Of a stretch of 64,000 bases of DNA, positions 1 to 64,000 are shown piece after piece. The translations under genes were made by a program, and so were the position numbers. This DNA comes from Gracilibacter sp. BRH_c7a (lineage in GTDB: Bacteria; Bacillota; Desulfitobacteriia; Desulfitobacteriales; Syntrophobotulaceae). Position 1 is the first letter of the stretch. The number at the start of each line of letters is the position of its first letter. The notes below the pieces were generated by a model, which ran no database searches, was not told the DNA's origin, and saw only the letters and a program-made list of their open reading frames with translations. Where the stretch lies: positions 1-64,000 of the forward strand of contig LOEZ01000080.1 in NCBI GenBank assembly GCA_001516055.1, read 5' to 3'.

Positions 1-818
1 GGAACAATTAACCCGACAAAACCTATTATACCTACTACAGAAACTGCCGCAGCGGTAAGAAGGGAGGCCGCTAATAAGACAAGGATTTTGATTCTCTCCA
101 CATTCATCCCTAAATGGTGGGCTGCTTGTTCTCCGAGGGAGAGGATATTCAGATTCCTATAAAAGGCATAGATAAGGATAAAACAAATAATCAGATAAGG
201 AATCAGAAAAAAGATACTAGACCAGTTAGCACCTGTTAAACTTCCCATCATCCAAAAAACGATGGTTCGAAGCTTGGTGCCGGAGATAGTAACGGCGAAA
301 GAAAGCACTGCACCCAGAAAAGATTGAATCACAACTCCGGCTAAAATAAGAGAAACTGCTTCTCGGTTTCTGCGCCAAGCCAGAGCAAAAACCATCATTA
401 AAGATAAGATCGCTCCCAAAAAAGCAAATAGGGGTAAAGCTAGTTTCGCCAAAAATAGGTTGGCTGTGTTAACGAAGAGGATAGCCGCGGCAGCACCCAC
501 GGCTGCACCGGAGGAGATACCCAGAATATAAGGGTCAGCCAAAGGGTTACGTAAAACCCCTTGAAAAGCTACCCCTGCAGTCGCTAACATTCCCCCTACG
601 ATTACCGCCAAGAAAACTCTGGGGAGGCGCAGCCCAACAATAATAGCTTCCTGCGTAACAGTCCAATCCGGATTAATAACCACCCAAGGTATTTGATCTA
701 ATAAGATTTTAAAAGTTAAGCCGATAGGGACTTGAACAGATCCGATGCTTAGAGTAATTAGCATTGAACCTATAAGTATAAGCCCCATAAGCGGCAGAGT
801 ATAATTGTTCTTTTTCAT
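1..818 (-). CDS. FecCD/BtuC-type ABC transporter permease (3' end outside window)
   Basis: Inner-membrane permease of a cobalamin/siderophore-type ABC importer; it would pass substrate delivered by the lipoprotein encoded just upstream. I translated it by hand from the ATG at 816-818; it starts MKKNNYTLPLMGLILIGS and runs open to base 1, giving about 272 residues of an expected 330-350. Alternating hydrophobic helices and the FecCD-type stretches LRLPRVFLAVIVGGML and GVLRNPLADPYILGISSG are visible. It starts 5 bases after the stop of the substrate-binding gene, so it is the distal part of the B12 operon. The ATPase subunit is expected just beyond the left edge. Cobalamin specificity is inferred from operon position; iron-siderophore systems share the fold. 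Confidence 0.9.
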   Translation of the reverse strand, partial: MKKNNYTLPLMGLILIGSMLITLSIGSVQVPIGLTFKILLDQIPWVVINPDWTVTQEAIIVGLRLPRVFLAVIVGGMLATAGVAFQGVLRNPLADPYILGISSGAAVGAAAAILFVNTANLFLAKLALPLFAFLGAILSLMMVFALAWRRNREAVSLILAGVVIQSFLGAVLSFAVTISGTKLRTIVFWMMGSLTGANWSSIFFLIPYLIICFILIYAFYRNLNILSLGEQAAHHLGMNVERIKILVLLAASLLTAAAVSVVGIIGFVGLIV

Positions 819-823
819 TAATA

Positions 824-1792
824 TTATTTCCCATCAAATAATTCTGGATAGATAGCATGGGCAGCAATTTCCAAACCGTCAACTATTCTTGGTCCTTGTC
901 TACTGATAATGTTATTGTCCAGCCCTATGACCCTCTTGTTTTTTATAGCCTCAATATTTTCCCAGCCTTTACGCTTTAGAATATTCTCGATGGCGTTCTT
1001 ATCAAAATAGCTATAAGTTTCAAAAATAACGTCGGGATTACGGGCAATAACCTGTTCACTATTGAATTTCCCCCAACCGTTAACATCCCGAGCAATATTC
1101 ACACCGCCCGCCTTTGTAATGATTTCATCCAAAAACGTCCCGCTGCCAGCGGTATACAGATTACTGTCCACTTCAATCCAGACTTTGCGTCTTTCCTCTT
1201 GAGAAAGCTTATCTATTTTACTTTCAATCCCTTTTTCTTTTGCTTTCATCTGCTCGATTATTTGTGAGGCCTGTTCTGGGGTGTCCGTAATCTTGCCTGT
1301 CAGGGCTATAGTATCATATACTTCAGAAATATTCTTGTCATCGAATACCACCACTGGTATTCCCAAATTTCTAATTTTATCTGTATCCTCTTGGGATGTT
1401 AGCCAGAACATAATCAGATCTGGCTGCAGGTTAAGAAGCTGTTCCAGGTTCGGGTTAAGAGCATCTTCGAAAATATATTCAGCTTTCTCTTGAATGTTTG
1501 CAGGGTAGTCATCCCACTGGGTCACAGCTACCGGAGTCTGTCCAAGAGCGGCAAGTATTTCCGTAGAGCTGGGCAAGAGGGAGACTATTCTCTGAGGTTT
1601 AGCCGGGATAGTTATTTCAGTCCCTGTATCATCTACGAGAGTAAACGGATAAACAGTTTTGTCATCATTGGAAACGTTGAGCCCCTCTGGGGGTGCTTGA
1701 GGGGTTTGATCTCCATTCTTAGTACTGCACCCAGACAATGAAGCAAACAAAAAGATCAGGATAATTGCAATAATCACTGTGCTACGACGCAT
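824..1792 (-). CDS. ABC transporter substrate-binding lipoprotein, BtuF-like
   Basis: Extracytoplasmic solute-binding protein (TroA/BtuF-type, PF01497 family) that would capture corrinoid and hand it to the adjacent permease. I chose the ATG at 1790-1792 because AAAGGAG lies 9 bases before it; seven codons further upstream would place the start inside that site. The N-terminus MRRSTVIIAIILIFLFASLS followed by GC is a lipoprotein signal with a lipobox ending at Cys22. The mature protein carries the usual pattern, with PQRIVSLLPSSTEILAALG in the first lobe and NPDVIFETYSYFD in the second. About 322 residues, normal for the family. Corrinoid specificity is inferred from the riboswitch-led operon. 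Confidence 0.88.
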   Translation of the reverse strand: MRRSTVIIAIILIFLFASLSGCSTKNGDQTPQAPPEGLNVSNDDKTVYPFTLVDDTGTEITIPAKPQRIVSLLPSSTEILAALGQTPVAVTQWDDYPANIQEKAEYIFEDALNPNLEQLLNLQPDLIMFWLTSQEDTDKIRNLGIPVVVFDDKNISEVYDTIALTGKITDTPEQASQIIEQMKAKEKGIESKIDKLSQEERRKVWIEVDSNLYTAGSGTFLDEIITKAGGVNIARDVNGWGKFNSEQVIARNPDVIFETYSYFDKNAIENILKRKGWENIEAIKNKRVIGLDNNIISRQGPRIVDGLEIAAHAIYPELFDGK

Positions 1793-1822
1793 AAGAATCA
1801 TCTCCTTTAACACAAATTAAAA

Positions 1823-2386
1823 TTAACCGCAAGTCTTCACGACCAACTTATAACTCCCACAATTAGGAAGCTGCCAGTCATAAAAACTTTTTTCATCTTG
1901 TCCGAATCTTTCCATTATAGCCATAATAGTACCCCCGTGAACGACTAAAGCGGTATTCGCAATACCCCATTCCCTTATTTCATCTAGGACCTGTTCAAAT
2001 GCTTCACAACACCGTCGCTTATAATTCTCCATATTCTCACCTCCAGGTGCTTTATCTACCCCTTCGCTGTCGACCCAGTTTTTATAAACAGGGTTATCTT
2101 TTAACTCCTCGTATGTTTTGCCTTCGAATTCTCCAAAGTCGTATTCAGCAAAATCAGGTACAACCTTCAAAGGGAGATGAGGGTATATTAGATGGGCTGT
2201 TTGCTGACACCTTTTCATAGGACTGACATATACAAGATCGACCTTCGGATAGTAACCTGCTTTTACTTTTTCCATGAGTTGGCTAATCCCTGCTTCAGCT
2301 AAACATTCATCGCTGGAACCTGCATAGCGACCTTCAAAATTTGCTTGAGTTCTAGCGTGCCGAATCAGATAAATATTGTGGGCCAT
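1823..2386 (-). CDS. cobC: Histidine phosphatase family protein, probable alpha-ribazole phosphatase
   Basis: Probably removes the phosphate from alpha-ribazole-5'-phosphate or from adenosylcobalamin-5'-phosphate in nucleotide-loop assembly. The phosphoglycerate-mutase-type signature LIRHARTQ sits at residues 7-14, and the second catalytic histidine is in LVVHGGT near residue 150. Length 187 is typical for CobC. Its ATG is 1 base from the stop of the upstream cobO-like gene, so translation is probably coupled. The histidine phosphatase fold is broad; the CobC assignment rests on neighbouring cobS, cobU and cobO. Confidence 0.85.
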   Translation of the reverse strand: MAHNIYLIRHARTQANFEGRYAGSSDECLAEAGISQLMEKVKAGYYPKVDLVYVSPMKRCQQTAHLIYPHLPLKVVPDFAEYDFGEFEGKTYEELKDNPVYKNWVDSEGVDKAPGGENMENYKRRCCEAFEQVLDEIREWGIANTALVVHGGTIMAIMERFGQDEKSFYDWQLPNCGSYKLVVKTCG

Positions 2387-2387
2387 G

Positions 2388-2915
2388 TTAATACTCTATT
2401 CCTTTTCTCATCTCAATCCCCTGATCATAAGGATGTTTAATCTTTACTATCTCTGAAACATAATCAGCTAAAGCAATTAGATCCTGCGAATTACCCCTGC
2501 CGGTAAATACCAATTCCAGAGTCTGCGGGCGATTTTGAATAAATCTTTGCACTTCTTCTGTCTTAAGAATACCTAGCTCATAAGCAAGCACAGCTTCATC
2601 CAGAATAACCAGATTATATTCCCCGGTTTCAGCTTGGCTGACTACTTTGGCAAACAGATCACTTTGTTCTTGGCAGATTCTTTCCCGCTCTTCCGGCTGC
2701 ATATTCCATATAAATCCTCTTACTGGCTGAGACTTAATTACTGTCAAGTTATCATTGAACAGATCGAGCCCCTTATATTCGCCAGAATCCCCTGACTTTA
2801 AAAACTGGCAATAGAGAATCTTGAAACCTTGACCATATGCCCTTAAGGCTAAACCTAATGCCGCCGTTGTCTTCCCTTTTCCCTCACCGGTATAGATATG
2901 AAATAACCCTTTCAT
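2388..2915 (-). CDS. cobO: Cob(I)yrinic acid a,c-diamide adenosyltransferase (CobO/BtuR family)
   Basis: Transfers the 5'-deoxyadenosyl group from ATP to cob(I)alamin or cobinamide, making the coenzyme form. The P-loop GEGKGKTTAALGLALRAYG at residues 9-27 and the later motif LVILDEAVLAYELG are diagnostic of the CobA/CobO/BtuR family. I start it at the ATG at 2913-2915, preceded by GAGGAT; this gives 175 residues, the family's usual size. Upstream is a short CobU-like gene (17-base gap), downstream cobC (1-base gap). Well supported. Confidence 0.93.
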   Translation of the reverse strand: MKGLFHIYTGEGKGKTTAALGLALRAYGQGFKILYCQFLKSGDSGEYKGLDLFNDNLTVIKSQPVRGFIWNMQPEERERICQEQSDLFAKVVSQAETGEYNLVILDEAVLAYELGILKTEEVQRFIQNRPQTLELVFTGRGNSQDLIALADYVSEIVKIKHPYDQGIEMRKGIEY

Positions 2916-2932
2916 TGCTATCCTCCTCGGAT

Positions 2933-3313
2933 TTACTCCTTTATCGTCATCGAGATACCCGCCCAGATCCGCTCTACTTTGCAAGCTTTATTTGCCAACA
3001 GTTGATACACTCTGCCTGTTTCGTCCCGCCAGATTCTTTCCTTCTCTTCCAACGGTACAATACCACATCCGATCTCTGTACCTATAAGGATTTTTTGATC
3101 GAAGCAGTCGATGTTTTCGGAAAAATAATCCAGCGGGGAGATAGCTTGAGCTAATAACTGCCTAATTCCCTCTTGAACATTCTTAATAATATCTGCCGCA
3201 TAGATGTTGGACATGCTCTCTTCAGCCAAATCGCAGATTTTAAATTTTTCATTATATTGTGTTAAAGCATAAGCTGTCTTGCCTTGATATTTACCACCAA
3301 AAATGAAAATCAT
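2933..3313 (-). CDS. Short CobU-like P-loop protein
   Basis: Only 126 residues, versus 170-200 for a full adenosylcobinamide kinase/guanylyltransferase. The N-terminus MIFIFGGKYQGKTAYA is a P-loop (GGxxxGKT-type), and the C-terminal half GCGIVPLEEKERIWRDETG followed by VYQLLA and AGI matches the end of CobU proteins (EVGxGIVP, RxxxGRxNQxLA, AGxP). The central segment of CobU appears to be missing, including the histidine-containing region that becomes guanylylated. A full CobU is encoded two genes upstream, so this is a second divergent copy. It may be a kinase-only or accessory protein. Ribosome site AGGTGG precedes the ATG. Function uncertain; family assignment fairly sure. Confidence 0.75.
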   Translation of the reverse strand: MIFIFGGKYQGKTAYALTQYNEKFKICDLAEESMSNIYAADIIKNVQEGIRQLLAQAISPLDYFSENIDCFDQKILIGTEIGCGIVPLEEKERIWRDETGRVYQLLANKACKVERIWAGISMTIKE

Positions 3314-3348
3314 TCTAATTCCACCTACCTCTTCAACTACTTGGAGAA

Positions 3349-4107
3349 CTAAAGAACGAGTAACAACCCCAGCATCAAAACCTCTGCCAACTCAACATAA
3401 GTACCTACTATATCTCCGGTAATCCCGCCGAAGTTCTTCTTGACAGAGAAGTAATAATAGACTGTAAAAGTCAATAGACCCAAGGGTAATAATAAAGCCG
3501 TCATATTAAACAGTAAATAAATTATCCCACTCGTGAGTACAAAATAAATAGTTAATAGAAGCGAAGTTTTCTGTCCTGTAGCTTGGCTGTACATAACAGC
3601 TAAACCATCTTCCTTGGCAAAAGGGAAATGGCAAAGCATCAAGGCCTGAACTGTCCTGGACAATATCGGAATCATTATTAGTAGAATGCCTGTTCCTCCT
3701 CCGGCTCTAAATATCTCATAAAAAAGTGATATCTTAATTAGTAACAGACAAACAAGAGCCATAACCGCAAAAGCACCTACTCGGGAATCTTTCATAATTT
3801 CCATTTTCTTCTCTTTGGTTTGTCTGGAGAAATAGGCATCAGCGGTATCCATCAGGCCATCCATATGGAGTCCTCCGGTAATCACCAGATAAAATAACAC
3901 CATAGCTACAGCACTACTAAATTCCGAAACAGCCAGATTAATTAGCAAACTGTAAATTCCATATCCCAGCAACCCAATTCCTAGGCCCACAAAAGGCATA
4001 AGAAGAGGTAAGAATCTCATTCGCTTACTGGTCCAATTCACCATGGGCAATGGAATAATGGTGAAAAAGGAAAATGTGATTATTATAGAATACAAAAAAT
4101 CTTTCAT
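3349..4107 (-). CDS. cobS: Adenosylcobinamide-GDP ribazoletransferase (cobalamin synthase)
   Basis: Membrane enzyme joining adenosylcobinamide-GDP to alpha-ribazole (phosphate) to make adenosylcobalamin (phosphate). The CobS signature appears as GGLHMDGLMDTADAYFSR near residues 77-94, with a following KDSRVGAFA, both conserved in the family. Several hydrophobic helices fill the rest. Length 252 is normal. It sits between cobU and the short CobU-like gene. Its alpha-ribazole donor normally depends on CobT, whose local gene is broken. Confidence 0.95.
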   Translation of the reverse strand: MKDFLYSIIITFSFFTIIPLPMVNWTSKRMRFLPLLMPFVGLGIGLLGYGIYSLLINLAVSEFSSAVAMVLFYLVITGGLHMDGLMDTADAYFSRQTKEKKMEIMKDSRVGAFAVMALVCLLLIKISLFYEIFRAGGGTGILLIMIPILSRTVQALMLCHFPFAKEDGLAVMYSQATGQKTSLLLTIYFVLTSGIIYLLFNMTALLLPLGLLTFTVYYYFSVKKNFGGITGDIVGTYVELAEVLMLGLLLVL

Positions 4108-4167
4108 GGTTAATCCTTATCAATCCCTTATTGGTTTTATAATCTAGGTTGGTCCGGTAATACACTT

Positions 4168-4770
4168 CTATATTAAGGATAGTTTAAGAGTTGTGTTATT
4201 TCCCTTATGACATAGGTACCCGGAATACATACACTCGATAGCGGTATCACTGGCTTCCACCAGCTTAATATGTAACTGAGCCAGAGTATGGATATATGTC
4301 TCTGTTGGGTTAGGATACTGGATTCCATCACTGAATACTTCATTGGAAACAACAATAAGATTAGAGACTCTATCATAGATCCGATAAAGATCAGCCAGTA
4401 TTTTTTCAGTGCTGATTTCAAGGGTGAGCTGTTTGGAGTTATTCGGTTCAAAACTCGATTTAGAACTGGTCCGTTCTGGGCGTTCAAACATTTCATTGGC
4501 CAGAAGAGTACCTAGACAATCGACGATTACAGTATCATTAACATCTAAGGCAGTTACCACACTTCCTATATCCCAGCTTTTATCTATGGTTAGAAAGTTC
4601 TTTCCTGTCCGGTTCTGTTGGTGAACCTGAATACGTTTGGTTATTTCGTCATCATAATGCCGGGCAGTTGCCAAATAGATTTTTCTGTTTTCCCCTGCTA
4701 AGGAAACAGCGAGTTTCTCGCCTAATGAACTTTTACCGCTGCGGACTCCACCTGAAATAAAGACTAGCAC
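4168..4770 (-). CDS. cobU: Adenosylcobinamide kinase / adenosylcobinamide-phosphate guanylyltransferase
   Basis: Bifunctional cytoplasmic enzyme that phosphorylates adenosylcobinamide and then attaches GMP. The P-loop GGVRSGKSSLGEKLA is at residues 7-21. The segment YLATARHYDDEITKRIQVHQ carries the conserved TAxxxDxEMxxRIxxHxxxR pattern; the R-x-x-x-H region includes the guanylylated histidine. VDCLGTLLANEM is the expected third motif. The start is GTG at 4768-4770 with AGGAGG 7 bases before it. The stop of the cobT remnant overlaps this start. Length 200 is normal. Confidence 0.93.
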   Translation of the reverse strand: MLVFISGGVRSGKSSLGEKLAVSLAGENRKIYLATARHYDDEITKRIQVHQQNRTGKNFLTIDKSWDIGSVVTALDVNDTVIVDCLGTLLANEMFERPERTSSKSSFEPNNSKQLTLEISTEKILADLYRIYDRVSNLIVVSNEVFSDGIQYPNPTETYIHTLAQLHIKLVEASDTAIECMYSGYLCHKGNNTTLKLSLI

Positions 4771-4983
4771 TTTTCTTCCTCCTCTCTGATATCCACTAAT
4801 ATTCTACCGTCAATATTCCCTTGCTCAAATGTTCCCATCTCCCGCCCGACCGCAAAGCACTATCAATTAGATTAAAAGCTAAAGGACATCCCGAACCTCA
4901 CCCAGGCGCATATCAAGAGTCAGATCAGCTGCATTCCTTGATACCGGGGTTATTCCACTAATAACTTTGGTTAATAATGACAT
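4764..4983 (-). pseudogene. cobT: Remnant of cobT, internally deleted and frameshifted
   Basis: This stretch is not noncoding: it reads as both ends of nicotinate-nucleotide:dimethylbenzimidazole phosphoribosyltransferase. From the ATG at 4981-4983 (GGGGGAAT in front) it reads MSLLTKVISGITPVSRNAAD, like CobT N-termini, then jumps directly to LDMRLGE, which belongs near the C-terminus. One base later in frame comes GCPLAFNLIDSAL (CobT: EGSGxxLAFxLIxAAL). After another shift comes MGTFEQGNIDGRILVDIRE, the usual CobT tail, ending at the stop that overlaps cobU. About 300 codons are gone and at least two frameshifts are needed. CobT activates the lower-ligand base, so that step is not encoded here. 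Family match is from memory of CobT sequences. Confidence 0.82.
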
Positions 4984-5019
4984 AATATTCCCCCTAAATA
5001 ATTTATTAATGTCAGCAGG

Positions 5020-5679
5020 TTATAAAACTGTAATATCCTGAAACCAGTAACCCGCGTTATATATCTGTTCTTTCAGAACTATTTTCAGTTCTGAAGAGAA
5101 AATAGGGCCATCAATAACAACAGTATGATATTCCCCTTCCTCGCCCGAAGGATCGATACCTATTTCCTCAAAATATTTTATTAACTCCCAGTTGAGCGGT
5201 TCCCCCAATATATTCTTATCAAAAACGCCTTCTTTTACCGCAACGATAACAGACTTAAACCCTTCATTAATAAACTCCTGAAGCAAATCCTTTCTAGCTC
5301 TTTGCCACAGAGGCTCGCAGGCGATTAAATTGGTTTGTGCACAAACCTTCTCTACCCATTCCTTATGCCCTTCAAGGTCTATGTCACCAAATACACCAGC
5401 TTGGATCCCCTCACTCCTAAATTCTTGTAAAACAGATAAGAACACTGCTTCATATTCTTGCCATGCAGCAGAACGAGAAATAAGTGGCACCCCCATGGCG
5501 GCAGCCTGTTTTTCCAGTAAATTAATGGGCAAATAATGAGATTTGGATCTAGTTGCGTCTTCCATCATCGTCAATAAATAATGCGGTAGACCGCCTTCTT
5601 TAACAGCCCGGTAATAAGCTAGACATGAATCTTTCCCGCCACTCCAGGAACAGAAAAAAGGTTTTTGATTAATTGACAT
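5020..5679 (-). CDS. DUF71/COG2102 ATP-pyrophosphatase, predicted B12-salvage branch
   Basis: A PP-loop ATPase of the family that includes diphthamide synthetase Dph6; these activate a carboxylate with ATP for amidation. The PP-loop SWSGGKDSCLAYYRA is at residues 11-25, and the C-terminal family motif GEEGEYHTVVIDGP is present. Bacteria lack diphthamide; comparative genomics has predicted that bacterial DUF71 proteins near cob genes act in B12 salvage. First gene after the cobalamin riboswitch and its terminator. The ATG at 5677-5679 has GGAGGG 6-7 bases before it; an upstream in-frame start would lie inside the riboswitch. 219 residues. Biochemical role unproven. Confidence 0.85.
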   Translation of the reverse strand: MSINQKPFFCSWSGGKDSCLAYYRAVKEGGLPHYLLTMMEDATRSKSHYLPINLLEKQAAAMGVPLISRSAAWQEYEAVFLSVLQEFRSEGIQAGVFGDIDLEGHKEWVEKVCAQTNLIACEPLWQRARKDLLQEFINEGFKSVIVAVKEGVFDKNILGEPLNWELIKYFEEIGIDPSGEEGEYHTVVIDGPIFSSELKIVLKEQIYNAGYWFQDITVL

Positions 5680-5692
5680 AAAATTCCCTCCA

Positions 5693-5725
5693 TAAAAAAT
5701 AACCACTTCCCTCCTGGAAATGGTT
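5693..5725 (-). terminator. Intrinsic terminator of the cobalamin riboswitch expression platform
   Basis: On the minus strand AACCATTTCC and GGAAGTGGTT form a stem (one A-G mismatch) with a short AGGAG loop, followed directly by ATTTTTTA. It lies between the riboswitch aptamer and the DUF71 start codon. Premature termination when cobalamin is bound is the expected mechanism. Confidence 0.85.
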
Positions 5726-5799
5726 ACGCTTACAACATAGCTTAAGGATCTATAAATCATTGACGAATAGAAGCCTAACACAAGTTGACCTTCCCCAAA

Positions 5800-5975
5800 C
5801 CCAGGAGTTTTCATACAGGCAGGTCTACCGACTTAGCTTCTTCCTACTTTGACACCTTCCCGCTTGGAACACATAATCCTTTAAAGCAGTGGTTCAACGT
5901 CATTTCGTCAGCTTTACGGTTGCTGGGACAGTTCCGGGATTCGCACCCGCTTCCCTATTAAGCAGTTTGCACCTG
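5800..5975 (-). promoter_or_regulatory. Cobalamin (AdoCbl) riboswitch
   Basis: Read on the minus strand, the segment opens with GGTGC and GGGAAGCGGGTGCGAATCCC, continues with CTGTCCCAGCAACCGTAA, then GCGGGAAGGTG, and closes with the B12 box AGTCGGTAGACCTGCCTG. These are the conserved blocks of the cobalamin riboswitch in the right order. A terminator lies about 80 bases downstream. It would switch off the nine-gene salvage/uptake operon when cobalamin is plentiful. Confidence 0.96.
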
Positions 5976-6035
5976 TATATAGTTATTAATTTAAGCTACT
6001 GTTTCAAATATATTAAGAATATTGCCTCTTCTTAA

Positions 6036-6064
6036 ATTATAATCCTATTCTATCATAAAAACAA
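6036..6064 (-). promoter_or_regulatory. Sigma-A-type promoter of the cobalamin operon
   Basis: On the minus strand TTGTTT (6059-6064) and TATAAT (6036-6041) are separated by exactly 17 bases. A start site near 6029 leaves about 55 bases before the riboswitch core. Good -10, moderate -35. Confidence 0.65.
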
Positions 6065-6120
6065 ACATCCTTGTTAATTTATTTCTTCAAATTTTTACAT
6101 TAAAAATATATCAAGACACC

Positions 6121-6151
6121 TTGACATTGACGTAACGTTAAGGTTTATAGT
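6121..6151 (+). promoter_or_regulatory. MerR-type promoter with 19-base spacer and operator
   Basis: TTGACA (6121-6126) and TATAGT (6146-6151) are 19 bases apart, the over-long spacing typical of promoters untwisted by MerR-family activators. The spacer holds a dyad, CCTTGAC upstream against GTTAAGG downstream. It drives the MerR/TipAS gene 23 bases away, so autoregulation is likely. Confidence 0.78.
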
Positions 6152-6173
6152 AATCTTGTCGGGAGGTGAGAAT

Positions 6174-6938
6174 ATGGAATACACGATACAGAGATTAAGT
6201 CGATTGGCTAGAATCAGTACCAGAACATTAAGATATTATGACGAGATAGGAATTCTTAAGCCGGCAAGGATTAATTCGTCAGGATATCGGGTATACGGTA
6301 AAAATGAAGTAGATAGGTTACAACAGATTTTGTTCTATAGAGAACTGGGTGTGAGCTTGAAAAGCATAAAAGATATTGTTACCTCACCCTCCTTTGACGG
6401 TATCAAGGTTTTAAAGGAACACTATGAGAAGCTTCTTGAGAAAAGAGGACAATTAGACTTGCTTATTTCCAATGTGGAGAAGACGATTGCCTCGAAAGAA
6501 GGGAGGACAGTAATGATGGACAAGGAAAAATTCGAAGGGTTCAAGCAGAAACTAGTTGATGATAATGAAAAAATGTATGGCGAGGAAATTCGAGAAAAAT
6601 ATGGTAATGAGGCTGTTAACCGGTCAAATACTAAAGTTAAAGGTATGTCACAAGAACAATTTGACGAGGTAACAGAGCTCGGCAATGAGGTTATGGAAAC
6701 ACTTCAGGCAGCATTCGAAACGGGAGATCCTGGAGGTGAGTTGGCCCAGAAAGCGGCGGATTTGCATCGTAAGTGGCTAAGTTTCTACTGGGATAACTAC
6801 ACCAAAGAAGCTCATGCGGGAGTTGCTCAAATGTATGTAGATGATGAACGCTTCACCGCCTATTATGATAAGAAACAGCCCGGGATGGCAGTATTTTTAA
6901 GAGATGCAGTCTTCATCTATACAGGAACAAAAAGATAA
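6174..6938 (+). CDS. MerR-family regulator with TipAS antibiotic-recognition domain
   Basis: DNA-binding transcription factor of the TipAL/Mta type. Residues 1-70 are a MerR winged helix (YTIQRLSRLARISTRTLRYYD, then GILKPARINSSGYRVYG), followed by a dimerisation coiled coil around residues 75-110. The remainder, about 115-250, has the TipAS pattern with FTAYYDKKQPGMAVFLRDAV at the end. TipAS domains bind thiopeptides and other hydrophobic drugs and activate efflux or resistance genes. Start is the ATG at 6174 with GGAGGTGA in front. Its own promoter has the MerR-type 19-base spacer; no resistance gene is adjacent, so targets are elsewhere or it controls only itself. Confidence 0.88.
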   Translation: MEYTIQRLSRLARISTRTLRYYDEIGILKPARINSSGYRVYGKNEVDRLQQILFYRELGVSLKSIKDIVTSPSFDGIKVLKEHYEKLLEKRGQLDLLISNVEKTIASKEGRTVMMDKEKFEGFKQKLVDDNEKMYGEEIREKYGNEAVNRSNTKVKGMSQEQFDEVTELGNEVMETLQAAFETGDPGGELAQKAADLHRKWLSFYWDNYTKEAHAGVAQMYVDDERFTAYYDKKQPGMAVFLRDAVFIYTGTKR

Positions 6939-6945
6939 CACTAGA

Positions 6946-6974
6946 AAAGGAAGTCTCTAAGAGGCTTCCTTTTC
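6946..6974 (+). terminator. Intrinsic terminator after the MerR gene
   Basis: AAAAGGAAGTCTC and GAGGCTTCCTTTT form a stem with a TAA loop, ending in TTTTC, 8 bases after the stop codon. Confidence 0.8.
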
Positions 6975-7077
6975 GCTATCGAATAGTTACATAATTTGTC
7001 AGAAAAAAAGGAATTAAAAGGAACGTTATGGAATAACTAATATTGTCTACCTATATTTAAGAAAGGTGGTATGGATC

Positions 7078-7674
7078 ATGAACCGACTATTATTAAAAGA
7101 TGGCTTCCTTAAAGTATTGTTTGATACCATACCTTTAATCGCTTTAGTTCTAGATCAGAACTTAATGGTATCAGTCGTTAACAAAGCAACGGCAAATTTT
7201 TTTAATCTAACTGAAGAGATAATACCTCCCACTCAAGGTGGAAAAGTACTGCACTGTATTCATAGATTTGATGATTCACAAGGTTGTGGTCATGGACCCG
7301 AGTGCAAGAACTGTATTGTCAGAAATACTGCTATGCAAGCAAGACAGGGGAATTCTATTCAACGTGCTAAAGGAAAGTTCAATATCGAATCAGAGGATGA
7401 TATTAGAGAAATGAATGTACTAGTTAGTGCCGCACCTTTTATTTATGAAGATGAGCAGATGGTAGTTGTAATCATAGAAGATGTTTCGCAAGTAACAGAA
7501 TTGCAAGGCTTTATCCCTATTTGTGCCTCTTGTAAAAACATTCGTGATGATTCTGGTTATTGGAGCAAGGTGGAAAAATACATCGAGAAAAATTCGGAGG
7601 TAGAATTCACCCATGATCTTTGTCCTGACTGTATAGAGAAGCTATATCTCAAGAAAGAGAAAATAATAGGATAA
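7078..7674 (+). CDS. PAS-domain protein with C-terminal cysteine motif
   Basis: Probable cytoplasmic sensor. Residues 5-140 look like a PAS fold (FDTIPLIALVLDQNLMVSVVN near the start) interrupted by a cysteine-rich insert CGHGPECKNCIVR. Residues 145-198 carry the module PICASCKNIRDDSGYWSKVE with a later DLCPDCIEKLY; this CxxCxxIRDDxGYW...CPxCxxKLY module is common at the end of clostridial and delta-proteobacterial PAS and receiver proteins. No kinase or output domain follows. Start taken at the ATG at 7078, 11 bases after AAAGG; an upstream GTG overlaps the ribosome site. Ligand unknown; bound metal or redox sensing is a guess from the cysteines. Confidence 0.72.
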   Translation: MNRLLLKDGFLKVLFDTIPLIALVLDQNLMVSVVNKATANFFNLTEEIIPPTQGGKVLHCIHRFDDSQGCGHGPECKNCIVRNTAMQARQGNSIQRAKGKFNIESEDDIREMNVLVSAAPFIYEDEQMVVVIIEDVSQVTELQGFIPICASCKNIRDDSGYWSKVEKYIEKNSEVEFTHDLCPDCIEKLYLKKEKIIG

Positions 7675-7713
7675 GTGATTGAAACTATGATATTATTATT
7701 TTATTATAATAGC

Positions 7714-7732
7714 AAATGCCAAATTGGTATTT
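7714..7732 (+). promoter_or_regulatory. Inverted repeat, candidate operator before the permease genes
   Basis: AAATGCCAA (7714-7722) and TTGGTATTT (7724-7732) form a dyad with one mismatch. It lies just downstream of a TATAAT at 7705-7710 and about 30 bases before the first permease gene. The ATGCC/GGCAT core recurs at two other promoters of the cluster. Confidence 0.5.
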
Positions 7733-7763
7733 CGAGACAATAAAGAGAAAAGAGTTGAAACAG

Positions 7764-8243
7764 ATGCTTAACGCTATTCTTTATACTTTGGCAATAACAA
7801 TGCTTGGACTATCTTACGTGAAAAATAAGTCTAAAACAAAGATGGCTTTGAGAAAAGCCTGGAAGTCTTTCGAAAACATTCTACCGCAATTTCTATCCAT
7901 TTTAATAATTATAGGGATATCTCTGTCCGTACTTAGCACTGAAACCATTTCACTCTTAATCGGAGAGAAATCGGGGTGGATAGGAATTATGACTGCAGCA
8001 GTTATTGGTTCCATAACCTTAATACCGGGCTTTATCGCCTTTCCCCTTACGGCTGCACTCCTTAAGAGCGGAGCAGGGTTAACCCAGATAGCCGTCTTCA
8101 TCTCTACATTGATGATGGTGGGATTGGTCACCTTACCCTTGGAAGTAAAATATTTTGGTCGCAAGGTTGCCCTGCTGAGGAACTCTTTGGCTTTTGCCTT
8201 TTCATTCTTGGTAGCCTTTGTTATTGGGGGGGTATTGAGATGA
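7764..8243 (+). CDS. Half-size permease (COG0701-like), N-terminal half
   Basis: Integral membrane protein of 160 residues with four or five helices. The segment around residues 85-140, with LIPGFIAFPLTAALLK and LMMVGLVTLPLEVKYFG, matches the small clostridial permeases annotated COG0701/DUF318. The partner half is encoded next and overlaps by ATGA, so the two probably assemble as one transporter. Start taken at the ATG at 7764, where similar proteins begin; the ribosome site is weak, and a longer start at 7716 would fall inside the inverted repeat. Substrate unknown; the neighbouring metal-cofactor genes suggest a metal, sulfur or oxyanion compound (inference). Confidence 0.72.
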   Translation: MLNAILYTLAITMLGLSYVKNKSKTKMALRKAWKSFENILPQFLSILIIIGISLSVLSTETISLLIGEKSGWIGIMTAAVIGSITLIPGFIAFPLTAALLKSGAGLTQIAVFISTLMMVGLVTLPLEVKYFGRKVALLRNSLAFAFSFLVAFVIGGVLR

Positions 8244-8779
8244 AAGATTTATTTATTAGATACAGATTTTTTCTTTTGTTGGTTGTGGTGAATATATTTT
8301 TGCTATTTCTAAAGCCTGACCTTGGTACCAAATCGATAAGTATTACTTGGAGTAACCTTGTGGGGATGCTTACAATACTTCCGCCTATATTTATCTTTCT
8401 AGGACTTTTAGATGTATGGGTTGAGCGAGAAACTATGATTAAGATTATGGGTGAAAATTCGGGAATATTGGGAGTATTTATTGCCTATTTCCTGGGCTCA
8501 GCTGCAGTTGGGCCCTTATATGCCGCCTTCCCTGTAGCGGGAGTGCTATTGAAGAAAGGTTGTAAGTTCTCTAATGTATTGATTTTTATGGGAGCTTGGT
8601 CTACGACAAAGATCCCATTACTACTTTTCGAGGCCTCATCGATGGGGACAGATTTTATGCTCCTAAGGTTTGCCTTAAACATACCAGGAATAGCTTTGAT
8701 AGCTTATTTTACAGCGAAGATGCTCAGTCCAAAGGAAAGAGCAGTAATCTATCAGAATGCAGAACAGAATGTATCATGA
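8240..8779 (+). CDS. Half-size permease (COG0701-like), C-terminal half
   Basis: Integral membrane protein of 179 residues. It carries ILPPIFIFLGLLDVWVERET, a GSAAVGPLYAAFPVAGVLL helix and GAWSTTKIPLLLFEA, all typical of the second half of COG0701-type permeases. Its ATG overlaps the stop of the preceding gene by four bases, so the halves are co-translated. Full-length relatives are single proteins of about 300-350 residues, so here the permease is encoded in two pieces without any sign of damage; such split pairs are familiar in Clostridia. Confidence 0.75.
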   Translation: MKDLFIRYRFFLLLVVVNIFLLFLKPDLGTKSISITWSNLVGMLTILPPIFIFLGLLDVWVERETMIKIMGENSGILGVFIAYFLGSAAVGPLYAAFPVAGVLLKKGCKFSNVLIFMGAWSTTKIPLLLFEASSMGTDFMLLRFALNIPGIALIAYFTAKMLSPKERAVIYQNAEQNVS

Positions 8780-8822
8780 ATAATTATTCTTGCTCATAAT
8801 TGCATAATCATCAAGAATAAGA

Positions 8823-8858
8823 AGATATCTCAAATATTAGTTTTGAGGTATTTTTTTG
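8823..8858 (+). terminator. Intrinsic terminator after the permease pair
   Basis: ATATCTCAAA and TTTTGAGGTAT pair around TATTAG and run into TTTTTTTG, about 45 bases after the stop. Confidence 0.82.
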
Positions 8859-8890
8859 TTTTACCCGAAAAGAAGTCCCTACTTTATGGT

Positions 8891-8948
8891 TAATGGCATT
8901 TGACAAAAACCTGTGAAATTATTATAATATAATTAGCATATGCCATTA
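8891..8948 (+). promoter_or_regulatory. Sigma-A promoter flanked by a perfect inverted repeat
   Basis: TTGACA (8900-8905) and TATAAT (8923-8928) are 17 bases apart, a near-consensus promoter. TAATGGCAT (8891-8899) and ATGCCATTA (8940-8948) are perfect inverted repeats abutting the -35 box and covering the start-site region. This layout suits a repressor that binds both sides. It controls the Mrp-NifX-MinD gene string. Confidence 0.8.
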
Positions 8949-8970
8949 AGCTAAAAGGAGGAAATAAGAT

Positions 8971-9795
8971 TTGACCAGTTGCAACGCGTGTCCAACCAAA
9001 GAGGATTGTTCTTCTTCTAAAGAGGAGTGTTTGATTGAAAACAATCCTTTCAATGAAGTGAAAAAAGTCATCGGAGTTATGAGTGGAAAAGGGGGAGTGG
9101 GAAAATCAACAATCTCTGCATTGCTTGCTAAGTCATTAAGAGATCAAGGGCATAAAGTTGGAATATTAGATGCAGATATTACAGGCCCCAGTATCCCCAG
9201 ACTTTTAAAAGTGAGAGATAAGAAAGTAGAAAGCAATGAATACGGGTTACTCCCTGTCCAATCAGAAGAGGGCATCTTAGTCATGTCTCTTAATCTTCTC
9301 ATGAAAGATGAGGAACAGCCGGTTATTTGGAGAGGGCCTATGATATCCAATACAGTTAAACAATTCTGGACTGAAGTGTATTGGGGAGAACTAGACTATC
9401 TGATTATCGATATGCCGCCAGGAACAGGAGACGTAGCCCTCACTGTCATGCAGACTATCCCCATCAACGGCATGATTATGGTAACTACCCCTCAAGATAT
9501 GGTATCTATGATTGTGGCCAAAACAATTAATATGACGAAGACTATGAAAATTCCTATCTTGGGCATTATTGAAAATATGAGTTATATCAAGTGCCCAACC
9601 TGTGCAGATAGGATCAGTATATTCGAGAACAGCAATCAAGCTGATTATTTGAAAAGGATGAACCTTCAGCTTTTGACAGAGTTGCCTATGTGCAGAGAGA
9701 TTGCTGCTTTAGCTGGAGAGAAGGATCGAGACGATCTCGAAGCTATCCAAATGATTTCTGAGGCGGTGTTGCGCATCAAAGAGATAGTAAAATGA
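8971..9795 (+). CDS. Mrp/NBP35-family P-loop ATPase
   Basis: Cytosolic ATPase of the ApbC/Mrp type, which carries and hands over iron-sulfur clusters. The deviant Walker A VMSGKGGVGKSTISA is near residue 37, the switch region DMPPGTGDVALT near 148, and a C-terminal CxxC (KCPTC) near 208 is the cluster-binding pair. The N-terminus MTSCNACPTKEDC adds cysteines in the manner of eukaryotic NBP35. Starts with TTG at 8971, supported by AGGAGG nine bases upstream. First gene after a strong promoter flanked by an inverted repeat, followed by NifX-like and ferredoxin-MinD genes. 274 residues, normal. Confidence 0.92.
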   Translation: MTSCNACPTKEDCSSSKEECLIENNPFNEVKKVIGVMSGKGGVGKSTISALLAKSLRDQGHKVGILDADITGPSIPRLLKVRDKKVESNEYGLLPVQSEEGILVMSLNLLMKDEEQPVIWRGPMISNTVKQFWTEVYWGELDYLIIDMPPGTGDVALTVMQTIPINGMIMVTTPQDMVSMIVAKTINMTKTMKIPILGIIENMSYIKCPTCADRISIFENSNQADYLKRMNLQLLTELPMCREIAALAGEKDRDDLEAIQMISEAVLRIKEIVK

Positions 9796-9870
9796 TAAGT
9801 GTCCTAATGGAAGTTTGAGACTAAAGAGTATTAGCTTCTCAATAAAAAATTGATATAAGGAGGCAATAGC

Positions 9871-10242
9871 ATGAAGATAGCACTAACTTGTACGGGCAAA
9901 GAGATGAATGACAATCTTGATTTACGGTTTGGAAGGTGCAGCTACTTTATAATCTTTGATAGCGAAAAAGGAGTAAGTTACACGCTGGAAAACAAAGGCC
10001 AATCTTCAGGAGGAGGTGCCGGGATAGCTGCTGCGCAACAAATAATAGATGAAGAGGTGGAAGTTGTGATTAGCGGCAGTATGGGTCCCAATGCATACAA
10101 TTTAATGATGAGTTCGGGTATAAAAGTTTATGCCTCGAAAGAATTACCCTGTGCACAAGTTCTGGAATCGTTTAATAAAGGAGAACTTGAGGAGATCACC
10201 CAAGCAGGCCCTTCTCATATGGGGATGGGCTCAGGAAAGTAA
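9871..10242 (+). CDS. NifX/NifB-type cofactor-binding protein (dinitrogenase FeMo-cofactor family)
   Basis: Small cytosolic protein of the PF02579 family, whose members carry Mo/Fe- or Mo/Cu-sulfur cofactors (NifX, the NifB C-terminus, the orange protein ORP). The fold pattern is clear: MKIALTCTGKEMNDNLDLRF, then GRCSYFIIFD, then a Gly-rich turn GQSSGGGAGIAAAQQI and VEVVISGSMGPNA. Length 123. The C-terminal tail HMGMGSGK is His/Met rich. It sits between the Mrp ATPase and the first ferredoxin-MinD gene and has its own AAGGAGG. Confidence 0.9.
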   Translation: MKIALTCTGKEMNDNLDLRFGRCSYFIIFDSEKGVSYTLENKGQSSGGGAGIAAAQQIIDEEVEVVISGSMGPNAYNLMMSSGIKVYASKELPCAQVLESFNKGELEEITQAGPSHMGMGSGK

Positions 10243-10252
10243 GGTGAGGGCA

Positions 10253-11086
10253 TTGAATATTGCAATATTAAGTGGCAAAGGGGGTACCGGTAAAACCACG
10301 GTGGCCACCAATTTGGCCGAAATTCTCCAAGCCAATTATATCGATTGTGATGTAGAAGAGCCGAACGGATACATCTTTTTAAAGCCTGAAAATATCATGA
10401 ATGTAGCGGTAGAAGTGGAATGTCCTGACATCAATATGGAGAAGTGCATCTTATGCGGCGAGTGTACCAAAACATGTCAGTTTAATGCTTTATTTAATAC
10501 GAAAAAAGACATACTTGTATTTGAAAAGATGTGCCATAGTTGTAAAGCCTGTTCCATCGTCTGCAAAACTAAGGCTATCACTTTCAAACCAAGAAAAGTA
10601 GGGGTAATAGAAAAAGGAGAAAAACAGGGGCTGATATGTATGCGGGGAGTACTAGATATCGGTGAAGCTATGGCGGTTCCCGTAATAAAAAAACTATTAA
10701 GACATACTCCAGTTGGATTAAATCTTCTGGATTGTTCACCGGGCACATCCTGTAATGCAGTTAGTACTTTACGTCATGCCCAGGGAGCCCTTCTTGTTAC
10801 CGAACCCTCGGCTTTCGGTCTGCATGACTTAAGAATGGCCATCTGTTTAGTCCGTAAGTTCGACCTGCCTTTCGGAGTAATCATAAATAAATGGGATGAG
10901 AAGAACGGCGAGTTTCTGGAAAGGTATTTAGATGGAGAAGGCATCAAAATTTTGGGATATATCCCCTATAAACGAGAAGCCGCTGAAGTATATTCCAGGG
11001 GGGAAATGGTGCGGACGATACCAGCCTATCAGCAAGCTTTCGATAGGATAGCTAGCAGCTGCGGGGAGGTGTTCCAATGGAACTAA
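10253..11086 (+). CDS. MinD-superfamily ATPase with inserted ferredoxin domain (copy 1)
   Basis: ATPase with a [4Fe-4S] ferredoxin module inserted after the first strand-helix unit. Walker A is LSGKGGTGKTTVATNLAE at residues 5-22; the cluster motifs CILCGECTKTCQF and CHSCKACSIVCKTKAI lie at about 65-105. I start it at TTG 10253 (MNIAILSGKGG) because family members begin this way and AAGGTGAGGG precedes it; GTG at 10244 is an alternative. Its stop overlaps the start of copy 2. In sulfate reducers such ATPase pairs form a complex with the orange protein. Probable role: ATP- and electron-dependent assembly of a metal-sulfur cofactor (inference). Confidence 0.9.
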   Translation: MNIAILSGKGGTGKTTVATNLAEILQANYIDCDVEEPNGYIFLKPENIMNVAVEVECPDINMEKCILCGECTKTCQFNALFNTKKDILVFEKMCHSCKACSIVCKTKAITFKPRKVGVIEKGEKQGLICMRGVLDIGEAMAVPVIKKLLRHTPVGLNLLDCSPGTSCNAVSTLRHAQGALLVTEPSAFGLHDLRMAICLVRKFDLPFGVIINKWDEKNGEFLERYLDGEGIKILGYIPYKREAAEVYSRGEMVRTIPAYQQAFDRIASSCGEVFQWN

Positions 11087-11928
11087 CCGTTATTAGTGGT
11101 AAAGGGGGAACAGGAAAAACCAGTATAGCTGTCGCCATAGCTGAATTGGAACGAAACACGGTGAAAGTGGATTGCGATGTAGATGCGCCTAACTTCTATC
11201 TATACTATGACGGAAATGACGCAAGCTGTGAGGACTTTTCTGGAGGCAAGAAAGTTGTGGTAGACGAAGAATTGTGCATCAGCTGCGGTCTTTGCCAGGA
11301 TGCTTGTCAATTTTCAGCTATCGAAAACGGGCTCGTGGACTTTCTGAACTGTGAAGGCTGTGGAGCCTGTGTTCTAGTTTGTCCTACCCAAGCAGCGTCC
11401 CTGAAGGAAGAGAAAACAGCTGACATCTTTGTCACGGATACGGGCAAAGGAATCCTATCCAGAGCAGAGGTAGAGATAGGAAGCGAAGGCTCAGGTAAAC
11501 TAATCACTATATTACGTAAAGCAGCAAAGCCATACACAGACGGAAAGATTACGGTTAGTGATGGTTCTCCAGGGATAGGTTGCCCGGTTATATCCTCTAT
11601 CACAGGCACTGACGCTGTTTTGATTGTGACTGAGCCTACCCAATCAGGGATGGAGGATTTAGGGAGAGTGGTTACCCTATGTAGACAATTTAAAATATTG
11701 ATTTTTGTTTGTATTAATAAAGTAGACATTAACAAGCAGATATCAACGGAGATTGAAGAGTATTGCCTGGAAAAAAATCTCTTGCTGGCTGGAAGAATAC
11801 CTTATGATGATACAGTCTTACGTTCCATAAATGAACTAAAGCCTATAATCTTCTATAGTGAAAGTCCAGCTAATGAAGCTATAAGGCAAATGTGGAAGAC
11901 CATTAAAAAAGAAATCTTTAAAGATTAA
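11077..11928 (+). CDS. MinD-superfamily ATPase with inserted ferredoxin domain (copy 2)
   Basis: Paralog of the preceding gene. Walker A ISGKGGTGKTSIAVAIAE is at residues 6-23, ferredoxin motifs CISCGLCQDACQF and CEGCGACVLVCPTQAA at about 68-107, and the switch-like SDGSPGIGCPVIS near 165. Overlaps copy 1 by 10 bases, so the two are translated together and probably act as a heterodimer, as such pairs do in ORP-type loci. Length 283. Followed after 17 bases by a second NifX-type protein. Confidence 0.9.
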   Translation: MELTVISGKGGTGKTSIAVAIAELERNTVKVDCDVDAPNFYLYYDGNDASCEDFSGGKKVVVDEELCISCGLCQDACQFSAIENGLVDFLNCEGCGACVLVCPTQAASLKEEKTADIFVTDTGKGILSRAEVEIGSEGSGKLITILRKAAKPYTDGKITVSDGSPGIGCPVISSITGTDAVLIVTEPTQSGMEDLGRVVTLCRQFKILIFVCINKVDINKQISTEIEEYCLEKNLLLAGRIPYDDTVLRSINELKPIIFYSESPANEAIRQMWKTIKKEIFKD

Positions 11929-11945
11929 AAAGGAGAGAGTTTATT

Positions 11946-12296
11946 ATGAAAGTTGCTATTGCTACTGATGGAAATAATGTAAGCGCTCATTTTGGGCATT
12001 GTGAAGGATTCTTCTTTTATGCATTAGATGAGAATGGAAATTCTCAGAAAAGTTTTACCCCTAATCCCGGTCATCGTCCCGGCTTCTTACCCATGTTTCT
12101 TAAAGAAAATGATATAAATGTAATAATCGCGGGTGGAATGGGAGGAGCTGCCCAAAGTATGTTTATGGATAATGACATAGAAGTATTTGTGGGAATTCAA
12201 GGGGATTGTGATGCTGCAATTCAAGAATACATGAGTGGAAGAATGAAATCATCCGGGTCTGTCTGCCAGGATCATCAACATGAGGGAAGCTGCTGA
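11946..12296 (+). CDS. NifX/NifB-type cofactor-binding protein (second copy)
   Basis: Same PF02579 family as the gene at 9871. MKVAIATDGNNVSAHFGHCE is the typical N-terminus with HFGxC; IIAGGMGGAAQSMF is the Gly-rich turn. The C-terminal tail, with SSGSVCQDHQHEGSC, carries Cys and His residues that could hold a metal. 116 residues, good AGGAGAG ribosome site. Having two different NifX proteins with two ATPases suggests each ATPase may have its own cargo protein. Confidence 0.9.
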   Translation: MKVAIATDGNNVSAHFGHCEGFFFYALDENGNSQKSFTPNPGHRPGFLPMFLKENDINVIIAGGMGGAAQSMFMDNDIEVFVGIQGDCDAAIQEYMSGRMKSSGSVCQDHQHEGSC

Positions 12297-12332
12297 TGAT
12301 ACGCTTGTATAACTAGAGAAAAAGGAGAGCGA

Positions 12333-12863
12333 ATGGAGATGGGCAAGCGTTTTTTTACAGTTTTATTGTTATTTTGCCTAGTTATTGCCTTAACGTGTAA
12401 CACTGGTTGTGCTATAAACGATGATCCCTCTTTAATTGTTAGGGAATACCTTGAATTGTTAAAAGAAGGAGATTCTCAAAAAGCAGCACTTTATACGGAA
12501 AATGGAGAAGTTTTTTCTGATAAGGTGCCTAATCCAAAACTTCTTAATTGGGTTCTCGCTGAAAGTGTACTTAAAAGACCATTTAACTATCTGCATAAGG
12601 AAAAAGAAGCATTAGTCCGATTTCAAATAATTGTTCCAGATATTAGTAACTATAATTATCTTTATGCTTCTAAAAGTAGTAAAGATTCCCAACCAACTTG
12701 GGACAATCTAGAGTTAATAAACAAAATAGATAAAGACGATATGCCTTACAAGAAAATTTCAGCAGAAATCAGACTAGTTAAAAGTGAAGGAGTATGGAAA
12801 ATATCAGAGGAAAGCCCTTTCTACAAGCAAATTCTGAGCAACATTCAAGGATTGAATATTTGA
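12333..12863 (+). CDS. Hypothetical lipoprotein
   Basis: 176 residues. The N-terminus RFFTVLLLFCLVIALTCNTG followed by Cys is a lipoprotein signal. The mature part begins with a helix (SLIVREYLELLKEGDSQKAA) and ends with VKSEGVWKISEES, the layout of DUF4878/NTF2-like lipoproteins that start with a short helix and end in an -xGxWKIxxx- strand. No catalytic residues seen. Preceded by AAGGAGAG and part of the MinD/NifX gene string; its end overlaps the next promoter. May be the surface component of the same metal system (inference). Confidence 0.7.
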   Translation: MEMGKRFFTVLLLFCLVIALTCNTGCAINDDPSLIVREYLELLKEGDSQKAALYTENGEVFSDKVPNPKLLNWVLAESVLKRPFNYLHKEKEALVRFQIIVPDISNYNYLYASKSSKDSQPTWDNLELINKIDKDDMPYKKISAEIRLVKSEGVWKISEESPFYKQILSNIQGLNI

Positions 12864-12910
12864 CATATGCCCAAAACAAATATATAATCATAGTGTATAA
12901 TGGGTATATG
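12860..12910 (+). promoter_or_regulatory. Sigma-A promoter with imperfect inverted repeat
   Basis: TTGACA (12860-12865) and TATAAT (12883-12888) are 17 bases apart. CATATGCCCA (12864-12873) and TGGGTATATG (12901-12910) are inverted repeats with one mismatch, resembling the arms at 8891-8948. It drives the DUF5320-like gene and possibly the DUF134 regulators. Confidence 0.72.
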
Positions 12911-12935
12911 ACCAAAATAAAAGGAGGTGTTAATT

Positions 12936-13154
12936 ATGCCAGGTAGAGATGGTACTGGACCGATGGGGCAAGGTAGCATGAGTGGCAGAGGTATGGGTCT
13001 GTGTAATCCAAACTCAACAAGCCGGAATATTAACCGTAATGGAAGAGGTATGGGCTTAGGATGCCGAAGAGGTTCGGGAAGAGGATTTTTTAGGATGGGT
13101 TATGACTTAATCAACCAAAGACTGTCACCTATCCAAGAGAAGAAGAAAGAATAA
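12936..13154 (+). CDS. DUF5320-like small Gly/Met/Arg-rich protein
   Basis: 72 residues beginning MPGRDGTGPMGQGSMSGRGM, the hallmark N-terminus of DUF5320 proteins (MPxxDxTGPxGxGPxTGRGxG). These small proteins are regularly found beside NifX, MinD-ferredoxin and DUF134 genes in anaerobes; their function is unknown. ATG at 12936 lies 6 bases after AAGGAGGTG. Followed by a terminator, so it may be expressed separately from the DUF134 genes. Confidence 0.85.
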   Translation: MPGRDGTGPMGQGSMSGRGMGLCNPNSTSRNINRNGRGMGLGCRRGSGRGFFRMGYDLINQRLSPIQEKKKE

Positions 13155-13187
13155 TTCTTTAGACGCAGAAAGGATTGAAGTGTTTTT

Positions 13188-13217
13188 GGAGTGAAAAAGT
13201 TTTCACTCCTTTTCTGT
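13188..13217 (+). terminator. Intrinsic terminator after the DUF5320-like gene
   Basis: GGAGTGAAA and TTTCACTCC pair around AAGT and lead into TTTTC. Confidence 0.82.
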
Positions 13218-13257
13218 GATATAATTATTTGTATAATATATTTAAGCAGGTGATATT

Positions 13258-13611
13258 ATGCCTAGACCTGTTAAAAGACGTTTAGTATGTGATCTCCCCA
13301 GTCATGCAATTTATGGACCTCTAAAACACATTTCCATGAACGAAGATATGATAGTTATGTCGATTGAAGAATTTGAAACTATCCGTTTAATTGACTTTGA
13401 AGGATTGGATCAAGAACAATGTGCAGAAAATATGGAAGTAGCTCGATCAACAGTACAAAGGATTTATAATGATGCTAGGAAGAAGATCGCGGAAAGCCTG
13501 GTTAATGGTAAGACATTAAGGATAGAAGGCGGGAACTATAAGATTTGTTCGGGCGATTTCAGAAATGAACGGTGCGGTAAATGTCGAAGACATCAACACG
13601 GAAAAGAATGA
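13258..13611 (+). CDS. DUF134 (UPF0251) HTH regulator, copy 1
   Basis: 117-residue predicted DNA-binding protein. It opens MPRPVKRRLVCDLPSHAIYG, the family signature, followed by EEFETIRLIDFEGLDQEQC, a sigma-70-region-4-like helix-turn-helix VARSTVQRIYNDARKKIAES and a Cys/His-rich tail CSGDFRNERCGKCRRHQH that could bind metal or a cluster. Such genes accompany NifX/MinD clusters. It is a good candidate for the protein that binds the inverted repeats of this region (inference). Confidence 0.88.
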   Translation: MPRPVKRRLVCDLPSHAIYGPLKHISMNEDMIVMSIEEFETIRLIDFEGLDQEQCAENMEVARSTVQRIYNDARKKIAESLVNGKTLRIEGGNYKICSGDFRNERCGKCRRHQHGKE

Positions 13612-13706
13612 AAGCTAGAAAGAACCACACAATTAAGGATATGGATTATATGAACAAACCAAGAAAGGTCTGACCCGATGTTGAAAATTAATTGTAAGGA
13701 GAGCGA

Positions 13707-14159
13707 ATGATGCCAAGACCGGTCAAATGGAGAAAAGTTGAGTTCATCCCTGAAAGTAAATACTTTGTTCCCTGTCCGAAAGGAAAATGTGCAAATAATA
13801 AAGAGGTCCAGGATATTCAACTTAAAGTCGAAGAACTTGAAGCTATGAGACTTAAGGATATTGAAGAGCTTCATCAAGAAGAATGTGCAGAAAGAATGAT
13901 GGTCTCCAGACAGACTTTTCAAAACATCATTGATGAAGCAAGAAAAAAAGTTGTCACTGCCTTGATAGAAGGGAAAGCCATATCTGTAGGAGGCGGTCAC
14001 TATACCAAGCATATATGTAAGTTCAGATGCCCTTCCTGTGGGGATAAGAACGAAATGAAATTTGAAGAACGGACTAAAACTTGTAGATGTTGTGGGGCAG
14101 AAGGTTTGGTGTGTAATAAAAACGAATGTTTAGATGAGTGTAAAGATGAGTGTGAATAG
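13707..14159 (+). CDS. DUF134 (UPF0251) HTH regulator with extra zinc-ribbon tail, copy 2
   Basis: 150 residues. Same family as the previous gene (PRPVKWRKVEFIPES, LEELHQEECAERMMVSRQTF), but with a longer C-terminal cysteine-rich extension CKFRCPSCGDKNEMKFE, CRCCGAEGLVC and CLDECKDEC holding more than ten cysteines. That extension suggests metal or iron-sulfur sensing. Two adjacent ATGs (13707, 13710) both suit AGGAGAG; MPRPVK at 13710 is the usual family start. Two divergent copies side by side suggest regulators of different promoters. Confidence 0.86.
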   Translation: MMPRPVKWRKVEFIPESKYFVPCPKGKCANNKEVQDIQLKVEELEAMRLKDIEELHQEECAERMMVSRQTFQNIIDEARKKVVTALIEGKAISVGGGHYTKHICKFRCPSCGDKNEMKFEERTKTCRCCGAEGLVCNKNECLDECKDECE

Positions 14160-14161
14160 CA

Positions 14162-14193
14162 AAGAAGCTACCCTGGGGCAGCTTCTTTTTTTA
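14162..14193 (+). terminator. Intrinsic terminator ending the cluster
   Basis: AAGAAGCTACCC and GGGCAGCTTCTT pair (one mismatch) and run into TTTTTTT directly after the DUF134 copy 2 stop. Confidence 0.85.
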
Positions 14194-14214
14194 TGAGTAT
14201 GAAGATGGATCCTT

Positions 14215-15612
14215 TTATTTATGAACCGATGCAGATTGTAAAAGGTTCAATACCTCAATTACCTCGTCTGAGGTATTTTTAAGTTGTTCAAAAAACCGTT
14301 CAGCTTTTGTCATTTCCCTATTGTTATGGGCGATTACTATCTCACGGGCAAGGTCATGAAGTCTCTTGTGAGGGGATTCCAGCTTTGCAAAATCATCAAA
14401 ACTGCGGAGTATTTGGGATTGAGGACTTTGCAGCCATTGACCCAACCGGCAAGTTTCATGGGTATCCAAGTTGTCCGGATCCATCTCCTCAAATCCTTGA
14501 AATATATTAATAACCCTCCACGTCCAACAAAGGTGATCGGTCTTTGCTATTTCAAGGGCGTCATGTACAGAGAAATCCTGAGTTTGGTTAAGACGCTTGC
14601 TTCTTAAATCCATCAGTTCTTGGCTAATTGTATAAACGCCTTTACCGGCTTCAGTAGTATAGCCTATGGTATCTTGGGCTGAGGCAGCAAGGTCTGAAAT
14701 GTTTTGACTAAACACGGATACCGAATTACTCTGTTCTTCATTACCTACAGCAATTTGACCAATATCCTCAGATATTGTTTGGATACTTTCCGCAATTTGT
14801 TGGATGGAAGTGCCCGTTTCCATCATAATCGTTTTGCCTTCCTGCATAATCTGGGCAACTGTAGAAATATTCTGGGCTGTTAATGTCGATTTTTCATTAA
14901 GAATTTCCATCTTATCAGTAATATCCGCTACGGAGGATTTTGTATGCTCGGCTAACTTCCGAACTTCATCTGCGACCACTGCAAAACCTCTACCCTGTTC
15001 ACCTGCTCTGGCAGCTTCGATAGCAGCATTGAGAGCCAGTAGGTCTGTTTGATCAGCTACTCTAGCAATAAGTCCGACAATTGCTCTGATTTCATCCATA
15101 GAAGCCAAGACTTCATTAACCTGTTTATTTGTTTCGTCAAAAGCAGAGAAAGAGCGATCTACTAAGGCTATAGCCTCTTTAAGTTTGTTTACTCCTTCCG
15201 ACGCGGTGTTTAAAGATTTATCGGCGAATGAAGCAACATTAATGGTAGTAGCTGCTATCTCTTCTGAGGTAGCACTCATTTCCTCGGATTGAGCGGCCAT
15301 ATTATTAACACTATCAGCTTGGTTTTTAATCAATTGCGATAACTCATAAATAGAAGATATGCTGATAATTTTTTCAACTCTAGTGTTTACATCCAGAAGA
15401 GCTTGGTGAGCATTAACTTGATTCTTTTTCACATATTCCCGCAAATTATTGACTAGAGGGTAAAGTTCGCTATCTGAAGAGATATTCAAGTCCAATACTT
15501 GTGTAAGGTTATTGCTTGAAACAGCATTAACTAGTTGCTTTAAATCTCTACTATTGATAGTGATTTTTTCAGGGATATAATCTATTTCGTTTTTTGATTT
15601 AGACCAAAACAA
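14215..15612 (-). CDS. Soluble methyl-accepting chemotaxis protein with C-terminal CZB domain
   Basis: Cytoplasmic chemoreceptor without membrane helices. The signalling hairpin contains [20 protein letters not shown] followed by [19 protein letters not shown], the universal receptor tip. The last ~110 residues are a chemoreceptor zinc-binding (CZB) domain, with [12 protein letters not shown], then ETCRLGQWL and [10 protein letters not shown] supplying the His/Cys zinc ligands; CZB domains sense zinc or hypochlorous acid. I prefer TTG at 15610-15612 (AAAGGTGA 5-6 bases before); GTG at 15621 overlaps the ribosome site. Stands alone on the minus strand. Confidence 0.9.
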
Positions 15613-15901
15613 AGTATTCACCTTTCTTCATATGTTTTTAGTTCATTAAAAAGAATTTACGGATAATATTCGAAACTAAATGCTAAAATACCTTTTTTCT
15701 GCAAAATTTTTCGGGATTATTGTTTCGGATAAAGCATGATTAGCAAGACATTATCGATTAATATTATCGACAATCTAGGGACTATTCTTTACTAAAATAT
15801 GTTATCTGGGGATAATTTTAATAAACCTGATGAGAATATTTCCGAATCTTATAGTTAAAATATGAAGAGAAAGGGTAAGTACAAGTAAAAGGAGAATGTA
15901 A

Positions 15902-16309
15902 ATGAAAAAGGTCTTCTTTATGTTATCCCTAACCGTCGCCTTGGCTTTAGCTTTTGTTTTTCCGGCATTAGGAATTGGAGCAACAATCAAGACTGAATGT
16001 CCGACTAATCCGTATCACTATAACATGAAAGAAAAATTTGCAGAACAACAAGGAAAAACTCCTGAAGAGATTAAAGCAAAGCGTGAAGCAAGATTGGCTG
16101 AGATAGCAAAGGAAAAAGGAATTTCAGTTAATGAGTTAAAACAGCAGATATATGAAAAGAAAATGGCTAGATTAAAAGAAATAGCCGAAGAAAAAGGTAT
16201 CTCAGTCGAAGAATTACAAAAACGGATAGCTGAAAAAAAGGGTATCTCAGTTGAAGAGTTGCAGAAACAAATGTCAGAAGGCAGGTTCGGCAAAGGATTT
16301 AAAAGATAG
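15902..16309 (+). CDS. Secreted small protein with ISVEEL repeats
   Basis: 135 residues. The N-terminus VFFMLSLTVALALAFVFPAL is a signal peptide. The mature part is charged and contains three related units, AKEKGISVNELKQQI, AEEKGISVEELQKRI and AEKKGISVEELQKQM, spaced about 20-30 residues. Each unit looks like a short helix-turn-helix of the GISxEEL type seen in small secreted DUF2680-like proteins. AAGGAGAATGTAA precedes the ATG. Function unknown; probably wall- or surface-located. Confidence 0.75.
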   Translation: MKKVFFMLSLTVALALAFVFPALGIGATIKTECPTNPYHYNMKEKFAEQQGKTPEEIKAKREARLAEIAKEKGISVNELKQQIYEKKMARLKEIAEEKGISVEELQKRIAEKKGISVEELQKQMSEGRFGKGFKR

Positions 16310-16368
16310 ATTAAGGTTCTACTAAACTTCTTGTCTTGCCCTTTCTAAATTCCCGCCATATCCTAGCA

Positions 16369-16416
16369 AGAAAGCATTCAGGAGCTTGGTTCATTCCAAG
16401 TTCCTGAATGCTTTCT
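16369..16416. terminator. Bidirectional hairpin terminator between convergent genes
   Basis: A 21-base arm (16369-16389) and its near-perfect complement (16395-16415) surround a short TTCATT loop. It lies between the stop of the secreted repeat protein and that of pflA, which face each other. Confidence 0.8.
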
Positions 16417-16421
16417 GATAA

Positions 16422-17150
16422 TCAAATGACTACTTTTTCTCCAAGCAGTTCGATGTAGCGGGTCTTAATCTTTTGTAAGGTCTTTATATCGTAATTAGCA
16501 TAGGCTGAAAAACGATTGTTTAAACCCATTTGTCTATACTTATTAGCCGCTAAATCGTGACAAGGAAGCAACTCTAAACGCTCAACATTACTCAAACTTC
16601 GTACATAAGAAGAAATACGAGAAATATATTCTTCACTGTCGGTAAGCCCAGGTAAGAGAACGCTTCTTAACCAGACTTTTTTTTGTTTGTCTTCTAAATA
16701 TTTTAAGAGCGCGATCATATTCTCGTTACTTTTGCCTGTGACCTGCTGACAAATATGGTTATCCATGTGTTTGATATCCACTATGAAAAGATCAGTAAAC
16801 TCAACAATTTTCTCTGCATCTTCTATACTGACATATCCAGAAGTATCGACAGCAGTATGCAGCCCCGAAGATTTAAAACCCTCAAGTAGTTCGCTTAAAA
16901 AGTCGATTTGCATGGTAGGCTCACCACCAGAGATAGTAACCCCGCCTCTTTTCTGAATGAATTTAAGGTTTCGGTTCACTCGGTTGATTACTTCAGAACT
17001 CTCCAAATGCATCCCGTCATTTGTTTTCCAGGTTTCGGGATTATGACAGTAAAAGCAACGTAAGGGGCAACCCTGAAGGAAGACCACACTTCTGATGCCG
17101 GGGCCATCTAAAGCTGAAAATGATTCAATGGAGCTGATATAGCCTTTCAT
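16422..17150 (-). CDS. pflA: Pyruvate formate-lyase activating enzyme
   Basis: Radical SAM enzyme that installs the glycyl radical on PflB. The cluster motif is CFYCHNPETW at residues 31-40 (CxxxCxxC, preceded by LQGCPLR), and GGVTISGGEPTMQ follows near 69. Total 242 residues, typical. The ATG at 17148-17150 is preceded by GGGAGG; the pflB stop lies at 17152, so the two genes are coupled. Confidence 0.95.
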   Translation of the reverse strand: MKGYISSIESFSALDGPGIRSVVFLQGCPLRCFYCHNPETWKTNDGMHLESSEVINRVNRNLKFIQKRGGVTISGGEPTMQIDFLSELLEGFKSSGLHTAVDTSGYVSIEDAEKIVEFTDLFIVDIKHMDNHICQQVTGKSNENMIALLKYLEDKQKKVWLRSVLLPGLTDSEEYISRISSYVRSLSNVERLELLPCHDLAANKYRQMGLNNRFSAYANYDIKTLQKIKTRYIELLGEKVVI

Positions 17151-17151
17151 A

Positions 17152-19374
17152 TTATAACCTCCCGTGGAAGGTTCTATTGATAACATCTAACTGCTGTTCG
17201 CGAGTTAAAGAATTGAATTTGACAGCGTAACCAGATACTCGGATAGTCAGATTAGGATATTTATCCGGATTCTCCATGGCATCCACCAAGTTTTCTCTAT
17301 GCAAGACATTAACATTCATATGATGACCAGCGGATTGGAAATATCCGTCTAGCAAATCTGTTAGAATCTCTTTCCGTTGTTCTTCTTCTTTACCCAAAAG
17401 TGTTGGGGTAAGAGTAACAGTATAAGAAATCCCATCTCGGCAGGCTGAATAAGGAATCTTACATACTGAGTTCATAGAAGCTATCACACCGCTGGTATCC
17501 CTGCCGTTAAAGGGGTTAGCTCCCGGAGCGAAGGGTGCCTTTGCTCTACGACCGTCAGGTGTATTACCCGTATACTTGCCATACTCTACGTTGGAAGTAA
17601 TGGTAAGGACAGACAAAGTATGCTCTGAATCTCGATAAGTTTTATATTTCTTAAGAGTCTTGATGGTAAGCTCTACTATTTCCTTGGCTATAATGTCTGC
17701 TCTGTCATCATCATTACCATAAGTGGGGTAGGAACCATCTATTTCGAAGTCTACAATAATACCATCTTTGAAGATAGGGGTAACTTTAGCATGTTTAATC
17801 GCGCTGAGAGAATCAACTAAGACAGACAAACCTGCTATTCCAAAAGCCATATACCTTTTTACATCTGTATCATGCAGTGACAGTTCGAGTCTTTCGTAGT
17901 CATATTTATCATGCATATAGTGGATGATGTTCATGGTGTTGACATAGTACTTACATAGGATATCAAGATAGTCTTGAAACCTCTTATAAACCTCATTATA
18001 ATCGAGTAGCTTAGCTGGATAGACTGTTGTTTCAGGAAGGACTTGTACCCCTTGGAGCTCTTCTTGGCCGCCATTTAAAGCAACAAGAAGAAGTTTAGCA
18101 ATATTACATCTAGCTCCGAAAAACTGCATTTCTTTCCCCAGGCGCATACCTGAAACACAACAGGCTATGCCATAATCATCTCCATAATAATCTCTCATAA
18201 GGTCGTCATTCTCATATTGGAGAGCACTGGTCAGGATAGAAAGTTTACTGCAATATTTTTTGAAAGATTCAGGCAGTTTATCAGACCACAAGATAGTAAT
18301 ATTGGGTTCAGGAGCAGCACCCAGATTGCTCAGGGTATTGAGAAATCTATAAGTCGTCTTCGTAACCATGTGGTTACCGGCGAGATTCATCCCACCTAGA
18401 ACTTCTGTAATCCAAAGAGGATCTCCAGCAAAAAGAAGGTTGTAATCTGGAGTTCTCAGTTCTCTAACCATCCGGAGTTTAATAATGAACTGATCAATTA
18501 ACTCCTGAGCTTCCTCTTCCGACAGGATTTTATTTTTTAGATCTCTTTCTACATAGATATCTAAAAAAGCAGTGTTCCTACCTATACTCATAGCAGCACC
18601 GTTTTGTTCTTTGACAACTCCTAGATAAGCTAAATATAACCATTGAACCGCTTCTCTGGCATTCCCGGCAGGTCTTGATAGATCAAAACCATAAGATAAT
18701 GCCATGACTTTAAGATCTTCCAAAGCTTTAATCTGCTCGTAAACTTCTTCTCTCAGTCTAATGGTGTGTTCGTTCATCTCAATTGTATGCTTAATATCAT
18801 CTTTCTTTTGGGAGATAAGGTAATCAACGCCATAGAGAGCAACTCTACGGTAATCTCCAATGATGCGGCCTCTCCCATAACCATCGGGAAGACCTGTGAG
18901 GAGCCTGTGTTTTCTTAGGAGTTTGATCTCGTCGGAATAGACACTAAAAACCCCATCGTTGTGTGTTTTTCTATGTTCACTAAAGAAACTATCGATATCT
19001 GGATTAAGAGTTTTGCCATAGGCTGAGCAAGCATCCCTGGCCATCCGCAGTCCACCATAAAGGTTAACGCCTCTTTTTAAGGGTTCATCCGTTTGCAGAC
19101 CTAAAATAACTTCATTCTCACGGTCGATAAAACCTGGTTCGTGAGAGTTGATTTTTGCTACACGGTCGGTATCAATTGACAATACTCCACCACTGTTAGC
19201 TTCTTTTTTTAAGAGGTCTTCGCATTTTTCCCATAGATTTACCGTTTTAGCACTTGGACCATGTAGAAAGCTTTCATCGCCATCGTAAGGAGTGTAATTA
19301 CTCATGATGAAATCTCTTACATCAATGGTTTCGCTCCATGGTCCTTTGTTTAATCCTTGCCACTCTTTAAACAT
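17152..19374 (-). CDS. pflB: Formate C-acetyltransferase (pyruvate formate-lyase)
   Basis: Converts pyruvate and CoA to acetyl-CoA and formate under anoxic conditions. The active-site pair is in [20 protein letters not shown] (Cys-Cys, residues about 403-404), followed by [17 protein letters not shown]. The glycyl-radical loop [12 protein letters not shown] is 25-30 residues from the C-terminus. 740 residues, normal length. Ribosome site GAGGAGGATGGCTC before the ATG. The leader carries a ZTP riboswitch and a strong promoter, so expression should rise when 10-formyl-THF is short. Downstream pflA completes the system. Confidence 0.97.
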
Positions 19375-19432
19375 GAGCCATCCTCCTCTCGAAATCCGGG
19401 CATAAGAAAACCCGGGTAGTCCAAAGAAATTA

Positions 19433-19505
19433 CTGCCCAGGCGGTCGGCTTTTATTCCAATTCACACTCCCTGTGGTTATATCCACTTCCGCCAGTCATG
19501 TGAAA
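19433..19505 (-). promoter_or_regulatory. ZTP/ZMP riboswitch (pfl motif)
   Basis: On the minus strand TTTCACATGACTGGCGG opens the aptamer; TTCACA pairs with TGTGAA after the inner hairpin GTGG-ATATAA-CCAC and GGGAGTG; the second conserved block is GCCGACCGCCTGGGCAG. This is the pfl RNA motif in correct order, with GGCGG/CCGCC pairing as its pseudoknot. Downstream, CTGGGCA of the aptamer could instead pair with TGCCCGG at about 19394-19400, next to the pflB ribosome site, giving a plausible on/off platform. Confidence 0.9.
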
Positions 19506-19517
19506 GTTTTGTCTTGG

Positions 19518-19531
19518 CGGACATATGTCCG
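19518..19531. promoter_or_regulatory. Perfect 14-base palindrome upstream of the pfl riboswitch
   Basis: CGGACATATGTCCG reads the same on both strands. It lies between the predicted start site and the ZTP aptamer. Could be a regulator operator or simply a short RNA hairpin. Confidence 0.5.
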
Positions 19532-19555
19532 TCATCAAAGTACATTTGTAAATAG

Positions 19556-19584
19556 ATTATAATAAGAAATCATAGTCTCGTCAA
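19556..19584 (-). promoter_or_regulatory. Sigma-A promoter of pflBA
   Basis: On the minus strand TTGACG (19579-19584), 17-base spacer, TATAAT (19556-19561). The start site would fall near 19549, leaving a leader of about 175 bases with palindrome and riboswitch. Confidence 0.8.
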
Positions 19585-19683
19585 TGGTTTTAGAGGAAAT
19601 AAGGGCACTCAAGCAATAAGTAATACTATTAAGACTTTTCTGAATAATCTACCATATTAGATGGAGGATTTATCCCACGAAAA

Positions 19684-22600
19684 TTAGATACCGATCCCGG
19701 TATTTTTATAATTATCTATAGTGACAGTATCCTTCTTTTCCTCAACCATTCTGTATAAAAGCGGGATGAATATCAAGGTGAGTAGAGTGGATACAAGCAG
19801 TCCGGTCATGAGGGCTACTGACATCGGAACAAAAAGGGCACTGCCGGAGAGCATAAGCGGGATAAGACCGAAGACGGTCGTTACCGAGCTAAGGATGATT
19901 GGTCTATAACGGCGTTGGAGAGCACCTTTGCAGGCAGTTTCTATGTCTTGGCCGCATTCTCTAGCTGTATTCATGTATTCGATAAGCAGAATTCCATTTT
20001 TGATAACAAGCCCCATAAGGGAGACCCCTCCAACTAAGGCAGTAAAGGACAGAGGCTGACGGAAAAGGAAGAGACCTAAGAAGACCCCGATTAGAGAAAG
20101 TGGTACAGTACCAAGGATGATAAGTGGTTGGCGGAAAGAGCTGAACTGAAGCATGAGAATAATGTAAATACCCAATAAAGCGTAGATGGCTCCAAAACCT
20201 AACTCACTAAAATTATCAACGATATCCTTAGTTTCCCCTTCATAAATAATCTCTACTTCTTCTAGGTCAAGATTTTGATTTTGCATCTCTTCTTTTAAAG
20301 CCTGTTCCAGCTCAACTGCACTGTAACCTGGTTGTAAGTAAGAAGAGACGGTGACGCATTGTTTGGCATCATATTTTTTGATACTGGGATAGACAGAGTT
20401 TAGCTTGATGGTTGCAAATTGCTTTAGCAAAACCTTTTGATCGGTTATTGAGGACTTGATAGCCAAATTAGCTAGTTCTTCTGGGGCACTAATATCACTT
20501 TTGACAATAATAGCGTACTCGTTGCCGGCCTTACGATAGACTGAAGGTTGACTCCCTTTAAGAGCAATATTGATTTGGCGCTGAATATCATATTTGGTGA
20601 CACCCATATTGGTAGCTTTGTCGCTATCTACATCTACCGTGAATTCATAGATAGCTTCATCTGCATCATCTTCTACATTAATAGTGCCAGGAAGCTTCCT
20701 TAAGGTATCTGTATAGCTTGAGGCTGTTGTCAAAAGCTGTTGTCTATCTTCACCCATAATTCGGATTTCCAGCGGAGCACCCGGATAAGCTTTAGCCAGA
20801 AGCTGAACAGTAGCTTTGCCCGTGACCAATCTCTGATCCAATTCTTCCTGGAGATAAACAGCAAGTTCACTGAGTTTGTTGAAACGGTCACTCTGAGACA
20901 AGTCAGTTGTAAACATTATTTGCGCAAAATCTCGTGAGGGGCTGGCAGTAGGTACGGTCAAGTAGAATTTTGGAAGTCCGTCCCCTACGGCTGAGGTGTA
21001 AGCTATAATTTCTGGTTGAGATTTAAGAAATTCTTCCACCTCGGCGGTTAGAGCTTCGGTATGGCGGATATCAGATGTCTTCTCTGAGTAAAGGTCAATG
21101 TAAGCCATATTCTTATCAGCTAAGGGGAAGAACTGCAAAGGAATGAACTTTAAGAGGATGAAACTTAAGAGAAATACTGCTCCGATCAGAAAGAGAGGGA
21201 TTTTCTTATACTGGAGAGCCTTATCCAATCCGGAAGCAAAGAGAAGGCGAAAGCGAGAGACCTTTTCCTTCTTACTCTTGGTGGTTCTGGTGAAGGTCAT
21301 AAAGGCCATGGCTGGAATGAAGAGGATGGCTACCAGGAAAGAGGCAAATAAGGAGAATAAGATCATGTAGGGAATAGAGTTCATGTATTCCCCAGCCGGG
21401 CCAGGAACGATGTAAATAGGAACGAAGGCCAAGGTGGCAATCAAGGTTGCAGAAAATATGGGCAAGACGGATTCCCTGGTCCCTTGAATACAGGCCTGAC
21501 GCCTTTCCATACCCTGATCTAAGTAGTTCTGAATTCCGTCAATAACCACAATGGCATTATCGACTAGGATACCAAGTGAAATAATCAGGGCAGCAATGGA
21601 GATTTCATGAACTTTGATCCCGGTCAGATTCATGGCAGTGAAGGTCAGAAGAATAGATAGTGGGACAGCAGTAGAAGCCACCAGGGCATTACGGATGCCC
21701 ATTCCGATTAAGACCACCACAAGTACCAGAATCATTCCTCCAACCAGGTTGAGGAAGAAGGAGTTAACAGAACGGTCAACATCCTCAGGTTGAAAGGTAA
21801 TTTCACTCACAATAACACCTGGTGGGATTTTTGTCTTAAGGTCTTCTAATTCGGCTCTTACTTCTTGACCAATCAGAACGATATTCTTTTCATCGCCAAA
21901 ATAGCCGATAAGAAGGACGGCATTTTCTCCCTGATGACGTAGTTTATAGGACGAGTCTTCCAACGCCCAATCGATTTGGGCGATATCTTTAAGTCTAACC
22001 AGGGCACCTGTTTCTCTGGAAACGGTAACAATTGTATTCTCAATATCCTCAATCGAGGTAAAGATGCCGGGAGTTTTAACGTTAATTCTTACATCTTCTG
22101 TCTCAATTGCCCCGGAGGGTATTTCCATGTTTTGAATACGCAGCAGATTATAGATGTCTTCCAAAGAAACGGCATATTGGTTTAATTCAGACGTATTTAC
22201 TGTTACCTTGATTTCCCGGGCTAGTTGGCCTTTTAGTTCCATACGGGACACTCCTTCGATGCGTGAGAGTTCCCTTTTGAGATCTTCAGCCATGGAAGAG
22301 AGCTGTTCATATGTATAATCCGGTCCTGATAATGAGAGTATGAGGCCAGCAGTTTCAGCCAAGTTAGTATTAATTTCTGTTGGGTAGCACTCCTCAGGGA
22401 GGGTGGGTTGGATGTCCTGAATCATCTGGCGAAGATCAGCCCAGGCTTTATCGACATCTGTTTCATTAACCAGCTCCAGAATGACTACAGAGGCACTGTC
22501 TTGGGAGATGGACCGGCTATATTTATAACCCTTAATCCCAGTAACCTCGTCCTCGATGGGACGGGTGACCAGTTTCTCCACATCTTCTGGGGAAGCGCCT

Positions 22601-22758
22601 GGATAGACTGTCGAAATAATAGCGATGGAAGGAGTGACATCCGGGCTGTCCTGTTTAGGAATGTAATAATAGGAAATCAGACCAAGCACAACAACGAGCA
22701 GGACGAAAAAAATAGTGAAGGGTCGATAACGGATAATCGTATCAATTAGGTTACGCAT
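19684..22758 (-). CDS. RND-family efflux transporter (AcrB-like)
   Basis: 1024-residue hydrophobe/amphiphile exporter. After the first helix (YRPFTIFFVLLVVVLGLISY) come the porter loop with VYPGASPEDVEKLVTRPIED and the helix-4 motif SLGILVDNAIVVIDGIQNYL, whose Asp serves proton relay (most relatives have two acidic residues here; only one Asp plus Asn is seen). A second duplicated half follows residue 500, with LVGGVSLMGLVIKNGILLIEY near the end. The ATG overlaps the stop of the adaptor gene (TAATG). Third gene of a TetR-adaptor-pump operon. No outer-membrane partner, as expected in a Gram-positive. Confidence 0.93.
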   Translation of the reverse strand: MRNLIDTIIRYRPFTIFFVLLVVVLGLISYYYIPKQDSPDVTPSIAIISTVYPGASPEDVEKLVTRPIEDEVTGIKGYKYSRSISQDSASVVILELVNETDVDKAWADLRQMIQDIQPTLPEECYPTEINTNLAETAGLILSLSGPDYTYEQLSSMAEDLKRELSRIEGVSRMELKGQLAREIKVTVNTSELNQYAVSLEDIYNLLRIQNMEIPSGAIETEDVRINVKTPGIFTSIEDIENTIVTVSRETGALVRLKDIAQIDWALEDSSYKLRHQGENAVLLIGYFGDEKNIVLIGQEVRAELEDLKTKIPPGVIVSEITFQPEDVDRSVNSFFLNLVGGMILVLVVVLIGMGIRNALVASTAVPLSILLTFTAMNLTGIKVHEISIAALIISLGILVDNAIVVIDGIQNYLDQGMERRQACIQGTRESVLPIFSATLIATLAFVPIYIVPGPAGEYMNSIPYMILFSLFASFLVAILFIPAMAFMTFTRTTKSKKEKVSRFRLLFASGLDKALQYKKIPLFLIGAVFLLSFILLKFIPLQFFPLADKNMAYIDLYSEKTSDIRHTEALTAEVEEFLKSQPEIIAYTSAVGDGLPKFYLTVPTASPSRDFAQIMFTTDLSQSDRFNKLSELAVYLQEELDQRLVTGKATVQLLAKAYPGAPLEIRIMGEDRQQLLTTASSYTDTLRKLPGTINVEDDADEAIYEFTVDVDSDKATNMGVTKYDIQRQINIALKGSQPSVYRKAGNEYAIIVKSDISAPEELANLAIKSSITDQKVLLKQFATIKLNSVYPSIKKYDAKQCVTVSSYLQPGYSAVELEQALKEEMQNQNLDLEEVEIIYEGETKDIVDNFSELGFGAIYALLGIYIILMLQFSSFRQPLIILGTVPLSLIGVFLGLFLFRQPLSFTALVGGVSLMGLVIKNGILLIEYMNTARECGQDIETACKGALQRRYRPIILSSVTTVFGLIPLMLSGSALFVPMSVALMTGLLVSTLLTLIFIPLLYRMVEEKKDTVTIDNYKNTGIGI

Positions 22759-23828
22759 TATTCACTATTCTCCTCCCGTTTAATAAGACTGCCGTCGGTG
22801 AGTTTATTTAGACCTTCAGTTACTAGTTCTTGGTTGGGACTCAATCCTTCAACCAATATAAGAGTTCCTCGAGAGGTATTTACCTTAATATATTGGCGTA
22901 GGGCTCTATCTTCCTTAACAGTATAGACGTAATCCTGACCGTCGTTAAGAACAGTGGTTAAGGGTATCCAGACTCCTTTTTCTTCACCGATCTCCAGGAG
23001 TACCCGACAGGTAGAACCCAAAAAGAATTGGTATGCTGCGTCTTTCTTGATGGGGATAACTTCGATGTTATAAGTCCTACTTTCTCTATCCGGAAATTGG
23101 TCAATCTGAACCACTTCACCCTTTGTCTCTCGGCCATCAGTCAGGATAGTAGCCAGAGTGCCGACTTTGACTTTCCCCAGATCCTCTTGGGTTAAGCCAA
23201 CTTTGATGAGCTGTTTATTACTACGGGCGACAATCACCGGATATCCAGCATCGGTAAATTCGCCTTCTTTAACTGATATCTCTAAAACATAACCGTCTAT
23301 GTCTGCACGGAGAGAAGCTTCTTTAAGCATGTTTTGTTTATACTTTAGGTCTACCCTAGTCTGGGCTAGACTTGCATGCTTAACATCCATATCCAGTCGA
23401 GCCAAATCAAGCTCTCGCTGGGAGCTGAAACCCTCTTTGTAAAGAATTTCAACCTTGCTGTACATATCCAGGGCATCCTCATAGGAGGTTTGAGCTTTCA
23501 CGAGTGTTTGTTCTGCTGCCTCCAGGGCAAAGTTCAGATCAGTCCGTTCCAATTCAGCTAGAACTTGACCTTTAGTAATTTTATCTCCTTTTCCGACATG
23601 AATAAGCTCAACTCTTCCTGGAGATTTAAAGCTGTACCGCTTAATTTCCGCGGAATCGACAATTCCAAAGTATTCGAGGTTAAGTGGATGTGTCTCTTCG
23701 CTGACAGTCATAGTACGGACAGGCTTGGCTTTCTCTTCAATAATGATTTCCTCACTGCAACCGGAGAGGAGCATGACCAAGCTAAGAAAGGGAATAAGAC
23801 TGCCGAACATCCATCCTCTTTTCACCAT
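22758..23828 (-). CDS. RND efflux periplasmic-adaptor-type (MFP) lipoprotein
   Basis: Membrane-fusion subunit for the downstream pump. Starts at the ATG at 23826-23828; SLVMLLSGCSEE supplies a lipobox with Cys about 24 residues in. The biotinyl-lipoyl-like halves are RVELIHVGKGDKITKGQVLA and LRADIDGYVLEISVKEGEFT, separated by a coiled coil of about 65 residues, followed by beta-barrel segments. Roughly 356 residues, typical for HlyD/AcrA types. Start slightly uncertain; a GTG two codons upstream is in frame. Confidence 0.9.
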   Translation of the reverse strand: MVKRGWMFGSLIPFLSLVMLLSGCSEEIIIEEKAKPVRTMTVSEETHPLNLEYFGIVDSAEIKRYSFKSPGRVELIHVGKGDKITKGQVLAELERTDLNFALEAAEQTLVKAQTSYEDALDMYSKVEILYKEGFSSQRELDLARLDMDVKHASLAQTRVDLKYKQNMLKEASLRADIDGYVLEISVKEGEFTDAGYPVIVARSNKQLIKVGLTQEDLGKVKVGTLATILTDGRETKGEVVQIDQFPDRESRTYNIEVIPIKKDAAYQFFLGSTCRVLLEIGEEKGVWIPLTTVLNDGQDYVYTVKEDRALRQYIKVNTSRGTLILVEGLSPNQELVTEGLNKLTDGSLIKREENSE

Positions 23829-23859
23829 CTTTTTCACCCCACAGATTAATAATATTTTT

Positions 23860-24423
23860 TCATAACCCACTACCGGTGGTAAGACTTCCAAAAAAGAGTA
23901 GAGTTTTCATCTGTTGTAGGAGTTGGTTGACAGTTAAATCATTCTCCTGAAGAAAATCCTCCGCAGTAAGAGTAAAGAACATCTTATCTAAGGTAAGGAT
24001 GATAACTTCTGGGTTAATCTCTTGTTTGAGTTTACCTGTCTCAAGTCCTTCCTGAAGAATTTTTCGAAGAGCCTCACTCTTATATTGTCCAATTCTGCTA
24101 ATACCTTCGTATTCGCCCAGGTAGCTTCGGTTGACTTCATTCATCAACCTGTAGGGTAAGTTAGCGAAGGAATAAACTGAAAGAACAGCATCCAGTCTTT
24201 CCAGCCAAGAATCGGCTCCTGCCAGAGCTTGATCGGTAATAGTTCTTTCACGTTCTTCTACCCACTGCACGACTGCCTGTAGAAGCTCCCTTTTGGACGG
24301 GTAATATTGATATAAGGTTTTTTTGCTTATCCCCAGGTCTTGGGCAATATCATCCATAGTAAAACGTTTTAGTCCAAATTGCTTAATTTGTTTAATGGTC
24401 GAATCTATAATCTTTTGCTCCAT
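23860..24423 (-). CDS. TetR-family transcriptional regulator
   Basis: 187 residues. The N-terminal helix-turn-helix is in RFTMDDIAQDLGISKKTLYQ followed by YYPSKRELL, a classic TetR domain. The C-terminal ligand-binding part is not assignable. First gene of the efflux operon, so it likely represses its own promoter and the pump. GGAGGGAAAGTC precedes the ATG. Confidence 0.92.
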   Translation of the reverse strand: MEQKIIDSTIKQIKQFGLKRFTMDDIAQDLGISKKTLYQYYPSKRELLQAVVQWVEERERTITDQALAGADSWLERLDAVLSVYSFANLPYRLMNEVNRSYLGEYEGISRIGQYKSEALRKILQEGLETGKLKQEINPEVIILTLDKMFFTLTAEDFLQENDLTVNQLLQQMKTLLFFGSLTTGSGL

Positions 24424-24712
24424 GACTTTCCCTCCATGGTGTACAGGAAACTGATTTCGTTTATTTAGTTTCTATGGCAGAATTATATGTTTTATCTAGG
24501 CATAATACAACAAAAATATCTGAATAAATTATTTTTCTATTCATTTTGATAATGTTCGGGTGAAAGATTACGACTGACTAAAATTAGGAATTAAAAAGGA
24601 TTATATTGGTTAGTAGCGAATTAAAATTAAAAAATGGAGAAATAAGTCGGTTGAGTTTCATATATCAAGTAACATCCAAATTAATTCGATATAGCAATAG
24701 GAGGAGATTTTA

Positions 24713-26929
24713 ATGAAGTTGAAAAAATGTAAAAGTATAATAATGTTTGTATTAGCAGGGTTAATCGTTGTGACACATTTCCTGCTTATTAGTCCAGAGG
24801 CTGCCAACGCCGCTAATATTAGGTTAGCTGGATCAGATCGCTACCGGACTGCTGTAGCTATCTCCCAAGAAGGGTGGCAGAGTTCTGATTATGCTGTCCT
24901 TGTTCGAGGAGACGATTTTGCCGATGCCCTGTGTGCAGGACCTCTGGCAAGTAAATATAATGCCCCTATTTTATTCACGGAGAAGTATTCTTTAAATAAA
25001 TATACTTTGGAAGAGATGGAAAGATTAGGAGTAGAAAACGTAATTATCATAGGCGGTTATGGTGTGATTTCCAGTTACATAGACCGGAAACTTGATTCAG
25101 CAGGAATTGATAATATAGAAAGAATCTATGGAGAAGATAGATATGCTACCTCAGTAGAGATAGCTAAAAGACTTGGAAGCAGCGAAGTTGCGATTACCAA
25201 TGGCAGTCATTATGCTGACGCTCTTTCTATATCTGCTATTGCTGCGGCCAAAGGTTTTTCGATTTTACTCACCCCTTCTGCAACTTTGCCTGATGTAGTG
25301 CGGGAACATCTCGTTAATTATCGGATACAACGAACATACCTCATAGGAGGGACAGGGGTTATTAGCAAGGACATCGAAAAGCAAGTCCGTGCTCCTATGA
25401 GACTTGCCGGTAATAACCGCTTTGAAACAAACACAAAGATACTGGAAAGATTTGCTAAGGACCTTGATTTTAACAAAGTATTTACCGCTTATGGAGAGGG
25501 AGAAGACAGTTACGCCGACTCCTTGGCGGGAGTAGTTCTAGCGGCTAGAACTTCTTCGCCTGTAGTCCTTAGCGGCAAAAAACTGCCAGAAACAACGAAG
25601 AATTTCGTAGAAAAAAACGTTGGCATTTCTAGTAAGATTATTGCGTTAGGTGGATCCCAGGTGATTCCGTATAGTTTGATCGAGGAGCTCGAGGAATGTG
25701 TAAATAAGGTAAGCAAAAGTATTTTTAATCAAAGAGGTATATATGGCCCTGATGAAGAAACAACAACTATCTCAGGGAACCTAGTCGTCGATGAATCTGA
25801 GATAATTGTCCAAAATACTATTATCGAAGGTGACTTGCTTCTGGACACAGGCATAGGTAAAGGGACAGTTGAACTTAATAATGTCACTGTTAAGGGCAGA
25901 ACTACTATAAGAGGCGGAGGCAGCGAAATCATTGGAGAAAACTTTACTAGTAAAACTTTGGTTATAGATTCACCGTATACTAGAAAGGCGACTTTACAGC
26001 TTAAAGGAAAGTCAAAAGTAGACGAAGTCAGAGTTGAAGGTAATGTGATCCTAGACACTTCAGAAGTTACCGGCGATGCATTTAAAGATGTGAGAATCCA
26101 AGAGGGAGAAGAGGTAATCCTGATAGGAAAATTCTCTTCTGTTAGTACCGAAGCAATCGGAGTAGAGATAGAATTAGATGAAGCAACCATAAAAACCATG
26201 AATATACTTGCCAAAGGAAGAATAAGAGGAGATGGCACCATTGCTACTGCTAATGTAAGCTGCGATGGCGTGATTATCAGGTTTCATCCCGCAGTTACAA
26301 TTATAGATAAAGGATATGAAGCTTATGTAGATGGAGAATGGCTTGAAGAAGGCACAAATAAGTATACCGCACCACCTCCTAAGATTGTCCCTATCTCCAA
26401 TCTTGCTGTTACACCTGGTGATGGTCAGGCAAGCTTCTCTTTCAGGGCACCGACAGGAGCGACCAGCGTAATACTTAAACAGTCTACTAACGGAACTACT
26501 TGGGGTAATTCCACTACAGATAAACTGACGGCTAGTTCTTCCTCGGCAAAAGCAACTGGACTCACTAATGGACAGAGATATTACTTCAAACTTGTTGTTA
26601 TCGGAGGAACTCGAGCAGGTGAGTCTAATATCGTCCAAGCTAAACCTGTAAATCCTATAGATGATCTCGAAGCTCTAGCAGGAGATGGGCAGGCCAGTTT
26701 TACTTTTAGCAAGCCAACCGGTGCCACTAATGTAATTCTTCAACAATCTGATGATAATGGTTCAACTTGGGCAACTGCCGCATCTGATTCTTCCTTAGAT
26801 GCCGATTCAAACTCGGCACTGGTATCCGGTCTTATTAATGGACAGCAATATAAGTTTAAGCTGGTCATTACTGGAGGATCAAGAGAGGGTGATTCTAACT
26901 CCGTCACAGTCACCCCTGCCTCTCCTTGA
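24713..26929 (+). CDS. Secreted cell-wall-binding (CWB2) protein with fibronectin-like C-terminus
   Basis: 738 residues, surface-anchored. Signal peptide to about residue 33 (cleavage after EAANA). Three CWB2 (PF04122) repeats follow, each with a DRY/NRF element (GSDRYRTAVAI, GEDRYATSVEI, GNNRFETNTKI) and a later IIGGxGVIS-type loop; CWB2 triplets bind anionic wall polymers. Residues about 345-540 are a beta-rich, repetitive stretch (GNLVVDESEIIVQNTIIEGD). Two fibronectin-type-III-like repeats end the protein, both with GDGQASF and GATxVIL. No enzymatic domain seen; probably a wall protein or adhesin. AGGAGGAG before the ATG. Confidence 0.87.
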   Translation: MKLKKCKSIIMFVLAGLIVVTHFLLISPEAANAANIRLAGSDRYRTAVAISQEGWQSSDYAVLVRGDDFADALCAGPLASKYNAPILFTEKYSLNKYTLEEMERLGVENVIIIGGYGVISSYIDRKLDSAGIDNIERIYGEDRYATSVEIAKRLGSSEVAITNGSHYADALSISAIAAAKGFSILLTPSATLPDVVREHLVNYRIQRTYLIGGTGVISKDIEKQVRAPMRLAGNNRFETNTKILERFAKDLDFNKVFTAYGEGEDSYADSLAGVVLAARTSSPVVLSGKKLPETTKNFVEKNVGISSKIIALGGSQVIPYSLIEELEECVNKVSKSIFNQRGIYGPDEETTTISGNLVVDESEIIVQNTIIEGDLLLDTGIGKGTVELNNVTVKGRTTIRGGGSEIIGENFTSKTLVIDSPYTRKATLQLKGKSKVDEVRVEGNVILDTSEVTGDAFKDVRIQEGEEVILIGKFSSVSTEAIGVEIELDEATIKTMNILAKGRIRGDGTIATANVSCDGVIIRFHPAVTIIDKGYEAYVDGEWLEEGTNKYTAPPPKIVPISNLAVTPGDGQASFSFRAPTGATSVILKQSTNGTTWGNSTTDKLTASSSSAKATGLTNGQRYYFKLVVIGGTRAGESNIVQAKPVNPIDDLEALAGDGQASFTFSKPTGATNVILQQSDDNGSTWATAASDSSLDADSNSALVSGLINGQQYKFKLVITGGSREGDSNSVTVTPASP

Positions 26930-26990
26930 TTTAAACTATGCGAGTATGAACAGCTAACGAACAGGTTATATATAAAAAAAGAAGAAGTGC

Positions 26991-27018
26991 AACTAAACCA
27001 ACAAGTTGGTAAGTTTTA
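26991..27018 (+). terminator. Possible weak terminator
   Basis: ACCAAC and GTTGGT pair around AA, flanked by AACT and AGTT, with T-rich sequence after it, about 60 bases past the CWB2 gene. Moderate at best. Confidence 0.4.
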
Positions 27019-27129
27019 CTTTTACTTCCTTTTATTAGATGGTATTATTACGACAAATAGTTTTCTTTTTTATAAGAGTATAATCAGTCTGTAAAGCTGT
27101 TGTTAGATAAGAGAAAGTGAGGTAAATGG

Positions 27130-27972
27130 ATGAAAAAAATTGCATTGGTGACAGACAGTACAGTAGACTTCACCCCGGAGCTCGTAGAAGAACACGAGGT
27201 TCATATCATTCCATTAAAGGTTCTATTTGGAACCCAAGAATACTTTGATGGTGAGATCACTAGTGAAGAATTTTATCAGCGATTGGGGGAAGAAAAGGAA
27301 TTACCGAAAACCTCTCAACCCTCTCCAGAAGCTTTTAGTAAAGTTTACAGCAAACTGCTTGAAGAGTATCAAGAAATTATTTCTATTCACATATCTTCGG
27401 AATTGAGCGGCACCTTGAATTCTGCTCGCCTGGCAGCAGAAAGGATCAAAGCCAAGATTCACCTTATTGACACCAAAACCATCAGCCTTGGAGTTGGGAT
27501 GATGATGATCGAGGCTTCCAATTATATCAAGGAAGGTTTGGAATCAGTCCATATCTTAGAAAAGTTGGCCAAATTAAGAACAAATGTGGAAACGGTATTT
27601 ACGCTTAATACCTTAGAATATCTGCAAAAAGGCGGAAGAATTGGAAGAGTCCAAGGGATAATGGGTCAATTCTTCAATATCAAACCTATCATCCGAGTAG
27701 GAGATGATGGGATCTATCACACTTTAGGTAAAGCCCGAAGTCAGGAGAAGGCATTAAATAATATGGTGGAATCCTTTAAGCAGCTGGGAAAGGGCAGAAA
27801 ATGTGTCCGCTTGGGGGTAGCCCATGGAGCAGCTCTTGAAGCAGGTCTTTACTTAAAAGAAGCAATGGAGAATGCTTTCGAGATGCCAAGCACTATCTTT
27901 ACCCAGGTCGGGCCTGTTATAGGTGTTCACACTGGACCAGGGACAATTGGTGCTGCCGTCCAATACGAATAA
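27130..27972 (+). CDS. DegV-family fatty-acid-binding protein
   Basis: 280 residues, cytosolic. N-terminus KKIALVTDSTVDFTPELVEE and the EHEVHIIPLKVLFG strand are DegV hallmarks; the SGT loop (SSELSGTLNSARLA) and the KGGRIGR motif near residue 175 line the lipid pocket. DegV/FakB proteins present fatty acids to the FakA kinase for phospholipid synthesis. FakA is not in the window. Monocistronic, with a strong hairpin terminator. Confidence 0.93.
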   Translation: MKKIALVTDSTVDFTPELVEEHEVHIIPLKVLFGTQEYFDGEITSEEFYQRLGEEKELPKTSQPSPEAFSKVYSKLLEEYQEIISIHISSELSGTLNSARLAAERIKAKIHLIDTKTISLGVGMMMIEASNYIKEGLESVHILEKLAKLRTNVETVFTLNTLEYLQKGGRIGRVQGIMGQFFNIKPIIRVGDDGIYHTLGKARSQEKALNNMVESFKQLGKGRKCVRLGVAHGAALEAGLYLKEAMENAFEMPSTIFTQVGPVIGVHTGPGTIGAAVQYE

Positions 27973-28010
27973 AAAATGGCTCTCTGTCAAATGTAGAACG
28001 TAAAAAATAA

Positions 28011-28054
28011 TTAATAGAAAAGCAGGAAGTATTACCTTCCTGCTTTTCTATTAA
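28011..28054. terminator. Strong hairpin terminator, 19-bp perfect stem
   Basis: Arms 28011-28029 and 28036-28054 are exact complements around a 6-base loop; both flanks are A/T rich, so it may work in both directions. Confidence 0.85.
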
Positions 28055-28288
28055 TTACAATTTTTTTAAAAAAGGTTTCTTTATCTATTTGTTAATACTA
28101 CATTAATAGGAAGTAAAAAAACGGAACCGACTTAATTAGTCAACATTAGTCTAATCAGCACTTATTTCGGAAAATGTTTGTCTTGAAAGGAATTGTTTTA
28201 TTATGATAAAGTATAAACTAATTCAAAAAAATGTAGCAATTTATTTATTTTTTAGTTGAAACAAATAATAAAGGAGTTTGATTTGTAA

Positions 28289-29494
28289 GTGGAACACAGT
28301 AGCAACAGTCTTATGGAAAAGATCAGGATATATTCTATTCCATTAATCCTTGGGGTTATCGTCGCCGTAGTATGGGCCAATGTACACTGGGATAGCTATT
28401 ACCATTTTGTACACTTTAAAATTATAGGCTCCATAGATTTTCATTTTCTTATAAATGATATATTTATGGTATTCTTCTTTGCAATCGCAGCGATTGAGAT
28501 AACACTAAGTTTACTTCCGGGGGGCAGCCTTAATCCTATGAAGAAAGCTGTCAATCCGTTATTTGCCACAATAGGAGGAGTACTTGGGCCGATTGCTGTT
28601 TTTTTTCTCCTGAATATTTTGCTGGGCGCACCAGAATTCGCACGAGGGTGGGGGATTCCTACAGCTACAGATATTGCCCTGGCCTGGCTGTTAGCACGTT
28701 TAATTTTTGGAACAAGTCATCCAGCAGTATCCTTTCTACTGTTATTAGCAATTGCTGATGATGCTATTGGTCTTGGTATCATCGCAATCTTTTACCCTAA
28801 TCCAGAGCTCCCTGCTCAACCAATCTGGTTGTTGTCCACTTTAGCGGGTATGATGGTAGCCTATATGATGAGGAGATTTGATATTCGATCATTTGTGCCA
28901 TATCTGGTAATAGGCGGACTGCTAAGTTGGTTCGGATTATTGAATGCGGGACTTCATCCGGCTTTATCATTAGTGGTTATTATGCCATTCTTACCTCATG
29001 ATGAAAACTTGCATGGTAATAACCCCGAAGATCAAGTTTACACTTATAAAATTGAACATTCCACTCTTGTCGATTTTGAGGTCAGATTTAGGCCTTTCGT
29101 GGACTTCGGACTTTTCTTCTTTGGCCTATCGAATGCAGGAGTTCAATTTGCCTCAATGAGTGCCGTTACCTGGATAGTACTATTCTCACTGTTGATTGGT
29201 AAGACAGTAGGCATCTACGGCTTCGGTCGTTTGGCAGAACTAATTGGATTCCCCCTGCCTGACGGAATGAATAGGGGACATTTGCTTACTGCAGGTTTGA
29301 TTGCCGGGCTTGGTTTGACAGTAGCCCTCTTCGTTGCTGGAGTAGCCTTTGTAGACCCTGCTATCCAAGGAGCAGCTAAGATGGGAGCACTGTTCAGTGC
29401 CGTAGTGTTTGTCTTGGCACCCTTATTTGCAAGATTTATGGGAGTTAAGAAAGAAGAGGAGCAGGTACATCAACGTCGGGTAGATACAGAATAA
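28289..29494 (+). CDS. nhaA: Na+/H+ antiporter NhaA
   Basis: 401-residue membrane antiporter exchanging Na+ (or Li+) for protons. The motif TATDIALAWLLARLIFG and LLLLAIADDAIGLGIIAIFY contain the ion-binding aspartates (the adjacent Asp pair corresponds to Asp163-Asp164 of E. coli). PFVDFGLFFFGLSNAGV supplies the later conserved helix. GTG start at 28289 with AAGGAG 12 bases upstream, a long spacing. Possible promoter TTGTCT-18-TATGAT around 28180-28208. No riboswitch recognised in its 230-base leader. Confidence 0.93.
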   Translation: MEHSSNSLMEKIRIYSIPLILGVIVAVVWANVHWDSYYHFVHFKIIGSIDFHFLINDIFMVFFFAIAAIEITLSLLPGGSLNPMKKAVNPLFATIGGVLGPIAVFFLLNILLGAPEFARGWGIPTATDIALAWLLARLIFGTSHPAVSFLLLLAIADDAIGLGIIAIFYPNPELPAQPIWLLSTLAGMMVAYMMRRFDIRSFVPYLVIGGLLSWFGLLNAGLHPALSLVVIMPFLPHDENLHGNNPEDQVYTYKIEHSTLVDFEVRFRPFVDFGLFFFGLSNAGVQFASMSAVTWIVLFSLLIGKTVGIYGFGRLAELIGFPLPDGMNRGHLLTAGLIAGLGLTVALFVAGVAFVDPAIQGAAKMGALFSAVVFVLAPLFARFMGVKKEEEQVHQRRVDTE

Positions 29495-29519
29495 GAATAT
29501 CCGGAACTTTCTTTATGAG

Positions 29520-29552
29520 AGTGCGTATCAGCCGTGATGCGCACTTATTTGC
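29520..29552 (+). terminator. Intrinsic terminator after nhaA
   Basis: GTGCGTATCA and TGATGCGCAC pair around GCCG (one mismatch) with TTATTT after it. Confidence 0.75.
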
Positions 29553-29645
29553 TTCCTTATTAGGATAATGTATAATAGACAAAGTAATTCAAGAAACTTT
29601 ACATAATAGGATATTTTTGATTAGAAATGTGGTGAGAAATCTTAA

Positions 29646-30188
29646 ATGGATAGATTGATAAAAGTGCAGAAAAAGGAAGATATTTTTTCGGATTGCCAAA
29701 ATACACCCGTGGGTTTACTCTTAGAATATCATAACCTTAACAGGGAACTGGATGATTATGATACGGCCCAATTACTTATAGGCATGTGTATGGATAATAG
29801 GAATCAGCTTAGATTGCCTGCCAATTTCGCCTTCATTATTCGAGCAGGAGGAGGTAATCTAAGGTATAGTGAATTTAAAGTATCTTACGCCGTAGCCATT
29901 GGTGGAATAAATACTATAGTCCTTATAGCGCACAATGATTGCGGTATGGTAAATCTGTTTTCCAAGAAAGAACAATTCATTGAGGGTTTGGTTAATAACG
30001 CTGGCTGGAACCGAGATTGGGCTGAAGAGCACTTTGTTAATTTTTCTCCAATGTATGAGATAGGTAATGAAGTTGACTTCGTCTTAAGTGAGAGCAAAAG
30101 GTTAAGGCTTAGGTATCCGAAGATAATGGTCATTCCACTCTTCTATAACACGCAAGACCATCTGCTCTACCAAATAAGAGAAGAATAG
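29646..30188 (+). CDS. Beta-carbonic-anhydrase-like protein
   Basis: 180 residues. GMCMDNRNQLRLPANFAFII carries the C-x-D-x-R element and VLIAHNDCGM the H-x-x-C element of beta-carbonic anhydrases, so the three zinc ligands and the Asp-Arg dyad are present. The match to the family is otherwise loose, and the gene may act on another substrate. No promoter assigned; followed after 25 bases by a thioesterase gene with which it may form a two-gene operon. Confidence 0.75.
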   Translation: MDRLIKVQKKEDIFSDCQNTPVGLLLEYHNLNRELDDYDTAQLLIGMCMDNRNQLRLPANFAFIIRAGGGNLRYSEFKVSYAVAIGGINTIVLIAHNDCGMVNLFSKKEQFIEGLVNNAGWNRDWAEEHFVNFSPMYEIGNEVDFVLSESKRLRLRYPKIMVIPLFYNTQDHLLYQIREE

Positions 30189-30213
30189 ATCGGTCAAATA
30201 AGGAGGAGAACAA

Positions 30214-30720
30214 ATGAGATATAAAGTTACCAATAAACAATATAATAGTAAAATGTGCTTTGTTTGTGGTTTGAAGAATAAGTCCAGCCTTAGAGCTTCT
30301 TTTTATGAACTGGAAAACGACGAGATTGTTGCCATATTTAGACCATTAGAAGAACATCAGAGTTACCCTGAAAGATTACATGGAGGAGTAGCAGCTGCCA
30401 TACTCGATGAAACGATAGGTAGAGCTATCAATATAAAACATAGTGATGTATGGGGTGTAACTGTAGAATTGAACCTAAAGTATAAGAAACCAGTTCCCTT
30501 AGATGAAGAGCTAAGAGTAATAGGAAGGATTACCAGAGATACAAGCCGCGTGTTTGAAGGGACTGGAGAGATATTGCTTAGTAACGGCGAGCCTGCCGTT
30601 CTGGCAGAAGCTAAATACTTGAAGATGAGTATCGATAAGATTATGGATTATGATCCAAATGATAAAGAACTGCTAGTATTATCACAACAACAAGAAGATC
30701 CTTCCGAGATAGAATACTAA
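30214..30720 (+). CDS. PaaI-type hotdog thioesterase
   Basis: 168 residues. The hotdog signature HGGVAAAILDETIGRAINIK is at about residues 48-67 with the expected catalytic Asp/Glu region. Before the fold there is MCFVCGLKNKSSL, a CxxC-containing N-terminus found in many clostridial PaaI relatives. Hydrolyses an acyl-CoA; substrate unknown. AAGGAGGAGAACAA precedes the ATG. The C-terminal 25 residues are charged and outside the fold. Confidence 0.88.
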   Translation: MRYKVTNKQYNSKMCFVCGLKNKSSLRASFYELENDEIVAIFRPLEEHQSYPERLHGGVAAAILDETIGRAINIKHSDVWGVTVELNLKYKKPVPLDEELRVIGRITRDTSRVFEGTGEILLSNGEPAVLAEAKYLKMSIDKIMDYDPNDKELLVLSQQQEDPSEIEY

Positions 30721-30725
30721 GAACA

Positions 30726-30758
30726 AACAAGAACGCCTTAATTCAAGGCGTTCTTGTT
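30726..30758. terminator. Bidirectional terminator between convergent genes
   Basis: AACAAGAACGCCTT and AAGGCGTTCTTGTT form a 14-bp perfect stem with a 5-base loop between the thioesterase and the DEAD-box helicase stops. Confidence 0.88.
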
Positions 30759-30782
30759 ATAATACATGTTCAATTATTATTG

Positions 30783-32201
30783 TTATCTCTTTGGAAAACG
30801 ACCGTAGGGTTTGTGTTCTCTCTTTCGTTGATAACCTGGTTGATCAAACCTATCTCTCCGAGGAGCTTGCTTCTGCTTTGCACGAAGAGGGCTTTCTTCT
30901 GTAAGAGTTACTGGAGTTGAGACTGGCTCTTTAGTAAGCAGTTTTAAAGCTGCAGCTAAGATAGTAATAGAATCGCTGTTTTCTAATAACCCTTCAGCCA
31001 TTCTTTTATACAAATGGATATCTTCTTCCTGAATAGTCTTTAATATCTTTTCAGTAGTAATCTTCTGTTGACCTTCAAGAGCATCATTCAAGGTAGGTAC
31101 AGGCTTACGAGTAACTCTTTTTTTAGTCACTTGCTCGATAAGCCTTAGGTGACCAATTTCTCTAGGGGTAACTAATGTGATAGCTAAGCCTTCTTTACCA
31201 GCTCTTCCTGTACGTCCTATACGATGGACATAGCTTTCCGGGTCCTGAGGAATATCGAAGTTAAAGACATGAGTAACATTACTGATATCTAGTCCTCTAG
31301 AAGCAACGTCAGTAGCCACTAGGATATCAGTTAATCCTTCTTTAAAATGACGCATAACAGTATCGCGCCTAGATTGGGTCAAATCTCCATGAATCCCTTC
31401 CGCGGAGTAACCTCTTTTACTTAAAGCTTCATAGAGTTCATCAACTCGACGTTTCGTGCGTCCGAAAATTATTGACAATTCAGGAGAATGGATATCCAGA
31501 AGGCGGCACAGTGTATCGAATTTCTGTTTTTCTTGAACTTCATAATAGTGTTGTTCTGTTAAGGGTACGGTAACTTCTGTAGTTTTCATACTAATAAATT
31601 CTGGATTTTTCATAAAACGGTGGGCTAGAGTTTGGATAGATCTCGGCATTGTCGCGGAGAATAGTAAAGTTTGACGGTCTGTAGGGACTTCTGTAAGAAT
31701 ATTCTCAATATCTTCAACGAATCCCATACTAAGCATCTCATCAGCTTCATCCAAAACCACGATTTGGATATCTTGTAAACGTACTGTTCTTCTCCGCATA
31801 TGATCCATCAAACGTCCTGGTGTTCCAACGATTACTTGGGGACGGTTCTTTAGAGCACGAATCTGTCTATCGATGTCTTGACCACCATAGATGGGTAAAG
31901 CACGAATACCTTTGAACTGACCGATTCTATTTAACTCCTCTGCTACTTGGATAGCCAATTCTCTGGTTGGAGTTACAACCAAGCCTTTAATGCTTTCTCT
32001 CTCGGGAGCGATCTTTTCCACCATGGGAATGCCGAAAGCTGCAGTTTTTCCAGTCCCAGTTTGAGCTTGACCGATAATATCTTTACCTTCCAAAGCGTAA
32101 GGTATAGTTTTGGCTTGAATCGGTGTAGTTTCTTCGAACCCCATATGAGTAATTGCTTTTGTTACTGAGCTACTGAGGCCTATCTCATCGAATGCCTTCA
32201 T
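30783..32201 (-). CDS. DEAD-box RNA helicase (CshA/DeaD type)
   Basis: 472 residues. In order: Q-motif [17 protein letters not shown], Walker [28 protein letters not shown], and [13 protein letters not shown]. The C-terminal 90 residues are basic and rich in Arg/Lys/Gln/Pro, as in helicases of ribosome assembly or cold shock. AAGGAG precedes the ATG by 9 bases. Its leader of about 118 bases from a strong promoter at 32326-32354 may matter for temperature control. Confidence 0.95.
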
Positions 32202-32325
32202 TTGATTAATCTCCTTATAATTTATAATAATATACCTTGGATATAGCTTTTACACTTTTAAACAGTTTTATAAACAGCTAGAATAATAAAAATGGTAAGG
32301 AGTGGTAATTATCCAACGAAACTTT

Positions 32326-32354
32326 ATCATAATATGTATTAGATATATTGTCAA
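32326..32354 (-). promoter_or_regulatory. Sigma-A promoter of the DEAD-box helicase gene
   Basis: On the minus strand TTGACA (32349-32354), 17-base spacer, TATGAT (32326-32331). The leader would be about 118 bases and A/T rich. Confidence 0.75.
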
Positions 32355-32463
32355 TACAAATTGCCAAGAATGAAGAAATGTGCAGTGTCATAAAACTATT
32401 GTGCGCACACATATATATTGATTATTATTTAATTTTTGCCATTAGGATTATTCTAATGCTTCT

Positions 32464-32544
32464 AGGAGGTGATATTGATGTTTTGAAAGCCAAATCCACA
32501 TATAGAAAGGGCTATTCTAACCTGGCTGAATTGCCCTTTTTTTG
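32464..32544 (+). other. Orphan Shine-Dalgarno, two-codon ORF and terminator
   Basis: The 520-base stretch between the helicase and the next minus-strand gene holds, on the plus strand, AGGAGGTGATATTG followed by ATG TTT TGA at 32478-32486, then a terminator (AAAGGGC at 32506-32512, GCCCTTTTTTT at 32533-32543). There is no gene downstream on that strand. A short RNA or attenuation leader is possible; a 74-codon reading frame that crosses the terminator is unlikely to be real. Also in the gap is ATG 32661 to stop 32732 (MKILDEIIEKSVDKVEDSSD...), a 23-codon frame without a good ribosome site. Confidence 0.4.
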
Positions 32545-32725
32545 GTTCGGTATAACAAACAGAATGTCCTAACAGTGAAACATAATTACTTATTTAATTG
32601 GAGTAACTTATTAATGACTCATATTACAGAATCAGGAGTCAAACATGGTTAAGAAATAAAATGAAGATATTAGATGAAATAATAGAAAAGTCAGTGGATA
32701 AAGTTGAAGACTCTTCAGATGAGCC

Positions 32726-32977
32726 TCAATGAAAACTACGTCTTTCATGACTTTTACGGTATAGCAAGTGAAGATATTCCTCAGCCGCATCTCTGTTTAA
32801 AAAGACTTCTACCCGATCGTCACCAATTTCTGTGTTATCCCAAACTAAGAATTTTTCAAAAGGTAATTTAGTAATATTCCAGTCTTTGTCCCCATCCTGA
32901 ATAACTGTTGTTGTAATACTTAGCATATCATCATAGTCATAAAAACCGAAACAGTTAGCAAACTGATTCTTGTCCAT
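32726..32977 (-). CDS. Hypothetical small acidic protein
   Basis: 83 residues from the ATG at 32975-32977, which has GGGAGGGTGATT in front. The sequence is DKNQFANCFGFYDYDDMLSI in the first part with many Asp and aromatic residues, ending in EYLHLLYRKSHERR. No known domain recognised, no membrane segment or signal. Likely real because of the strong ribosome site and good length, but function unknown. Confidence 0.6.
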   Translation of the reverse strand: MDKNQFANCFGFYDYDDMLSITTTVIQDGDKDWNITKLPFEKFLVWDNTEIGDDRVEVFLNRDAAEEYLHLLYRKSHERRSFH

Positions 32978-33078
32978 AATCACCCTCCCGATAGAATATT
33001 AATAAAAGAGCCAAATTATTATTAATTTGGCCTGATATTTTCTAAATTATTCCTTTAAGTTATAATTAATCGCAAAAT

Positions 33079-33663
33079 TCATGGTTTTCCATGTATTTGA
33101 CTATTTTTATCTATTTCTATGGTGCTTACTATATGTTGTGCAATACTCACAAGGTCAGCTGGAAAGTCATTATTGTCAGTAAAGAACGAGATTCTTAGGA
33201 CTTCATTATTGGGATTTATGGTAAGCCAATACTCTAAGGCACTTATGCTTTTTTCTCCGAAGTTAGCCGTCCATTCTTCTTGGAAATCATAATTAGAATT
33301 ACTCATATTGACAATACTATAAGAAATGAAGTCAAAAGGACTCAGAGATTTACTATTTGTAAGAAAATAGGGAAGGTCATTTATTATCCATACTTGAATA
33401 TATCCTCTAAATGACAGAGCAGAGTCAACAAAATATATATTAAATAGCATTTCCTGCCCTTTATCCGGAGTAAGATGTACCTCTGTAGTTGCGGGAATAT
33501 CGAAATTAACAATATATTCGTCTACGATATATTGTTGAGATTGGTAGACCTTAGAAAATATTTTGGAAGACGGATAATGGGGTGAACTAATTAATGAGCC
33601 TTGCAAATAGATATATTGTATTATAAGAGCAATAATTACGAAGAAAACAGTTCTTATAGGCAT
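33079..33663 (-). CDS. Hypothetical membrane-anchored protein
   Basis: 194 residues from the ATG at 33661-33663, preceded by GGAGTGGTAACA. Residues 4-25 (TVFFVIIALIIQYIYLQGS) form one membrane segment or uncleaved signal; the rest is extracellular-like, with mixed beta and many Asn/Ser/Tyr. No recognisable motif. Downstream of the Crp/Fnr gene by about 60 bases in the same direction, so possibly co-transcribed. Confidence 0.6.
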   Translation of the reverse strand: MPIRTVFFVIIALIIQYIYLQGSLISSPHYPSSKIFSKVYQSQQYIVDEYIVNFDIPATTEVHLTPDKGQEMLFNIYFVDSALSFRGYIQVWIINDLPYFLTNSKSLSPFDFISYSIVNMSNSNYDFQEEWTANFGEKSISALEYWLTINPNNEVLRISFFTDNNDFPADLVSIAQHIVSTIEIDKNSQIHGKP

Positions 33664-33726
33664 TGTTACCACTCCTTCTCCTTAATATTAGGAGTATACA
33701 ATGATAGATATGCCTAAGAACTTAAA

Positions 33727-34419
33727 TCATTCGCTCAATTCTTTTAATCCATCATAATTCTTGATTTTAATAGCGGTGCTATGAAAATCAATTAGACCTT
33801 CATCTCTCATCTTGCATAGCTCCCGAGAAAGAGAAGGGCGAGATGTATTGAGAAAGTCAGCCAGCTCATGTCTATTAAGAGGTAATTGAAAGGTATTATT
33901 GCCGCTCTTTAAATATTCTTCCAGTAAAAAAGTGCTGATTTTCCCTCGTAGAGTTTTAATTGCAAGGTAATCTACTTTCCTATTTAACATAGTTGCCTTA
34001 TTGGATACAATTTTTAGCATATTCAAGATTAAGTTTTTATGACAGACACAGGCCTTTTCACAGCAGCCGACAATCTTATCGCGGGAAAAGTATATTACTA
34101 CACAGTCGCTATGAGCAATCACGGTCATAGGGAAAGAATTTTTTTCTGAGTAAGCCGTCGTTTCTCCGAACATTTCTCCAGGGCCAAGCAAGCCAATTAT
34201 TACCCTGCTGCCTGAGGCAGTTTCTTTAGTTAGGGCTACAGTACCACTCAGAACAATCCCAATATCGGTAAAATCTTGACCGGCATGAGTAAGATAATCG
34301 TTTTTAGTGTAATTAACCACGGAGAGGTTCATACATTGTACGATACTCTTGATATCATTCTGCTCTATACCTTCGAATAAAGGGCATTCTCCTAAAAGAC
34401 TCAACCATTTTTCATCCAT
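33727..34419 (-). CDS. Crp/Fnr-family transcriptional regulator
   Basis: 230 residues. Cyclic-nucleotide-like sensor domain (GPGEMFGETTAYSEKNSFPM near 79-98) and a C-terminal winged helix with LNRHELADFLNTSRPSLSRE near residue 180. Between them GCCEKACVCHKNL has four cysteines (C119, C120, C124, C126); a comparable Cys/His cluster is usual in clostridial Crp proteins and could hold a redox-sensitive group. Target genes unknown. Confidence 0.9.
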   Translation of the reverse strand: MDEKWLSLLGECPLFEGIEQNDIKSIVQCMNLSVVNYTKNDYLTHAGQDFTDIGIVLSGTVALTKETASGSRVIIGLLGPGEMFGETTAYSEKNSFPMTVIAHSDCVVIYFSRDKIVGCCEKACVCHKNLILNMLKIVSNKATMLNRKVDYLAIKTLRGKISTFLLEEYLKSGNNTFQLPLNRHELADFLNTSRPSLSRELCKMRDEGLIDFHSTAIKIKNYDGLKELSE

Positions 34420-34520
34420 CTCTCAGTTCTCCTTCTGTTGAGGATTAACCACTATTTATTATACTCGAAAAACAAAGTATAGAAAGAAAAATATTAAAAC
34501 CAACAAAAATAACAGAAAAT

Positions 34521-34567
34521 AAAAAAGCAGGCACTTGCCATAGTGAGACAAGTGACCTGCTTTTTTG
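34521..34567 (-). terminator. Terminator of the sleB-ypeB operon
   Basis: On the minus strand AAAAAAGCAGGTCACTTG pairs with CAAGTGCCTGCTTTTTT (one bulge) around an 11-base loop, ending in a T-run. It lies about 70 bases after the ypeB stop. Confidence 0.82.
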
Positions 34568-34634
34568 TATGCTTTTTTGCAATAGAGTAATGCAGATCAA
34601 CGTTGACGGCCATAGATGACTTGATGTCGTATGT

Positions 34635-36002
34635 TCACTGAAGATATTCCCCTCTGGGAGTCTTTATAATACGTTGTATTTTTTCTTCTGAGCCTTCAGT
34701 AGCATTGATGTAAACTAAGAACTCTTCTCCATTCATACTTCCTCTGAACTCATAACAAAAAGCTTCTTCCCATCCTGGACGAGATATAATTACCGGTTTA
34801 CTAGACAGAACTTTCATATTAGGATTGAGGCTTTTGTTCGCCTTTGCTATGTCCATAATATCTATATCTAAGTTACGCTTATGGTTGAATAACCAGAAAG
34901 CAGTCGAATCGTATCCGGTAATTCTGCCGTTATCCAAGGCTACTGTTAAGCGAAGTTTATCTGGATATATATGGATTCCCTTCTCTATATTAACGGCTTC
35001 AAGTGTAATATAGCCACCAAAATCTTCAATCGATGTTTGAACAACGTGCCAGCCTATATCTTTAAGAGTATTCATAGCTTTGTCCACTGCCTGCTCTATA
35101 GTTAATCTGCTTTCCTCAAGCGGACGTTCATCAATGAATAGCGTAACCACTCCGCCTTTCTTACTAATATCGAGTGTGGCACTATTATATTTCCAGATAT
35201 ATCCTCCTAGCGGTCCATTCGAAGTGCGCACCAGTTCGACAGTGGGAGACGTATATCCGATATGAGTTAAGAAATCGGTTGCAACGGTTCTAGCTTGCTC
35301 TTCGTCGATATTTTTATCGGGTAAACCTAATGGTTCGGGTACGGAATGCGTATCTATCTGCCCAGAATAAGAGAACGGAGGTAATTTCTGCAAGGAAGCA
35401 TCCAGTTGTTCCAGACCTGAGCTGACGGAACCAATTTTAGCAGTTTCTCCTTCTTCACCCTGAGCCGAAGCAGGGGACACTTGGGTAATCCTTCCCCAAA
35501 TTCCAGGAGTGGTTTTTTCCACCCAAGCGACATTTTCTGTCATGAGAGTTACATTCAGTTCCTGAATATTACGATTTACTCCGATAAGCCTCTCGTGCAT
35601 CTCACCTAAAGTCTTTTGATTATTTGAATTGAGCACTTCTCCTTTAGCCACTTGCTGGGTTAGGATACGGGTATATTCTCCTATCTGGTTAAGAATCTGA
35701 TCGACATAATTGAGACCAAATTCCTTGGCTGGTAATAGAGAAAGATTATTAACTGCAGTCTCACTTTGCTGCCAAGACTGGCTAAGGTAAAATACTTGTT
35801 GAGTGGGTGTACCGGCAGCTCTGCTTTTGGCGAGGTTAGTTTCTAGCCCGTCAACCTGACTAACAAAATTAGCAAATGAATGACTATAATTATTCTCTGA
35901 GATGATTTTCAAATCTTCAGCTCTTTGGAATTGGCTAACACCCCACATCAAGGAGAGAGTAAGAGCGACAGCTAAGGTCCGAAGCCAGAAACGTCCGTTC
36001 AT
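34635..36002 (-). CDS. ypeB: Germination protein YpeB
   Basis: 455 residues. One N-terminal membrane helix (LRTLAVALTLSLMWGVS), then a helical region of about 160 residues and C-terminal PepSY-like domains (EEQARTVATDFLTHIGY, LTIEQAVDKAMNTLKDIG). YpeB is needed to keep the spore-cortex lytic enzyme SleB stable and inactive in dormant spores. It follows sleB by 14 bases, the standard pairing. Strong evidence for an endospore-former. Confidence 0.93.
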   Translation of the reverse strand: MNGRFWLRTLAVALTLSLMWGVSQFQRAEDLKIISENNYSHSFANFVSQVDGLETNLAKSRAAGTPTQQVFYLSQSWQQSETAVNNLSLLPAKEFGLNYVDQILNQIGEYTRILTQQVAKGEVLNSNNQKTLGEMHERLIGVNRNIQELNVTLMTENVAWVEKTTPGIWGRITQVSPASAQGEEGETAKIGSVSSGLEQLDASLQKLPPFSYSGQIDTHSVPEPLGLPDKNIDEEQARTVATDFLTHIGYTSPTVELVRTSNGPLGGYIWKYNSATLDISKKGGVVTLFIDERPLEESRLTIEQAVDKAMNTLKDIGWHVVQTSIEDFGGYITLEAVNIEKGIHIYPDKLRLTVALDNGRITGYDSTAFWLFNHKRNLDIDIMDIAKANKSLNPNMKVLSSKPVIISRPGWEEAFCYEFRGSMNGEEFLVYINATEGSEEKIQRIIKTPRGEYLQ

Positions 36003-36016
36003 AAGAAAGTTTCCTC

Positions 36017-36703
36017 CTAGCGTGTAAAAATATGGTTTCCAATTTGAATTATTTGTGGTCTCGACCAGATAAAGGAGTTATTCGTTTTGGCGGGATTGAA
36101 GAAGAACAAAGCTCCATAGGCTGGATCTGTGCCATTAAGGGCTTCATGGGTTGCTTTTATCGCCGAGGAGGAAGCAGGGTTTCTTATCGCACCATCTGCT
36201 ACGGGAGAAAAAGCTCTAGGTTCATAAATAACATCAGGAATAGTATTAGGGAATGAAGAGCTCTTGATTCTATTTAAGACTACTGCAGCTACGGCAATCT
36301 GTCCTTTATAAGGTTCACCTTTAGCCTCGGCATTAACAAGCCTTGCTAAGAGCTCTATATCCGAATTTTTATATCCTACTGGAGTTCCTCCAACAGTCAC
36401 ACTTTCTCCAGTCATCTTTTTTAGCAGACCTATTGTTTGGGGACCAGCGATGCCGTCAACTTTTAGTCCGCGCTCTTTCTGAAACAATCGTACTCCGGCT
36501 TCAGTCTGAGGCCCGAAAATACCATCTATAGGGCCGACAACGTAACCAAGCATATTCAGCCGTTTTTGTAATTCTGTAACTTCCGAACCTCTAGACCCTC
36601 TTGCGAGATTGCGATCTCCAAGGGCAGCCTGGCTTACTGTAGCTATTACCAAAACGAGGATAACAGTCATTGCAATAATCCAGGGTCGCGAACGAAAGAA
36701 CAT
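36017..36703 (-). CDS. sleB: Spore cortex-lytic enzyme SleB
   Basis: 228 residues. Signal peptide at residues 1-27 (VILVLVIATVSQA then ALGD). Peptidoglycan-binding domain at about 36-95 (GSEVTELQKRLNMLGYVVGP then IDGIFGPQTEAGVRLFQ). Hydrolase_2 catalytic domain from 112 on (LARLVNAEAKGEPYKGQIAV), whose Glu is catalytic. Lytic transglycosylase that degrades cortex during germination. Ribosome site AGAGGTG; starts the sleB-ypeB operon. Confidence 0.95.
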   Translation of the reverse strand: MFFRSRPWIIAMTVILVLVIATVSQAALGDRNLARGSRGSEVTELQKRLNMLGYVVGPIDGIFGPQTEAGVRLFQKERGLKVDGIAGPQTIGLLKKMTGESVTVGGTPVGYKNSDIELLARLVNAEAKGEPYKGQIAVAAVVLNRIKSSSFPNTIPDVIYEPRAFSPVADGAIRNPASSSAIKATHEALNGTDPAYGALFFFNPAKTNNSFIWSRPQIIQIGNHIFTR

Positions 36704-36972
36704 ATAAATTCACCTCTTAATCTTTTTTCCTAGTCTGGCTTAAGAATAAGAAAAATATCCAAAGTGCCTAGTGATTAACCGGCAACATAATTGACATACA
36801 CTATATTATCTAGTATTTTAATTAGAATAATTTTGTTGGTCTTAATTCCATTTTGAGATATAAGGTCATAGAATAGATGGGAACATGCACGTTCACATTT
36901 GATAGTGGTTTGGTTGCTTTCGAATGGGAAATATCATGAGATCATATATAGTCTAAAAATGAGGTGTAACAA

Positions 36973-37572
36973 TTGTTAATTATCGGTTTGAATGGAAGTC
37001 CGCATAAAGAAGGTAACACTAAATTTCTTCTGAACGCTGTCTTGAACAAAGCCGCGAGCCAGGGAGCAGAGACGACTACTATAGAAGTATTTGACGTTTT
37101 GAAGACTGCCAGGAATAGCTACTGTCTTGTTTGTTCTAATCCTTGTAGTGGAAAATGTTTTAATGGTACTGACATGGAGAAAGCTTTTGAACTTTTGAAA
37201 CAGGCAGATGGTGTAGTCTTTGGCAGCCCTGTTTATTTTGGTACTGTCTCAGCACAGCTCAAAGCATTCTTTGATATGTCAAGAAAACTCAGAGGAGAAA
37301 AAGGGTTGTATAATACAGTAGCTGCCGGAGTAACTGTAGGAAATTCCAAGTTTGGTGGACAAGAGACAACATTAAGGGCTCTGCATGATATCATGTTGGT
37401 TCATGGCATGATAATCGTAGGAGATGGCTATTATGAGGACGACTGTGGACATCATGGTGTATGTGCCCAAAAACCATCAGACCAAGATAGTTCTGCACTC
37501 CAAAGAGCTGAAATACTCGGTAAAAGGCTGGTAGAAGTATGTAAAGCTACCAAGAAACTTCGATATAGATAA
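36973..37572 (+). CDS. NADPH-dependent FMN reductase / flavodoxin-like protein
   Basis: 199 residues. GLNGSPHKEGNTKFLLNAVL is the FMN phosphate-binding loop (GSPxxxGNT), and FGSPVYFGTVSAQLKAFFD the second loop. CLVCSNPCSGKCFNGTDME has the cysteines of iron-sulfur flavoprotein relatives. Starts with TTG at 36973 after GAGGTG. Cytosolic reductase; electron acceptor unknown. Rubredoxin lies 200 bases downstream. Confidence 0.88.
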   Translation: MLIIGLNGSPHKEGNTKFLLNAVLNKAASQGAETTTIEVFDVLKTARNSYCLVCSNPCSGKCFNGTDMEKAFELLKQADGVVFGSPVYFGTVSAQLKAFFDMSRKLRGEKGLYNTVAAGVTVGNSKFGGQETTLRALHDIMLVHGMIIVGDGYYEDDCGHHGVCAQKPSDQDSSALQRAEILGKRLVEVCKATKKLRYR

Positions 37573-37576
37573 AGAT

Positions 37577-37626
37577 TATAACCATATATACATATGTACA
37601 AATGTACATATGTATATATGGTTATA
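37577..37626. repeat. Perfect 24-bp A/T-rich inverted repeat with tandem TTATATAG
   Basis: Arms 37577-37600 and 37603-37626 are exact complements with a 2-base AA centre. It is followed by three tandem copies of a TTATATAG-like octamer to about 37645. Starts 5 bases after the flavin reductase stop. May terminate transcription, though no T-run follows. Confidence 0.75.
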
Positions 37627-37777
37627 TAGTTATATAGTTATATAGAATGGAGTCAAAAAGATTATTTATATTTATTATAATTACATATTGATTTTATTCG
37701 TGCCTTTAGATATAATTCATACAATAAATGGAAACATTATGAATATCGAAATTGATTATTAGGGAGTTGTTTGTTTT

Positions 37778-37939
37778 ATGCAAAAATACGAATGTATAGT
37801 TTGTGCCTATGTTTATGATCCGGCGGAAGGTGACCCTGACTCCGGGATAGCACCAGGTACTGCATTTGAAGATCTTCCTGATGACTGGGTTTGCCCGCTG
37901 TGTGGTGTGGGTAAAGATCAGTTTGAGGCTCTTGATTAA
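37778..37939 (+). CDS. Rubredoxin
   Basis: 53-residue iron protein, found by direct reading. Two Cys pairs, [19 protein letters not shown] and [14 protein letters not shown], are the C-x2-C-G/A-Y and CPLCGxGKxxF motifs that bind a single iron. Electron carrier used in oxygen/peroxide detoxification and possibly by the neighbouring flavin reductase. AGGGAG lies about 11 bases before the ATG. Typical length. Confidence 0.96.
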
Positions 37940-37969
37940 AGCAGTTAAGTAAATCTAATCAAGAACGAG

Positions 37970-37995
37970 AAGCTTGAGACTATGGTCTCAAGCTT
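37970..37995 (+). terminator. Hairpin after rubredoxin
   Basis: AAGCTTGAGAC and GTCTCAAGCTT form an 11-bp perfect stem around TATG. T-run is weak (TTTACG). Confidence 0.6.
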
Positions 37996-38014
37996 TACGT
38001 ATATTATGGGTATA

Positions 38015-38168
38015 CTATCCCTTAATGTTTTCATCGATAATATCAATGTAGTCCCCACGAAGGATTTTAAGACGAGTCTTTTCTTCAAATATTTCTTCTG
38101 CCGATCTAATTCCTAGTCTACGGATTAATGGCTCTTTTTGAAGTCGGGGGAAGGATTCTACTTATCAT
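38015..38168 (-). pseudogene. Small ORF broken by one base at CCCCC
   Basis: From the ATG at 38166-38168 the frame reads MISRILP and then stops early. Dropping one C from the CCCCC run restores 50 continuous residues, PRLQKEPLIRRLGIRSAEEI, then FEEKTRLKILRGDYIDII, ending at 38015. The region is 154 bases, one more than a multiple of three. The restored peptide is helical and charged with no family I recognise. Either a single-base mutation or a sequencing error. No other gene between 37940 and 38410. Confidence 0.4.
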
Positions 38169-38294
38169 AAGTAACCGCCCTTTCTTAAAAGTAATATTAT
38201 ATTTGTGCTCAGGATTAAATTGTTTTATCCTATGGTTGAATTACTTATAGGTAATTTTAGGATTATACTGTAGATTGGTTGAAATAACATGGAA

Positions 38295-38357
38295 ATTTCT
38301 ATAACATATAGTTATAGAAATGATTGGGATTATTCTCTTGTAATTGCGTGATATAAT
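38295..38357 (+). promoter_or_regulatory. Inverted repeat and -10 box before the small secreted protein
   Basis: ATTTCTATAAC (38295-38305) and GTTATAGAAAT (38311-38321) are perfect inverted repeats around ATATA. TATAAT at 38352-38357 follows; a clear -35 is not visible at the standard distance. Candidate operator plus promoter. Confidence 0.45.
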
Positions 38358-38409
38358 ACTAACAATAGTATCTAGAGTTGAATCACAGTTAAGTTAGGAG
38401 GGAGATATT

Positions 38410-38724
38410 ATGGCATTGTACAAGAAGATATTAGTATTGTTACTTACTGTTTGTTTGTTCTTCAATAGTACTGCAGTATTGGCCGCCAGTTCTTATACTG
38501 ATGATAATATAGGAATTAAGATTATTTCAGTCGAGAAAGAAAAGGAAAGGCTTCAGAAAAAGTTTTCAAGTATGAAAGATTGGATAGGTGAAATGAAACC
38601 CTATAAGAGCTTTATTGCTAAGAATCAAACATTTCTTAAATTCCGTGAGAACTTATCTAAATTTTTCCATGGAGCCCGTGCCAAATTGAATGAACAATTG
38701 GACAGGAATTTTACAACACTATAA
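38410..38724 (+). CDS. Hypothetical small secreted protein
   Basis: 104 residues. Signal peptide at about 1-26 (ILVLLLTVCLFFNSTAVLA then ASS). The mature part is basic and helical (VEKEKERLQKKFSSMKDWIG), no cysteines, no known domain. GGAGGGAGATATT precedes the ATG. Terminator immediately after. Confidence 0.7.
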   Translation: MALYKKILVLLLTVCLFFNSTAVLAASSYTDDNIGIKIISVEKEKERLQKKFSSMKDWIGEMKPYKSFIAKNQTFLKFRENLSKFFHGARAKLNEQLDRNFTTL

Positions 38725-38741
38725 GCAATCAAAAATAATAA

Positions 38742-38762
38742 AAGCTGCCCTTAGGGCAGCTT
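38742..38762. terminator. Terminator hairpin
   Basis: AAGCTGCCC and GGGCAGCTT pair around TTA, between convergent small genes; A-run on the left and TTC on the right. Confidence 0.7.
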
Positions 38763-38792
38763 CACTATATTAATGTGTGTAGAGACATATAA

Positions 38793-38975
38793 TTATTTGA
38801 AATATGTTATAAACATATAACCAACAAAGACAACTATAACTAAAATAGTGAATGATGATGTTGCTATAATCTTACCATAGTGTCTTTGAGCCCTGTTAGA
38901 GTTTGTCTCTAAAGTAATCAGATAAGCAGTAACAATAACAATCACAATAATTAATAATATAGCACCAATTATCAT
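38793..38975 (-). CDS. Small two-helix membrane protein
   Basis: 60 residues from the ATG at 38973-38975, 10 bases after GGAGG. Two hydrophobic segments, IIGAILLIIVIVIVTAYLI and FTILVIVVFVGYMFIT, joined by a short polar loop TNSNRAQRHYGK. No family recognised. Function unknown. Confidence 0.65.
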   Translation of the reverse strand: MIIGAILLIIVIVIVTAYLITLETNSNRAQRHYGKIIATSSFTILVIVVFVGYMFITYFK

Positions 38976-39109
38976 AAAAATCATACCTCCAAGCTTATCT
39001 TAATTTTAAGTATATCAATAATACATAAATAAATATATCTTTTTTTTTATTATTATTCTAAATGAAAATTTAGGGCGATGTTAATTAATAATCAGGAAAG
39101 TTCTAATTT

Positions 39110-39436
39110 CTACCTTTTTTTTCTTAATACTTCCCTCATAAGATTATACTTTAACTCTGTTTCTAGAATACTTTTCTCTAGGACTCTTCTTTCTTTGCCC
39201 TCCGGAGTTATAGTAAGCTGCTCTCGTAGTTCGCCTATTTCTTTAAGAAGAAGAACTTCTTCCGGTACGAAACCTGAGTTCTTAAGGACAGTATAAGCTG
39301 TTCTCATTTCTGGAGCGATGGTGGACAGAGAATCAAGCTTAATTGGTTTTCCTTGTCCCTCAAGGTTTTTGAATTCTCCGTTTTTTATGGCCTCTTCGAT
39401 TTTGCTTAACGCAATTTTAACAAAAATATCGTCCAT
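39110..39436 (-). CDS. DUF1992 domain protein (DnaJ-like C-terminal family)
   Basis: 108 residues from the ATG at 39434-39436 (CGGGAGC in front). SKIEEAIKNGEFKNLEGQGK followed by PIKLD is the DUF1992 signature (IxEAxxxGEFDNLPGKGKPL). Found in DNAJC28 and in bacterial stand-alone proteins of unknown role. No partner in the neighbourhood. Confidence 0.88.
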   Translation of the reverse strand: MDDIFVKIALSKIEEAIKNGEFKNLEGQGKPIKLDSLSTIAPEMRTAYTVLKNSGFVPEEVLLLKEIGELREQLTITPEGKERRVLEKSILETELKYNLMREVLRKKR

Positions 39437-39505
39437 TTTTTGCTCCCGAAAGTTTAGTTGTTTTAAGATAAGCATATCTTAAAATGCCAAAAAAGTTAAG
39501 AATGA

Positions 39506-39841
39506 TTATGCTGTGATAATAACTGAAGTACCAACGGTTATCAACTTAGATAATTCTAAGATATCTTTGTTGTACATGCGGATGCAACCCTTAGAAACTT
39601 CTTTGCCAATGGAAGCAAGGTTATTTGTACCATGAATTCCGTAATGAGGTTTGCTAAGCCCCATCCAGACGGCACCATAAAAACCTCCTGGGTTGGGTAC
39701 TTTATTGATGATTGTGAAGTGACCGGGGGGAGTAGGTGTCTCTTTCTTGCCGATAGCTATGCTATATTTCTTGATAACTTTATTATCCCTCCGGAGAGAA
39801 AGCTGCTTTCTTTGAAGAGATATACTAATAGAGTAAGCCAT
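39506..39841 (-). CDS. L,D-transpeptidase (YkuD), short form
   Basis: 111 residues, starting at the ATG at 39839-39841 (AAAGGA nine bases before; an upstream ATG lies directly on the ribosome site). Catalytic motif HGTNNLASIGKEVSKGCIRM at about 70-90 holds His and the nucleophile Cys. Crosslinks peptidoglycan peptides or anchors proteins. No signal peptide or LysM domain is present, so export is unclear; SubtLike YkuD core with a beta N-terminus SISLQRKQLSLRRDNKVI. Confidence 0.9.
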   Translation of the reverse strand: MAYSISISLQRKQLSLRRDNKVIKKYSIAIGKKETPTPPGHFTIINKVPNPGGFYGAVWMGLSKPHYGIHGTNNLASIGKEVSKGCIRMYNKDILELSKLITVGTSVIITA

Positions 39842-40181
39842 ACACTTCATTCCTTTCAGTAGAGGAGATTAACAATAAATCACTGCTATATGTATATTGA
39901 GGGAGAAGTAAACGGTTACTATAGATATACTCTAGATAAATCACATTACAAAAATAATTTTATGATTACCATACCGTAGTTATTGGTGAATCACTAAGTA
40001 ATCGTTGGATTCGTATAGAAAGATAATATAGTCAAAAAGAAATAATGATTAAATAATTATTAGCTGTTTTTTAACAGCTTTTTGCATTATTTCCAGCGAA
40101 AATTTGAATAATAGAAAAGTATCAAGAATTCTAAGAGAAGCACAAGTAAAGAACAAGTAGAAAGAACAAGGGGGCATCTAG
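39842..40181 (+). other. 340-base leader region before PFOR with hairpin terminator
   Basis: No credible gene. A terminator-like hairpin, AGCTGTTTTTTAACAGCT followed by TTTTGC, lies at 40062-40085 on the plus strand, about 100 bases before the PFOR start. As no plus-strand gene precedes it, it could end a short leader RNA or serve attenuation. A 29-codon frame from an ATG near 39893 lacks a ribosome site. Confidence 0.45.
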
Positions 40182-43100
40182 ATGACGATGAAAATGCGGA
40201 CCATGGATGGGAATGAAGCTGCTGCTTTAGCTTCATATCCATTAACAGAAGTAGCTACAATTTTCCCGATAACACCATCATCACCCATGGCTGAGTTAGT
40301 CGATGAATGGTCAGCCCATGGCAGATTAAATAGTTTTGGTCAACCTATTAAAGTAGTTGAAATGGAGTCTGAAGCGGGAGCTGCGGGTGCGGTACATGGC
40401 TCGCTGGCAGCGGGAGCATTGACAACTACATATACAGCATCGCAAGGACTCCTGCTGATGATACCAAATATGTACAAGATTGCCGGGGAGTTATTACCTT
40501 GCGTCTTCCATGTTAGTGCCAGGGCTTTAGCTACCCATGCTTTGTCTATCTTTGGCGATCAACAGGATGTCATGGCTTGCAGACAGACCGGTTTTGCATT
40601 ACTAGCCTCAACAAGTGTTCAGGAATGTATGGATTTGGGTTTCATCTCTCACTTGGCAACCCTCAAAACTAGAGTACCTTTCCTCCATTTCTTCGATGGT
40701 TTCCGAACTTCCCATGAAGTTCAGAAGATTGAAGTCCTTAATCCAGAGGAGATCGATAAGATAGTTGATCATAACGCTATCCAGCAATTCCGTGACAACG
40801 CCCTAAATCCGGAACACCCTATATTAAGAGGTTCTGCCCAGAACCCTGATGTCTACTTCCAATTCAGGGAGGTTTCTAATCAATTCTATAACAAAGTTCC
40901 AGATGAAGTAGAAAAATATATGCGTGAGATTGAAAAAATAACGGGTCGTGTTTATCACCCCTTTAATTACTATGGAGCTCCTGATGCTGAAAATATTATC
41001 GTAGCTATGGGTTCTGTCTGCGATACAATCGAAGAAACCATAGACTATTTACAAACAAAAGGAGAGAAAGTTGGTCTTATCATAGTCCATCTCTATCGAC
41101 CTTTTTCTGAAAAATATTTCTTCGATGTTCTACCTTCATCAGTTAAGAAGATTGCAGTTCTTGATCGGACTAAGGAACCAGGTTCCTTGGGAGAACCACT
41201 ATATATGGATGTCGTAGAAATCTTTAGTAATCACCCTGATAATACCAGGCCGAAAATTGTAGGTGGTAGATACGGATTGGGGTCCAAAGATACTACTCCA
41301 TCTCAGATTATGGCAGTCTACAAAAATCTTAAACAAGAAAAGCCAAAGAACGGATTTACCATAGGTATTGTTGATGATGTAACGAACACTTCTCTACCAG
41401 AAGAAGTAATAATCGACACCACTCCTGAAGGTACTATCAATTGTAAGTTCTGGGGATTGGGTTCGGACGGAACAGTAGGAGCCAATAAATCTGCAGTCAA
41501 AATAATAGGAGATAAAACCAACTTGTATGCCCAAGCTTACTTCTCCTATGACAGCAAAAAGTCAGGTGGAACAACAGTCTCTCATCTGAGATTTGGCAAG
41601 AAACCAATAAAATCAAGGTATCTAGTATTCGATGCTGATTATATCGCCTGTCACAATAAATCTTTTCTTTATCAATATGATCTTCTAAAAGGATTAAAGC
41701 AAGGAGGTACTTTTGTTCTGAACTGCCCCTGGAAGGACCAAGAACTAGAAGAACACCTTCCGGCCTATATTAAAAGATATGTAGCCCAAAATAACATTAA
41801 CTTCTATACCATCGATGCTATCAGCATAGCCTCAGAGATTGGATTGGGAGCCAGAATCAACATGATTATGCAATCTGCGTTTTTCAAGTTAACTAACGTT
41901 ATACCGATTGATGACGCAGTGAAATATCTTAAAGACGCTATAGCGAAGAGCTACGGGAGAAAAGGTGAGAAAATCGTCGGGATGAACAACGCTGCTGTTG
42001 ATAGAGGAATAGAGAACTTGGTTAAAGTAAATGTTCCTTCATCTTGGGCAAATGCACAGGATGAAGAAGAGGAATTTAAAGAAGAACCGGATTTCATGAA
42101 AAATATTCATCGTCCAATCACGCGTTATGAAGGAGATGAACTTCCTGTAAGTACTTTTGTTGGGATGGAAGATGGCCGTGCTCCCCTAGGCACCACCTCA
42201 TATGAGAAACGTGGTATTGCAGTTCTATTACCTGAGTGGCAGATAGATAAATGTATCCAGTGTAACCAATGTTCTTATATCTGCCCCCATGCAACAATAC
42301 GTCCTATCCTTCTAGACGATGAAGAGAAAGGTAAAGCACCAGATACTTTCAAAACTAAAAAAGCAATCGGGAAAGGCTTAGAAGGATTGCATTTTCGTGT
42401 TCAACTTGCCCCCTTGGATTGTACCGGCTGTATGAACTGTGCTGATATATGTCCAGCTCCAGGAAAAGCCTTAGTCATGAAACCTGCAGATCATGAAATA
42501 GAAATGGAATCAGAGAACTGGGAATTTGCGGTTACAGTTAAACCTAAGGAAGATCTCGTGAGTCGTAATACGCTTAAAGGAAGTCAATTCGTTACCCCTC
42601 TCCTGGAATTCCACGGAGCCTGTCCGGGATGTGGCGAAACACCTTATGTCAAGCTTCTGACTCAACTCTTCGGCGAAAGAATGATGATAGCCAATGCAAC
42701 GGGTTGTTCTTCCATCTGGGGAGGAAGTTATCCTTCAGTACCCTATACCGTCAATGCTCAGGGACGAGGACCATCTTGGGCTAACTCTCTCTTCGAGAAT
42801 AATGCAGAATATGCCTATGGTATGTATCTGGGAGCAGCACAGGTTAGGGAGAAAATAGCCCGACTTATGAAAGAAGCTTTAAACATGTCAATTCCAGAAG
42901 AAATCAAGACTTCTTTTAGAGAATGGTTGGATTCCTATACTGACGGCGAAAAATCTCTATTTGTTTCAGACAAAGTTTTAAAAGCCCTGGAAGCCCATCC
43001 TGTCCAAAACAATTCTATTATTGATGAAATTCTGAAAAAGAAAGATTATCTTGTCAAACGATCTGTCTGGGCTGTAGGTGGAGATGGTTGGGCCTATGAT

Positions 43101-43715
43101 ATTGGTTATAACGGGGTAGACCATGTTCTGGCGACAGGCGATGACATAAACTTATTTGTTATGGATACAGAAGTATATTCTAACACCGGAGGACAATCTT
43201 CTAAGGCCACTCAGACTGCAGCGATAGCTAAGTTTGCAGCAGCCGGCAAAAAAATCCGCAAGAAAGACCTTGGCATGATGGCTATGTCCTATGGTTACGT
43301 CTATGTAGCTCAGATAGCTATGGGAGCTAACATGCAGCAGACTATCAAAGCCATGATTGAGGCGGAGAGACATAAAGGCCCATCTCTGGTCATAGCCTAT
43401 TCGACCTGTGTCGCCCATGGTATCAAAGAAGGCATGGGATCAAGTATAGCTCAACAGAAGAAAGCCGTAGAATCCGGTTATTGGCATCTCTATCGATACA
43501 ATCCTGAACTCAAAGAAAAAGGCGAGAACCCATTCATTATGGATTCCAAAGAGCCCAAAGGTAACTTCCTTGAATTCTTGGAGAGTGAGATTCGTTACTC
43601 TTCCTTGAAAAACATCTTCCCTGATATAGCGGATGAGATGTTCCAGGTAGCCAAAGACCATGCCCACACCCGCTATGAAAAGTATAGACGAATGGCAGAG
43701 AACGATTGTAATTAG
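40182..43715 (+). CDS. nifJ: Pyruvate:ferredoxin (flavodoxin) oxidoreductase
   Basis: Single-chain PFOR, 1177 residues, oxidising pyruvate to acetyl-CoA and CO2 with ferredoxin as acceptor. Domains in order: N-terminal pyrimidine-binding region (MDGNEAAALASYPLTEVATI), transketolase-like domain II, gamma domain (GLGSDGTVGANKSAVKIIG), two [4Fe-4S] motifs (CIQCNQCSYICPHA; CTGCMNCADICPAPG), and TPP domain with CPGCGETPYVKLL, GDGWAYDIGYNGVDHVLATG and DTEVYSNTGGQSSKAT. Normal length and all motifs intact. AAGGGGGCATCTAG before the ATG. Central to this anaerobe's pyruvate metabolism with PFL. Confidence 0.98.
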   Translation: MTMKMRTMDGNEAAALASYPLTEVATIFPITPSSPMAELVDEWSAHGRLNSFGQPIKVVEMESEAGAAGAVHGSLAAGALTTTYTASQGLLLMIPNMYKIAGELLPCVFHVSARALATHALSIFGDQQDVMACRQTGFALLASTSVQECMDLGFISHLATLKTRVPFLHFFDGFRTSHEVQKIEVLNPEEIDKIVDHNAIQQFRDNALNPEHPILRGSAQNPDVYFQFREVSNQFYNKVPDEVEKYMREIEKITGRVYHPFNYYGAPDAENIIVAMGSVCDTIEETIDYLQTKGEKVGLIIVHLYRPFSEKYFFDVLPSSVKKIAVLDRTKEPGSLGEPLYMDVVEIFSNHPDNTRPKIVGGRYGLGSKDTTPSQIMAVYKNLKQEKPKNGFTIGIVDDVTNTSLPEEVIIDTTPEGTINCKFWGLGSDGTVGANKSAVKIIGDKTNLYAQAYFSYDSKKSGGTTVSHLRFGKKPIKSRYLVFDADYIACHNKSFLYQYDLLKGLKQGGTFVLNCPWKDQELEEHLPAYIKRYVAQNNINFYTIDAISIASEIGLGARINMIMQSAFFKLTNVIPIDDAVKYLKDAIAKSYGRKGEKIVGMNNAAVDRGIENLVKVNVPSSWANAQDEEEEFKEEPDFMKNIHRPITRYEGDELPVSTFVGMEDGRAPLGTTSYEKRGIAVLLPEWQIDKCIQCNQCSYICPHATIRPILLDDEEKGKAPDTFKTKKAIGKGLEGLHFRVQLAPLDCTGCMNCADICPAPGKALVMKPADHEIEMESENWEFAVTVKPKEDLVSRNTLKGSQFVTPLLEFHGACPGCGETPYVKLLTQLFGERMMIANATGCSSIWGGSYPSVPYTVNAQGRGPSWANSLFENNAEYAYGMYLGAAQVREKIARLMKEALNMSIPEEIKTSFREWLDSYTDGEKSLFVSDKVLKALEAHPVQNNSIIDEILKKKDYLVKRSVWAVGGDGWAYDIGYNGVDHVLATGDDINLFVMDTEVYSNTGGQSSKATQTAAIAKFAAAGKKIRKKDLGMMAMSYGYVYVAQIAMGANMQQTIKAMIEAERHKGPSLVIAYSTCVAHGIKEGMGSSIAQQKKAVESGYWHLYRYNPELKEKGENPFIMDSKEPKGNFLEFLESEIRYSSLKNIFPDIADEMFQVAKDHAHTRYEKYRRMAENDCN

Positions 43716-43731
43716 AATAGAAGGAGACGAT

Positions 43732-43890
43732 ATGAACAGAGGATTACATTCATCATTCAAAATAGCCGAGAGAATGGCACGCACCAAACAAGCCGAGAGG
43801 AATATCATGCTTGATCGCTTAAAAAAGGAATCTCTGAACTTCGAGACGGCAAAGATGTATCCTGATTCTATCGAGAAAGAAGATATCTAG
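43732..43890 (+). CDS. Hypothetical 52-residue protein downstream of PFOR
   Basis: Begins at ATG 43732 after AAGGAGACGAT, 16 bases past the PFOR stop. Sequence is basic-helical (FKIAERMARTKQAERNIMLD) and ends in acidic residues (SIEKEDI). No known domain. Strong ribosome site and operon position support it. Followed by a terminator, so it belongs to the PFOR transcript. Confidence 0.65.
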   Translation: MNRGLHSSFKIAERMARTKQAERNIMLDRLKKESLNFETAKMYPDSIEKEDI

Positions 43891-43905
43891 ATTCTATACA
43901 AACAC

Positions 43906-43942
43906 AGAAAAGCGGGTGTCCTATATGGGACATCCGCTTTCT
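43906..43942 (+). terminator. Intrinsic terminator after the PFOR operon
   Basis: AAAGCGGGTGTCC and GGGACATCCGCTTT pair around TATAT (one wobble), with TTTCT at the end. Confidence 0.82.
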
Positions 43943-43951
43943 AAAGTAAAA

Positions 43952-43974
43952 TCAGGGACGGTTCTTTACTTTAC
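43952..43974. repeat. REP-like repeat, copy 1
   Basis: Begins TCAGGGACGGTTCTT and ends ACTTTAC. It matches 51504-51526 at all but one base. AAAGTAAA just upstream is inverted relative to its TTTACTTT end, so it can fold. It touches the stop codon of the minus-strand DUF3787 gene. Such GGGACGGTTCT elements are scattered in related Clostridia (from memory). Confidence 0.65.
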
Positions 43975-44144
43975 AGTTGCGAACCATCATCTACCCATTC
44001 CTTCGCATTTTGGACATCATATTCAGTAGGAATAACCACCTGAGAAAGAGGTTTTATATCCTTCGAACTATTAATCCAAGCTGCCGTTTCGTGGTTTTCT
44101 ATTGGAAGAGCCATAAAGCGTTGTTTCTTTTTATTCTCAGTCAT
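43971..44144 (-). CDS. DUF3787 small protein, copy 1
   Basis: 57 residues, read directly: MTENKKKQRFMALPIENHET then AAWINSSKDIKPLSQVVIPT, ending VQNAKEWVDDGSQL. The KKQxFMALPIExHxTAAW opening and NAKEWVDxN ending mark the clostridial DUF3787 family of spore-linked small proteins (function unknown). GGAGGTAGACACAA precedes the ATG. Its stop codon lies inside the REP-like repeat, so the last residues may come from the repeat. Confidence 0.82.
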   Translation of the reverse strand: MTENKKKQRFMALPIENHETAAWINSSKDIKPLSQVVIPTEYDVQNAKEWVDDGSQL

Positions 44145-44166
44145 TTGTGTCTACCTCCACCAATAA

Positions 44167-44319
44167 TCAATCCGATTCTACCCACTCTTGGGAGTCCATA
44201 GCATTCAACGCTGTAGGAATAGGTATCCCGGATTCTTCAGGATCCACGCTCTGAAGTTTCATTCCTAAGACAGAGGCCTCTTTCTTTTTCAATTTTTCTT
44301 TCTTTTCGTTTATATCCAT
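44167..44319 (-). CDS. DUF3787-like small protein, copy 2
   Basis: 50 residues: MDINEKKEKLKKKEASVLGM then KLQSVDPEESGIPIPTALNA and MDSQEWVESD. It shares the IPIPT...xEWVxx ending with its neighbour but the opening is divergent. AGGTGAACATT precedes the ATG, 22 bases separate it from copy 1, so both are one operon. Small, helical, likely expressed in sporulation (inference). Confidence 0.72.
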   Translation of the reverse strand: MDINEKKEKLKKKEASVLGMKLQSVDPEESGIPIPTALNAMDSQEWVESD

Positions 44320-44410
44320 AATGTTCACCTCGTATTTTATTATTGGTTTATAGCTTTTGATAGTATGAAAAAAAAAATACCTTGCTTAAGAAGGTAATTT
44401 TAGTAAATTT

Positions 44411-44462
44411 GAGAAAAAGACCAAGATTGAATAAACGTCCTTGTAGAGTTAAATCTTGGCCT
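44411..44462 (-). terminator. Terminator after the coiled-coil gene
   Basis: On the minus strand GGCCAAGATT and AATCTTGGTC pair around a 23-base loop, followed by TTTTTCTC, right after the stop at 44471. Confidence 0.75.
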
Positions 44463-44470
44463 TAAGAAAT

Positions 44471-44899
44471 TTAATATTTCTTGTTATCATCAGAATGAAG
44501 AGCATGTTTTAATTTGTTTATTGCTTCAATCAAAGAGTCGGTACTTTTCAGCACGATTTCATCCTTTTGAGCTTTGCCTTGGGATAGCTTCTCCTGGATA
44601 GATAATCTGACCTTTAAAGCCTTTCCTTCCAGTTCCCCCATATAGCCCCTCAGATTTTCTTCAACATTTTCCTGAGTTTTACCTACTTTGCTCAGGACCT
44701 CATCTTTGGCTTTGGAAACCCTTTCCTTGGAGAGGTTTTCAACATCCTCTAAACGCTTTTCAACGGAAGCTTTCATTTCGTTTAAGTTTTCCAGAATATC
44801 TTCTCTAATTTCTTTAGACTCCGAGACTGTTTCTTCTTTGATTACAGTAGTGAGTTCTTGAAGTTTGGCCTTAATTCTTTCCATACCATCTCTAGCCAT
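44471..44899 (-). CDS. Coiled-coil protein of unknown function
   Basis: 142 residues, almost entirely heptad-like with Glu/Lys/Leu (ASVEKRLEDVENLSKERVSK and similar), no signal peptide, no cysteine. Resembles apolipoprotein/plant LEA-like helical proteins only in composition. AGGAGGAATCTGC precedes the ATG. Monocistronic with its own terminator. Function unknown. Confidence 0.7.
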   Translation of the reverse strand: MARDGMERIKAKLQELTTVIKEETVSESKEIREDILENLNEMKASVEKRLEDVENLSKERVSKAKDEVLSKVGKTQENVEENLRGYMGELEGKALKVRLSIQEKLSQGKAQKDEIVLKSTDSLIEAINKLKHALHSDDNKKY

Positions 44900-45164
44900 G
44901 CAGATTCCTCCTTCAACATATTGTATTTTAGAAGAGTTGAGTTCCTAAAAAAGCGGTATTTTTCTTGAATACTGACTTCGCCATTTTATGGTAATTACCT
45001 TCTTGAAAGTAATAATAATTTGTATTTCAGTAAGACTAAGAAAACAAAAGTAATTTGATATATTCACTTCACTAAACATATAATAATTGGCAAGTAAATA
45101 AATAAGGACTATATTCATTTATTCATTAGATGAGCAGTCTAGTACTTCAATAAAAAAAGGAAAG

Positions 45165-46091
45165 ATGAAAATGAAAAATAACAGGAATTATGTACTATGT
45201 ATTTCTATTGTGCTTCTTATCTTCATTTCCGGTTGTACCCAAGTACTCCCTAAAGAAGAGAAGACAGAAACAATAACCCTTTATTATGCTGATTCGGAGA
45301 ATAATGACTTCGTTCTTGAAGAACGCCAGATATCATTCACAGACCAGGAAGAAAAGTATAAAGTAACGTTAGAAGAATTAATAAAAGGTCCAGATAATAA
45401 AGATAATAGGGTAAATATTTCTGAAACTACTAAAATCTACGGGACTATCAGCCAGGACGATGGCTTGTTGGTAAATTTTAGTCAGGAATTCAATCAGTTC
45501 GGAGGAAGTATGGCGGAAGTTATGGCTGTGGGCTCGGTCGTAAATACGATGACTCAGTTCGAAGAGGTTAACAGAGTGAAAATCTTGGTAGATGGAGAAG
45601 AATTAACAGGACCCTCAGGGCAGCCTCGGGGTTTCATGCAAAGTTTTGAGAAAGAAGTAAAGGGAACTGAAGAACAAGCAATAAAGCTATATTTCAGCAA
45701 TGAAGATGCTGATGCAGTAAGAGGTGAAACAAGAATAATTGATATTTCTAAGACTGCTAGCAGAGAGGAAATACTGCAGATGGTTTTGGAAGAGTTAATA
45801 GAAGGGCCAGAAAATTCTAATTTGAATAGAACAATCCCCCCTGAAGTTAAAGTAAAATCTATTAAAATTAATAATCAAACAGCAATTGTTGACTTCTCTG
45901 AGGAGATGCATACTAAACATTGGGGAGGAGCTGCTGGAGAAAGCATGACAATCAATTCCTTGGTTAATACCCTTACCGAATTTGACTATATCGAGCTGGT
46001 AAAACTTACGGTTGAGGGGCAACCCCTAGCTATTGAACATGCAATATTAGAGGAACCCCTCCCGCGTAATAATGCTATGATTGAACAGTAA
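45165..46091 (+). CDS. GerM-domain lipoprotein
   Basis: 308 residues. Lipoprotein signal LCISIVLLIFISGC. Two GerM (PF10646) domains in tandem, about 40-145 and 165-285, each with a YFSNEDAD/YYADSENN-type start, an LEELIKGP or LEELIEGP helix and an S-V-V-N-T-x-T-x-F segment. GerM domains occur in spore and sporulation-associated surface proteins. AAAGGAAAG precedes the ATG; a second ATG two codons on is equally possible. Confidence 0.9.
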   Translation: MKMKNNRNYVLCISIVLLIFISGCTQVLPKEEKTETITLYYADSENNDFVLEERQISFTDQEEKYKVTLEELIKGPDNKDNRVNISETTKIYGTISQDDGLLVNFSQEFNQFGGSMAEVMAVGSVVNTMTQFEEVNRVKILVDGEELTGPSGQPRGFMQSFEKEVKGTEEQAIKLYFSNEDADAVRGETRIIDISKTASREEILQMVLEELIEGPENSNLNRTIPPEVKVKSIKINNQTAIVDFSEEMHTKHWGGAAGESMTINSLVNTLTEFDYIELVKLTVEGQPLAIEHAILEEPLPRNNAMIEQ

Positions 46092-46099
46092 GTCTTAAC

Positions 46100-46468
46100 C
46101 TAGCTTTGAGGATAAGGCAACTGAACTTTATATTTAGTAAACATATCCAAAGCATCATCTATCTGAGGTTGGGCAGCTATATCGGCTTGATATTCACCAA
46201 GATTGAAAAGCTCTTCAAAAAGATGACGTTGAGCTAGTTTAAGGTTACTAAGATTTTCGGTGACTACGTTATAAAGCTGTTGGCATAATACCTCTTTGGA
46301 GCCGGTAGTGTAACTCTCAATAATATGTTTCTCACTGAGAAGAACATCATTGAGACGATCACGTACATTAAAGCTAGGGTCCTTTTCTTCTGGTAACACA
46401 GGAGACTTGCCTTTACCAACCTTCTGAACCCCAAATGGGCTGGTAACGGTTGAAGAAGTATCAATCAC
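46100..46468 (-). CDS. Spore coat protein, CotF family
   Basis: 122 residues. The helical part DRLNDVLLSEKHIIESYTTG and LRHxxEELFNLGEYQA-like region (AQRHLFEELFNLG) is the Coat F pattern (ferritin-like helices). Starts with GTG at 46466-46468, overlapping the stop of the upstream gene by GTGA, with AAGGAGGAATGGTACA before it. Coat component of the spore. Confidence 0.82.
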   Translation of the reverse strand: MIDTSSTVTSPFGVQKVGKGKSPVLPEEKDPSFNVRDRLNDVLLSEKHIIESYTTGSKEVLCQQLYNVVTENLSNLKLAQRHLFEELFNLGEYQADIAAQPQIDDALDMFTKYKVQLPYPQS

Positions 46469-46689
46469 TGTACCATTCCTCCTTGTTGAGATTGTTGTTG
46501 AGTCTGCTGTTGTAGATAATTCAAGACCTTTGTGTAATTTTGTTGGTGAACTTGGCCGACACTGTTAAATATGCCTTGAAAATTGGGATCCACTTCCTGA
46601 TTTGCATAGCTACTACACTTCTTGGCCATCAGAAGTTCCCAGGAAAGAAAGTCTTTAATATAGCTTAATTCTTTAACAGATAAACTCAA
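46465..46689 (-). CDS. Small CotF-like spore coat protein
   Basis: 74 residues from TTG at 46687-46689, nine bases after AAGGAGG. SYIKDFLSWELLMAKKCSSY and AQxxxDPNFQGIFNSVGQVH-type text (here NQEVDPNFQGIFNSVG) is typical of the short clostridial coat proteins made of one ferritin-like helix pair; the tail is Gln-rich (YLQQQTQQQSQQGG). It overlaps the larger CotF gene, so the two probably form a complex. Confidence 0.78.
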   Translation of the reverse strand: MSLSVKELSYIKDFLSWELLMAKKCSSYANQEVDPNFQGIFNSVGQVHQQNYTKVLNYLQQQTQQQSQQGGMVQ

Positions 46690-46760
46690 GAGACACACCT
46701 CCTTGTTATTTCAGCTTTTAGTCTTTGCTTTTAGCTATAACCTTATGTAAGGAGATGCAA

Positions 46761-46790
46761 AAAACCTAAGGCCCTCAGACCTTAGGTTTT
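46761..46790. terminator. Bidirectional terminator
   Basis: AACCTAAGG (46763-46771) and CCTTAGGTT (46780-46788) pair; A-run on one side and T-run on the other make it work on both strands. It separates the coat genes from the RNA-like element. Confidence 0.85.
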
Positions 46791-46800
46791 TAAACATATT

Positions 46801-47040
46801 GGTGGTATTTGTGTATTACTTAGCGAACCTTAGAGCAGAGAAGCGTCGAGAACGTAGCTGATGAAGCGTTAAGATGTGCCAAACCTCAGGTATTACACTG
46901 AGGTTTGGCACATTAGAGGAATCAGCAAGTGAACATCTTCGGCGCGTGGTACGTTTGTCTCTTGCGGAGATAAACGCCGAAGCCGCAAACTACAAAGAAT
47001 TACATACCGGCGCACGGGCGGGTAATGCACAAATATCACC
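46801..47040 (+). ncRNA. Candidate structured noncoding RNA, about 240 nt
   Basis: The end segments 46801-46819 and 47022-47040 pair over 19 positions. Two further helices are clear: 46874-46889 with 46898-46913 (16 bp, perfect) enclosed by GCTGAT/ATCAGC (46857-46862, 46921-46926), and 46937-46943 with 46976-46982 leading to 46953-46961 with 46967-46975. The three imperfect positions (46805-47036, 46814-47027, 46957-46971) are G-U pairs on the plus strand but would be A-C mismatches on the minus strand, which points to plus-strand transcription. It is richer in G+C than the flanks. No family recognised; no promoter found. Confidence 0.65.
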
Positions 47041-47055
47041 ATAAACTTTAAATTA

Positions 47056-48669
47056 TCAACTATACATAGACTCAAGCAAAGCTTTAATGGTATCACTTTC
47101 TAAATACTCATCATAGGTAAGCTGTCTATCAACCAAACCTTGAGGAGTGATCTCGATAATTCTATTCGCTATTGTCTGAACAAATTGATGGTCCTGAGAC
47201 ACGAATAGAACAGTACCATTAAAATCAATCAAACCGTTGTTAAGAGCTGTGATAGACTCTAAATCCAGATGGTTGGTCGGTTCATCCAAAAGAAGAACAT
47301 TGGCACCGCTAAGCATCATTTTGGACAGCATACAGCGGACTTTTTCACCACCGGAAAGAACGTTCACAGGCTTTAAAGACTCTTCACCTGAAAAAAGCAT
47401 CCGACCTAGGAATCCTCTTACAAATGATTCATCTGGGTCTTTGGAAAATTGCCTGAGCCAATCCACCAGGCTCAGATTCGAATCAAAGAAATGAGAGTTA
47501 TCTTTAGGGAAATAAGCTTGGGAAGTAGTAATACCCCAGCTAAACTCTCCACTATCGGGAACTATTTCCCCCATTAGTACTTTGAACAGCGTAGTCTTAG
47601 CATTCTCGTTAGGTCCCACAAAAGCAATTTTATCTCCTGTATTAACCATAAAAGAAATATTATCCAGAACCTTTTCACCGTCGATAGTACAAGTAAGATT
47701 CTGAACAGTCAATAGATTATTACCAGCTTCCCTGTCAGAGTTAAAGGCGATATAAGGATATTTGCGGGAGGATGGCTTAATATCATCTAAGGTGATTTTC
47801 TCTAATAATTTTTTGCGGGAGGTTGCTTGCTTTGCTTTAGAAGCATTGGAGCTGAACCTTTGGATAAACCTCTGTAAATCTGCTATCTTATCTTCTTTTT
47901 TCTTATTAGACTCCCTCATTAACCTCAGAGCCAATTGGCTCGATTCATACCAGAAATCGTAATTACCTACAAACATCTGAATCTTACCGAAGTCTATATC
48001 AACAATATGCGTACAAACTTTATTTAAAAAGTATCTGTCATGAGAGACTACAATTACCGTACTTTCGAAGTTCAAAAGGAAATTCTCCAACCAGATTTTA
48101 GATTGTAAATCCAAATGGTTGGTTGGTTCATCCAAGAGCAGGATATGAGGATTACCGAATAAAGCTTGAGCCAAAAGGACACGAACTTTTTGGTTTCCAT
48201 CTAATTCGCTCATTTTTTTGGAGTGAAGATCTTTAGTGATACCCAAGCCCATTAACAATTCGCCTGCTTCAGATTCAGCTTGCCATCCATCCATCTCAGC
48301 GAACTCACCTTCCAGCTCTGAAGCTCTTAGCCCATCTTCCTCATTAAAATCAGGCTTTTCATAGAGGGAATCTTTCTCTACCATTATTTCATAAAGCCTA
48401 GCATGCCCCATGATAACAGTATTAATAACTTCGAACTCTTCAAACTCATAATGATCCTGTTTTAGAACAGCAATCCGTTCCCCAGGAGTAACTGTCACGT
48501 CCCCTTTAGTAGACTCTATCTCACCAGATAGTATCTTCAAAAGTGTGGATTTTCCTGACCCATTTGCTCCGATTACGCCGTAACAGTTTCCGGGTGTAAA
48601 TTTTAGGTTTACATCTTCAAACAATGCTCTTTTACCGTAACGTAAGGTTAAATTTTCTGTACTTATCAT
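47056..48669 (-). CDS. ABC-F family ATPase
   Basis: 537 residues with two ABC domains and no membrane part. First Walker A GVIGANGSGKSTLLK near residue 35, second AFVGPNENAKTTLFK near 355 (note NENAKTT, an atypical loop lacking the usual GxGK glycine-lysine spacing). Signatures SELDGNQKVRVLLAQ and LSGGEKVRCMLSK; Walker B LLLDEPTNHLDLQS and LLLDEPTNHLDLES. ABC-F proteins act on the ribosome (translation rescue or drug protection). YkpA/YbiT-like in length. Downstream is the RNA-like element. Confidence 0.93.
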   Translation of the reverse strand: MISTENLTLRYGKRALFEDVNLKFTPGNCYGVIGANGSGKSTLLKILSGEIESTKGDVTVTPGERIAVLKQDHYEFEEFEVINTVIMGHARLYEIMVEKDSLYEKPDFNEEDGLRASELEGEFAEMDGWQAESEAGELLMGLGITKDLHSKKMSELDGNQKVRVLLAQALFGNPHILLLDEPTNHLDLQSKIWLENFLLNFESTVIVVSHDRYFLNKVCTHIVDIDFGKIQMFVGNYDFWYESSQLALRLMRESNKKKEDKIADLQRFIQRFSSNASKAKQATSRKKLLEKITLDDIKPSSRKYPYIAFNSDREAGNNLLTVQNLTCTIDGEKVLDNISFMVNTGDKIAFVGPNENAKTTLFKVLMGEIVPDSGEFSWGITTSQAYFPKDNSHFFDSNLSLVDWLRQFSKDPDESFVRGFLGRMLFSGEESLKPVNVLSGGEKVRCMLSKMMLSGANVLLLDEPTNHLDLESITALNNGLIDFNGTVLFVSQDHQFVQTIANRIIEITPQGLVDRQLTYDEYLESDTIKALLESMYS

Positions 48670-48710
48670 GTCTACCTTTTCCTTTTAATTTTTTGGATTG
48701 CCTAAACTAT

Positions 48711-48740
48711 AAAAAACCCTCCCAGGAAACCCTGGGAGGG
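48711..48740 (-). terminator. Terminator between zinc-ribbon gene and ABC-F gene
   Basis: CCCTCCCAGG and CCTGGGAGGG form a 10-bp stem around AAAC; on the minus strand a T6 run follows. It ends the zinc-ribbon transcript. Confidence 0.88.
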
Positions 48741-48757
48741 CTCTTAATTACAAAGAT

Positions 48758-49060
48758 TTACCAGTTGTTTCTTGAGCGGGGTTGGTAACAGTCACGGCAG
48801 TAAACCGGCTTATCACCAGTAGGTTGGAAAGGAACTGTGGTTTCTTTACCGCAAGCTGAACATACTGCAGGGAACATTTCGCGTTGTTGGCGACCAAAGC
48901 CACCGCCGCCTCTGTTCTGCTGTTTTCTAGCCGCACGGCATTCTGGGCAACGACCAGGTTCATTTGTAAATCCTTTTTCTGCGTAGAACTCTTGTTCTGA
49001 AGCAGTGAAAGCGAATTCACATCCACAGTCTTTGCAACTTAGTGTTTTGTCATTATACAT
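48758..49060 (-). CDS. Zinc-ribbon protein (probable zinc-binding domain)
   Basis: 100 residues from the ATG at 49058-49060 (AGGAGG seven bases before). Three CxxC knuckles: LSCKDCGCEFAFTASEQEFY, PGRCPECRAARKQQNRGGGG and PAVCSACGKETTVPFQPTG, then VYCRDCY. This matches the small zinc-ribbon proteins (zf-trcl/CxxC) widespread in Clostridia. The basic Gly/Arg-rich linker suggests nucleic acid contact. Role unknown. Upstream leader is structured. Confidence 0.85.
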   Translation of the reverse strand: MYNDKTLSCKDCGCEFAFTASEQEFYAEKGFTNEPGRCPECRAARKQQNRGGGGFGRQQREMFPAVCSACGKETTVPFQPTGDKPVYCRDCYQPRSRNNW

Positions 49061-49092
49061 ATAACGACCTCCTAGATTATTTACCCGCCACA

Positions 49093-49114
49093 AGGGAAGT
49101 TCGACATCTTCCCT
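49093..49114 (-). promoter_or_regulatory. Hairpin in the zinc-ribbon gene leader
   Basis: AGGGAAG (49093-49099) and CTTCCCT (49108-49114) form a 7-bp stem with an 8-base loop, about 33 bases before the start codon; a second possible stem CTTAG/CTAAG is further upstream on the minus strand. Could be a regulatory leader or coincidence. Confidence 0.4.
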
Positions 49115-49312
49115 GAGCCTTAGGCAATCGAGAAGGTCTAAGCAAATCCACATGAACTAACGAGCTTATATAATTATATCCAGAAATAACCTAATTGTCA
49201 ATTATCATAAGGGCTGAATTCCCTATTATACAAGGGTTTTTAGACAAGAATATGGTATACTAGATAAAAAATACCTTCTAGTTTATTAATTATTTATATG
49301 GAGCGTGCAAAA

Positions 49313-51493
49313 ATGGGCAAAAGTTTAGTCTTAACAGAGAAACCTTCGGTAGGACGTGAGATAGCCAAAGTTCTGAATTGTAATCAAAAAGGAAACGGTT
49401 ATTTCAGTAGTTCTAAATATATTGTATCTTGGGCTTTGGGGCACCTTGTAACCTTAGCTGATCCGGAAAAATATGATGCCAAATATAAGAACTGGAGACT
49501 GGAAGATCTCCCTATGCTTCCCGAGAAGATGGAATTAGAAGTCATCAAAGAAACATCAAAACAATTCAGTGTTGTGAAGAACTTGATGAGAATGCCTGAT
49601 ATCACAGAACTGATTATCGCTACAGATGCTGGAAGGGAAGGGGAATTAGTAGCCAGGTGGATTATCCAGAAAGCAGGCTGGCGTAAACCAATTAAACGCT
49701 TATGGATATCTTCTCAAACCGATAGAGCCATCAAAGAAGGATTTAACAACTTAAAGCCGGGTAAAGACTACGAGAACCTTTATGCTTCCGCAGAGTGCAG
49801 GGCAGAAGCCGATTGGCTGGTAGGATTAAATGTCACAAGAGCGTTAGCCTGTAAATTCAATGCCCAGCTTTCTGCCGGCCGGGTGCAAACACCAACTCTT
49901 GCTCTCGTTGTCAACAGAGAGCAAGAAATCAAGAATTTTGTACCCCAGGACTATTGGACAGTGAATGCCAACACTCAAGGATTTTCCCTGCGTTGGCAAG
50001 ATAAAAAAAGCGGACAGACCCGAATCTTTAATAGAAAAACAGCAGAAGAGATAGAGGCTAAGGTAACAGGACAAACAGGAAAAATCATCGAGATTAAGAA
50101 AGAAACAAAGAAAGAATTGCCTCCTTTAGCCTACGATCTTACAGAACTACAGAGGGATGCTAACCGTAGATATGGTTATTCGGCGAAGAACACATCTTCT
50201 ATCATGCAGCAACTATATGAGAGCCATAAACTTGTCACCTATCCCAGAACAGATTCTCGTCATATTACTGAAGATATAGTACCAACTCTACCAGAACGTT
50301 TAAAAAGTATCGCCATTGGGCCATACGTGCAATTAGTCAAAAACGTTCTCCATAATAAGCTCAAACCAACGAAGCGATTTGTAGATAACTCTAAAGTATC
50401 TGATCATCATGCGATTATCCCGACTGAACAGTTTGTTCAGTTGTCTAAACTGACTAGAGAAGAAAGCAATATTTATGATCTCATAGTTAAAAGATTCCTC
50501 GCAGTCCTGTCACCTCCTTTTGAATATGAACAGACATCCGTCAAGGCAGACGTTAAAGGAGAGATATTTACCGTCCAAGGTAAAGTAGTCACACAAAAAG
50601 GATGGAAGAATATTTATCAGGGAAACGACGACTGGGAAGATGAAAATGAAGACCAGGAAAGAGAGCAAAATCTACCAGTTATCCGTCAAGGAGACAGCTT
50701 ACCTATCCTATCCGTGACAGCGAAGCAAGGAAAAACCAAACCACCCGCCAGATATACCGAAGCCACATTACTCTCAGCAATGGAGCATCCCGGCAAGATG
50801 ATTGATGATCGGGAATTAAGAGAAGCGATCCAGAAAACCAGCGGGCTAGGCACACCAGCTACGCGAGCAGAAATAATCGAGAAGCTGCTAAGCTCTTTTT
50901 ATATGGAGCGAAACGGCAAGGAAATAGTTCCAACTTCTAAGGGAATCCAACTCCTGGGACTAGTACCACCGGAACTCAGATCTCCAGAACTAACTGCTCA
51001 GTGGGAACAACAACTGACTGAGATAAGCAAAGGCAAGGTAAATGGGAATCAATTTCTCAGCAAAATAAGGGATTATTCAGCCCAACTCGTAAAAACAGTT
51101 AAAGGAAGCAGTCAAACATTCCGTCATGATAATCTTACCCGAAACAAATGTCCGGAGTGTGGCAAATTTCTCTTGCAGGTTAAAGGCAAAAAAGGAGAAA
51201 TGTATGTCTGTCAAGATCGTGAATGCGGCTACCGCAAAGGTATTTCTTTAATCTCCAATGCCAGATGCCCCCAGTGTCATAAAAAGATGGAAATGCGTGG
51301 AGAAGGAGAGAACAAACTTTTCACCTGTACTTGCGGTTTCCGTGAAAAGCTCTCTGTCTTCCAAAAAAGAAAAGAAGAAACCAAAGGAAGTATCAATAAA
51401 AAAGAAGCAAGCAGATACCTTCAACAACAAAAAAGTGAAGCCCCCATCAACACAGCCTTAGCCGACGCCCTCGCTAAACTCAAAAAGAACTAA
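49313..51493 (+). CDS. topB: DNA topoisomerase III
   Basis: Type IA topoisomerase, 726 residues from the ATG at 49313 (GGAG nine bases before). Toprim motifs LVLTEKPSVGREIAK and ATDAGREGELVARWI, then the catalytic tyrosine segment LVTYPRTDSRHI near residue 311. C-terminal zinc ribbon CPECGKFLLQVKGKKGEMYVC. TopB decatenates DNA; chromosomal or plasmid-borne forms both exist. The REP-like repeat follows the stop. Confidence 0.95.
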   Translation: MGKSLVLTEKPSVGREIAKVLNCNQKGNGYFSSSKYIVSWALGHLVTLADPEKYDAKYKNWRLEDLPMLPEKMELEVIKETSKQFSVVKNLMRMPDITELIIATDAGREGELVARWIIQKAGWRKPIKRLWISSQTDRAIKEGFNNLKPGKDYENLYASAECRAEADWLVGLNVTRALACKFNAQLSAGRVQTPTLALVVNREQEIKNFVPQDYWTVNANTQGFSLRWQDKKSGQTRIFNRKTAEEIEAKVTGQTGKIIEIKKETKKELPPLAYDLTELQRDANRRYGYSAKNTSSIMQQLYESHKLVTYPRTDSRHITEDIVPTLPERLKSIAIGPYVQLVKNVLHNKLKPTKRFVDNSKVSDHHAIIPTEQFVQLSKLTREESNIYDLIVKRFLAVLSPPFEYEQTSVKADVKGEIFTVQGKVVTQKGWKNIYQGNDDWEDENEDQEREQNLPVIRQGDSLPILSVTAKQGKTKPPARYTEATLLSAMEHPGKMIDDRELREAIQKTSGLGTPATRAEIIEKLLSSFYMERNGKEIVPTSKGIQLLGLVPPELRSPELTAQWEQQLTEISKGKVNGNQFLSKIRDYSAQLVKTVKGSSQTFRHDNLTRNKCPECGKFLLQVKGKKGEMYVCQDRECGYRKGISLISNARCPQCHKKMEMRGEGENKLFTCTCGFREKLSVFQKRKEETKGSINKKEASRYLQQQKSEAPINTALADALAKLKKN

Positions 51494-51503
51494 AGTCATA
51501 AAG

Positions 51504-51526
51504 TCAGGGACGGTTCTTCACTTTAC
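51504..51526. repeat. REP-like repeat, copy 2
   Basis: Begins TCAGGGACGGTTCTT and ends ACTTTAC; one base differs from the copy at 43952-43974. Lies 11 bases after the topB stop. Confidence 0.65.
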
Positions 51527-51562
51527 GCGTCAAAGAATATTAATGAGAAAAAGGAGTTTGTA

Positions 51563-52021
51563 ATGAAAGGATTCCTAAGAAATCTAGCCTTAATTGCAGT
51601 TGTAGCATTTATTTTGCAGGGTATATGGGAATACACAGTATGCGGACTGTTTTACACAATGAGTAACCTAGGACATACCAGACTTATGTTAAGTGCTACT
51701 TTCGGGGATATGGTGATGAGTATTGCGCTTTATGGTCTATTAGTGTTCGTTAATAGGGATGTCAATTGGGTAAATAAAAAGTGGCGTAGACATGATTATG
51801 TAATTACGACTCTATACGCCTTATTTTTGAGTTTTTACTTTGAGATTAGCGCATTGCAAATCGAACGCTGGGGATATGATCCCATTATGCCGATAATCCC
51901 GACCACACCGATAGCATTTCTTCCGGTACTCCAACTTTTGATACTTCTCCCGATTATCTTTGCTCTAACCAAGCAACTAAATAAAAAATTGAGTTCAAGT
52001 TATAAAAGCGTAAAGTCATAA
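51563..52021 (+). CDS. Hypothetical membrane protein, four helices
   Basis: 152 residues. Hydrophobic stretches at about 7-25, 48-64, 80-98 and 115-138 (LIAVVAFILQGIWEYTVCGL, FGDMVMSIALYGLLVFVN, VITTLYALFLSFYFEISAL, FLPVLQLLILLPIIFAL). Trp/Glu in the first helix and a His-Arg loop (RRHDY) are notable. No family recognised. AAAAAGGAG before the ATG. Possibly translated alone. Confidence 0.65.
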   Translation: MKGFLRNLALIAVVAFILQGIWEYTVCGLFYTMSNLGHTRLMLSATFGDMVMSIALYGLLVFVNRDVNWVNKKWRRHDYVITTLYALFLSFYFEISALQIERWGYDPIMPIIPTTPIAFLPVLQLLILLPIIFALTKQLNKKLSSSYKSVKS

Positions 52022-52182
52022 CATAAGTTAAAAAGAATTTAAATGCATTAAAAAAGCATTAGATACTTAAGGAAATAGGCAACGACTCTTCAAAAGATCA
52101 CTTAAGAAATAGGAGTAGAGGCGGTTAGCATTATATTTATGGGAATAGTATGTAATGACATTTCTAGACATAGAGTATATTC

Positions 52183-53085
52183 ATGAGCAGTTTTTTTTTG
52201 AATCATAATTTAAGATTGCGAATAGGCTGGAAGATAACGATTACCTTAATCTCCTTTGTAGTTCTTTCACTCCTATCCAACCTGATCTTTACTGTGGGAT
52301 ATTCAGCTTACTTGTTTTCAACTGAAAAAGTAGGACTGGAATCTCCTGACCTTCTAAGCCAATATTTACAGACCAGGCCTGTAGTTATGGTCTTGATTCT
52401 ATTGCAGGCAGCGAGTATGGTCTTCGTAGTGTTACTGTTTTGGAAGGTGTTTGAAAAGCGCTCTATCAAGGAAATTGGCTTAACCAACCCCCTGTTCTAT
52501 CTTAAAGAGCTTTTCTCTGGACTGGTCATGGGGTTTATCGCCATGACTATCGTTTTCTTAGTGCTCTACCTAACAGGACAGATTACTATAAGTCTCTATA
52601 CCGTTGACCCAAGCATTATCGGTATTCTCCTAACAGACTTTCTCCTTTTTGCCGTTGTTGGTTTCAATGAGGAGCTATTTGCCAGGGGTTACTGTATAAC
52701 TCTTTTACAAGAGAGTAATAAAAGATGGATGATCTTCGTAGTTCCTTCTCTTTTGTTCTCTCTGATGCACATCCTAAACCCAGGACTAACGGTGTTGGCG
52801 TTGCTAAACATTTTTTTGGCTGGTATACTCTTAGCTTATATGTTCATAATAACAAGAAATTTATGGATGCCAATTGGCTATCACATAACTTGGAACTATT
52901 TTCAGGGTAGTATCTTTGGCTTTAGAGTAAGTGGTAGCGAGTTCGGTGGAATCTTCCATGTTGAACAAACCGGCGCAAACATCATAAACGGTGGAGAATT
53001 CGGACCCGAAGGCGGGTTAGTGACAACCGCTGTTTTAGCCTTAGGAATATTATTTTTAATAAGGCGAAATATAAGAAATTATTAA
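52183..53085 (+). CDS. CPBP-family intramembrane metalloprotease (CAAX/Abi type)
   Basis: 300 residues, about eight helices. FNEELFARGYCITLLQE is the EExxxR motif and PSLLFSLMHILNP the FxxxH motif; a third conserved segment is GYHITWNYFQGSIF (HxxxN). CPBP proteases process membrane peptides and in some cases provide immunity to bacteriocins. Ribosome site is weak (no good AGGAGG near the ATG), so the true start may differ slightly. Confidence 0.85.
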   Translation: MSSFFLNHNLRLRIGWKITITLISFVVLSLLSNLIFTVGYSAYLFSTEKVGLESPDLLSQYLQTRPVVMVLILLQAASMVFVVLLFWKVFEKRSIKEIGLTNPLFYLKELFSGLVMGFIAMTIVFLVLYLTGQITISLYTVDPSIIGILLTDFLLFAVVGFNEELFARGYCITLLQESNKRWMIFVVPSLLFSLMHILNPGLTVLALLNIFLAGILLAYMFIITRNLWMPIGYHITWNYFQGSIFGFRVSGSEFGGIFHVEQTGANIINGGEFGPEGGLVTTAVLALGILFLIRRNIRNY

Positions 53086-53119
53086 ACAATTGCATGTATG
53101 TAAAAAAAAATAGGGATTA

Positions 53120-55711
53120 CTATTTCCGAAAAAGCTTAAAGTATACGACTCTAAACAGCACCAAATAACTCAATCCCGAGATAAATAAGCCTTGTGTTAA
53201 TCCCCTTGGCCTGAAATTAAACTCCACCAAATGTTCACCTTCCAAAAGCTCTATTCCCATCAAAGAATCACCGATTATTGATATTGAAGCTTTAGTACCA
53301 TCAACCATTACTGTCCAGCCCGGATCGTAGGGGATCGAAGTGAAAAGTAAACCGTCATTGGTGACCGATATATTTCCTGACATCGAGGTGTCAGTAACTT
53401 CGGTTATATCCATCACTTCTGCTTGTAAAGGGGTGATAGCTTGGCTCAGATTAACTTCGTTTAGGCCGTAGAAAAATTTATCATCCAAGCTAAATTCACC
53501 ATACTGGTAAAGGATTTTAAACTTTAAAACTTCACTTTTCTGGTGGAATCCTAAATCAATAATCCGCTTATTATCAACTGGTAAATAGCCGCCAGTATTC
53601 TTATCATTTAAATAGATTTCTGTAGTTATATCAATGGAATCGAAACTGGCATAGACTTGTTGTGCTTGTGGATTAACAAACGAGAATTCGACCCATCCTT
53701 CCTCGTTCGGATTTATCTTGGTATAGATCTCTTTGCCTTTTTCGGTAGTTAGATAGGTATTACTCAATTTTACATCGTATTTACTGATGGGAACGAAGAA
53801 ATCGAGATAACCTAGGCTATTAAGGTCATTACCTTGAGCCAAGTTGACTAGGTTATTCTGTAACTGAAACGGGTTATTTTCTCTTATATCAAGTTCTTTA
53901 AGCTTTGAACTGACCATGAAACCTAAGGGTAAAGGATAGATGTTCTCATACACTTGGTAATTATCTTCTGACAATATTTTTTGATAGCCAAGACCCTTTT
54001 CCTGATAAGAAATAACATATTTTACTGCTAGAAGAGACTCGGTGATAGGGGTAGAACCGGCAAAATTAACTGACTTATAATTGGCTGTACTAAGGAATCC
54101 TAACTGTCTTAAAAATCTGTGTAGAGAAGTATTAGACATGGAGCTAAAATGAGTTATACCTTTGTAGTCCAAGTTCAATGGATCATTAAATGAGCGTCCA
54201 CCAATTCTATCTAAGCGGTGAAAGCTCTCATCTCTAAGCTTAATCTGAGGAATGATACTTTCCAGTTCAGCAAGTTTTACTCTATATTCCTCTTTAGTTT
54301 TATATTTAAATTCTTCGTCCAATTGTTTCACAAGATACCAGGAATTGAAGGAAGCCTCTAAGAATATCAAGCAGGTGAAGGCTATTAAGATAGCTTTCTT
54401 TTTATATGGATTCAGAGTGGTTTGAACATGCAACAGCAGATAATAGGCCCCTATCAAGCAAAGGCTGATAATGAGCAGTTTATCGGGTAAGTAAGGATAA
54501 TCAAATTTCTGGATGAGTATGATAAGTACAACCCAAACCAAACTGATTTTTAAGACTTTGGGGGTGTCGGAGAATTGCAGGAGATTGAAACTTCTATAGG
54601 AAAGAACAAGTATTAAAAAAGAAAAAACAAAAGAATATCGGTAGGGAAACCAGTTAGGTTTATCAAATCCATGCCATATAAGATCAACATTGTTGAAGTT
54701 GAAACTAAAGATTAGGATGGTGAAGAGAGAAAGATATAGCATTTTTTCCTTAAAAGCTATTTTGTCAGATAAAAAGAAAAAGGGCAGGAAGATTAAAGGC
54801 AGCAAACCACAGAAAATATTGGGCAACCCCTGGGAAGTTAGCGTGTCGTAAGTGCCTAATTGCAGTTTGCTAAGCAAGTCAAAGAGCTTAAAATTAAGGC
54901 TCCAATTAAACAACGAGAATTCCGGTGCTCCCTGACCATAGGCCAAAACGAAATATGTAGGTATCCATAAGAAGGAAGTACAACCAGCAGCAAGAATTGC
55001 AGAAGATAAAAAAAGCCCCAGCTTACGAAGAAACAATCTCTTAGCCTGCCAGGAATGTTCAGCAAAAAACCTAACTGGGAAGTAAAGCAAAGAGAACAAG
55101 CCTACCATATAGGCTATATAGAAATTAGAGAAGAAGGTTATCGCCAAGCTTATAAAGAACAAAAAGAACCTATTCTCTTTAATTATTTTTTCTGTTCCCA
55201 AAATAACCAGTGGTAAGAAAATTACCCCATCCAACCACATAATATTGAAAGAATAGACGATGGAGTAAGACATTACAGCATACAGGACAGAGAATATTAC
55301 TATTGGAAATTTTGTTTCTTTAACTAAATATCTTGCTAGAATCCCGAACATCGCACCAGCGGTTCCAATTTTAAACAAAGTAATCAGTAACATGGCTTCT
55401 GTTAAATTTTGCTTATCGAACAAGAGAATGAGAAAAGAAAACGGACTTGAAAGGTAGTAAGCAAAGATCCCTAAAAAATTAAAACCCATTCCAGCTTCCC
55501 AAGAATAAACCAAACTCTTACCCTGAGTAAGTATATCGTGGTAAGCAGCATAGAAATCTACGTATTGGCCACTCATATCGCAAATTAGAACAGTCTTATC
55601 TCCAACTGGATAGATGCCGTGAAGAGCATAGATAGAACTCATAATTATTATGGGAATAATAAAAGAAGCTAATATATCTGAATTTTTACTTACTCTTTTG
55701 TGCCAAGACAA
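53120..55711 (-). CDS. YfhO-family membrane glycosyltransferase
   Basis: 863 residues with about 13 N-terminal helices and an extracellular domain of some 350 residues ending in one more helix. YfhO (PF09586) proteins are GT-C enzymes; in B. subtilis and Listeria they add sugars to lipoteichoic acid using lipid-linked sugar made by a GtrB/CsbB-type enzyme and flipped by GtrA. Motifs: DMSGQYVDFYAAYHDILTQG in the first periplasmic loop, DGVIFLPLVILG. Last of a three-gene operon, stop 9 bases after the gtrA start region. Confidence 0.85.
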   Translation of the reverse strand: MSWHKRVSKNSDILASFIIPIIIMSSIYALHGIYPVGDKTVLICDMSGQYVDFYAAYHDILTQGKSLVYSWEAGMGFNFLGIFAYYLSSPFSFLILLFDKQNLTEAMLLITLFKIGTAGAMFGILARYLVKETKFPIVIFSVLYAVMSYSIVYSFNIMWLDGVIFLPLVILGTEKIIKENRFFLFFISLAITFFSNFYIAYMVGLFSLLYFPVRFFAEHSWQAKRLFLRKLGLFLSSAILAAGCTSFLWIPTYFVLAYGQGAPEFSLFNWSLNFKLFDLLSKLQLGTYDTLTSQGLPNIFCGLLPLIFLPFFFLSDKIAFKEKMLYLSLFTILIFSFNFNNVDLIWHGFDKPNWFPYRYSFVFSFLILVLSYRSFNLLQFSDTPKVLKISLVWVVLIILIQKFDYPYLPDKLLIISLCLIGAYYLLLHVQTTLNPYKKKAILIAFTCLIFLEASFNSWYLVKQLDEEFKYKTKEEYRVKLAELESIIPQIKLRDESFHRLDRIGGRSFNDPLNLDYKGITHFSSMSNTSLHRFLRQLGFLSTANYKSVNFAGSTPITESLLAVKYVISYQEKGLGYQKILSEDNYQVYENIYPLPLGFMVSSKLKELDIRENNPFQLQNNLVNLAQGNDLNSLGYLDFFVPISKYDVKLSNTYLTTEKGKEIYTKINPNEEGWVEFSFVNPQAQQVYASFDSIDITTEIYLNDKNTGGYLPVDNKRIIDLGFHQKSEVLKFKILYQYGEFSLDDKFFYGLNEVNLSQAITPLQAEVMDITEVTDTSMSGNISVTNDGLLFTSIPYDPGWTVMVDGTKASISIIGDSLMGIELLEGEHLVEFNFRPRGLTQGLFISGLSYLVLFRVVYFKLFRK

Positions 55712-55719
55712 TCAAATGC

Positions 55720-56121
55720 TCACTCCTTGATAACTTGTCTGAATACGAAATATTTACTAATGATATAATTGAAAACAACGACCACAAAGTTAGCAAATAT
55801 CTTTGCTACAAAGTCATTAATATACAACAGCTCAATAAGAGTAATCATGGTCAGAATATCCAGACCATAGGATGCTACCCTAGACAGTATAAAAGCCCCA
55901 AGTTCTTTTACCAGGGGAAGAAAATGTTTGCTCATACTATGGAAAACAAACAACTTATTCGTAATGAAAGCAAAAAGGACGGACACTAGCCAAGCTATGG
56001 TGGTAGCAGTCTTGTAATCAATTCCCAGTATATTTGTAAGCAGAACATAGCTCAAGATGTTGATAAGCGTTGTCAGAATACCAAAAAAAATATAACTAGT
56101 TAATTCACGCTTAGATGTCAT
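55720..56121 (-). CDS. GtrA-family membrane protein
   Basis: 133 residues with four helices. FFGILTTLINILSYVLLTN near the N-terminus and FVVVVFNYIISKYFVFR at the end are typical of GtrA/GtcA (PF04138), which is thought to flip undecaprenyl-phosphate-linked sugars. Lies between the dolichol-phosphate-mannose-synthase-like gene and yfhO, so this trio is a complete set for one surface glycosylation. Confidence 0.92.
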   Translation of the reverse strand: MTSKRELTSYIFFGILTTLINILSYVLLTNILGIDYKTATTIAWLVSVLFAFITNKLFVFHSMSKHFLPLVKELGAFILSRVASYGLDILTMITLIELLYINDFVAKIFANFVVVVFNYIISKYFVFRQVIKE

Positions 56122-56153
56122 AATCTTACTCTCAATTCTTTGGTTAAATCACT

Positions 56154-57086
56154 TTACTTTTTTCCGTTATATTCATCAACAAAATAAAGCGGACGTCTCT
56201 TGGTTTCGTTGAAAATCCTGCCGATGTATTCTCCAATTATCCCCAAAGATAATAACTGGATTCCACCTAGAAATAGAATTGCAACCATCAGGGATGGATA
56301 TCCTTGGACAGATTCCCCATATATTAAAGTTTTTATAATCACTATAGTCATATAGAAAAAAGCGAAGATAGATATTATTCCACCCAAGAAACTGGAAAGA
56401 CGTAAGGGAGCAGTGGTAAAAGAAGTAATACCTTCGATTGCCAAATCAAATAACTTAAAATAATTCCATTTTGATTCTCCTGCTACCCGGGGGTCTCGAT
56501 CAAAGAGTATCTCTTTTTTATTGAAGCCTATCCAACTGAACATTCCTTTGGTATATCTCTGAGTTTCCCGTAACTGTTTTAACGCTTCCACACACCGCCT
56601 ATCAAGTAAACGAAAATCTCCTGTATTTTCCTGGATGGGAATCTTCGTAACCTTTTTCAATACTTTATAGAACATGGCGGCAGTGTATTTTTTTAATCTC
56701 GTCTCGCCCAACCTGCACTTTCTTTTTGCAAACACATCATCATAGCCTGATTCCCAATACTTGACCATCTCGGGTATAAGTTCCGGTGGATCCTGTAAAT
56801 CGGCGTCGATTAGGATGACTGCATCCCCTAAAGCATGGTCCAATCCTGCTATCATAGCTGTTTCTTTGCCATAATTTCTGGAGAGCCCAATATAAGAGAT
56901 TCGTTTATCTTTTTGCCACAGCTCTTTAATCAAATCTAAGGTATTATCTTTACTACCATCATTTACGAATAGAATCTCCCAGTGATAATCAGGTAAGTCT
57001 AATAACACTTTATCTAATCGCTGATATAACTTTATAATCACTTCATCTTCATTGTAGGCAGGAATCAGTATAGTAATTGTCCTCAT
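56154..57086 (-). CDS. GtrB/DPM1-like glycosyltransferase 2
   Basis: 310 residues. ILIPAYNEDEVIIKLYQRLD at the N-terminus and VILIDADLQDPPELIPEMVK (the DXD and QDPP motifs) are GT2 polyprenyl-phosphate glycosyltransferase hallmarks. Two C-terminal helices (IISIFAFFYMTIVIIKTLIY and LFLGGIQLLSLGIIGEYIG) fix it to the membrane. Makes undecaprenyl-phosphate-sugar, flipped by GtrA. First of the operon, on the minus strand. Confidence 0.94.
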   Translation of the reverse strand: MRTITILIPAYNEDEVIIKLYQRLDKVLLDLPDYHWEILFVNDGSKDNTLDLIKELWQKDKRISYIGLSRNYGKETAMIAGLDHALGDAVILIDADLQDPPELIPEMVKYWESGYDDVFAKRKCRLGETRLKKYTAAMFYKVLKKVTKIPIQENTGDFRLLDRRCVEALKQLRETQRYTKGMFSWIGFNKKEILFDRDPRVAGESKWNYFKLFDLAIEGITSFTTAPLRLSSFLGGIISIFAFFYMTIVIIKTLIYGESVQGYPSLMVAILFLGGIQLLSLGIIGEYIGRIFNETKRRPLYFVDEYNGKK

Positions 57087-57228
57087 AATATTTTTCCTAT
57101 CATCTGTGGCTTAATCATATAACCTATTCTCGACAGATAGAACAATTGTTTATACATAATAATTGGAAAATAGTGTGCATTCAGATATACTGTAAAGGTG
57201 CTTTCAGGAGAAAAAGGAGGCAAATTGC

Positions 57229-57840
57229 TTGAGCAAGTTGACTGGATATATTTATGACATAATTATGGGCCCGTTTGAAAGAAAGAAGCTCCACCGAATT
57301 AGGTATAACCTTCTTAGTAAAGCTGCTGGTAAAGTGTTGGAAATTGGCTCCGGCACAGGAGTTAACTTCCCATATTATAAAGAGGTAACAGTTACCGCCC
57401 TAGAACCAGATGAATCTATGAGAGAAAGATCTTTGGCAAAATCAAAACAGAGCAGAGCATCTATTGAAGTGAGGAACGGTGATGCTCAAGAACTGGAGTT
57501 TGAAGATAATACTTTCGACACCGTGGTAGGTACCTTAGTTCTTTGTACTATACCTAATCCACGACAAGCTCTAAAAGAGATACGGAGAGTATGTAAACCA
57601 AATGGTTTAATCTTGTTATTTGAACATGTTCGTCTGGAGAAGGGAATAACAGCTAAGGCACAAGACATACTCAATCCTATCTGGAGAAAGATAAGTGGAG
57701 GATGTAATCTCAATAGAGAGACCATCAGTTTATTAAGGGAGGAAGGATTAGTTCTAACAGAAGTAAATGAGTATTTGAAGGGTATTTTTCTAAGTATTGA
57801 AGCGGTAAACCAAAAAGACGAAAAAATAATTAGCGTATGA
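57229..57840 (+). CDS. SAM-dependent methyltransferase (UbiE/class I)
   Basis: 203 residues. Rossmann motif I VLEIGSGTGVNFPYYKE near residue 36; LEPDESMRERSLAKSK near 60 supplies the acidic residue binding ribose; NGDAQELEFEDNTFDTVVGT the third motif. Similar to phospholipid- or quinone-directed methyltransferases. TTG start at 57229 after AAGGAGG (8 bases). Substrate unknown. Confidence 0.88.
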   Translation: MSKLTGYIYDIIMGPFERKKLHRIRYNLLSKAAGKVLEIGSGTGVNFPYYKEVTVTALEPDESMRERSLAKSKQSRASIEVRNGDAQELEFEDNTFDTVVGTLVLCTIPNPRQALKEIRRVCKPNGLILLFEHVRLEKGITAKAQDILNPIWRKISGGCNLNRETISLLREEGLVLTEVNEYLKGIFLSIEAVNQKDEKIISV

Positions 57841-57916
57841 TAGAATAATCTTAAGAATCTGTAACAAAGAATTTAACTTTGAGTAAGTAGAAATTTAGTG
57901 AAGGAGTGGAATCATA

Positions 57917-58249
57917 ATGGATTATGTGTTACTGGTAACAAATAAAGAGTTCGGCAAAGGGGACGAAATTCTTGGGCAAAAGCTAATGGATTCCTATTTC
58001 TATTGTTTAAGTGAAGGGGATAATTTACCTTCCCATATTCTTTTTCTTAATCAGGGGATCAAACTGCTCACAGAAGATACACCCATTATATCGATATTTC
58101 AGAGTCTAGCTGATAAAGGTGTTAGTTTGTATGCCTGTGGGACATGTTTGGACTACTATAAACTTAAACTCAAAGTAGGAGAGATTGGCAATATGTATCT
58201 TACTCAGGATATTATAGCTAAAGCACCCAAGGTCATTACAATAGGATAA
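57917..58249 (+). CDS. DsrE-family protein, YedF C-terminal-type
   Basis: 110 residues. KEFGKGDEILGQKLMDSYFY and SLYACGTCLDYYKLKLKVGE (with CGTC) are the conserved regions of the second domain of YedF (selenium metabolism-linked sulfurtransferase-like protein). YedF usually has an N-terminal TusA domain; here only the DsrE part is found, so it is a stand-alone form. Two cysteines could carry sulfur or selenium. AAGGAGTGGAATCATA precedes the ATG. Confidence 0.8.
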   Translation: MDYVLLVTNKEFGKGDEILGQKLMDSYFYCLSEGDNLPSHILFLNQGIKLLTEDTPIISIFQSLADKGVSLYACGTCLDYYKLKLKVGEIGNMYLTQDIIAKAPKVITIG

Positions 58250-58276
58250 GTATGAGTAACGATAATAGCATAAAAA

Positions 58277-58327
58277 AGAACCTATAGACCAAACACCTTG
58301 AATAAGAGTGTCGATTCTATAGGTTCT
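58277..58327 (-). terminator. Hairpin terminator at the end of the NlpC/P60 gene
   Basis: AGAACCTATAGA and TCTATAGGTTCT form a 12-bp stem around a long loop; A6 upstream on the plus strand gives a T6 run on the minus strand. Also faces the yedF-like gene stop. Confidence 0.7.
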
Positions 58328-58387
58328 AAATTAATGCTACTTTATTAAGCAGTTCTCGATATTTCTTTATTCATGTCGGTTAATGAA

Positions 58388-59119
58388 TTACAGTACTCTC
58401 TTAGCTCCCGAATAAGAGGATGTCCAATAGGAACTAAAAGAACTGATAACAACACCTTTAGAGGAAGAAGCGTGGATGAATTGTCCATCTCCAATGTAGA
58501 TACCTAAATGATTAACTACGGTATCACCATTAAGAGTGAAGAAGACGAGGTCACCCGGCTGGAGGTTGTTAAAATCAACTTTACTTCCTATATTGTATTG
58601 ATCACGTGAAACTCGAGGTAGAGTTACTCCATTCTTGGCAAATACATATTGAACAAAACCGGAGCAGTCAAACCCTGAAGGACTGGTACCTCCCCAAACA
58701 TACTTAACGCCGATATATTGTTTTGCTGTATTGATGATTGCAGTAGATTTGTTATTTGATGAAGGCTCGACGGGTACAGGTGCGGGTGTAGGTGTAGGTG
58801 TGGGCACAGGTGTGGGTGTGGGTGTACTCGGAGCAGAAGTTGTTGCCGGTACTGAGTCCGGAGTAGTTGTTTGTCTGCGTGATAGGCTTGCAGACTGTGG
58901 GTTTTGATTTAATGCTATGATAGGCTCGGAGTCAACTTCCTGTATCTGAACACTCTTAGCGTCAGAAGCTGACTCATCTATGAGATCTTCAGTTACTTGA
59001 TCCTTTAGAGGGTCTAAAGTTTCAGCTACTTGAGCTAATACTGCCAAATTGGGCACTTCATTATTAGCCTTAACAGGTTCAACTGTATTGACCCCTACCA
59101 TTATGGTTAGTACAATCAT
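58388..59119 (-). CDS. NlpC/P60-family peptidoglycan endopeptidase (start codon uncertain)
   Basis: 243 residues from the first in-frame ATG at 59117-59119. The C-terminal 120 residues are the catalytic domain: GFDCSGFVQYVFAKNG (nucleophile Cys), VVNHLGIYIGDGQFIHA (His). A Pro/Thr-rich linker (TPTPTPVPTPTPTPAPVPVE) precedes it. Codons upstream of this ATG, back to 59155 (reading NKSIYYVLCT before the ATG), complete a normal signal peptide, yet there is no start codon in that place; a TTT stands where TTG would fit, after AAAGGATGA. See findings. Confidence 0.85.
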   Translation of the reverse strand: MIVLTIMVGVNTVEPVKANNEVPNLAVLAQVAETLDPLKDQVTEDLIDESASDAKSVQIQEVDSEPIIALNQNPQSASLSRRQTTTPDSVPATTSAPSTPTPTPVPTPTPTPAPVPVEPSSNNKSTAIINTAKQYIGVKYVWGGTSPSGFDCSGFVQYVFAKNGVTLPRVSRDQYNIGSKVDFNNLQPGDLVFFTLNGDTVVNHLGIYIGDGQFIHASSSKGVVISSFSSYWTSSYSGAKRVL

Positions 59120-59160
59120 AATGGTGCAAAGGACGTAATATATTGACTTATTAAAAGCGG

Positions 59161-59482
59161 CTCATCCTTTCTAAATCCAATACTACTGCAATCATGTTAA
59201 ACAGCAAATGTGAGATGACTTTAATAGTATAGGTCATATATCCCACAATTTCCTTGAATAAATGTTGGACATGCAGTTAGTAATATCCATATAATTACCA
59301 AGTTTTAATATAAAGCTTAGTGATTATATAATAAAAATAGGATTAGAATTATTATGCCCAAAAATTCACTTTTTAGACTATTTTTCCTACAAAAGTCAGA
59401 TAATACTAACCAAATGGATAAACTAACAAAAATAGATTAATTGTTTTGAACCTATATAGAGAGAAATCGGGGGTAATATTTT
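59161..59482. other. 322-base intergenic region
   Basis: Divergent upstream region of the NlpC/P60 and alpha/beta-hydrolase genes. A/T rich, no gene or recognised riboswitch; no clear consensus promoter, though TATA-rich stretches are present on both strands. Confidence 0.5.
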
Positions 59483-60367
59483 TTGAATATTAATAGCAGA
59501 ATTGATTTGCTATCTATAAGTAGTGATGCTTTTTTCATGAAGAAAGCACTTTACTTTAGAGATGGTATAGAAAGCAGTAATCTTAAAGAACATCTTGATA
59601 ATACGGTTATCGATTTCCCCAAGGGAACCGACAAAAGATTCTCAGAAATGCGGGCGAAAACTTTGGTGGGAGAAGTAATCCCTGCTTTCCGTATAGCCCA
59701 ATGGAAAGCAGATAAATATCCTACTATCATTTATCACCATGGGGCTTTGGAGGAAGCTTATGACCACAGCTTCCAAAGAATATTCCCTACCCAGATGATC
59801 AAAATCCCAGTCAACTTTATAGTGGTGAGATCTCCTTTTTATGCCAATCCAAGAGATTTTAAGAGTGGTATTAGAAGTCTGGACAACTTTACTGCTTTGC
59901 TTGCCACATCCACGAAATTAATAGAGCATTTAGTTTTAATGGCCAGAGAAATCGGTAGCGAATTCGTAACAGTTGCCGGTTTGGATATGGGAGGATTCAT
60001 CTCGAATATTCATCATACTTATTTTAACAGTGCTGATTATTATAAACCCTGCTTGGCTGGTACTTCAATCGATGAGACCTTTTTGAATACTGTCTATTCC
60101 AAGCTGATGTCTCCCTTGGCTCTAAACAATAAGGATATGATAAGGAAAGCGCTTAATTTAGAAAAGGATTTTTCTCAGGTGGACAATAGTAAGGTTCACC
60201 CCTTGCTGGCCAAATATGATCGGGTTGTAGAATTGAATAGGCAGAAGAAATACTATAGGGATGAAAATATTACGATTATAGATAAAGGACATATCACGGG
60301 AACAATGAGTTTAAGATCACTACGTCAACATATTTTGAAATTCGTATATGATTACGGGAAAGAGTAA
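59483..60367 (+). CDS. Alpha/beta-hydrolase-fold protein with Asp at the nucleophile position
   Basis: 294 residues. YPTIIYHHGALEEAYDHSFQ looks like the oxyanion loop and FVTVAGLDMGGFIS the nucleophile elbow; the usual Gly-x-Ser-x-Gly reads Gly-Leu-Asp-Met-Gly, as in dehalogenase/epoxide-hydrolase types or a noncatalytic relative. KGHITGTMSLRSLRQH near the end may supply the His. No signal peptide. TTG start at 59483 after GGGGGTAATATTTT. Followed directly by DUF1294 and amj, so perhaps part of an envelope operon. Confidence 0.65.
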   Translation: MNINSRIDLLSISSDAFFMKKALYFRDGIESSNLKEHLDNTVIDFPKGTDKRFSEMRAKTLVGEVIPAFRIAQWKADKYPTIIYHHGALEEAYDHSFQRIFPTQMIKIPVNFIVVRSPFYANPRDFKSGIRSLDNFTALLATSTKLIEHLVLMAREIGSEFVTVAGLDMGGFISNIHHTYFNSADYYKPCLAGTSIDETFLNTVYSKLMSPLALNNKDMIRKALNLEKDFSQVDNSKVHPLLAKYDRVVELNRQKKYYRDENITIIDKGHITGTMSLRSLRQHILKFVYDYGKE

Positions 60368-60371
60368 AAAC

Positions 60372-60656
60372 ATGATTGATTTTTATTCCTTTTTGGCAGC
60401 TTATCTTGCTATTATCAATATTCTAAGTTTCCTAATGTTCGGTTATGATAAGTTCAAAGCCAAGAGAGATGGATGGCGAATTCCTGAGAGGCGCTTCTTG
60501 GTTTTAGGTTTATTAGGAGGGGCTATAGGGCTCTATCTTGGTATGAGGATTTTCAGACATAAAACTCGGCATAGGTTATTTGTTTTCGGCATACCTTTGC
60601 TAATGACCTTGAACTTGATTATCATCTATTATTTAATTCGCGATTTATTAACATAA
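60372..60656 (+). CDS. DUF1294 membrane protein
   Basis: 94 residues, three helices. FGYDKFKAKRDGWRIPERRF and LGLLGGAIGLYLGMRIFRHK are the DUF1294 signature (DKxxAxxxxWRxPExxL...GGxxGxxxGMxxFRHKT). ATG at 60372 is 4 bases after the preceding stop, so co-translated with the hydrolase gene. Function unknown. Confidence 0.9.
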   Translation: MIDFYSFLAAYLAIINILSFLMFGYDKFKAKRDGWRIPERRFLVLGLLGGAIGLYLGMRIFRHKTRHRLFVFGIPLLMTLNLIIIYYLIRDLLT

Positions 60657-60735
60657 TATATGTCTTTGGAGAGTATTTTTAGTAACTATCCTAGTCACTA
60701 ATATGGGTTCACTTTTATTGAGAGGAGAAGATATA

Positions 60736-61527
60736 TTGCAGGATACCCTTCTCTACTTATTTATCCTAACCTTATTAATCCATTTAATTGATACCTTGGC
60801 TTATTCTGTAAGACTAAATTCTGTAAAGAGTGGGCAAGTTGCACTATCCTTTTCTCTTTTTAACCTTTTCGTTCTAGTTTCTAGGACAGCCAACACTTTT
60901 CAAGCCCCATTAATCGGAAGTATCATCGGACTCAGTATAGCTCAGGGGCTGGATCCCATTCTTGATTTGCGCAAGATCATCTTTGCCTCTACTCTAGGAA
61001 CCATAATCGGGATATTACTCATCCCAACATTTTTAAGAATTTTTGAATCAGCTGTACGCAAGCTGGAGGTAACCGGATCTGTACCCTCTTTAGTAATAGA
61101 GGCTTTAAATATCAGTAATATCAAGCGTATGGTCAGGAGGGCAGCACGCCCTTCCAAAAGTATGTTGGAGCGATTGAGATACAGAGAAATCCCTAAAAGG
61201 TTACTTGTGTTACATGCCTTGGTCACCGGAATATATACCATAGGGGTTCTTGCTGCTAACTATTCAGCTCTTTTAGTGAGCGATGAACATCGGCTGGCGG
61301 CAGCAGCCTCCTCTGGGATGATTAACGGCATAGCGACAATACTTCTTACCTTATTCATTGACCCCAAGTCTGCCATAATTACAGACCAAGCCTTAAGGGG
61401 TAAACGACCTTATACCGATGTCAAAGCTTTAGTGGTCCTGCTCATATCCACCAAGATAATTGGAACCCTTTTAGGACAATTACTCTTCTTACCAGCTGCC
61501 AACCTGATTGCCAGTTTCTATCAATAA
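60736..61527 (+). CDS. amj: Lipid II flippase, Amj type
   Basis: 263 residues with about six helices. LTLLIHLIDTLAYSVRLNSV and LSFSLFNLFVLVSRTANTFQ are typical of the Amj (formerly DUF2837/YdaH) family, which can replace MurJ in B. subtilis. I prefer TTG at 60736, which has GAGGAG 8 bases upstream; ATG at 60703 has no ribosome site. Moves lipid II across the membrane for peptidoglycan synthesis. Follows DUF1294 in the same direction. Confidence 0.9.
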   Translation: MQDTLLYLFILTLLIHLIDTLAYSVRLNSVKSGQVALSFSLFNLFVLVSRTANTFQAPLIGSIIGLSIAQGLDPILDLRKIIFASTLGTIIGILLIPTFLRIFESAVRKLEVTGSVPSLVIEALNISNIKRMVRRAARPSKSMLERLRYREIPKRLLVLHALVTGIYTIGVLAANYSALLVSDEHRLAAAASSGMINGIATILLTLFIDPKSAIITDQALRGKRPYTDVKALVVLLISTKIIGTLLGQLLFLPAANLIASFYQ

Positions 61528-61620
61528 AGGTAAACTATGTGCTAAATCAGTGGCTAACAACAATATCTATACTTCCAATTAAAAACATTTATCGTACCAT
61601 AGATATACTAGTTACAGCTT

Positions 61621-61644
61621 GACGTAGGGGAATTCCCCTACGTC
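61621..61644. terminator. Perfect 24-base palindrome, likely terminator
   Basis: GACGTAGGGG-AATT-CCCCTACGTC, a perfect palindrome that folds to a GC-rich hairpin, about 95 bases after amj, with TATTTATATT after it. Confidence 0.75.
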
Positions 61645-61916
61645 TATTTATATTAAAAACCTTGCTTTACCCTACAGGAAAAGAATTCTGAAAAGTGAAA
61701 AAACTCGCAAGAAAGCTTAACAAAAATCTAGCGGGGCAAACCCCTACTACCAAAATCGGGAGTATTACCGATTTATTTTACAGGTTAGTTCGGATGATAA
61801 TTAAATACGTATTATTTATTTCACTTTTCTTAACATTTGCACTTTAACTAATGGAATAATTTTACTTTATTCGGGGTCTTTCATTAAATCAATATAATTA
61901 CATGAGGAGGTATATT
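61645..61916 (+). other. Leader of the hydrogenase operon with two hairpins
   Basis: No gene. GGGG-CAAA-CCCC at 61735-61746 and AAATCGG-GAGTATTA-CCGATTT at about 61756-61777, the latter followed by ATTTTA, could be a structured leader or attenuator. Parts (GGGGCAAACCCC, TTACCGAT) superficially recall c-di-GMP-I riboswitch blocks but the order and spacing do not fit. Confidence 0.4.
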
Positions 61917-62999
61917 ATGGGGAAATCTCATTTATTCGGAACTAAAGGAGTATCCAGACGTGATTTTCTAAAGCTCATGGCTGTAACGAGTACGGCGCTG
62001 GGACTTCCTGCTACAGTATTTCCTAAAACGGTTAGTGCTGTAGAAGAGGCAATGGCAAAACCGCCAGTAATCTGGTTGGAAGGAATGGATTGTGCCGGAT
62101 GCACAGAATCTCTGCTTGCCACCATCAATCCTTCCATAGCAGAAGTAGTATTAGATATGCTTTCTATCCGTTATCATGAAACCATTATGGCAGGATCAGG
62201 ACATGTAGCAGAACAAGCTTATCATGATACACTTAGCGAGAATTTTGTACTTGTAGTAGAAGGATCTATCCCTAGTAAAGAAGACAGATATTGTATGGTA
62301 GGGGGGAGGCCTTTTAGGGAAACGGTGTTGGAAGCAGCCCAGAAAGCACAATTGGTGCTTGCTGTTGGCAGTTGTGCTACCGATGGAGCAGGAATTCCAG
62401 GTGCCTGTGATGTAGGTGCCGTAGGTGTTCGTGAACTGCTGAATGAGAATGGTATTGCCACGCCGGTGATTAATCTTCCCTGTTGCCCGGTTAAACCTGC
62501 AACTTTACTTGGAACCATTGTTTATTATTTAACATACAAGGAAGCACCGCCCCTCGATCTTCAGGCACGGCCCAAAGTTTTTTATGGCAAGCTTTTACAC
62601 GATAATTGTCCCCGCAGGGGAAGATTTGAAGCAGGAGAATTCCTTGAAGATTGGAATGACCCTGAACAAAAGGATTATTGCTTGTTGTTAAAGGGGTGTA
62701 AAGGACCCAAAACATATACAGACTGTGCTCAAGCTTGGTGGAATGATAACACTAATTTTTGTATCAATGCGGGCTCCCCATGTTCTGGTTGTTCTGAAGC
62801 AGGCTTTTTCGGGCAGTTTAGTCCTCTCTATGCCAAACAAGAAAACTTTGAACTTCCAGGAATTGGACAGATAAATGCAGAGACTGCCGGCAAGGTAGTT
62901 GCTGCAGCGACTGTCGTCGGAGTGGGTGCTCATTTGACAGCTTCTCTAGTAAAAGGACGTGTGGGAAAAAAAGCGAGCGAACAGGGGGAGGATAAGTAA
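61917..62999 (+). CDS. hydA: [NiFe] hydrogenase small subunit
   Basis: 360 residues, membrane-bound uptake type. Tat signal SRRDFLKLMAVTSTALGLPA near residues 13-32. Proximal cluster ligands in EGMDCAGCTES, GSCATDGAGIPGAC and NLPCCPVKP; medial/distal in HDNCPRRGRFEAGEF and CAQAWWNDNTNFCINAGSPC, then SGCSEAG. The tail has one hydrophobic helix (AGKVVAAATVVGVGAHLTAS) to anchor it. ATG at 61917 follows AGGAGGTATATT. Overlaps the large-subunit start (TAATG). H2 oxidation feeding the membrane is the likely role. Confidence 0.95.
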   Translation: MGKSHLFGTKGVSRRDFLKLMAVTSTALGLPATVFPKTVSAVEEAMAKPPVIWLEGMDCAGCTESLLATINPSIAEVVLDMLSIRYHETIMAGSGHVAEQAYHDTLSENFVLVVEGSIPSKEDRYCMVGGRPFRETVLEAAQKAQLVLAVGSCATDGAGIPGACDVGAVGVRELLNENGIATPVINLPCCPVKPATLLGTIVYYLTYKEAPPLDLQARPKVFYGKLLHDNCPRRGRFEAGEFLEDWNDPEQKDYCLLLKGCKGPKTYTDCAQAWWNDNTNFCINAGSPCSGCSEAGFFGQFSPLYAKQENFELPGIGQINAETAGKVVAAATVVGVGAHLTASLVKGRVGKKASEQGEDK

Positions 63000-64000
63000 T
63001 GGCTGTTAAAAAAATTATGATTGACCCCGTAACGAGAATTGAAGGGCACTTAAAAATGGAACTTGAAATCGAAGATGGTGTAGTAGTTGATGCCAGGGCT
63101 GTTGGGACTATGTATAGAGGACTTGAACCCCTGCTCATAGGACGAGATCCCCGAGATGCCACCTATGTTACAGAACGGGCCTGTGGTGTATGTGCGGGTT
63201 CACATGGCTGGGCATCCTCTCTCACTTTAGATCAAGCGTACGGAGCCCAAGTACCTGCTGGTGGCCGTATTCTACGTAACCTTATCCTGGGAGCTATGTG
63301 GCTACATGACCACCCCTTACACTTTTATCATCTTTGTGCTCTAGATTACCTAGATATAATGGCGATTGCCGAATATCAGGGTAAAGACCCTGGATTACAA
63401 GCAGTTAAAGGTAAGATTTTGAAACTTGTTGCTGCTGGAGATACCTCACCCATGACTCCACGCTATAAGCCCGACGAATTTTGTGTTAATGATCCTGAAC
63501 TCGTGACAACAGCAGTGGCTCATTACCTTCAAGCTTTGGATATGCAAGCAAAAGCTAAAAAGATGTCGGCTATATTTGCGGGTAAACAGCCTCATCAGTC
63601 TTCTATTGTAGTAGGCGGAGTTACTATGCTGCCCACTATGAGTATAGTTAGTCAATTCAGGTCCATGCTTATGGAACAGATAGACTTTTTAGAAAAAGTC
63701 TATCTCCAGGATGTTGTGACCTTCGGAACCGGACCACTCCTACCACTTGCTCAAGCGGGAATAGGTGGGGGTGACTTGAACTTCTTGTCCTTTGGTGGGT
63801 TTGCTAGGGATAATGAAGGTAAAGACCCGTTCTTTAAACCAGGAATTATACTAGCCGGAGATCTAAACAATATTATACCTTTAGATGCACAAAAAATTAC
63901 CGAAGATGTCCATTATTCTTGGTATAAAGGAAGTGCTGAAAGCAAGAATCTCTTTGATGATACTACCATACCAGATTTGGACAAAAAGGATGCGTATAGT
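62999..64000 (+). CDS. hydB: [NiFe] hydrogenase large subunit (3' end outside window)
   Basis: Catalytic subunit; 334 codons visible out of 500-570 expected. DPVTRIEGHLKMELEIEDG at the N-terminus and ERACGVCAGSHGWASSLTL (the RxCGxCxxxH motif with two Ni-ligand cysteines) near residue 60 are present. The second Ni-binding CxxC lies beyond the window. Start ATG overlaps the small-subunit stop by one base. A cytochrome b subunit and maturation protease are expected downstream. Confidence 0.96.
   Translation, partial: MAVKKIMIDPVTRIEGHLKMELEIEDGVVVDARAVGTMYRGLEPLLIGRDPRDATYVTERACGVCAGSHGWASSLTLDQAYGAQVPAGGRILRNLILGAMWLHDHPLHFYHLCALDYLDIMAIAEYQGKDPGLQAVKGKILKLVAAGDTSPMTPRYKPDEFCVNDPELVTTAVAHYLQALDMQAKAKKMSAIFAGKQPHQSSIVVGGVTMLPTMSIVSQFRSMLMEQIDFLEKVYLQDVVTFGTGPLLPLAQAGIGGGDLNFLSFGGFARDNEGKDPFFKPGIILAGDLNNIIPLDAQKITEDVHYSWYKGSAESKNLFDDTTIPDLDKKDAYS

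Follow-up and report, generated by a model that had tools for sequence, protein, structure and literature searches.

A structured repeat, hitherto uncatalogued, is scattered in hundreds of copies through Desulfosporosinus-type bacteria and their relatives

The window analysed here comprises 64,000 nt of Gracilibacter sp. BRH_c7a (contig LOEZ01000080.1), and the strongly folded segment at 46801-47040 within it is a copy of an uncatalogued structured repeat, of which hundreds of scattered copies occur in Desulfosporosinus-type bacteria and their relatives. The segment had been taken for a separate, resident RNA locus in the original prediction, but proved to be one of these many copies. In our judgement, the repeat is probably a MITE-like, non-autonomous dispersed element of the class that includes Desulfosporosinus, Desulfitobacterium and their relatives. 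Each copy would form a rod in which a terminal helix is followed by short helices, parted by conserved internal loops, and by a distal hairpin. It would spread with the help of machinery acting in trans, by inserting into short gaps between genes. What this machinery recognises may be the folded plus strand, either as RNA or as single-stranded DNA. Where host genes are affected by the copies, this is probably incidental.

The plus strand of 46790-47055 has a predicted folding energy of -105.7 kcal/mol, compared with -63.2 ± 4.3 for shuffled sequences (z = -9.97; 0/200), and the minus strand gives z = -5.99 against its shuffles. The strong fold claimed for the segment is thus borne out, and the 19-position terminal helix, the perfect 16-bp hairpin and the G-U positions that were originally described are all legible in the sequence. 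Read directly, the terminal helix joins 46801-46819 (GGTGGTATTTGTGTATTAC) to 47023-47041, with 17 Watson-Crick pairs and 2 G-U pairs among its 19 positions on the plus strand. The perfect hairpin (ATGTGCCAAACCTCAG/CTGAGGTTTGGCACAT) lies at ~46874-46913, and a further long hairpin at 46952-46976 reads CGTTTGTCTCTTGCGGAGATAAACG. The boundary of the repeat family falls within the terminal helix (Table 1), the outer GGTGG/CACC pairs being a local extension, and the covariance-model match to this copy spans 46806-46970 (E 3.5e-27). The second domain contains a hairpin (46952-46962/46966-46976) closed by 46946-46950/46982-46986, and ends with a small helix (47007-47009/47015-47017). By itself, this domain is a repeated module (ACGATAGTCTCCAGTGGAGAGTATCGCCGAAGCCGC...ACCGGCG) at loci L018-L024, L032 and L035, which belong to further genomes of the order. 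The distal hairpin is perfect because this copy lacks the conserved CGGTT strand of the internal loop, such that AACATCAG reads AACCTCAG. The window therefore holds an altered long-form copy, whose lost distal loop and perfect hairpin fit quasi-palindrome correction, and our findings suggest no site-specific function for it. A hammerhead-like CUGAUGA near 46857 was considered and rejected, as it is absent at the same place in relatives.

Table 1. Coordinates of the window copy of the repeat, its helices and its neighbours
Feature	Position	Strand	Remarks
Long-form copy of the dispersed structured repeat	46806-47035	+	Ends TATTTG...CAAATA
Helix P1, 5′ arm	46806-46820	+	Terminal helix; partner 47021-47035
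Helix P1, 3′ arm	47021-47035	+	Terminal helix
Helix P3, 5′ arm (GAAGC)	46840-46844	+	Partner 46936-46940
Helix P5, 5′ arm	46857-46862	+	Partner 46921-46926
Distal hairpin P7+P8	46873-46914	+	Perfect 16-bp palindrome in the window copy
Second domain (long form only)	46946-47017	+	Not in the short form
Bidirectional terminator-like hairpin	46760-46791	.	Just outside the repeat; read from the sequence
ABC-F type ATPase gene	47056-48669	-	Identity as given by the original prediction and the sequence

The shape shared by the family is one unbranched rod of ~170 nt with conserved internal loops. The short form (~170 nt) most commonly reads TATTTGTGCATTACTTAGCGAACC...GAGCGGGTAATGCACAAATA, while the long form, which has an extra hairpin domain ahead of the 3′ arm, is represented by the window copy, three copies in the congener G001 and one in G045. 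Copies of the f1 subfamily end in TATTTGTGCATTAC/GTAATGCACAAATA. Two G000 copies (L048 and L050) and one from G001 have lost most of the interior and kept both terminal arms, and the interior of some copies contains other hairpins, for example CATGGATGGC palindromes or a repeat of a second type. As originally claimed, the repeat is noncoding: the copies differ by indels and by inserts of modules whose length is unrestricted, and no reading frame is conserved.

To describe covariation, 16 short copies were aligned with MAFFT without regard to structure (alignment A2), and the structure was later derived from A2 itself, mainly by RNAalifold with the distal hairpin set by hand. In this alignment 94.8% of cells are paired, both sides have changed in 27 of the 49 pairs, and the covariation is 0.398 versus 0.172 when shuffled (0/500). 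A covariance model built from the 16 copies (R1) was used to fit larger alignments, which consequently lean towards R1. With 69 copies, 91.7% of cells are paired, 44/49 pairs show compensation, including all 15 pairs of P1, and covariation rises to 0.621 (0.200 shuffled; 0/500). Adding ten copies from a second order gives 91.4% paired, 35/49 pairs and 0.620 (0.201 shuffled; 0/500). The shuffle counts are not probabilities, because the copies are related by descent. When the structure is slid along the alignment, the value drops to ~0.1 or less. Covariation in relatives thus exceeds both the shuffled and the slid controls, as expected of a structured RNA and in keeping with the original prediction. 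P3, for example, is GAAGC/GCTTC, GGAGC/GCTCC or AGATC/GATCT in different copies. The internal loops and the distal GGTT(C/A)AC...AGAGGTTTGG segment stay constant, and the stems change in sequence. Support for the distal helix (A2 columns 94-98/108-112) is weak, at 61-79% paired. The shape is therefore conserved across two orders with nearly free sequence.

Scans with Rfam 15 at gathering and permissive thresholds returned no family match for the window element or for 17 other loci, the permissive scans covering three copies and yielding chance hits or nothing. The Rfam check proposed for the segment was accordingly negative. RNase P, tmRNA and 6S RNA had rightly been set aside, and the suggested resemblance to the raiA motif RNA, which is limited to size and compactness, was abandoned, given that there is no match even at permissive thresholds and that the present copies are dispersed. 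Elsewhere in the window, Rfam models identify a cobalamin riboswitch (RF00174; 5801-5991, minus strand, 88 bits) and a ZMP/ZTP riboswitch (RF01750; 19428-19509, minus strand, 63 bits).

By DNA search, the window's own genome contains 20 full or partial matches, and related copies were found in 29 of 199 relatives. The R1 model matches 56 of the 74 genomes of the order at no fewer than 620 places, this figure being a hand sum of listed counts with up to 38 candidates scored per genome; fuller scoring of one genome raised its count from 27 to 69 copies, the highest per genome. In a second order of the class, six of nine further genomes match, five of them with 9-29 copies each. An exact core pattern was found among GTDB genomes in Desulfosporosinus, Paradesulfitobacterium, Desulfitobacterium and Gracilibacter, and also in a few bins assigned to Peptococcaceae, Bacillota or Clostridiales. 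Phage and plasmid collections gave short chance hits or nothing by blastn, and viral contigs had no match to the exact core pattern. We found no report of such repeats in Desulfitobacterium or Desulfosporosinus in the open-access literature, which does not prove that none exists.

The copies are dispersed, have no coding capacity and possess complementary terminal ends, as MITEs do. Paradesulfitobacterium ferrireducens (G045) carries fifteen copies with an identical 144-nt core in differing surroundings, which share an outer unit consisting of a GCTGC..GCAGC-type hairpin and GGAGTCA-like heptads. At loci L110-L129 of this species, the outer palindromic unit holds the element in either orientation, with arrays of the heptads at its borders. 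At the G001 site orthologous to that of the window copy, the terminator and the ABC-F gene are both retained and enclose a different structured repeat, which also counters the single-locus reading. This second repeat (AAGCTACACCGTAGCATG...CTTGCTGCGGTGTAGCTT) occupies G001:C97 ~9050-9255 (L136), and it replaces the interior of the element in two G000 copies (L039, 4821-5073; L047, ~1999-2240).

Other gaps differ between genomes in a similar manner. The proB-proA gap contains a full copy in G000 and an internal-deletion derivative in G001 whose terminal arms still pair, the terminal helix having T-A in the former and C-G in the latter. Both genomes have a copy in the nusB-tsaD gap, with several paired differences, and in G009, G010 and G012 the aligned flanks are separated by ~11-44 nt, which leaves no room for one. 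Three G001 copies have, at the G000 site, no counterpart (L055), an inverted remnant only (L054) or a decayed remnant (L053). The mraY-murD gap measures 18-32 nt in many genomes and is elsewhere enlarged by the element or by other structured repeats, in either orientation, a pattern that indicates repeated use of one gap and not inheritance. In three families, structured repeats have repeatedly colonised this short intercistronic gap of the cell-wall operon (e.g., L066, L096, L098, L265, L271, and L304). Gene conversion or independent insertion may lie behind part of the shared locations. By our reading, TA is present on both flanks of ~15 of 20 f1-type copies, whilst f2 and f4 copies are inconsistent; the copy-free orthologous gaps are too diverged for base-exact junctions. 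Two further arrangements were noted in Desulfosporosinus-type genomes: inverted pairs of elements with their 5′ ends facing bracket 160-580 nt of palindromic modules (L094 1501-2274; L035 1187-2106; L097 1501-2006; G050:C1 3324179-3324698), and (A)GAACCGTCCC short repeats often adjoin the element (L088, L094, L098, and L108).

The plus-strand preference first proposed for the window segment proved general to the family. In the 16 relatives of A2, G-U pairs outnumber A-C by 58:7 when counted by cells and by 25:3 when counted by column types (p = 3e-5, column types). In the model-fitted alignment the ratio is 92:17 where both neighbouring genes read the copy antisense and 22:11 where they read it sense. 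The excess is thus present in either reading direction, and the plus strand is the better-folding form of the repeat whatever the local transcription. G-T is also tolerated better than A-C in DNA, and the excess therefore favours RNA without proving it; on this ground RNA is slightly favoured over single-stranded DNA as the recognised form. A stricter version, in which the functional form is a folded plus-strand RNA, either of a SINE-like retroelement or serving as a guide or scaffold for some integrase, seems to us rather unlikely. A reverse transcriptase was found in neither G001 (no RVT_1 match; ~20 copies; genome 84% complete) nor G064, which are both incomplete and both bear copies.

It is also conceivable, if considerably less plausible, that the repeat is a host RNA element which acts in 3′ untranslated or intercistronic mRNA on stability, processing or attenuation, and which has spread because it is useful. 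Copies are often located in operons or just past stop codons (mraY-murD, flhB-flhA, nusB-tsaD), and congeners share some sites. The window copy itself follows the ABC-F stop codon and precedes the terminator of the ABC-F transcript, in the position originally described. Transcription of the ABC-F gene runs towards the repeat, whose minus strand would thus be part of the ABC-F mRNA. The terminator-like hairpin, which a pattern scan of the window neighbourhood did not list, is also present in G001, where the window repeat is absent. An apparent recurrence of ABC-F genes beside the window copy, L036 and L100 was rejected, because these are ABC paralogues with ~25% identity that lie on different sides. 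Among 86 copies compared with flanking genes, called as the longest ORF only, 44 are antisense to both neighbours, 19 are sense, 15 lie between convergent and 5 between divergent genes, and the rest are unclear. After removal of one duplicate locus, antisense copies outnumber sense ones by 44:18 (p = 0.001), and convergent placements outnumber divergent ones by 15:5 (p = 0.04), so that few copies occupy divergent, promoter-bearing gaps; both p-values are qualified by the incomplete independence of copies at a shared site. The ten second-order copies show no orientation bias. Hence it is the minus strand that enters mRNA in 44 of 62 codirectional contexts, yet the G-U excess is on the plus strand, and occupancy of sites is sporadic between species; both observations argue against a host RNA element.

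We give little credence to the idea that the repeat is a DNA palindrome whose arms are kept complementary by template-switch repair, with no selection on a folded strand. The perfect palindrome in the distal hairpin of the window copy is what such correction is expected to produce, and deletion derivatives still have complementary terminal arms. However, mismatched loops, which correction would erase, keep their positions between changing helices in both orders, and the G-U excess is strand-asymmetric whichever way the neighbours read.

Two other explanations appear very improbable. In a multicopy family of small-RNA genes, each transcribed from a plus-strand promoter of its own and active in trans, RNA-grade covariation and a plus-strand G-U bias would be natural, but a scan of a weak type saw nothing promoter-like on the plus strand before the window copy, the terminal helix stops at the boundary with no conserved flanking promoter, and sister copies lie in unrelated surroundings. 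Strand-specific hairpins and intergenic sites would likewise suit an IS200/IS605-type (Y1/RAYT) element moved as single-stranded DNA, but replication orientation is even (73:71, with the origin assumed at the contig start), and Y1_Tnp is present in 39 of 56 copy-bearing and 11 of 18 copy-free genomes (Fisher p = 0.57), without being found in copy-rich G006, G009, G004, G033, G046, and G056.

Neither Y1-transposase nor reverse-transcriptase genes track the element, and no recurrent flanking protein was found that could be an autonomous partner, the shared flanking genes being host genes. That neither family is tied to the element counts against the MITE-like interpretation, as do target-site duplications that are inconsistent apart from the TA...TA flanks of f1 copies, and a terminal-helix sequence that varies, unlike transposon ends, which must match their transposase.

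A MITE-like element of this kind has parallels among known repeats, BOX, RUP, and ERIC being of a comparable nature (PMC3049150, PMC2229807, PMC2759123). The BOX elements of Streptococcus pneumoniae are dispersed intergenic repeats of 67-637 bp, modular and with an extensive predicted RNA fold, and they are regarded as parasitic with low present activity (PMC3049150). A modular interior and a fold are common to both when their general architecture is compared (PMC3049150), but we saw no sequence relation, and the present repeat keeps a nearly invariant series of internal loops across two orders with almost every pair changed. ERIC and related intergenic repeat units of enterobacteria are small mobile intergenic repeats of ~100-170 bp (PMC2229807, PMC2759123); relative to these, the present family is far more conserved in shape than in sequence and spans more than one order. 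Structured intergenic repeats with numerous compensatory base-pair changes are also known from Borrelia, but those are plasmid-borne, confined to one genus, and in several cases tied to particular protein genes (PMC2674063). REP/REPIN sequences, which occur with RAYT, are similarly high-copy, palindromic, and non-autonomous (PMC3116915), whereas the present element is a much longer and more complex rod, and lacks the co-occurrence with a Y1 transposase expected of a REP/RAYT system.

What sets the present repeat apart from those already known is that an RNA-type fold is conserved throughout the class while the sequence varies almost freely. Small dispersed bacterial repeats are usually treated as DNA of which the ends are recognised. 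In the present family the ends vary and it is the internal fold that is kept, at no fewer than 620 places in two orders, so that selection appears to act on the fold itself. The repeat also accounts for some of the intergenic sequence in Desulfosporosinus-type genomes, and a covariance model is provided for its annotation. Whether some bacterial MITEs move or persist by way of a folded RNA or single strand can now be tested.
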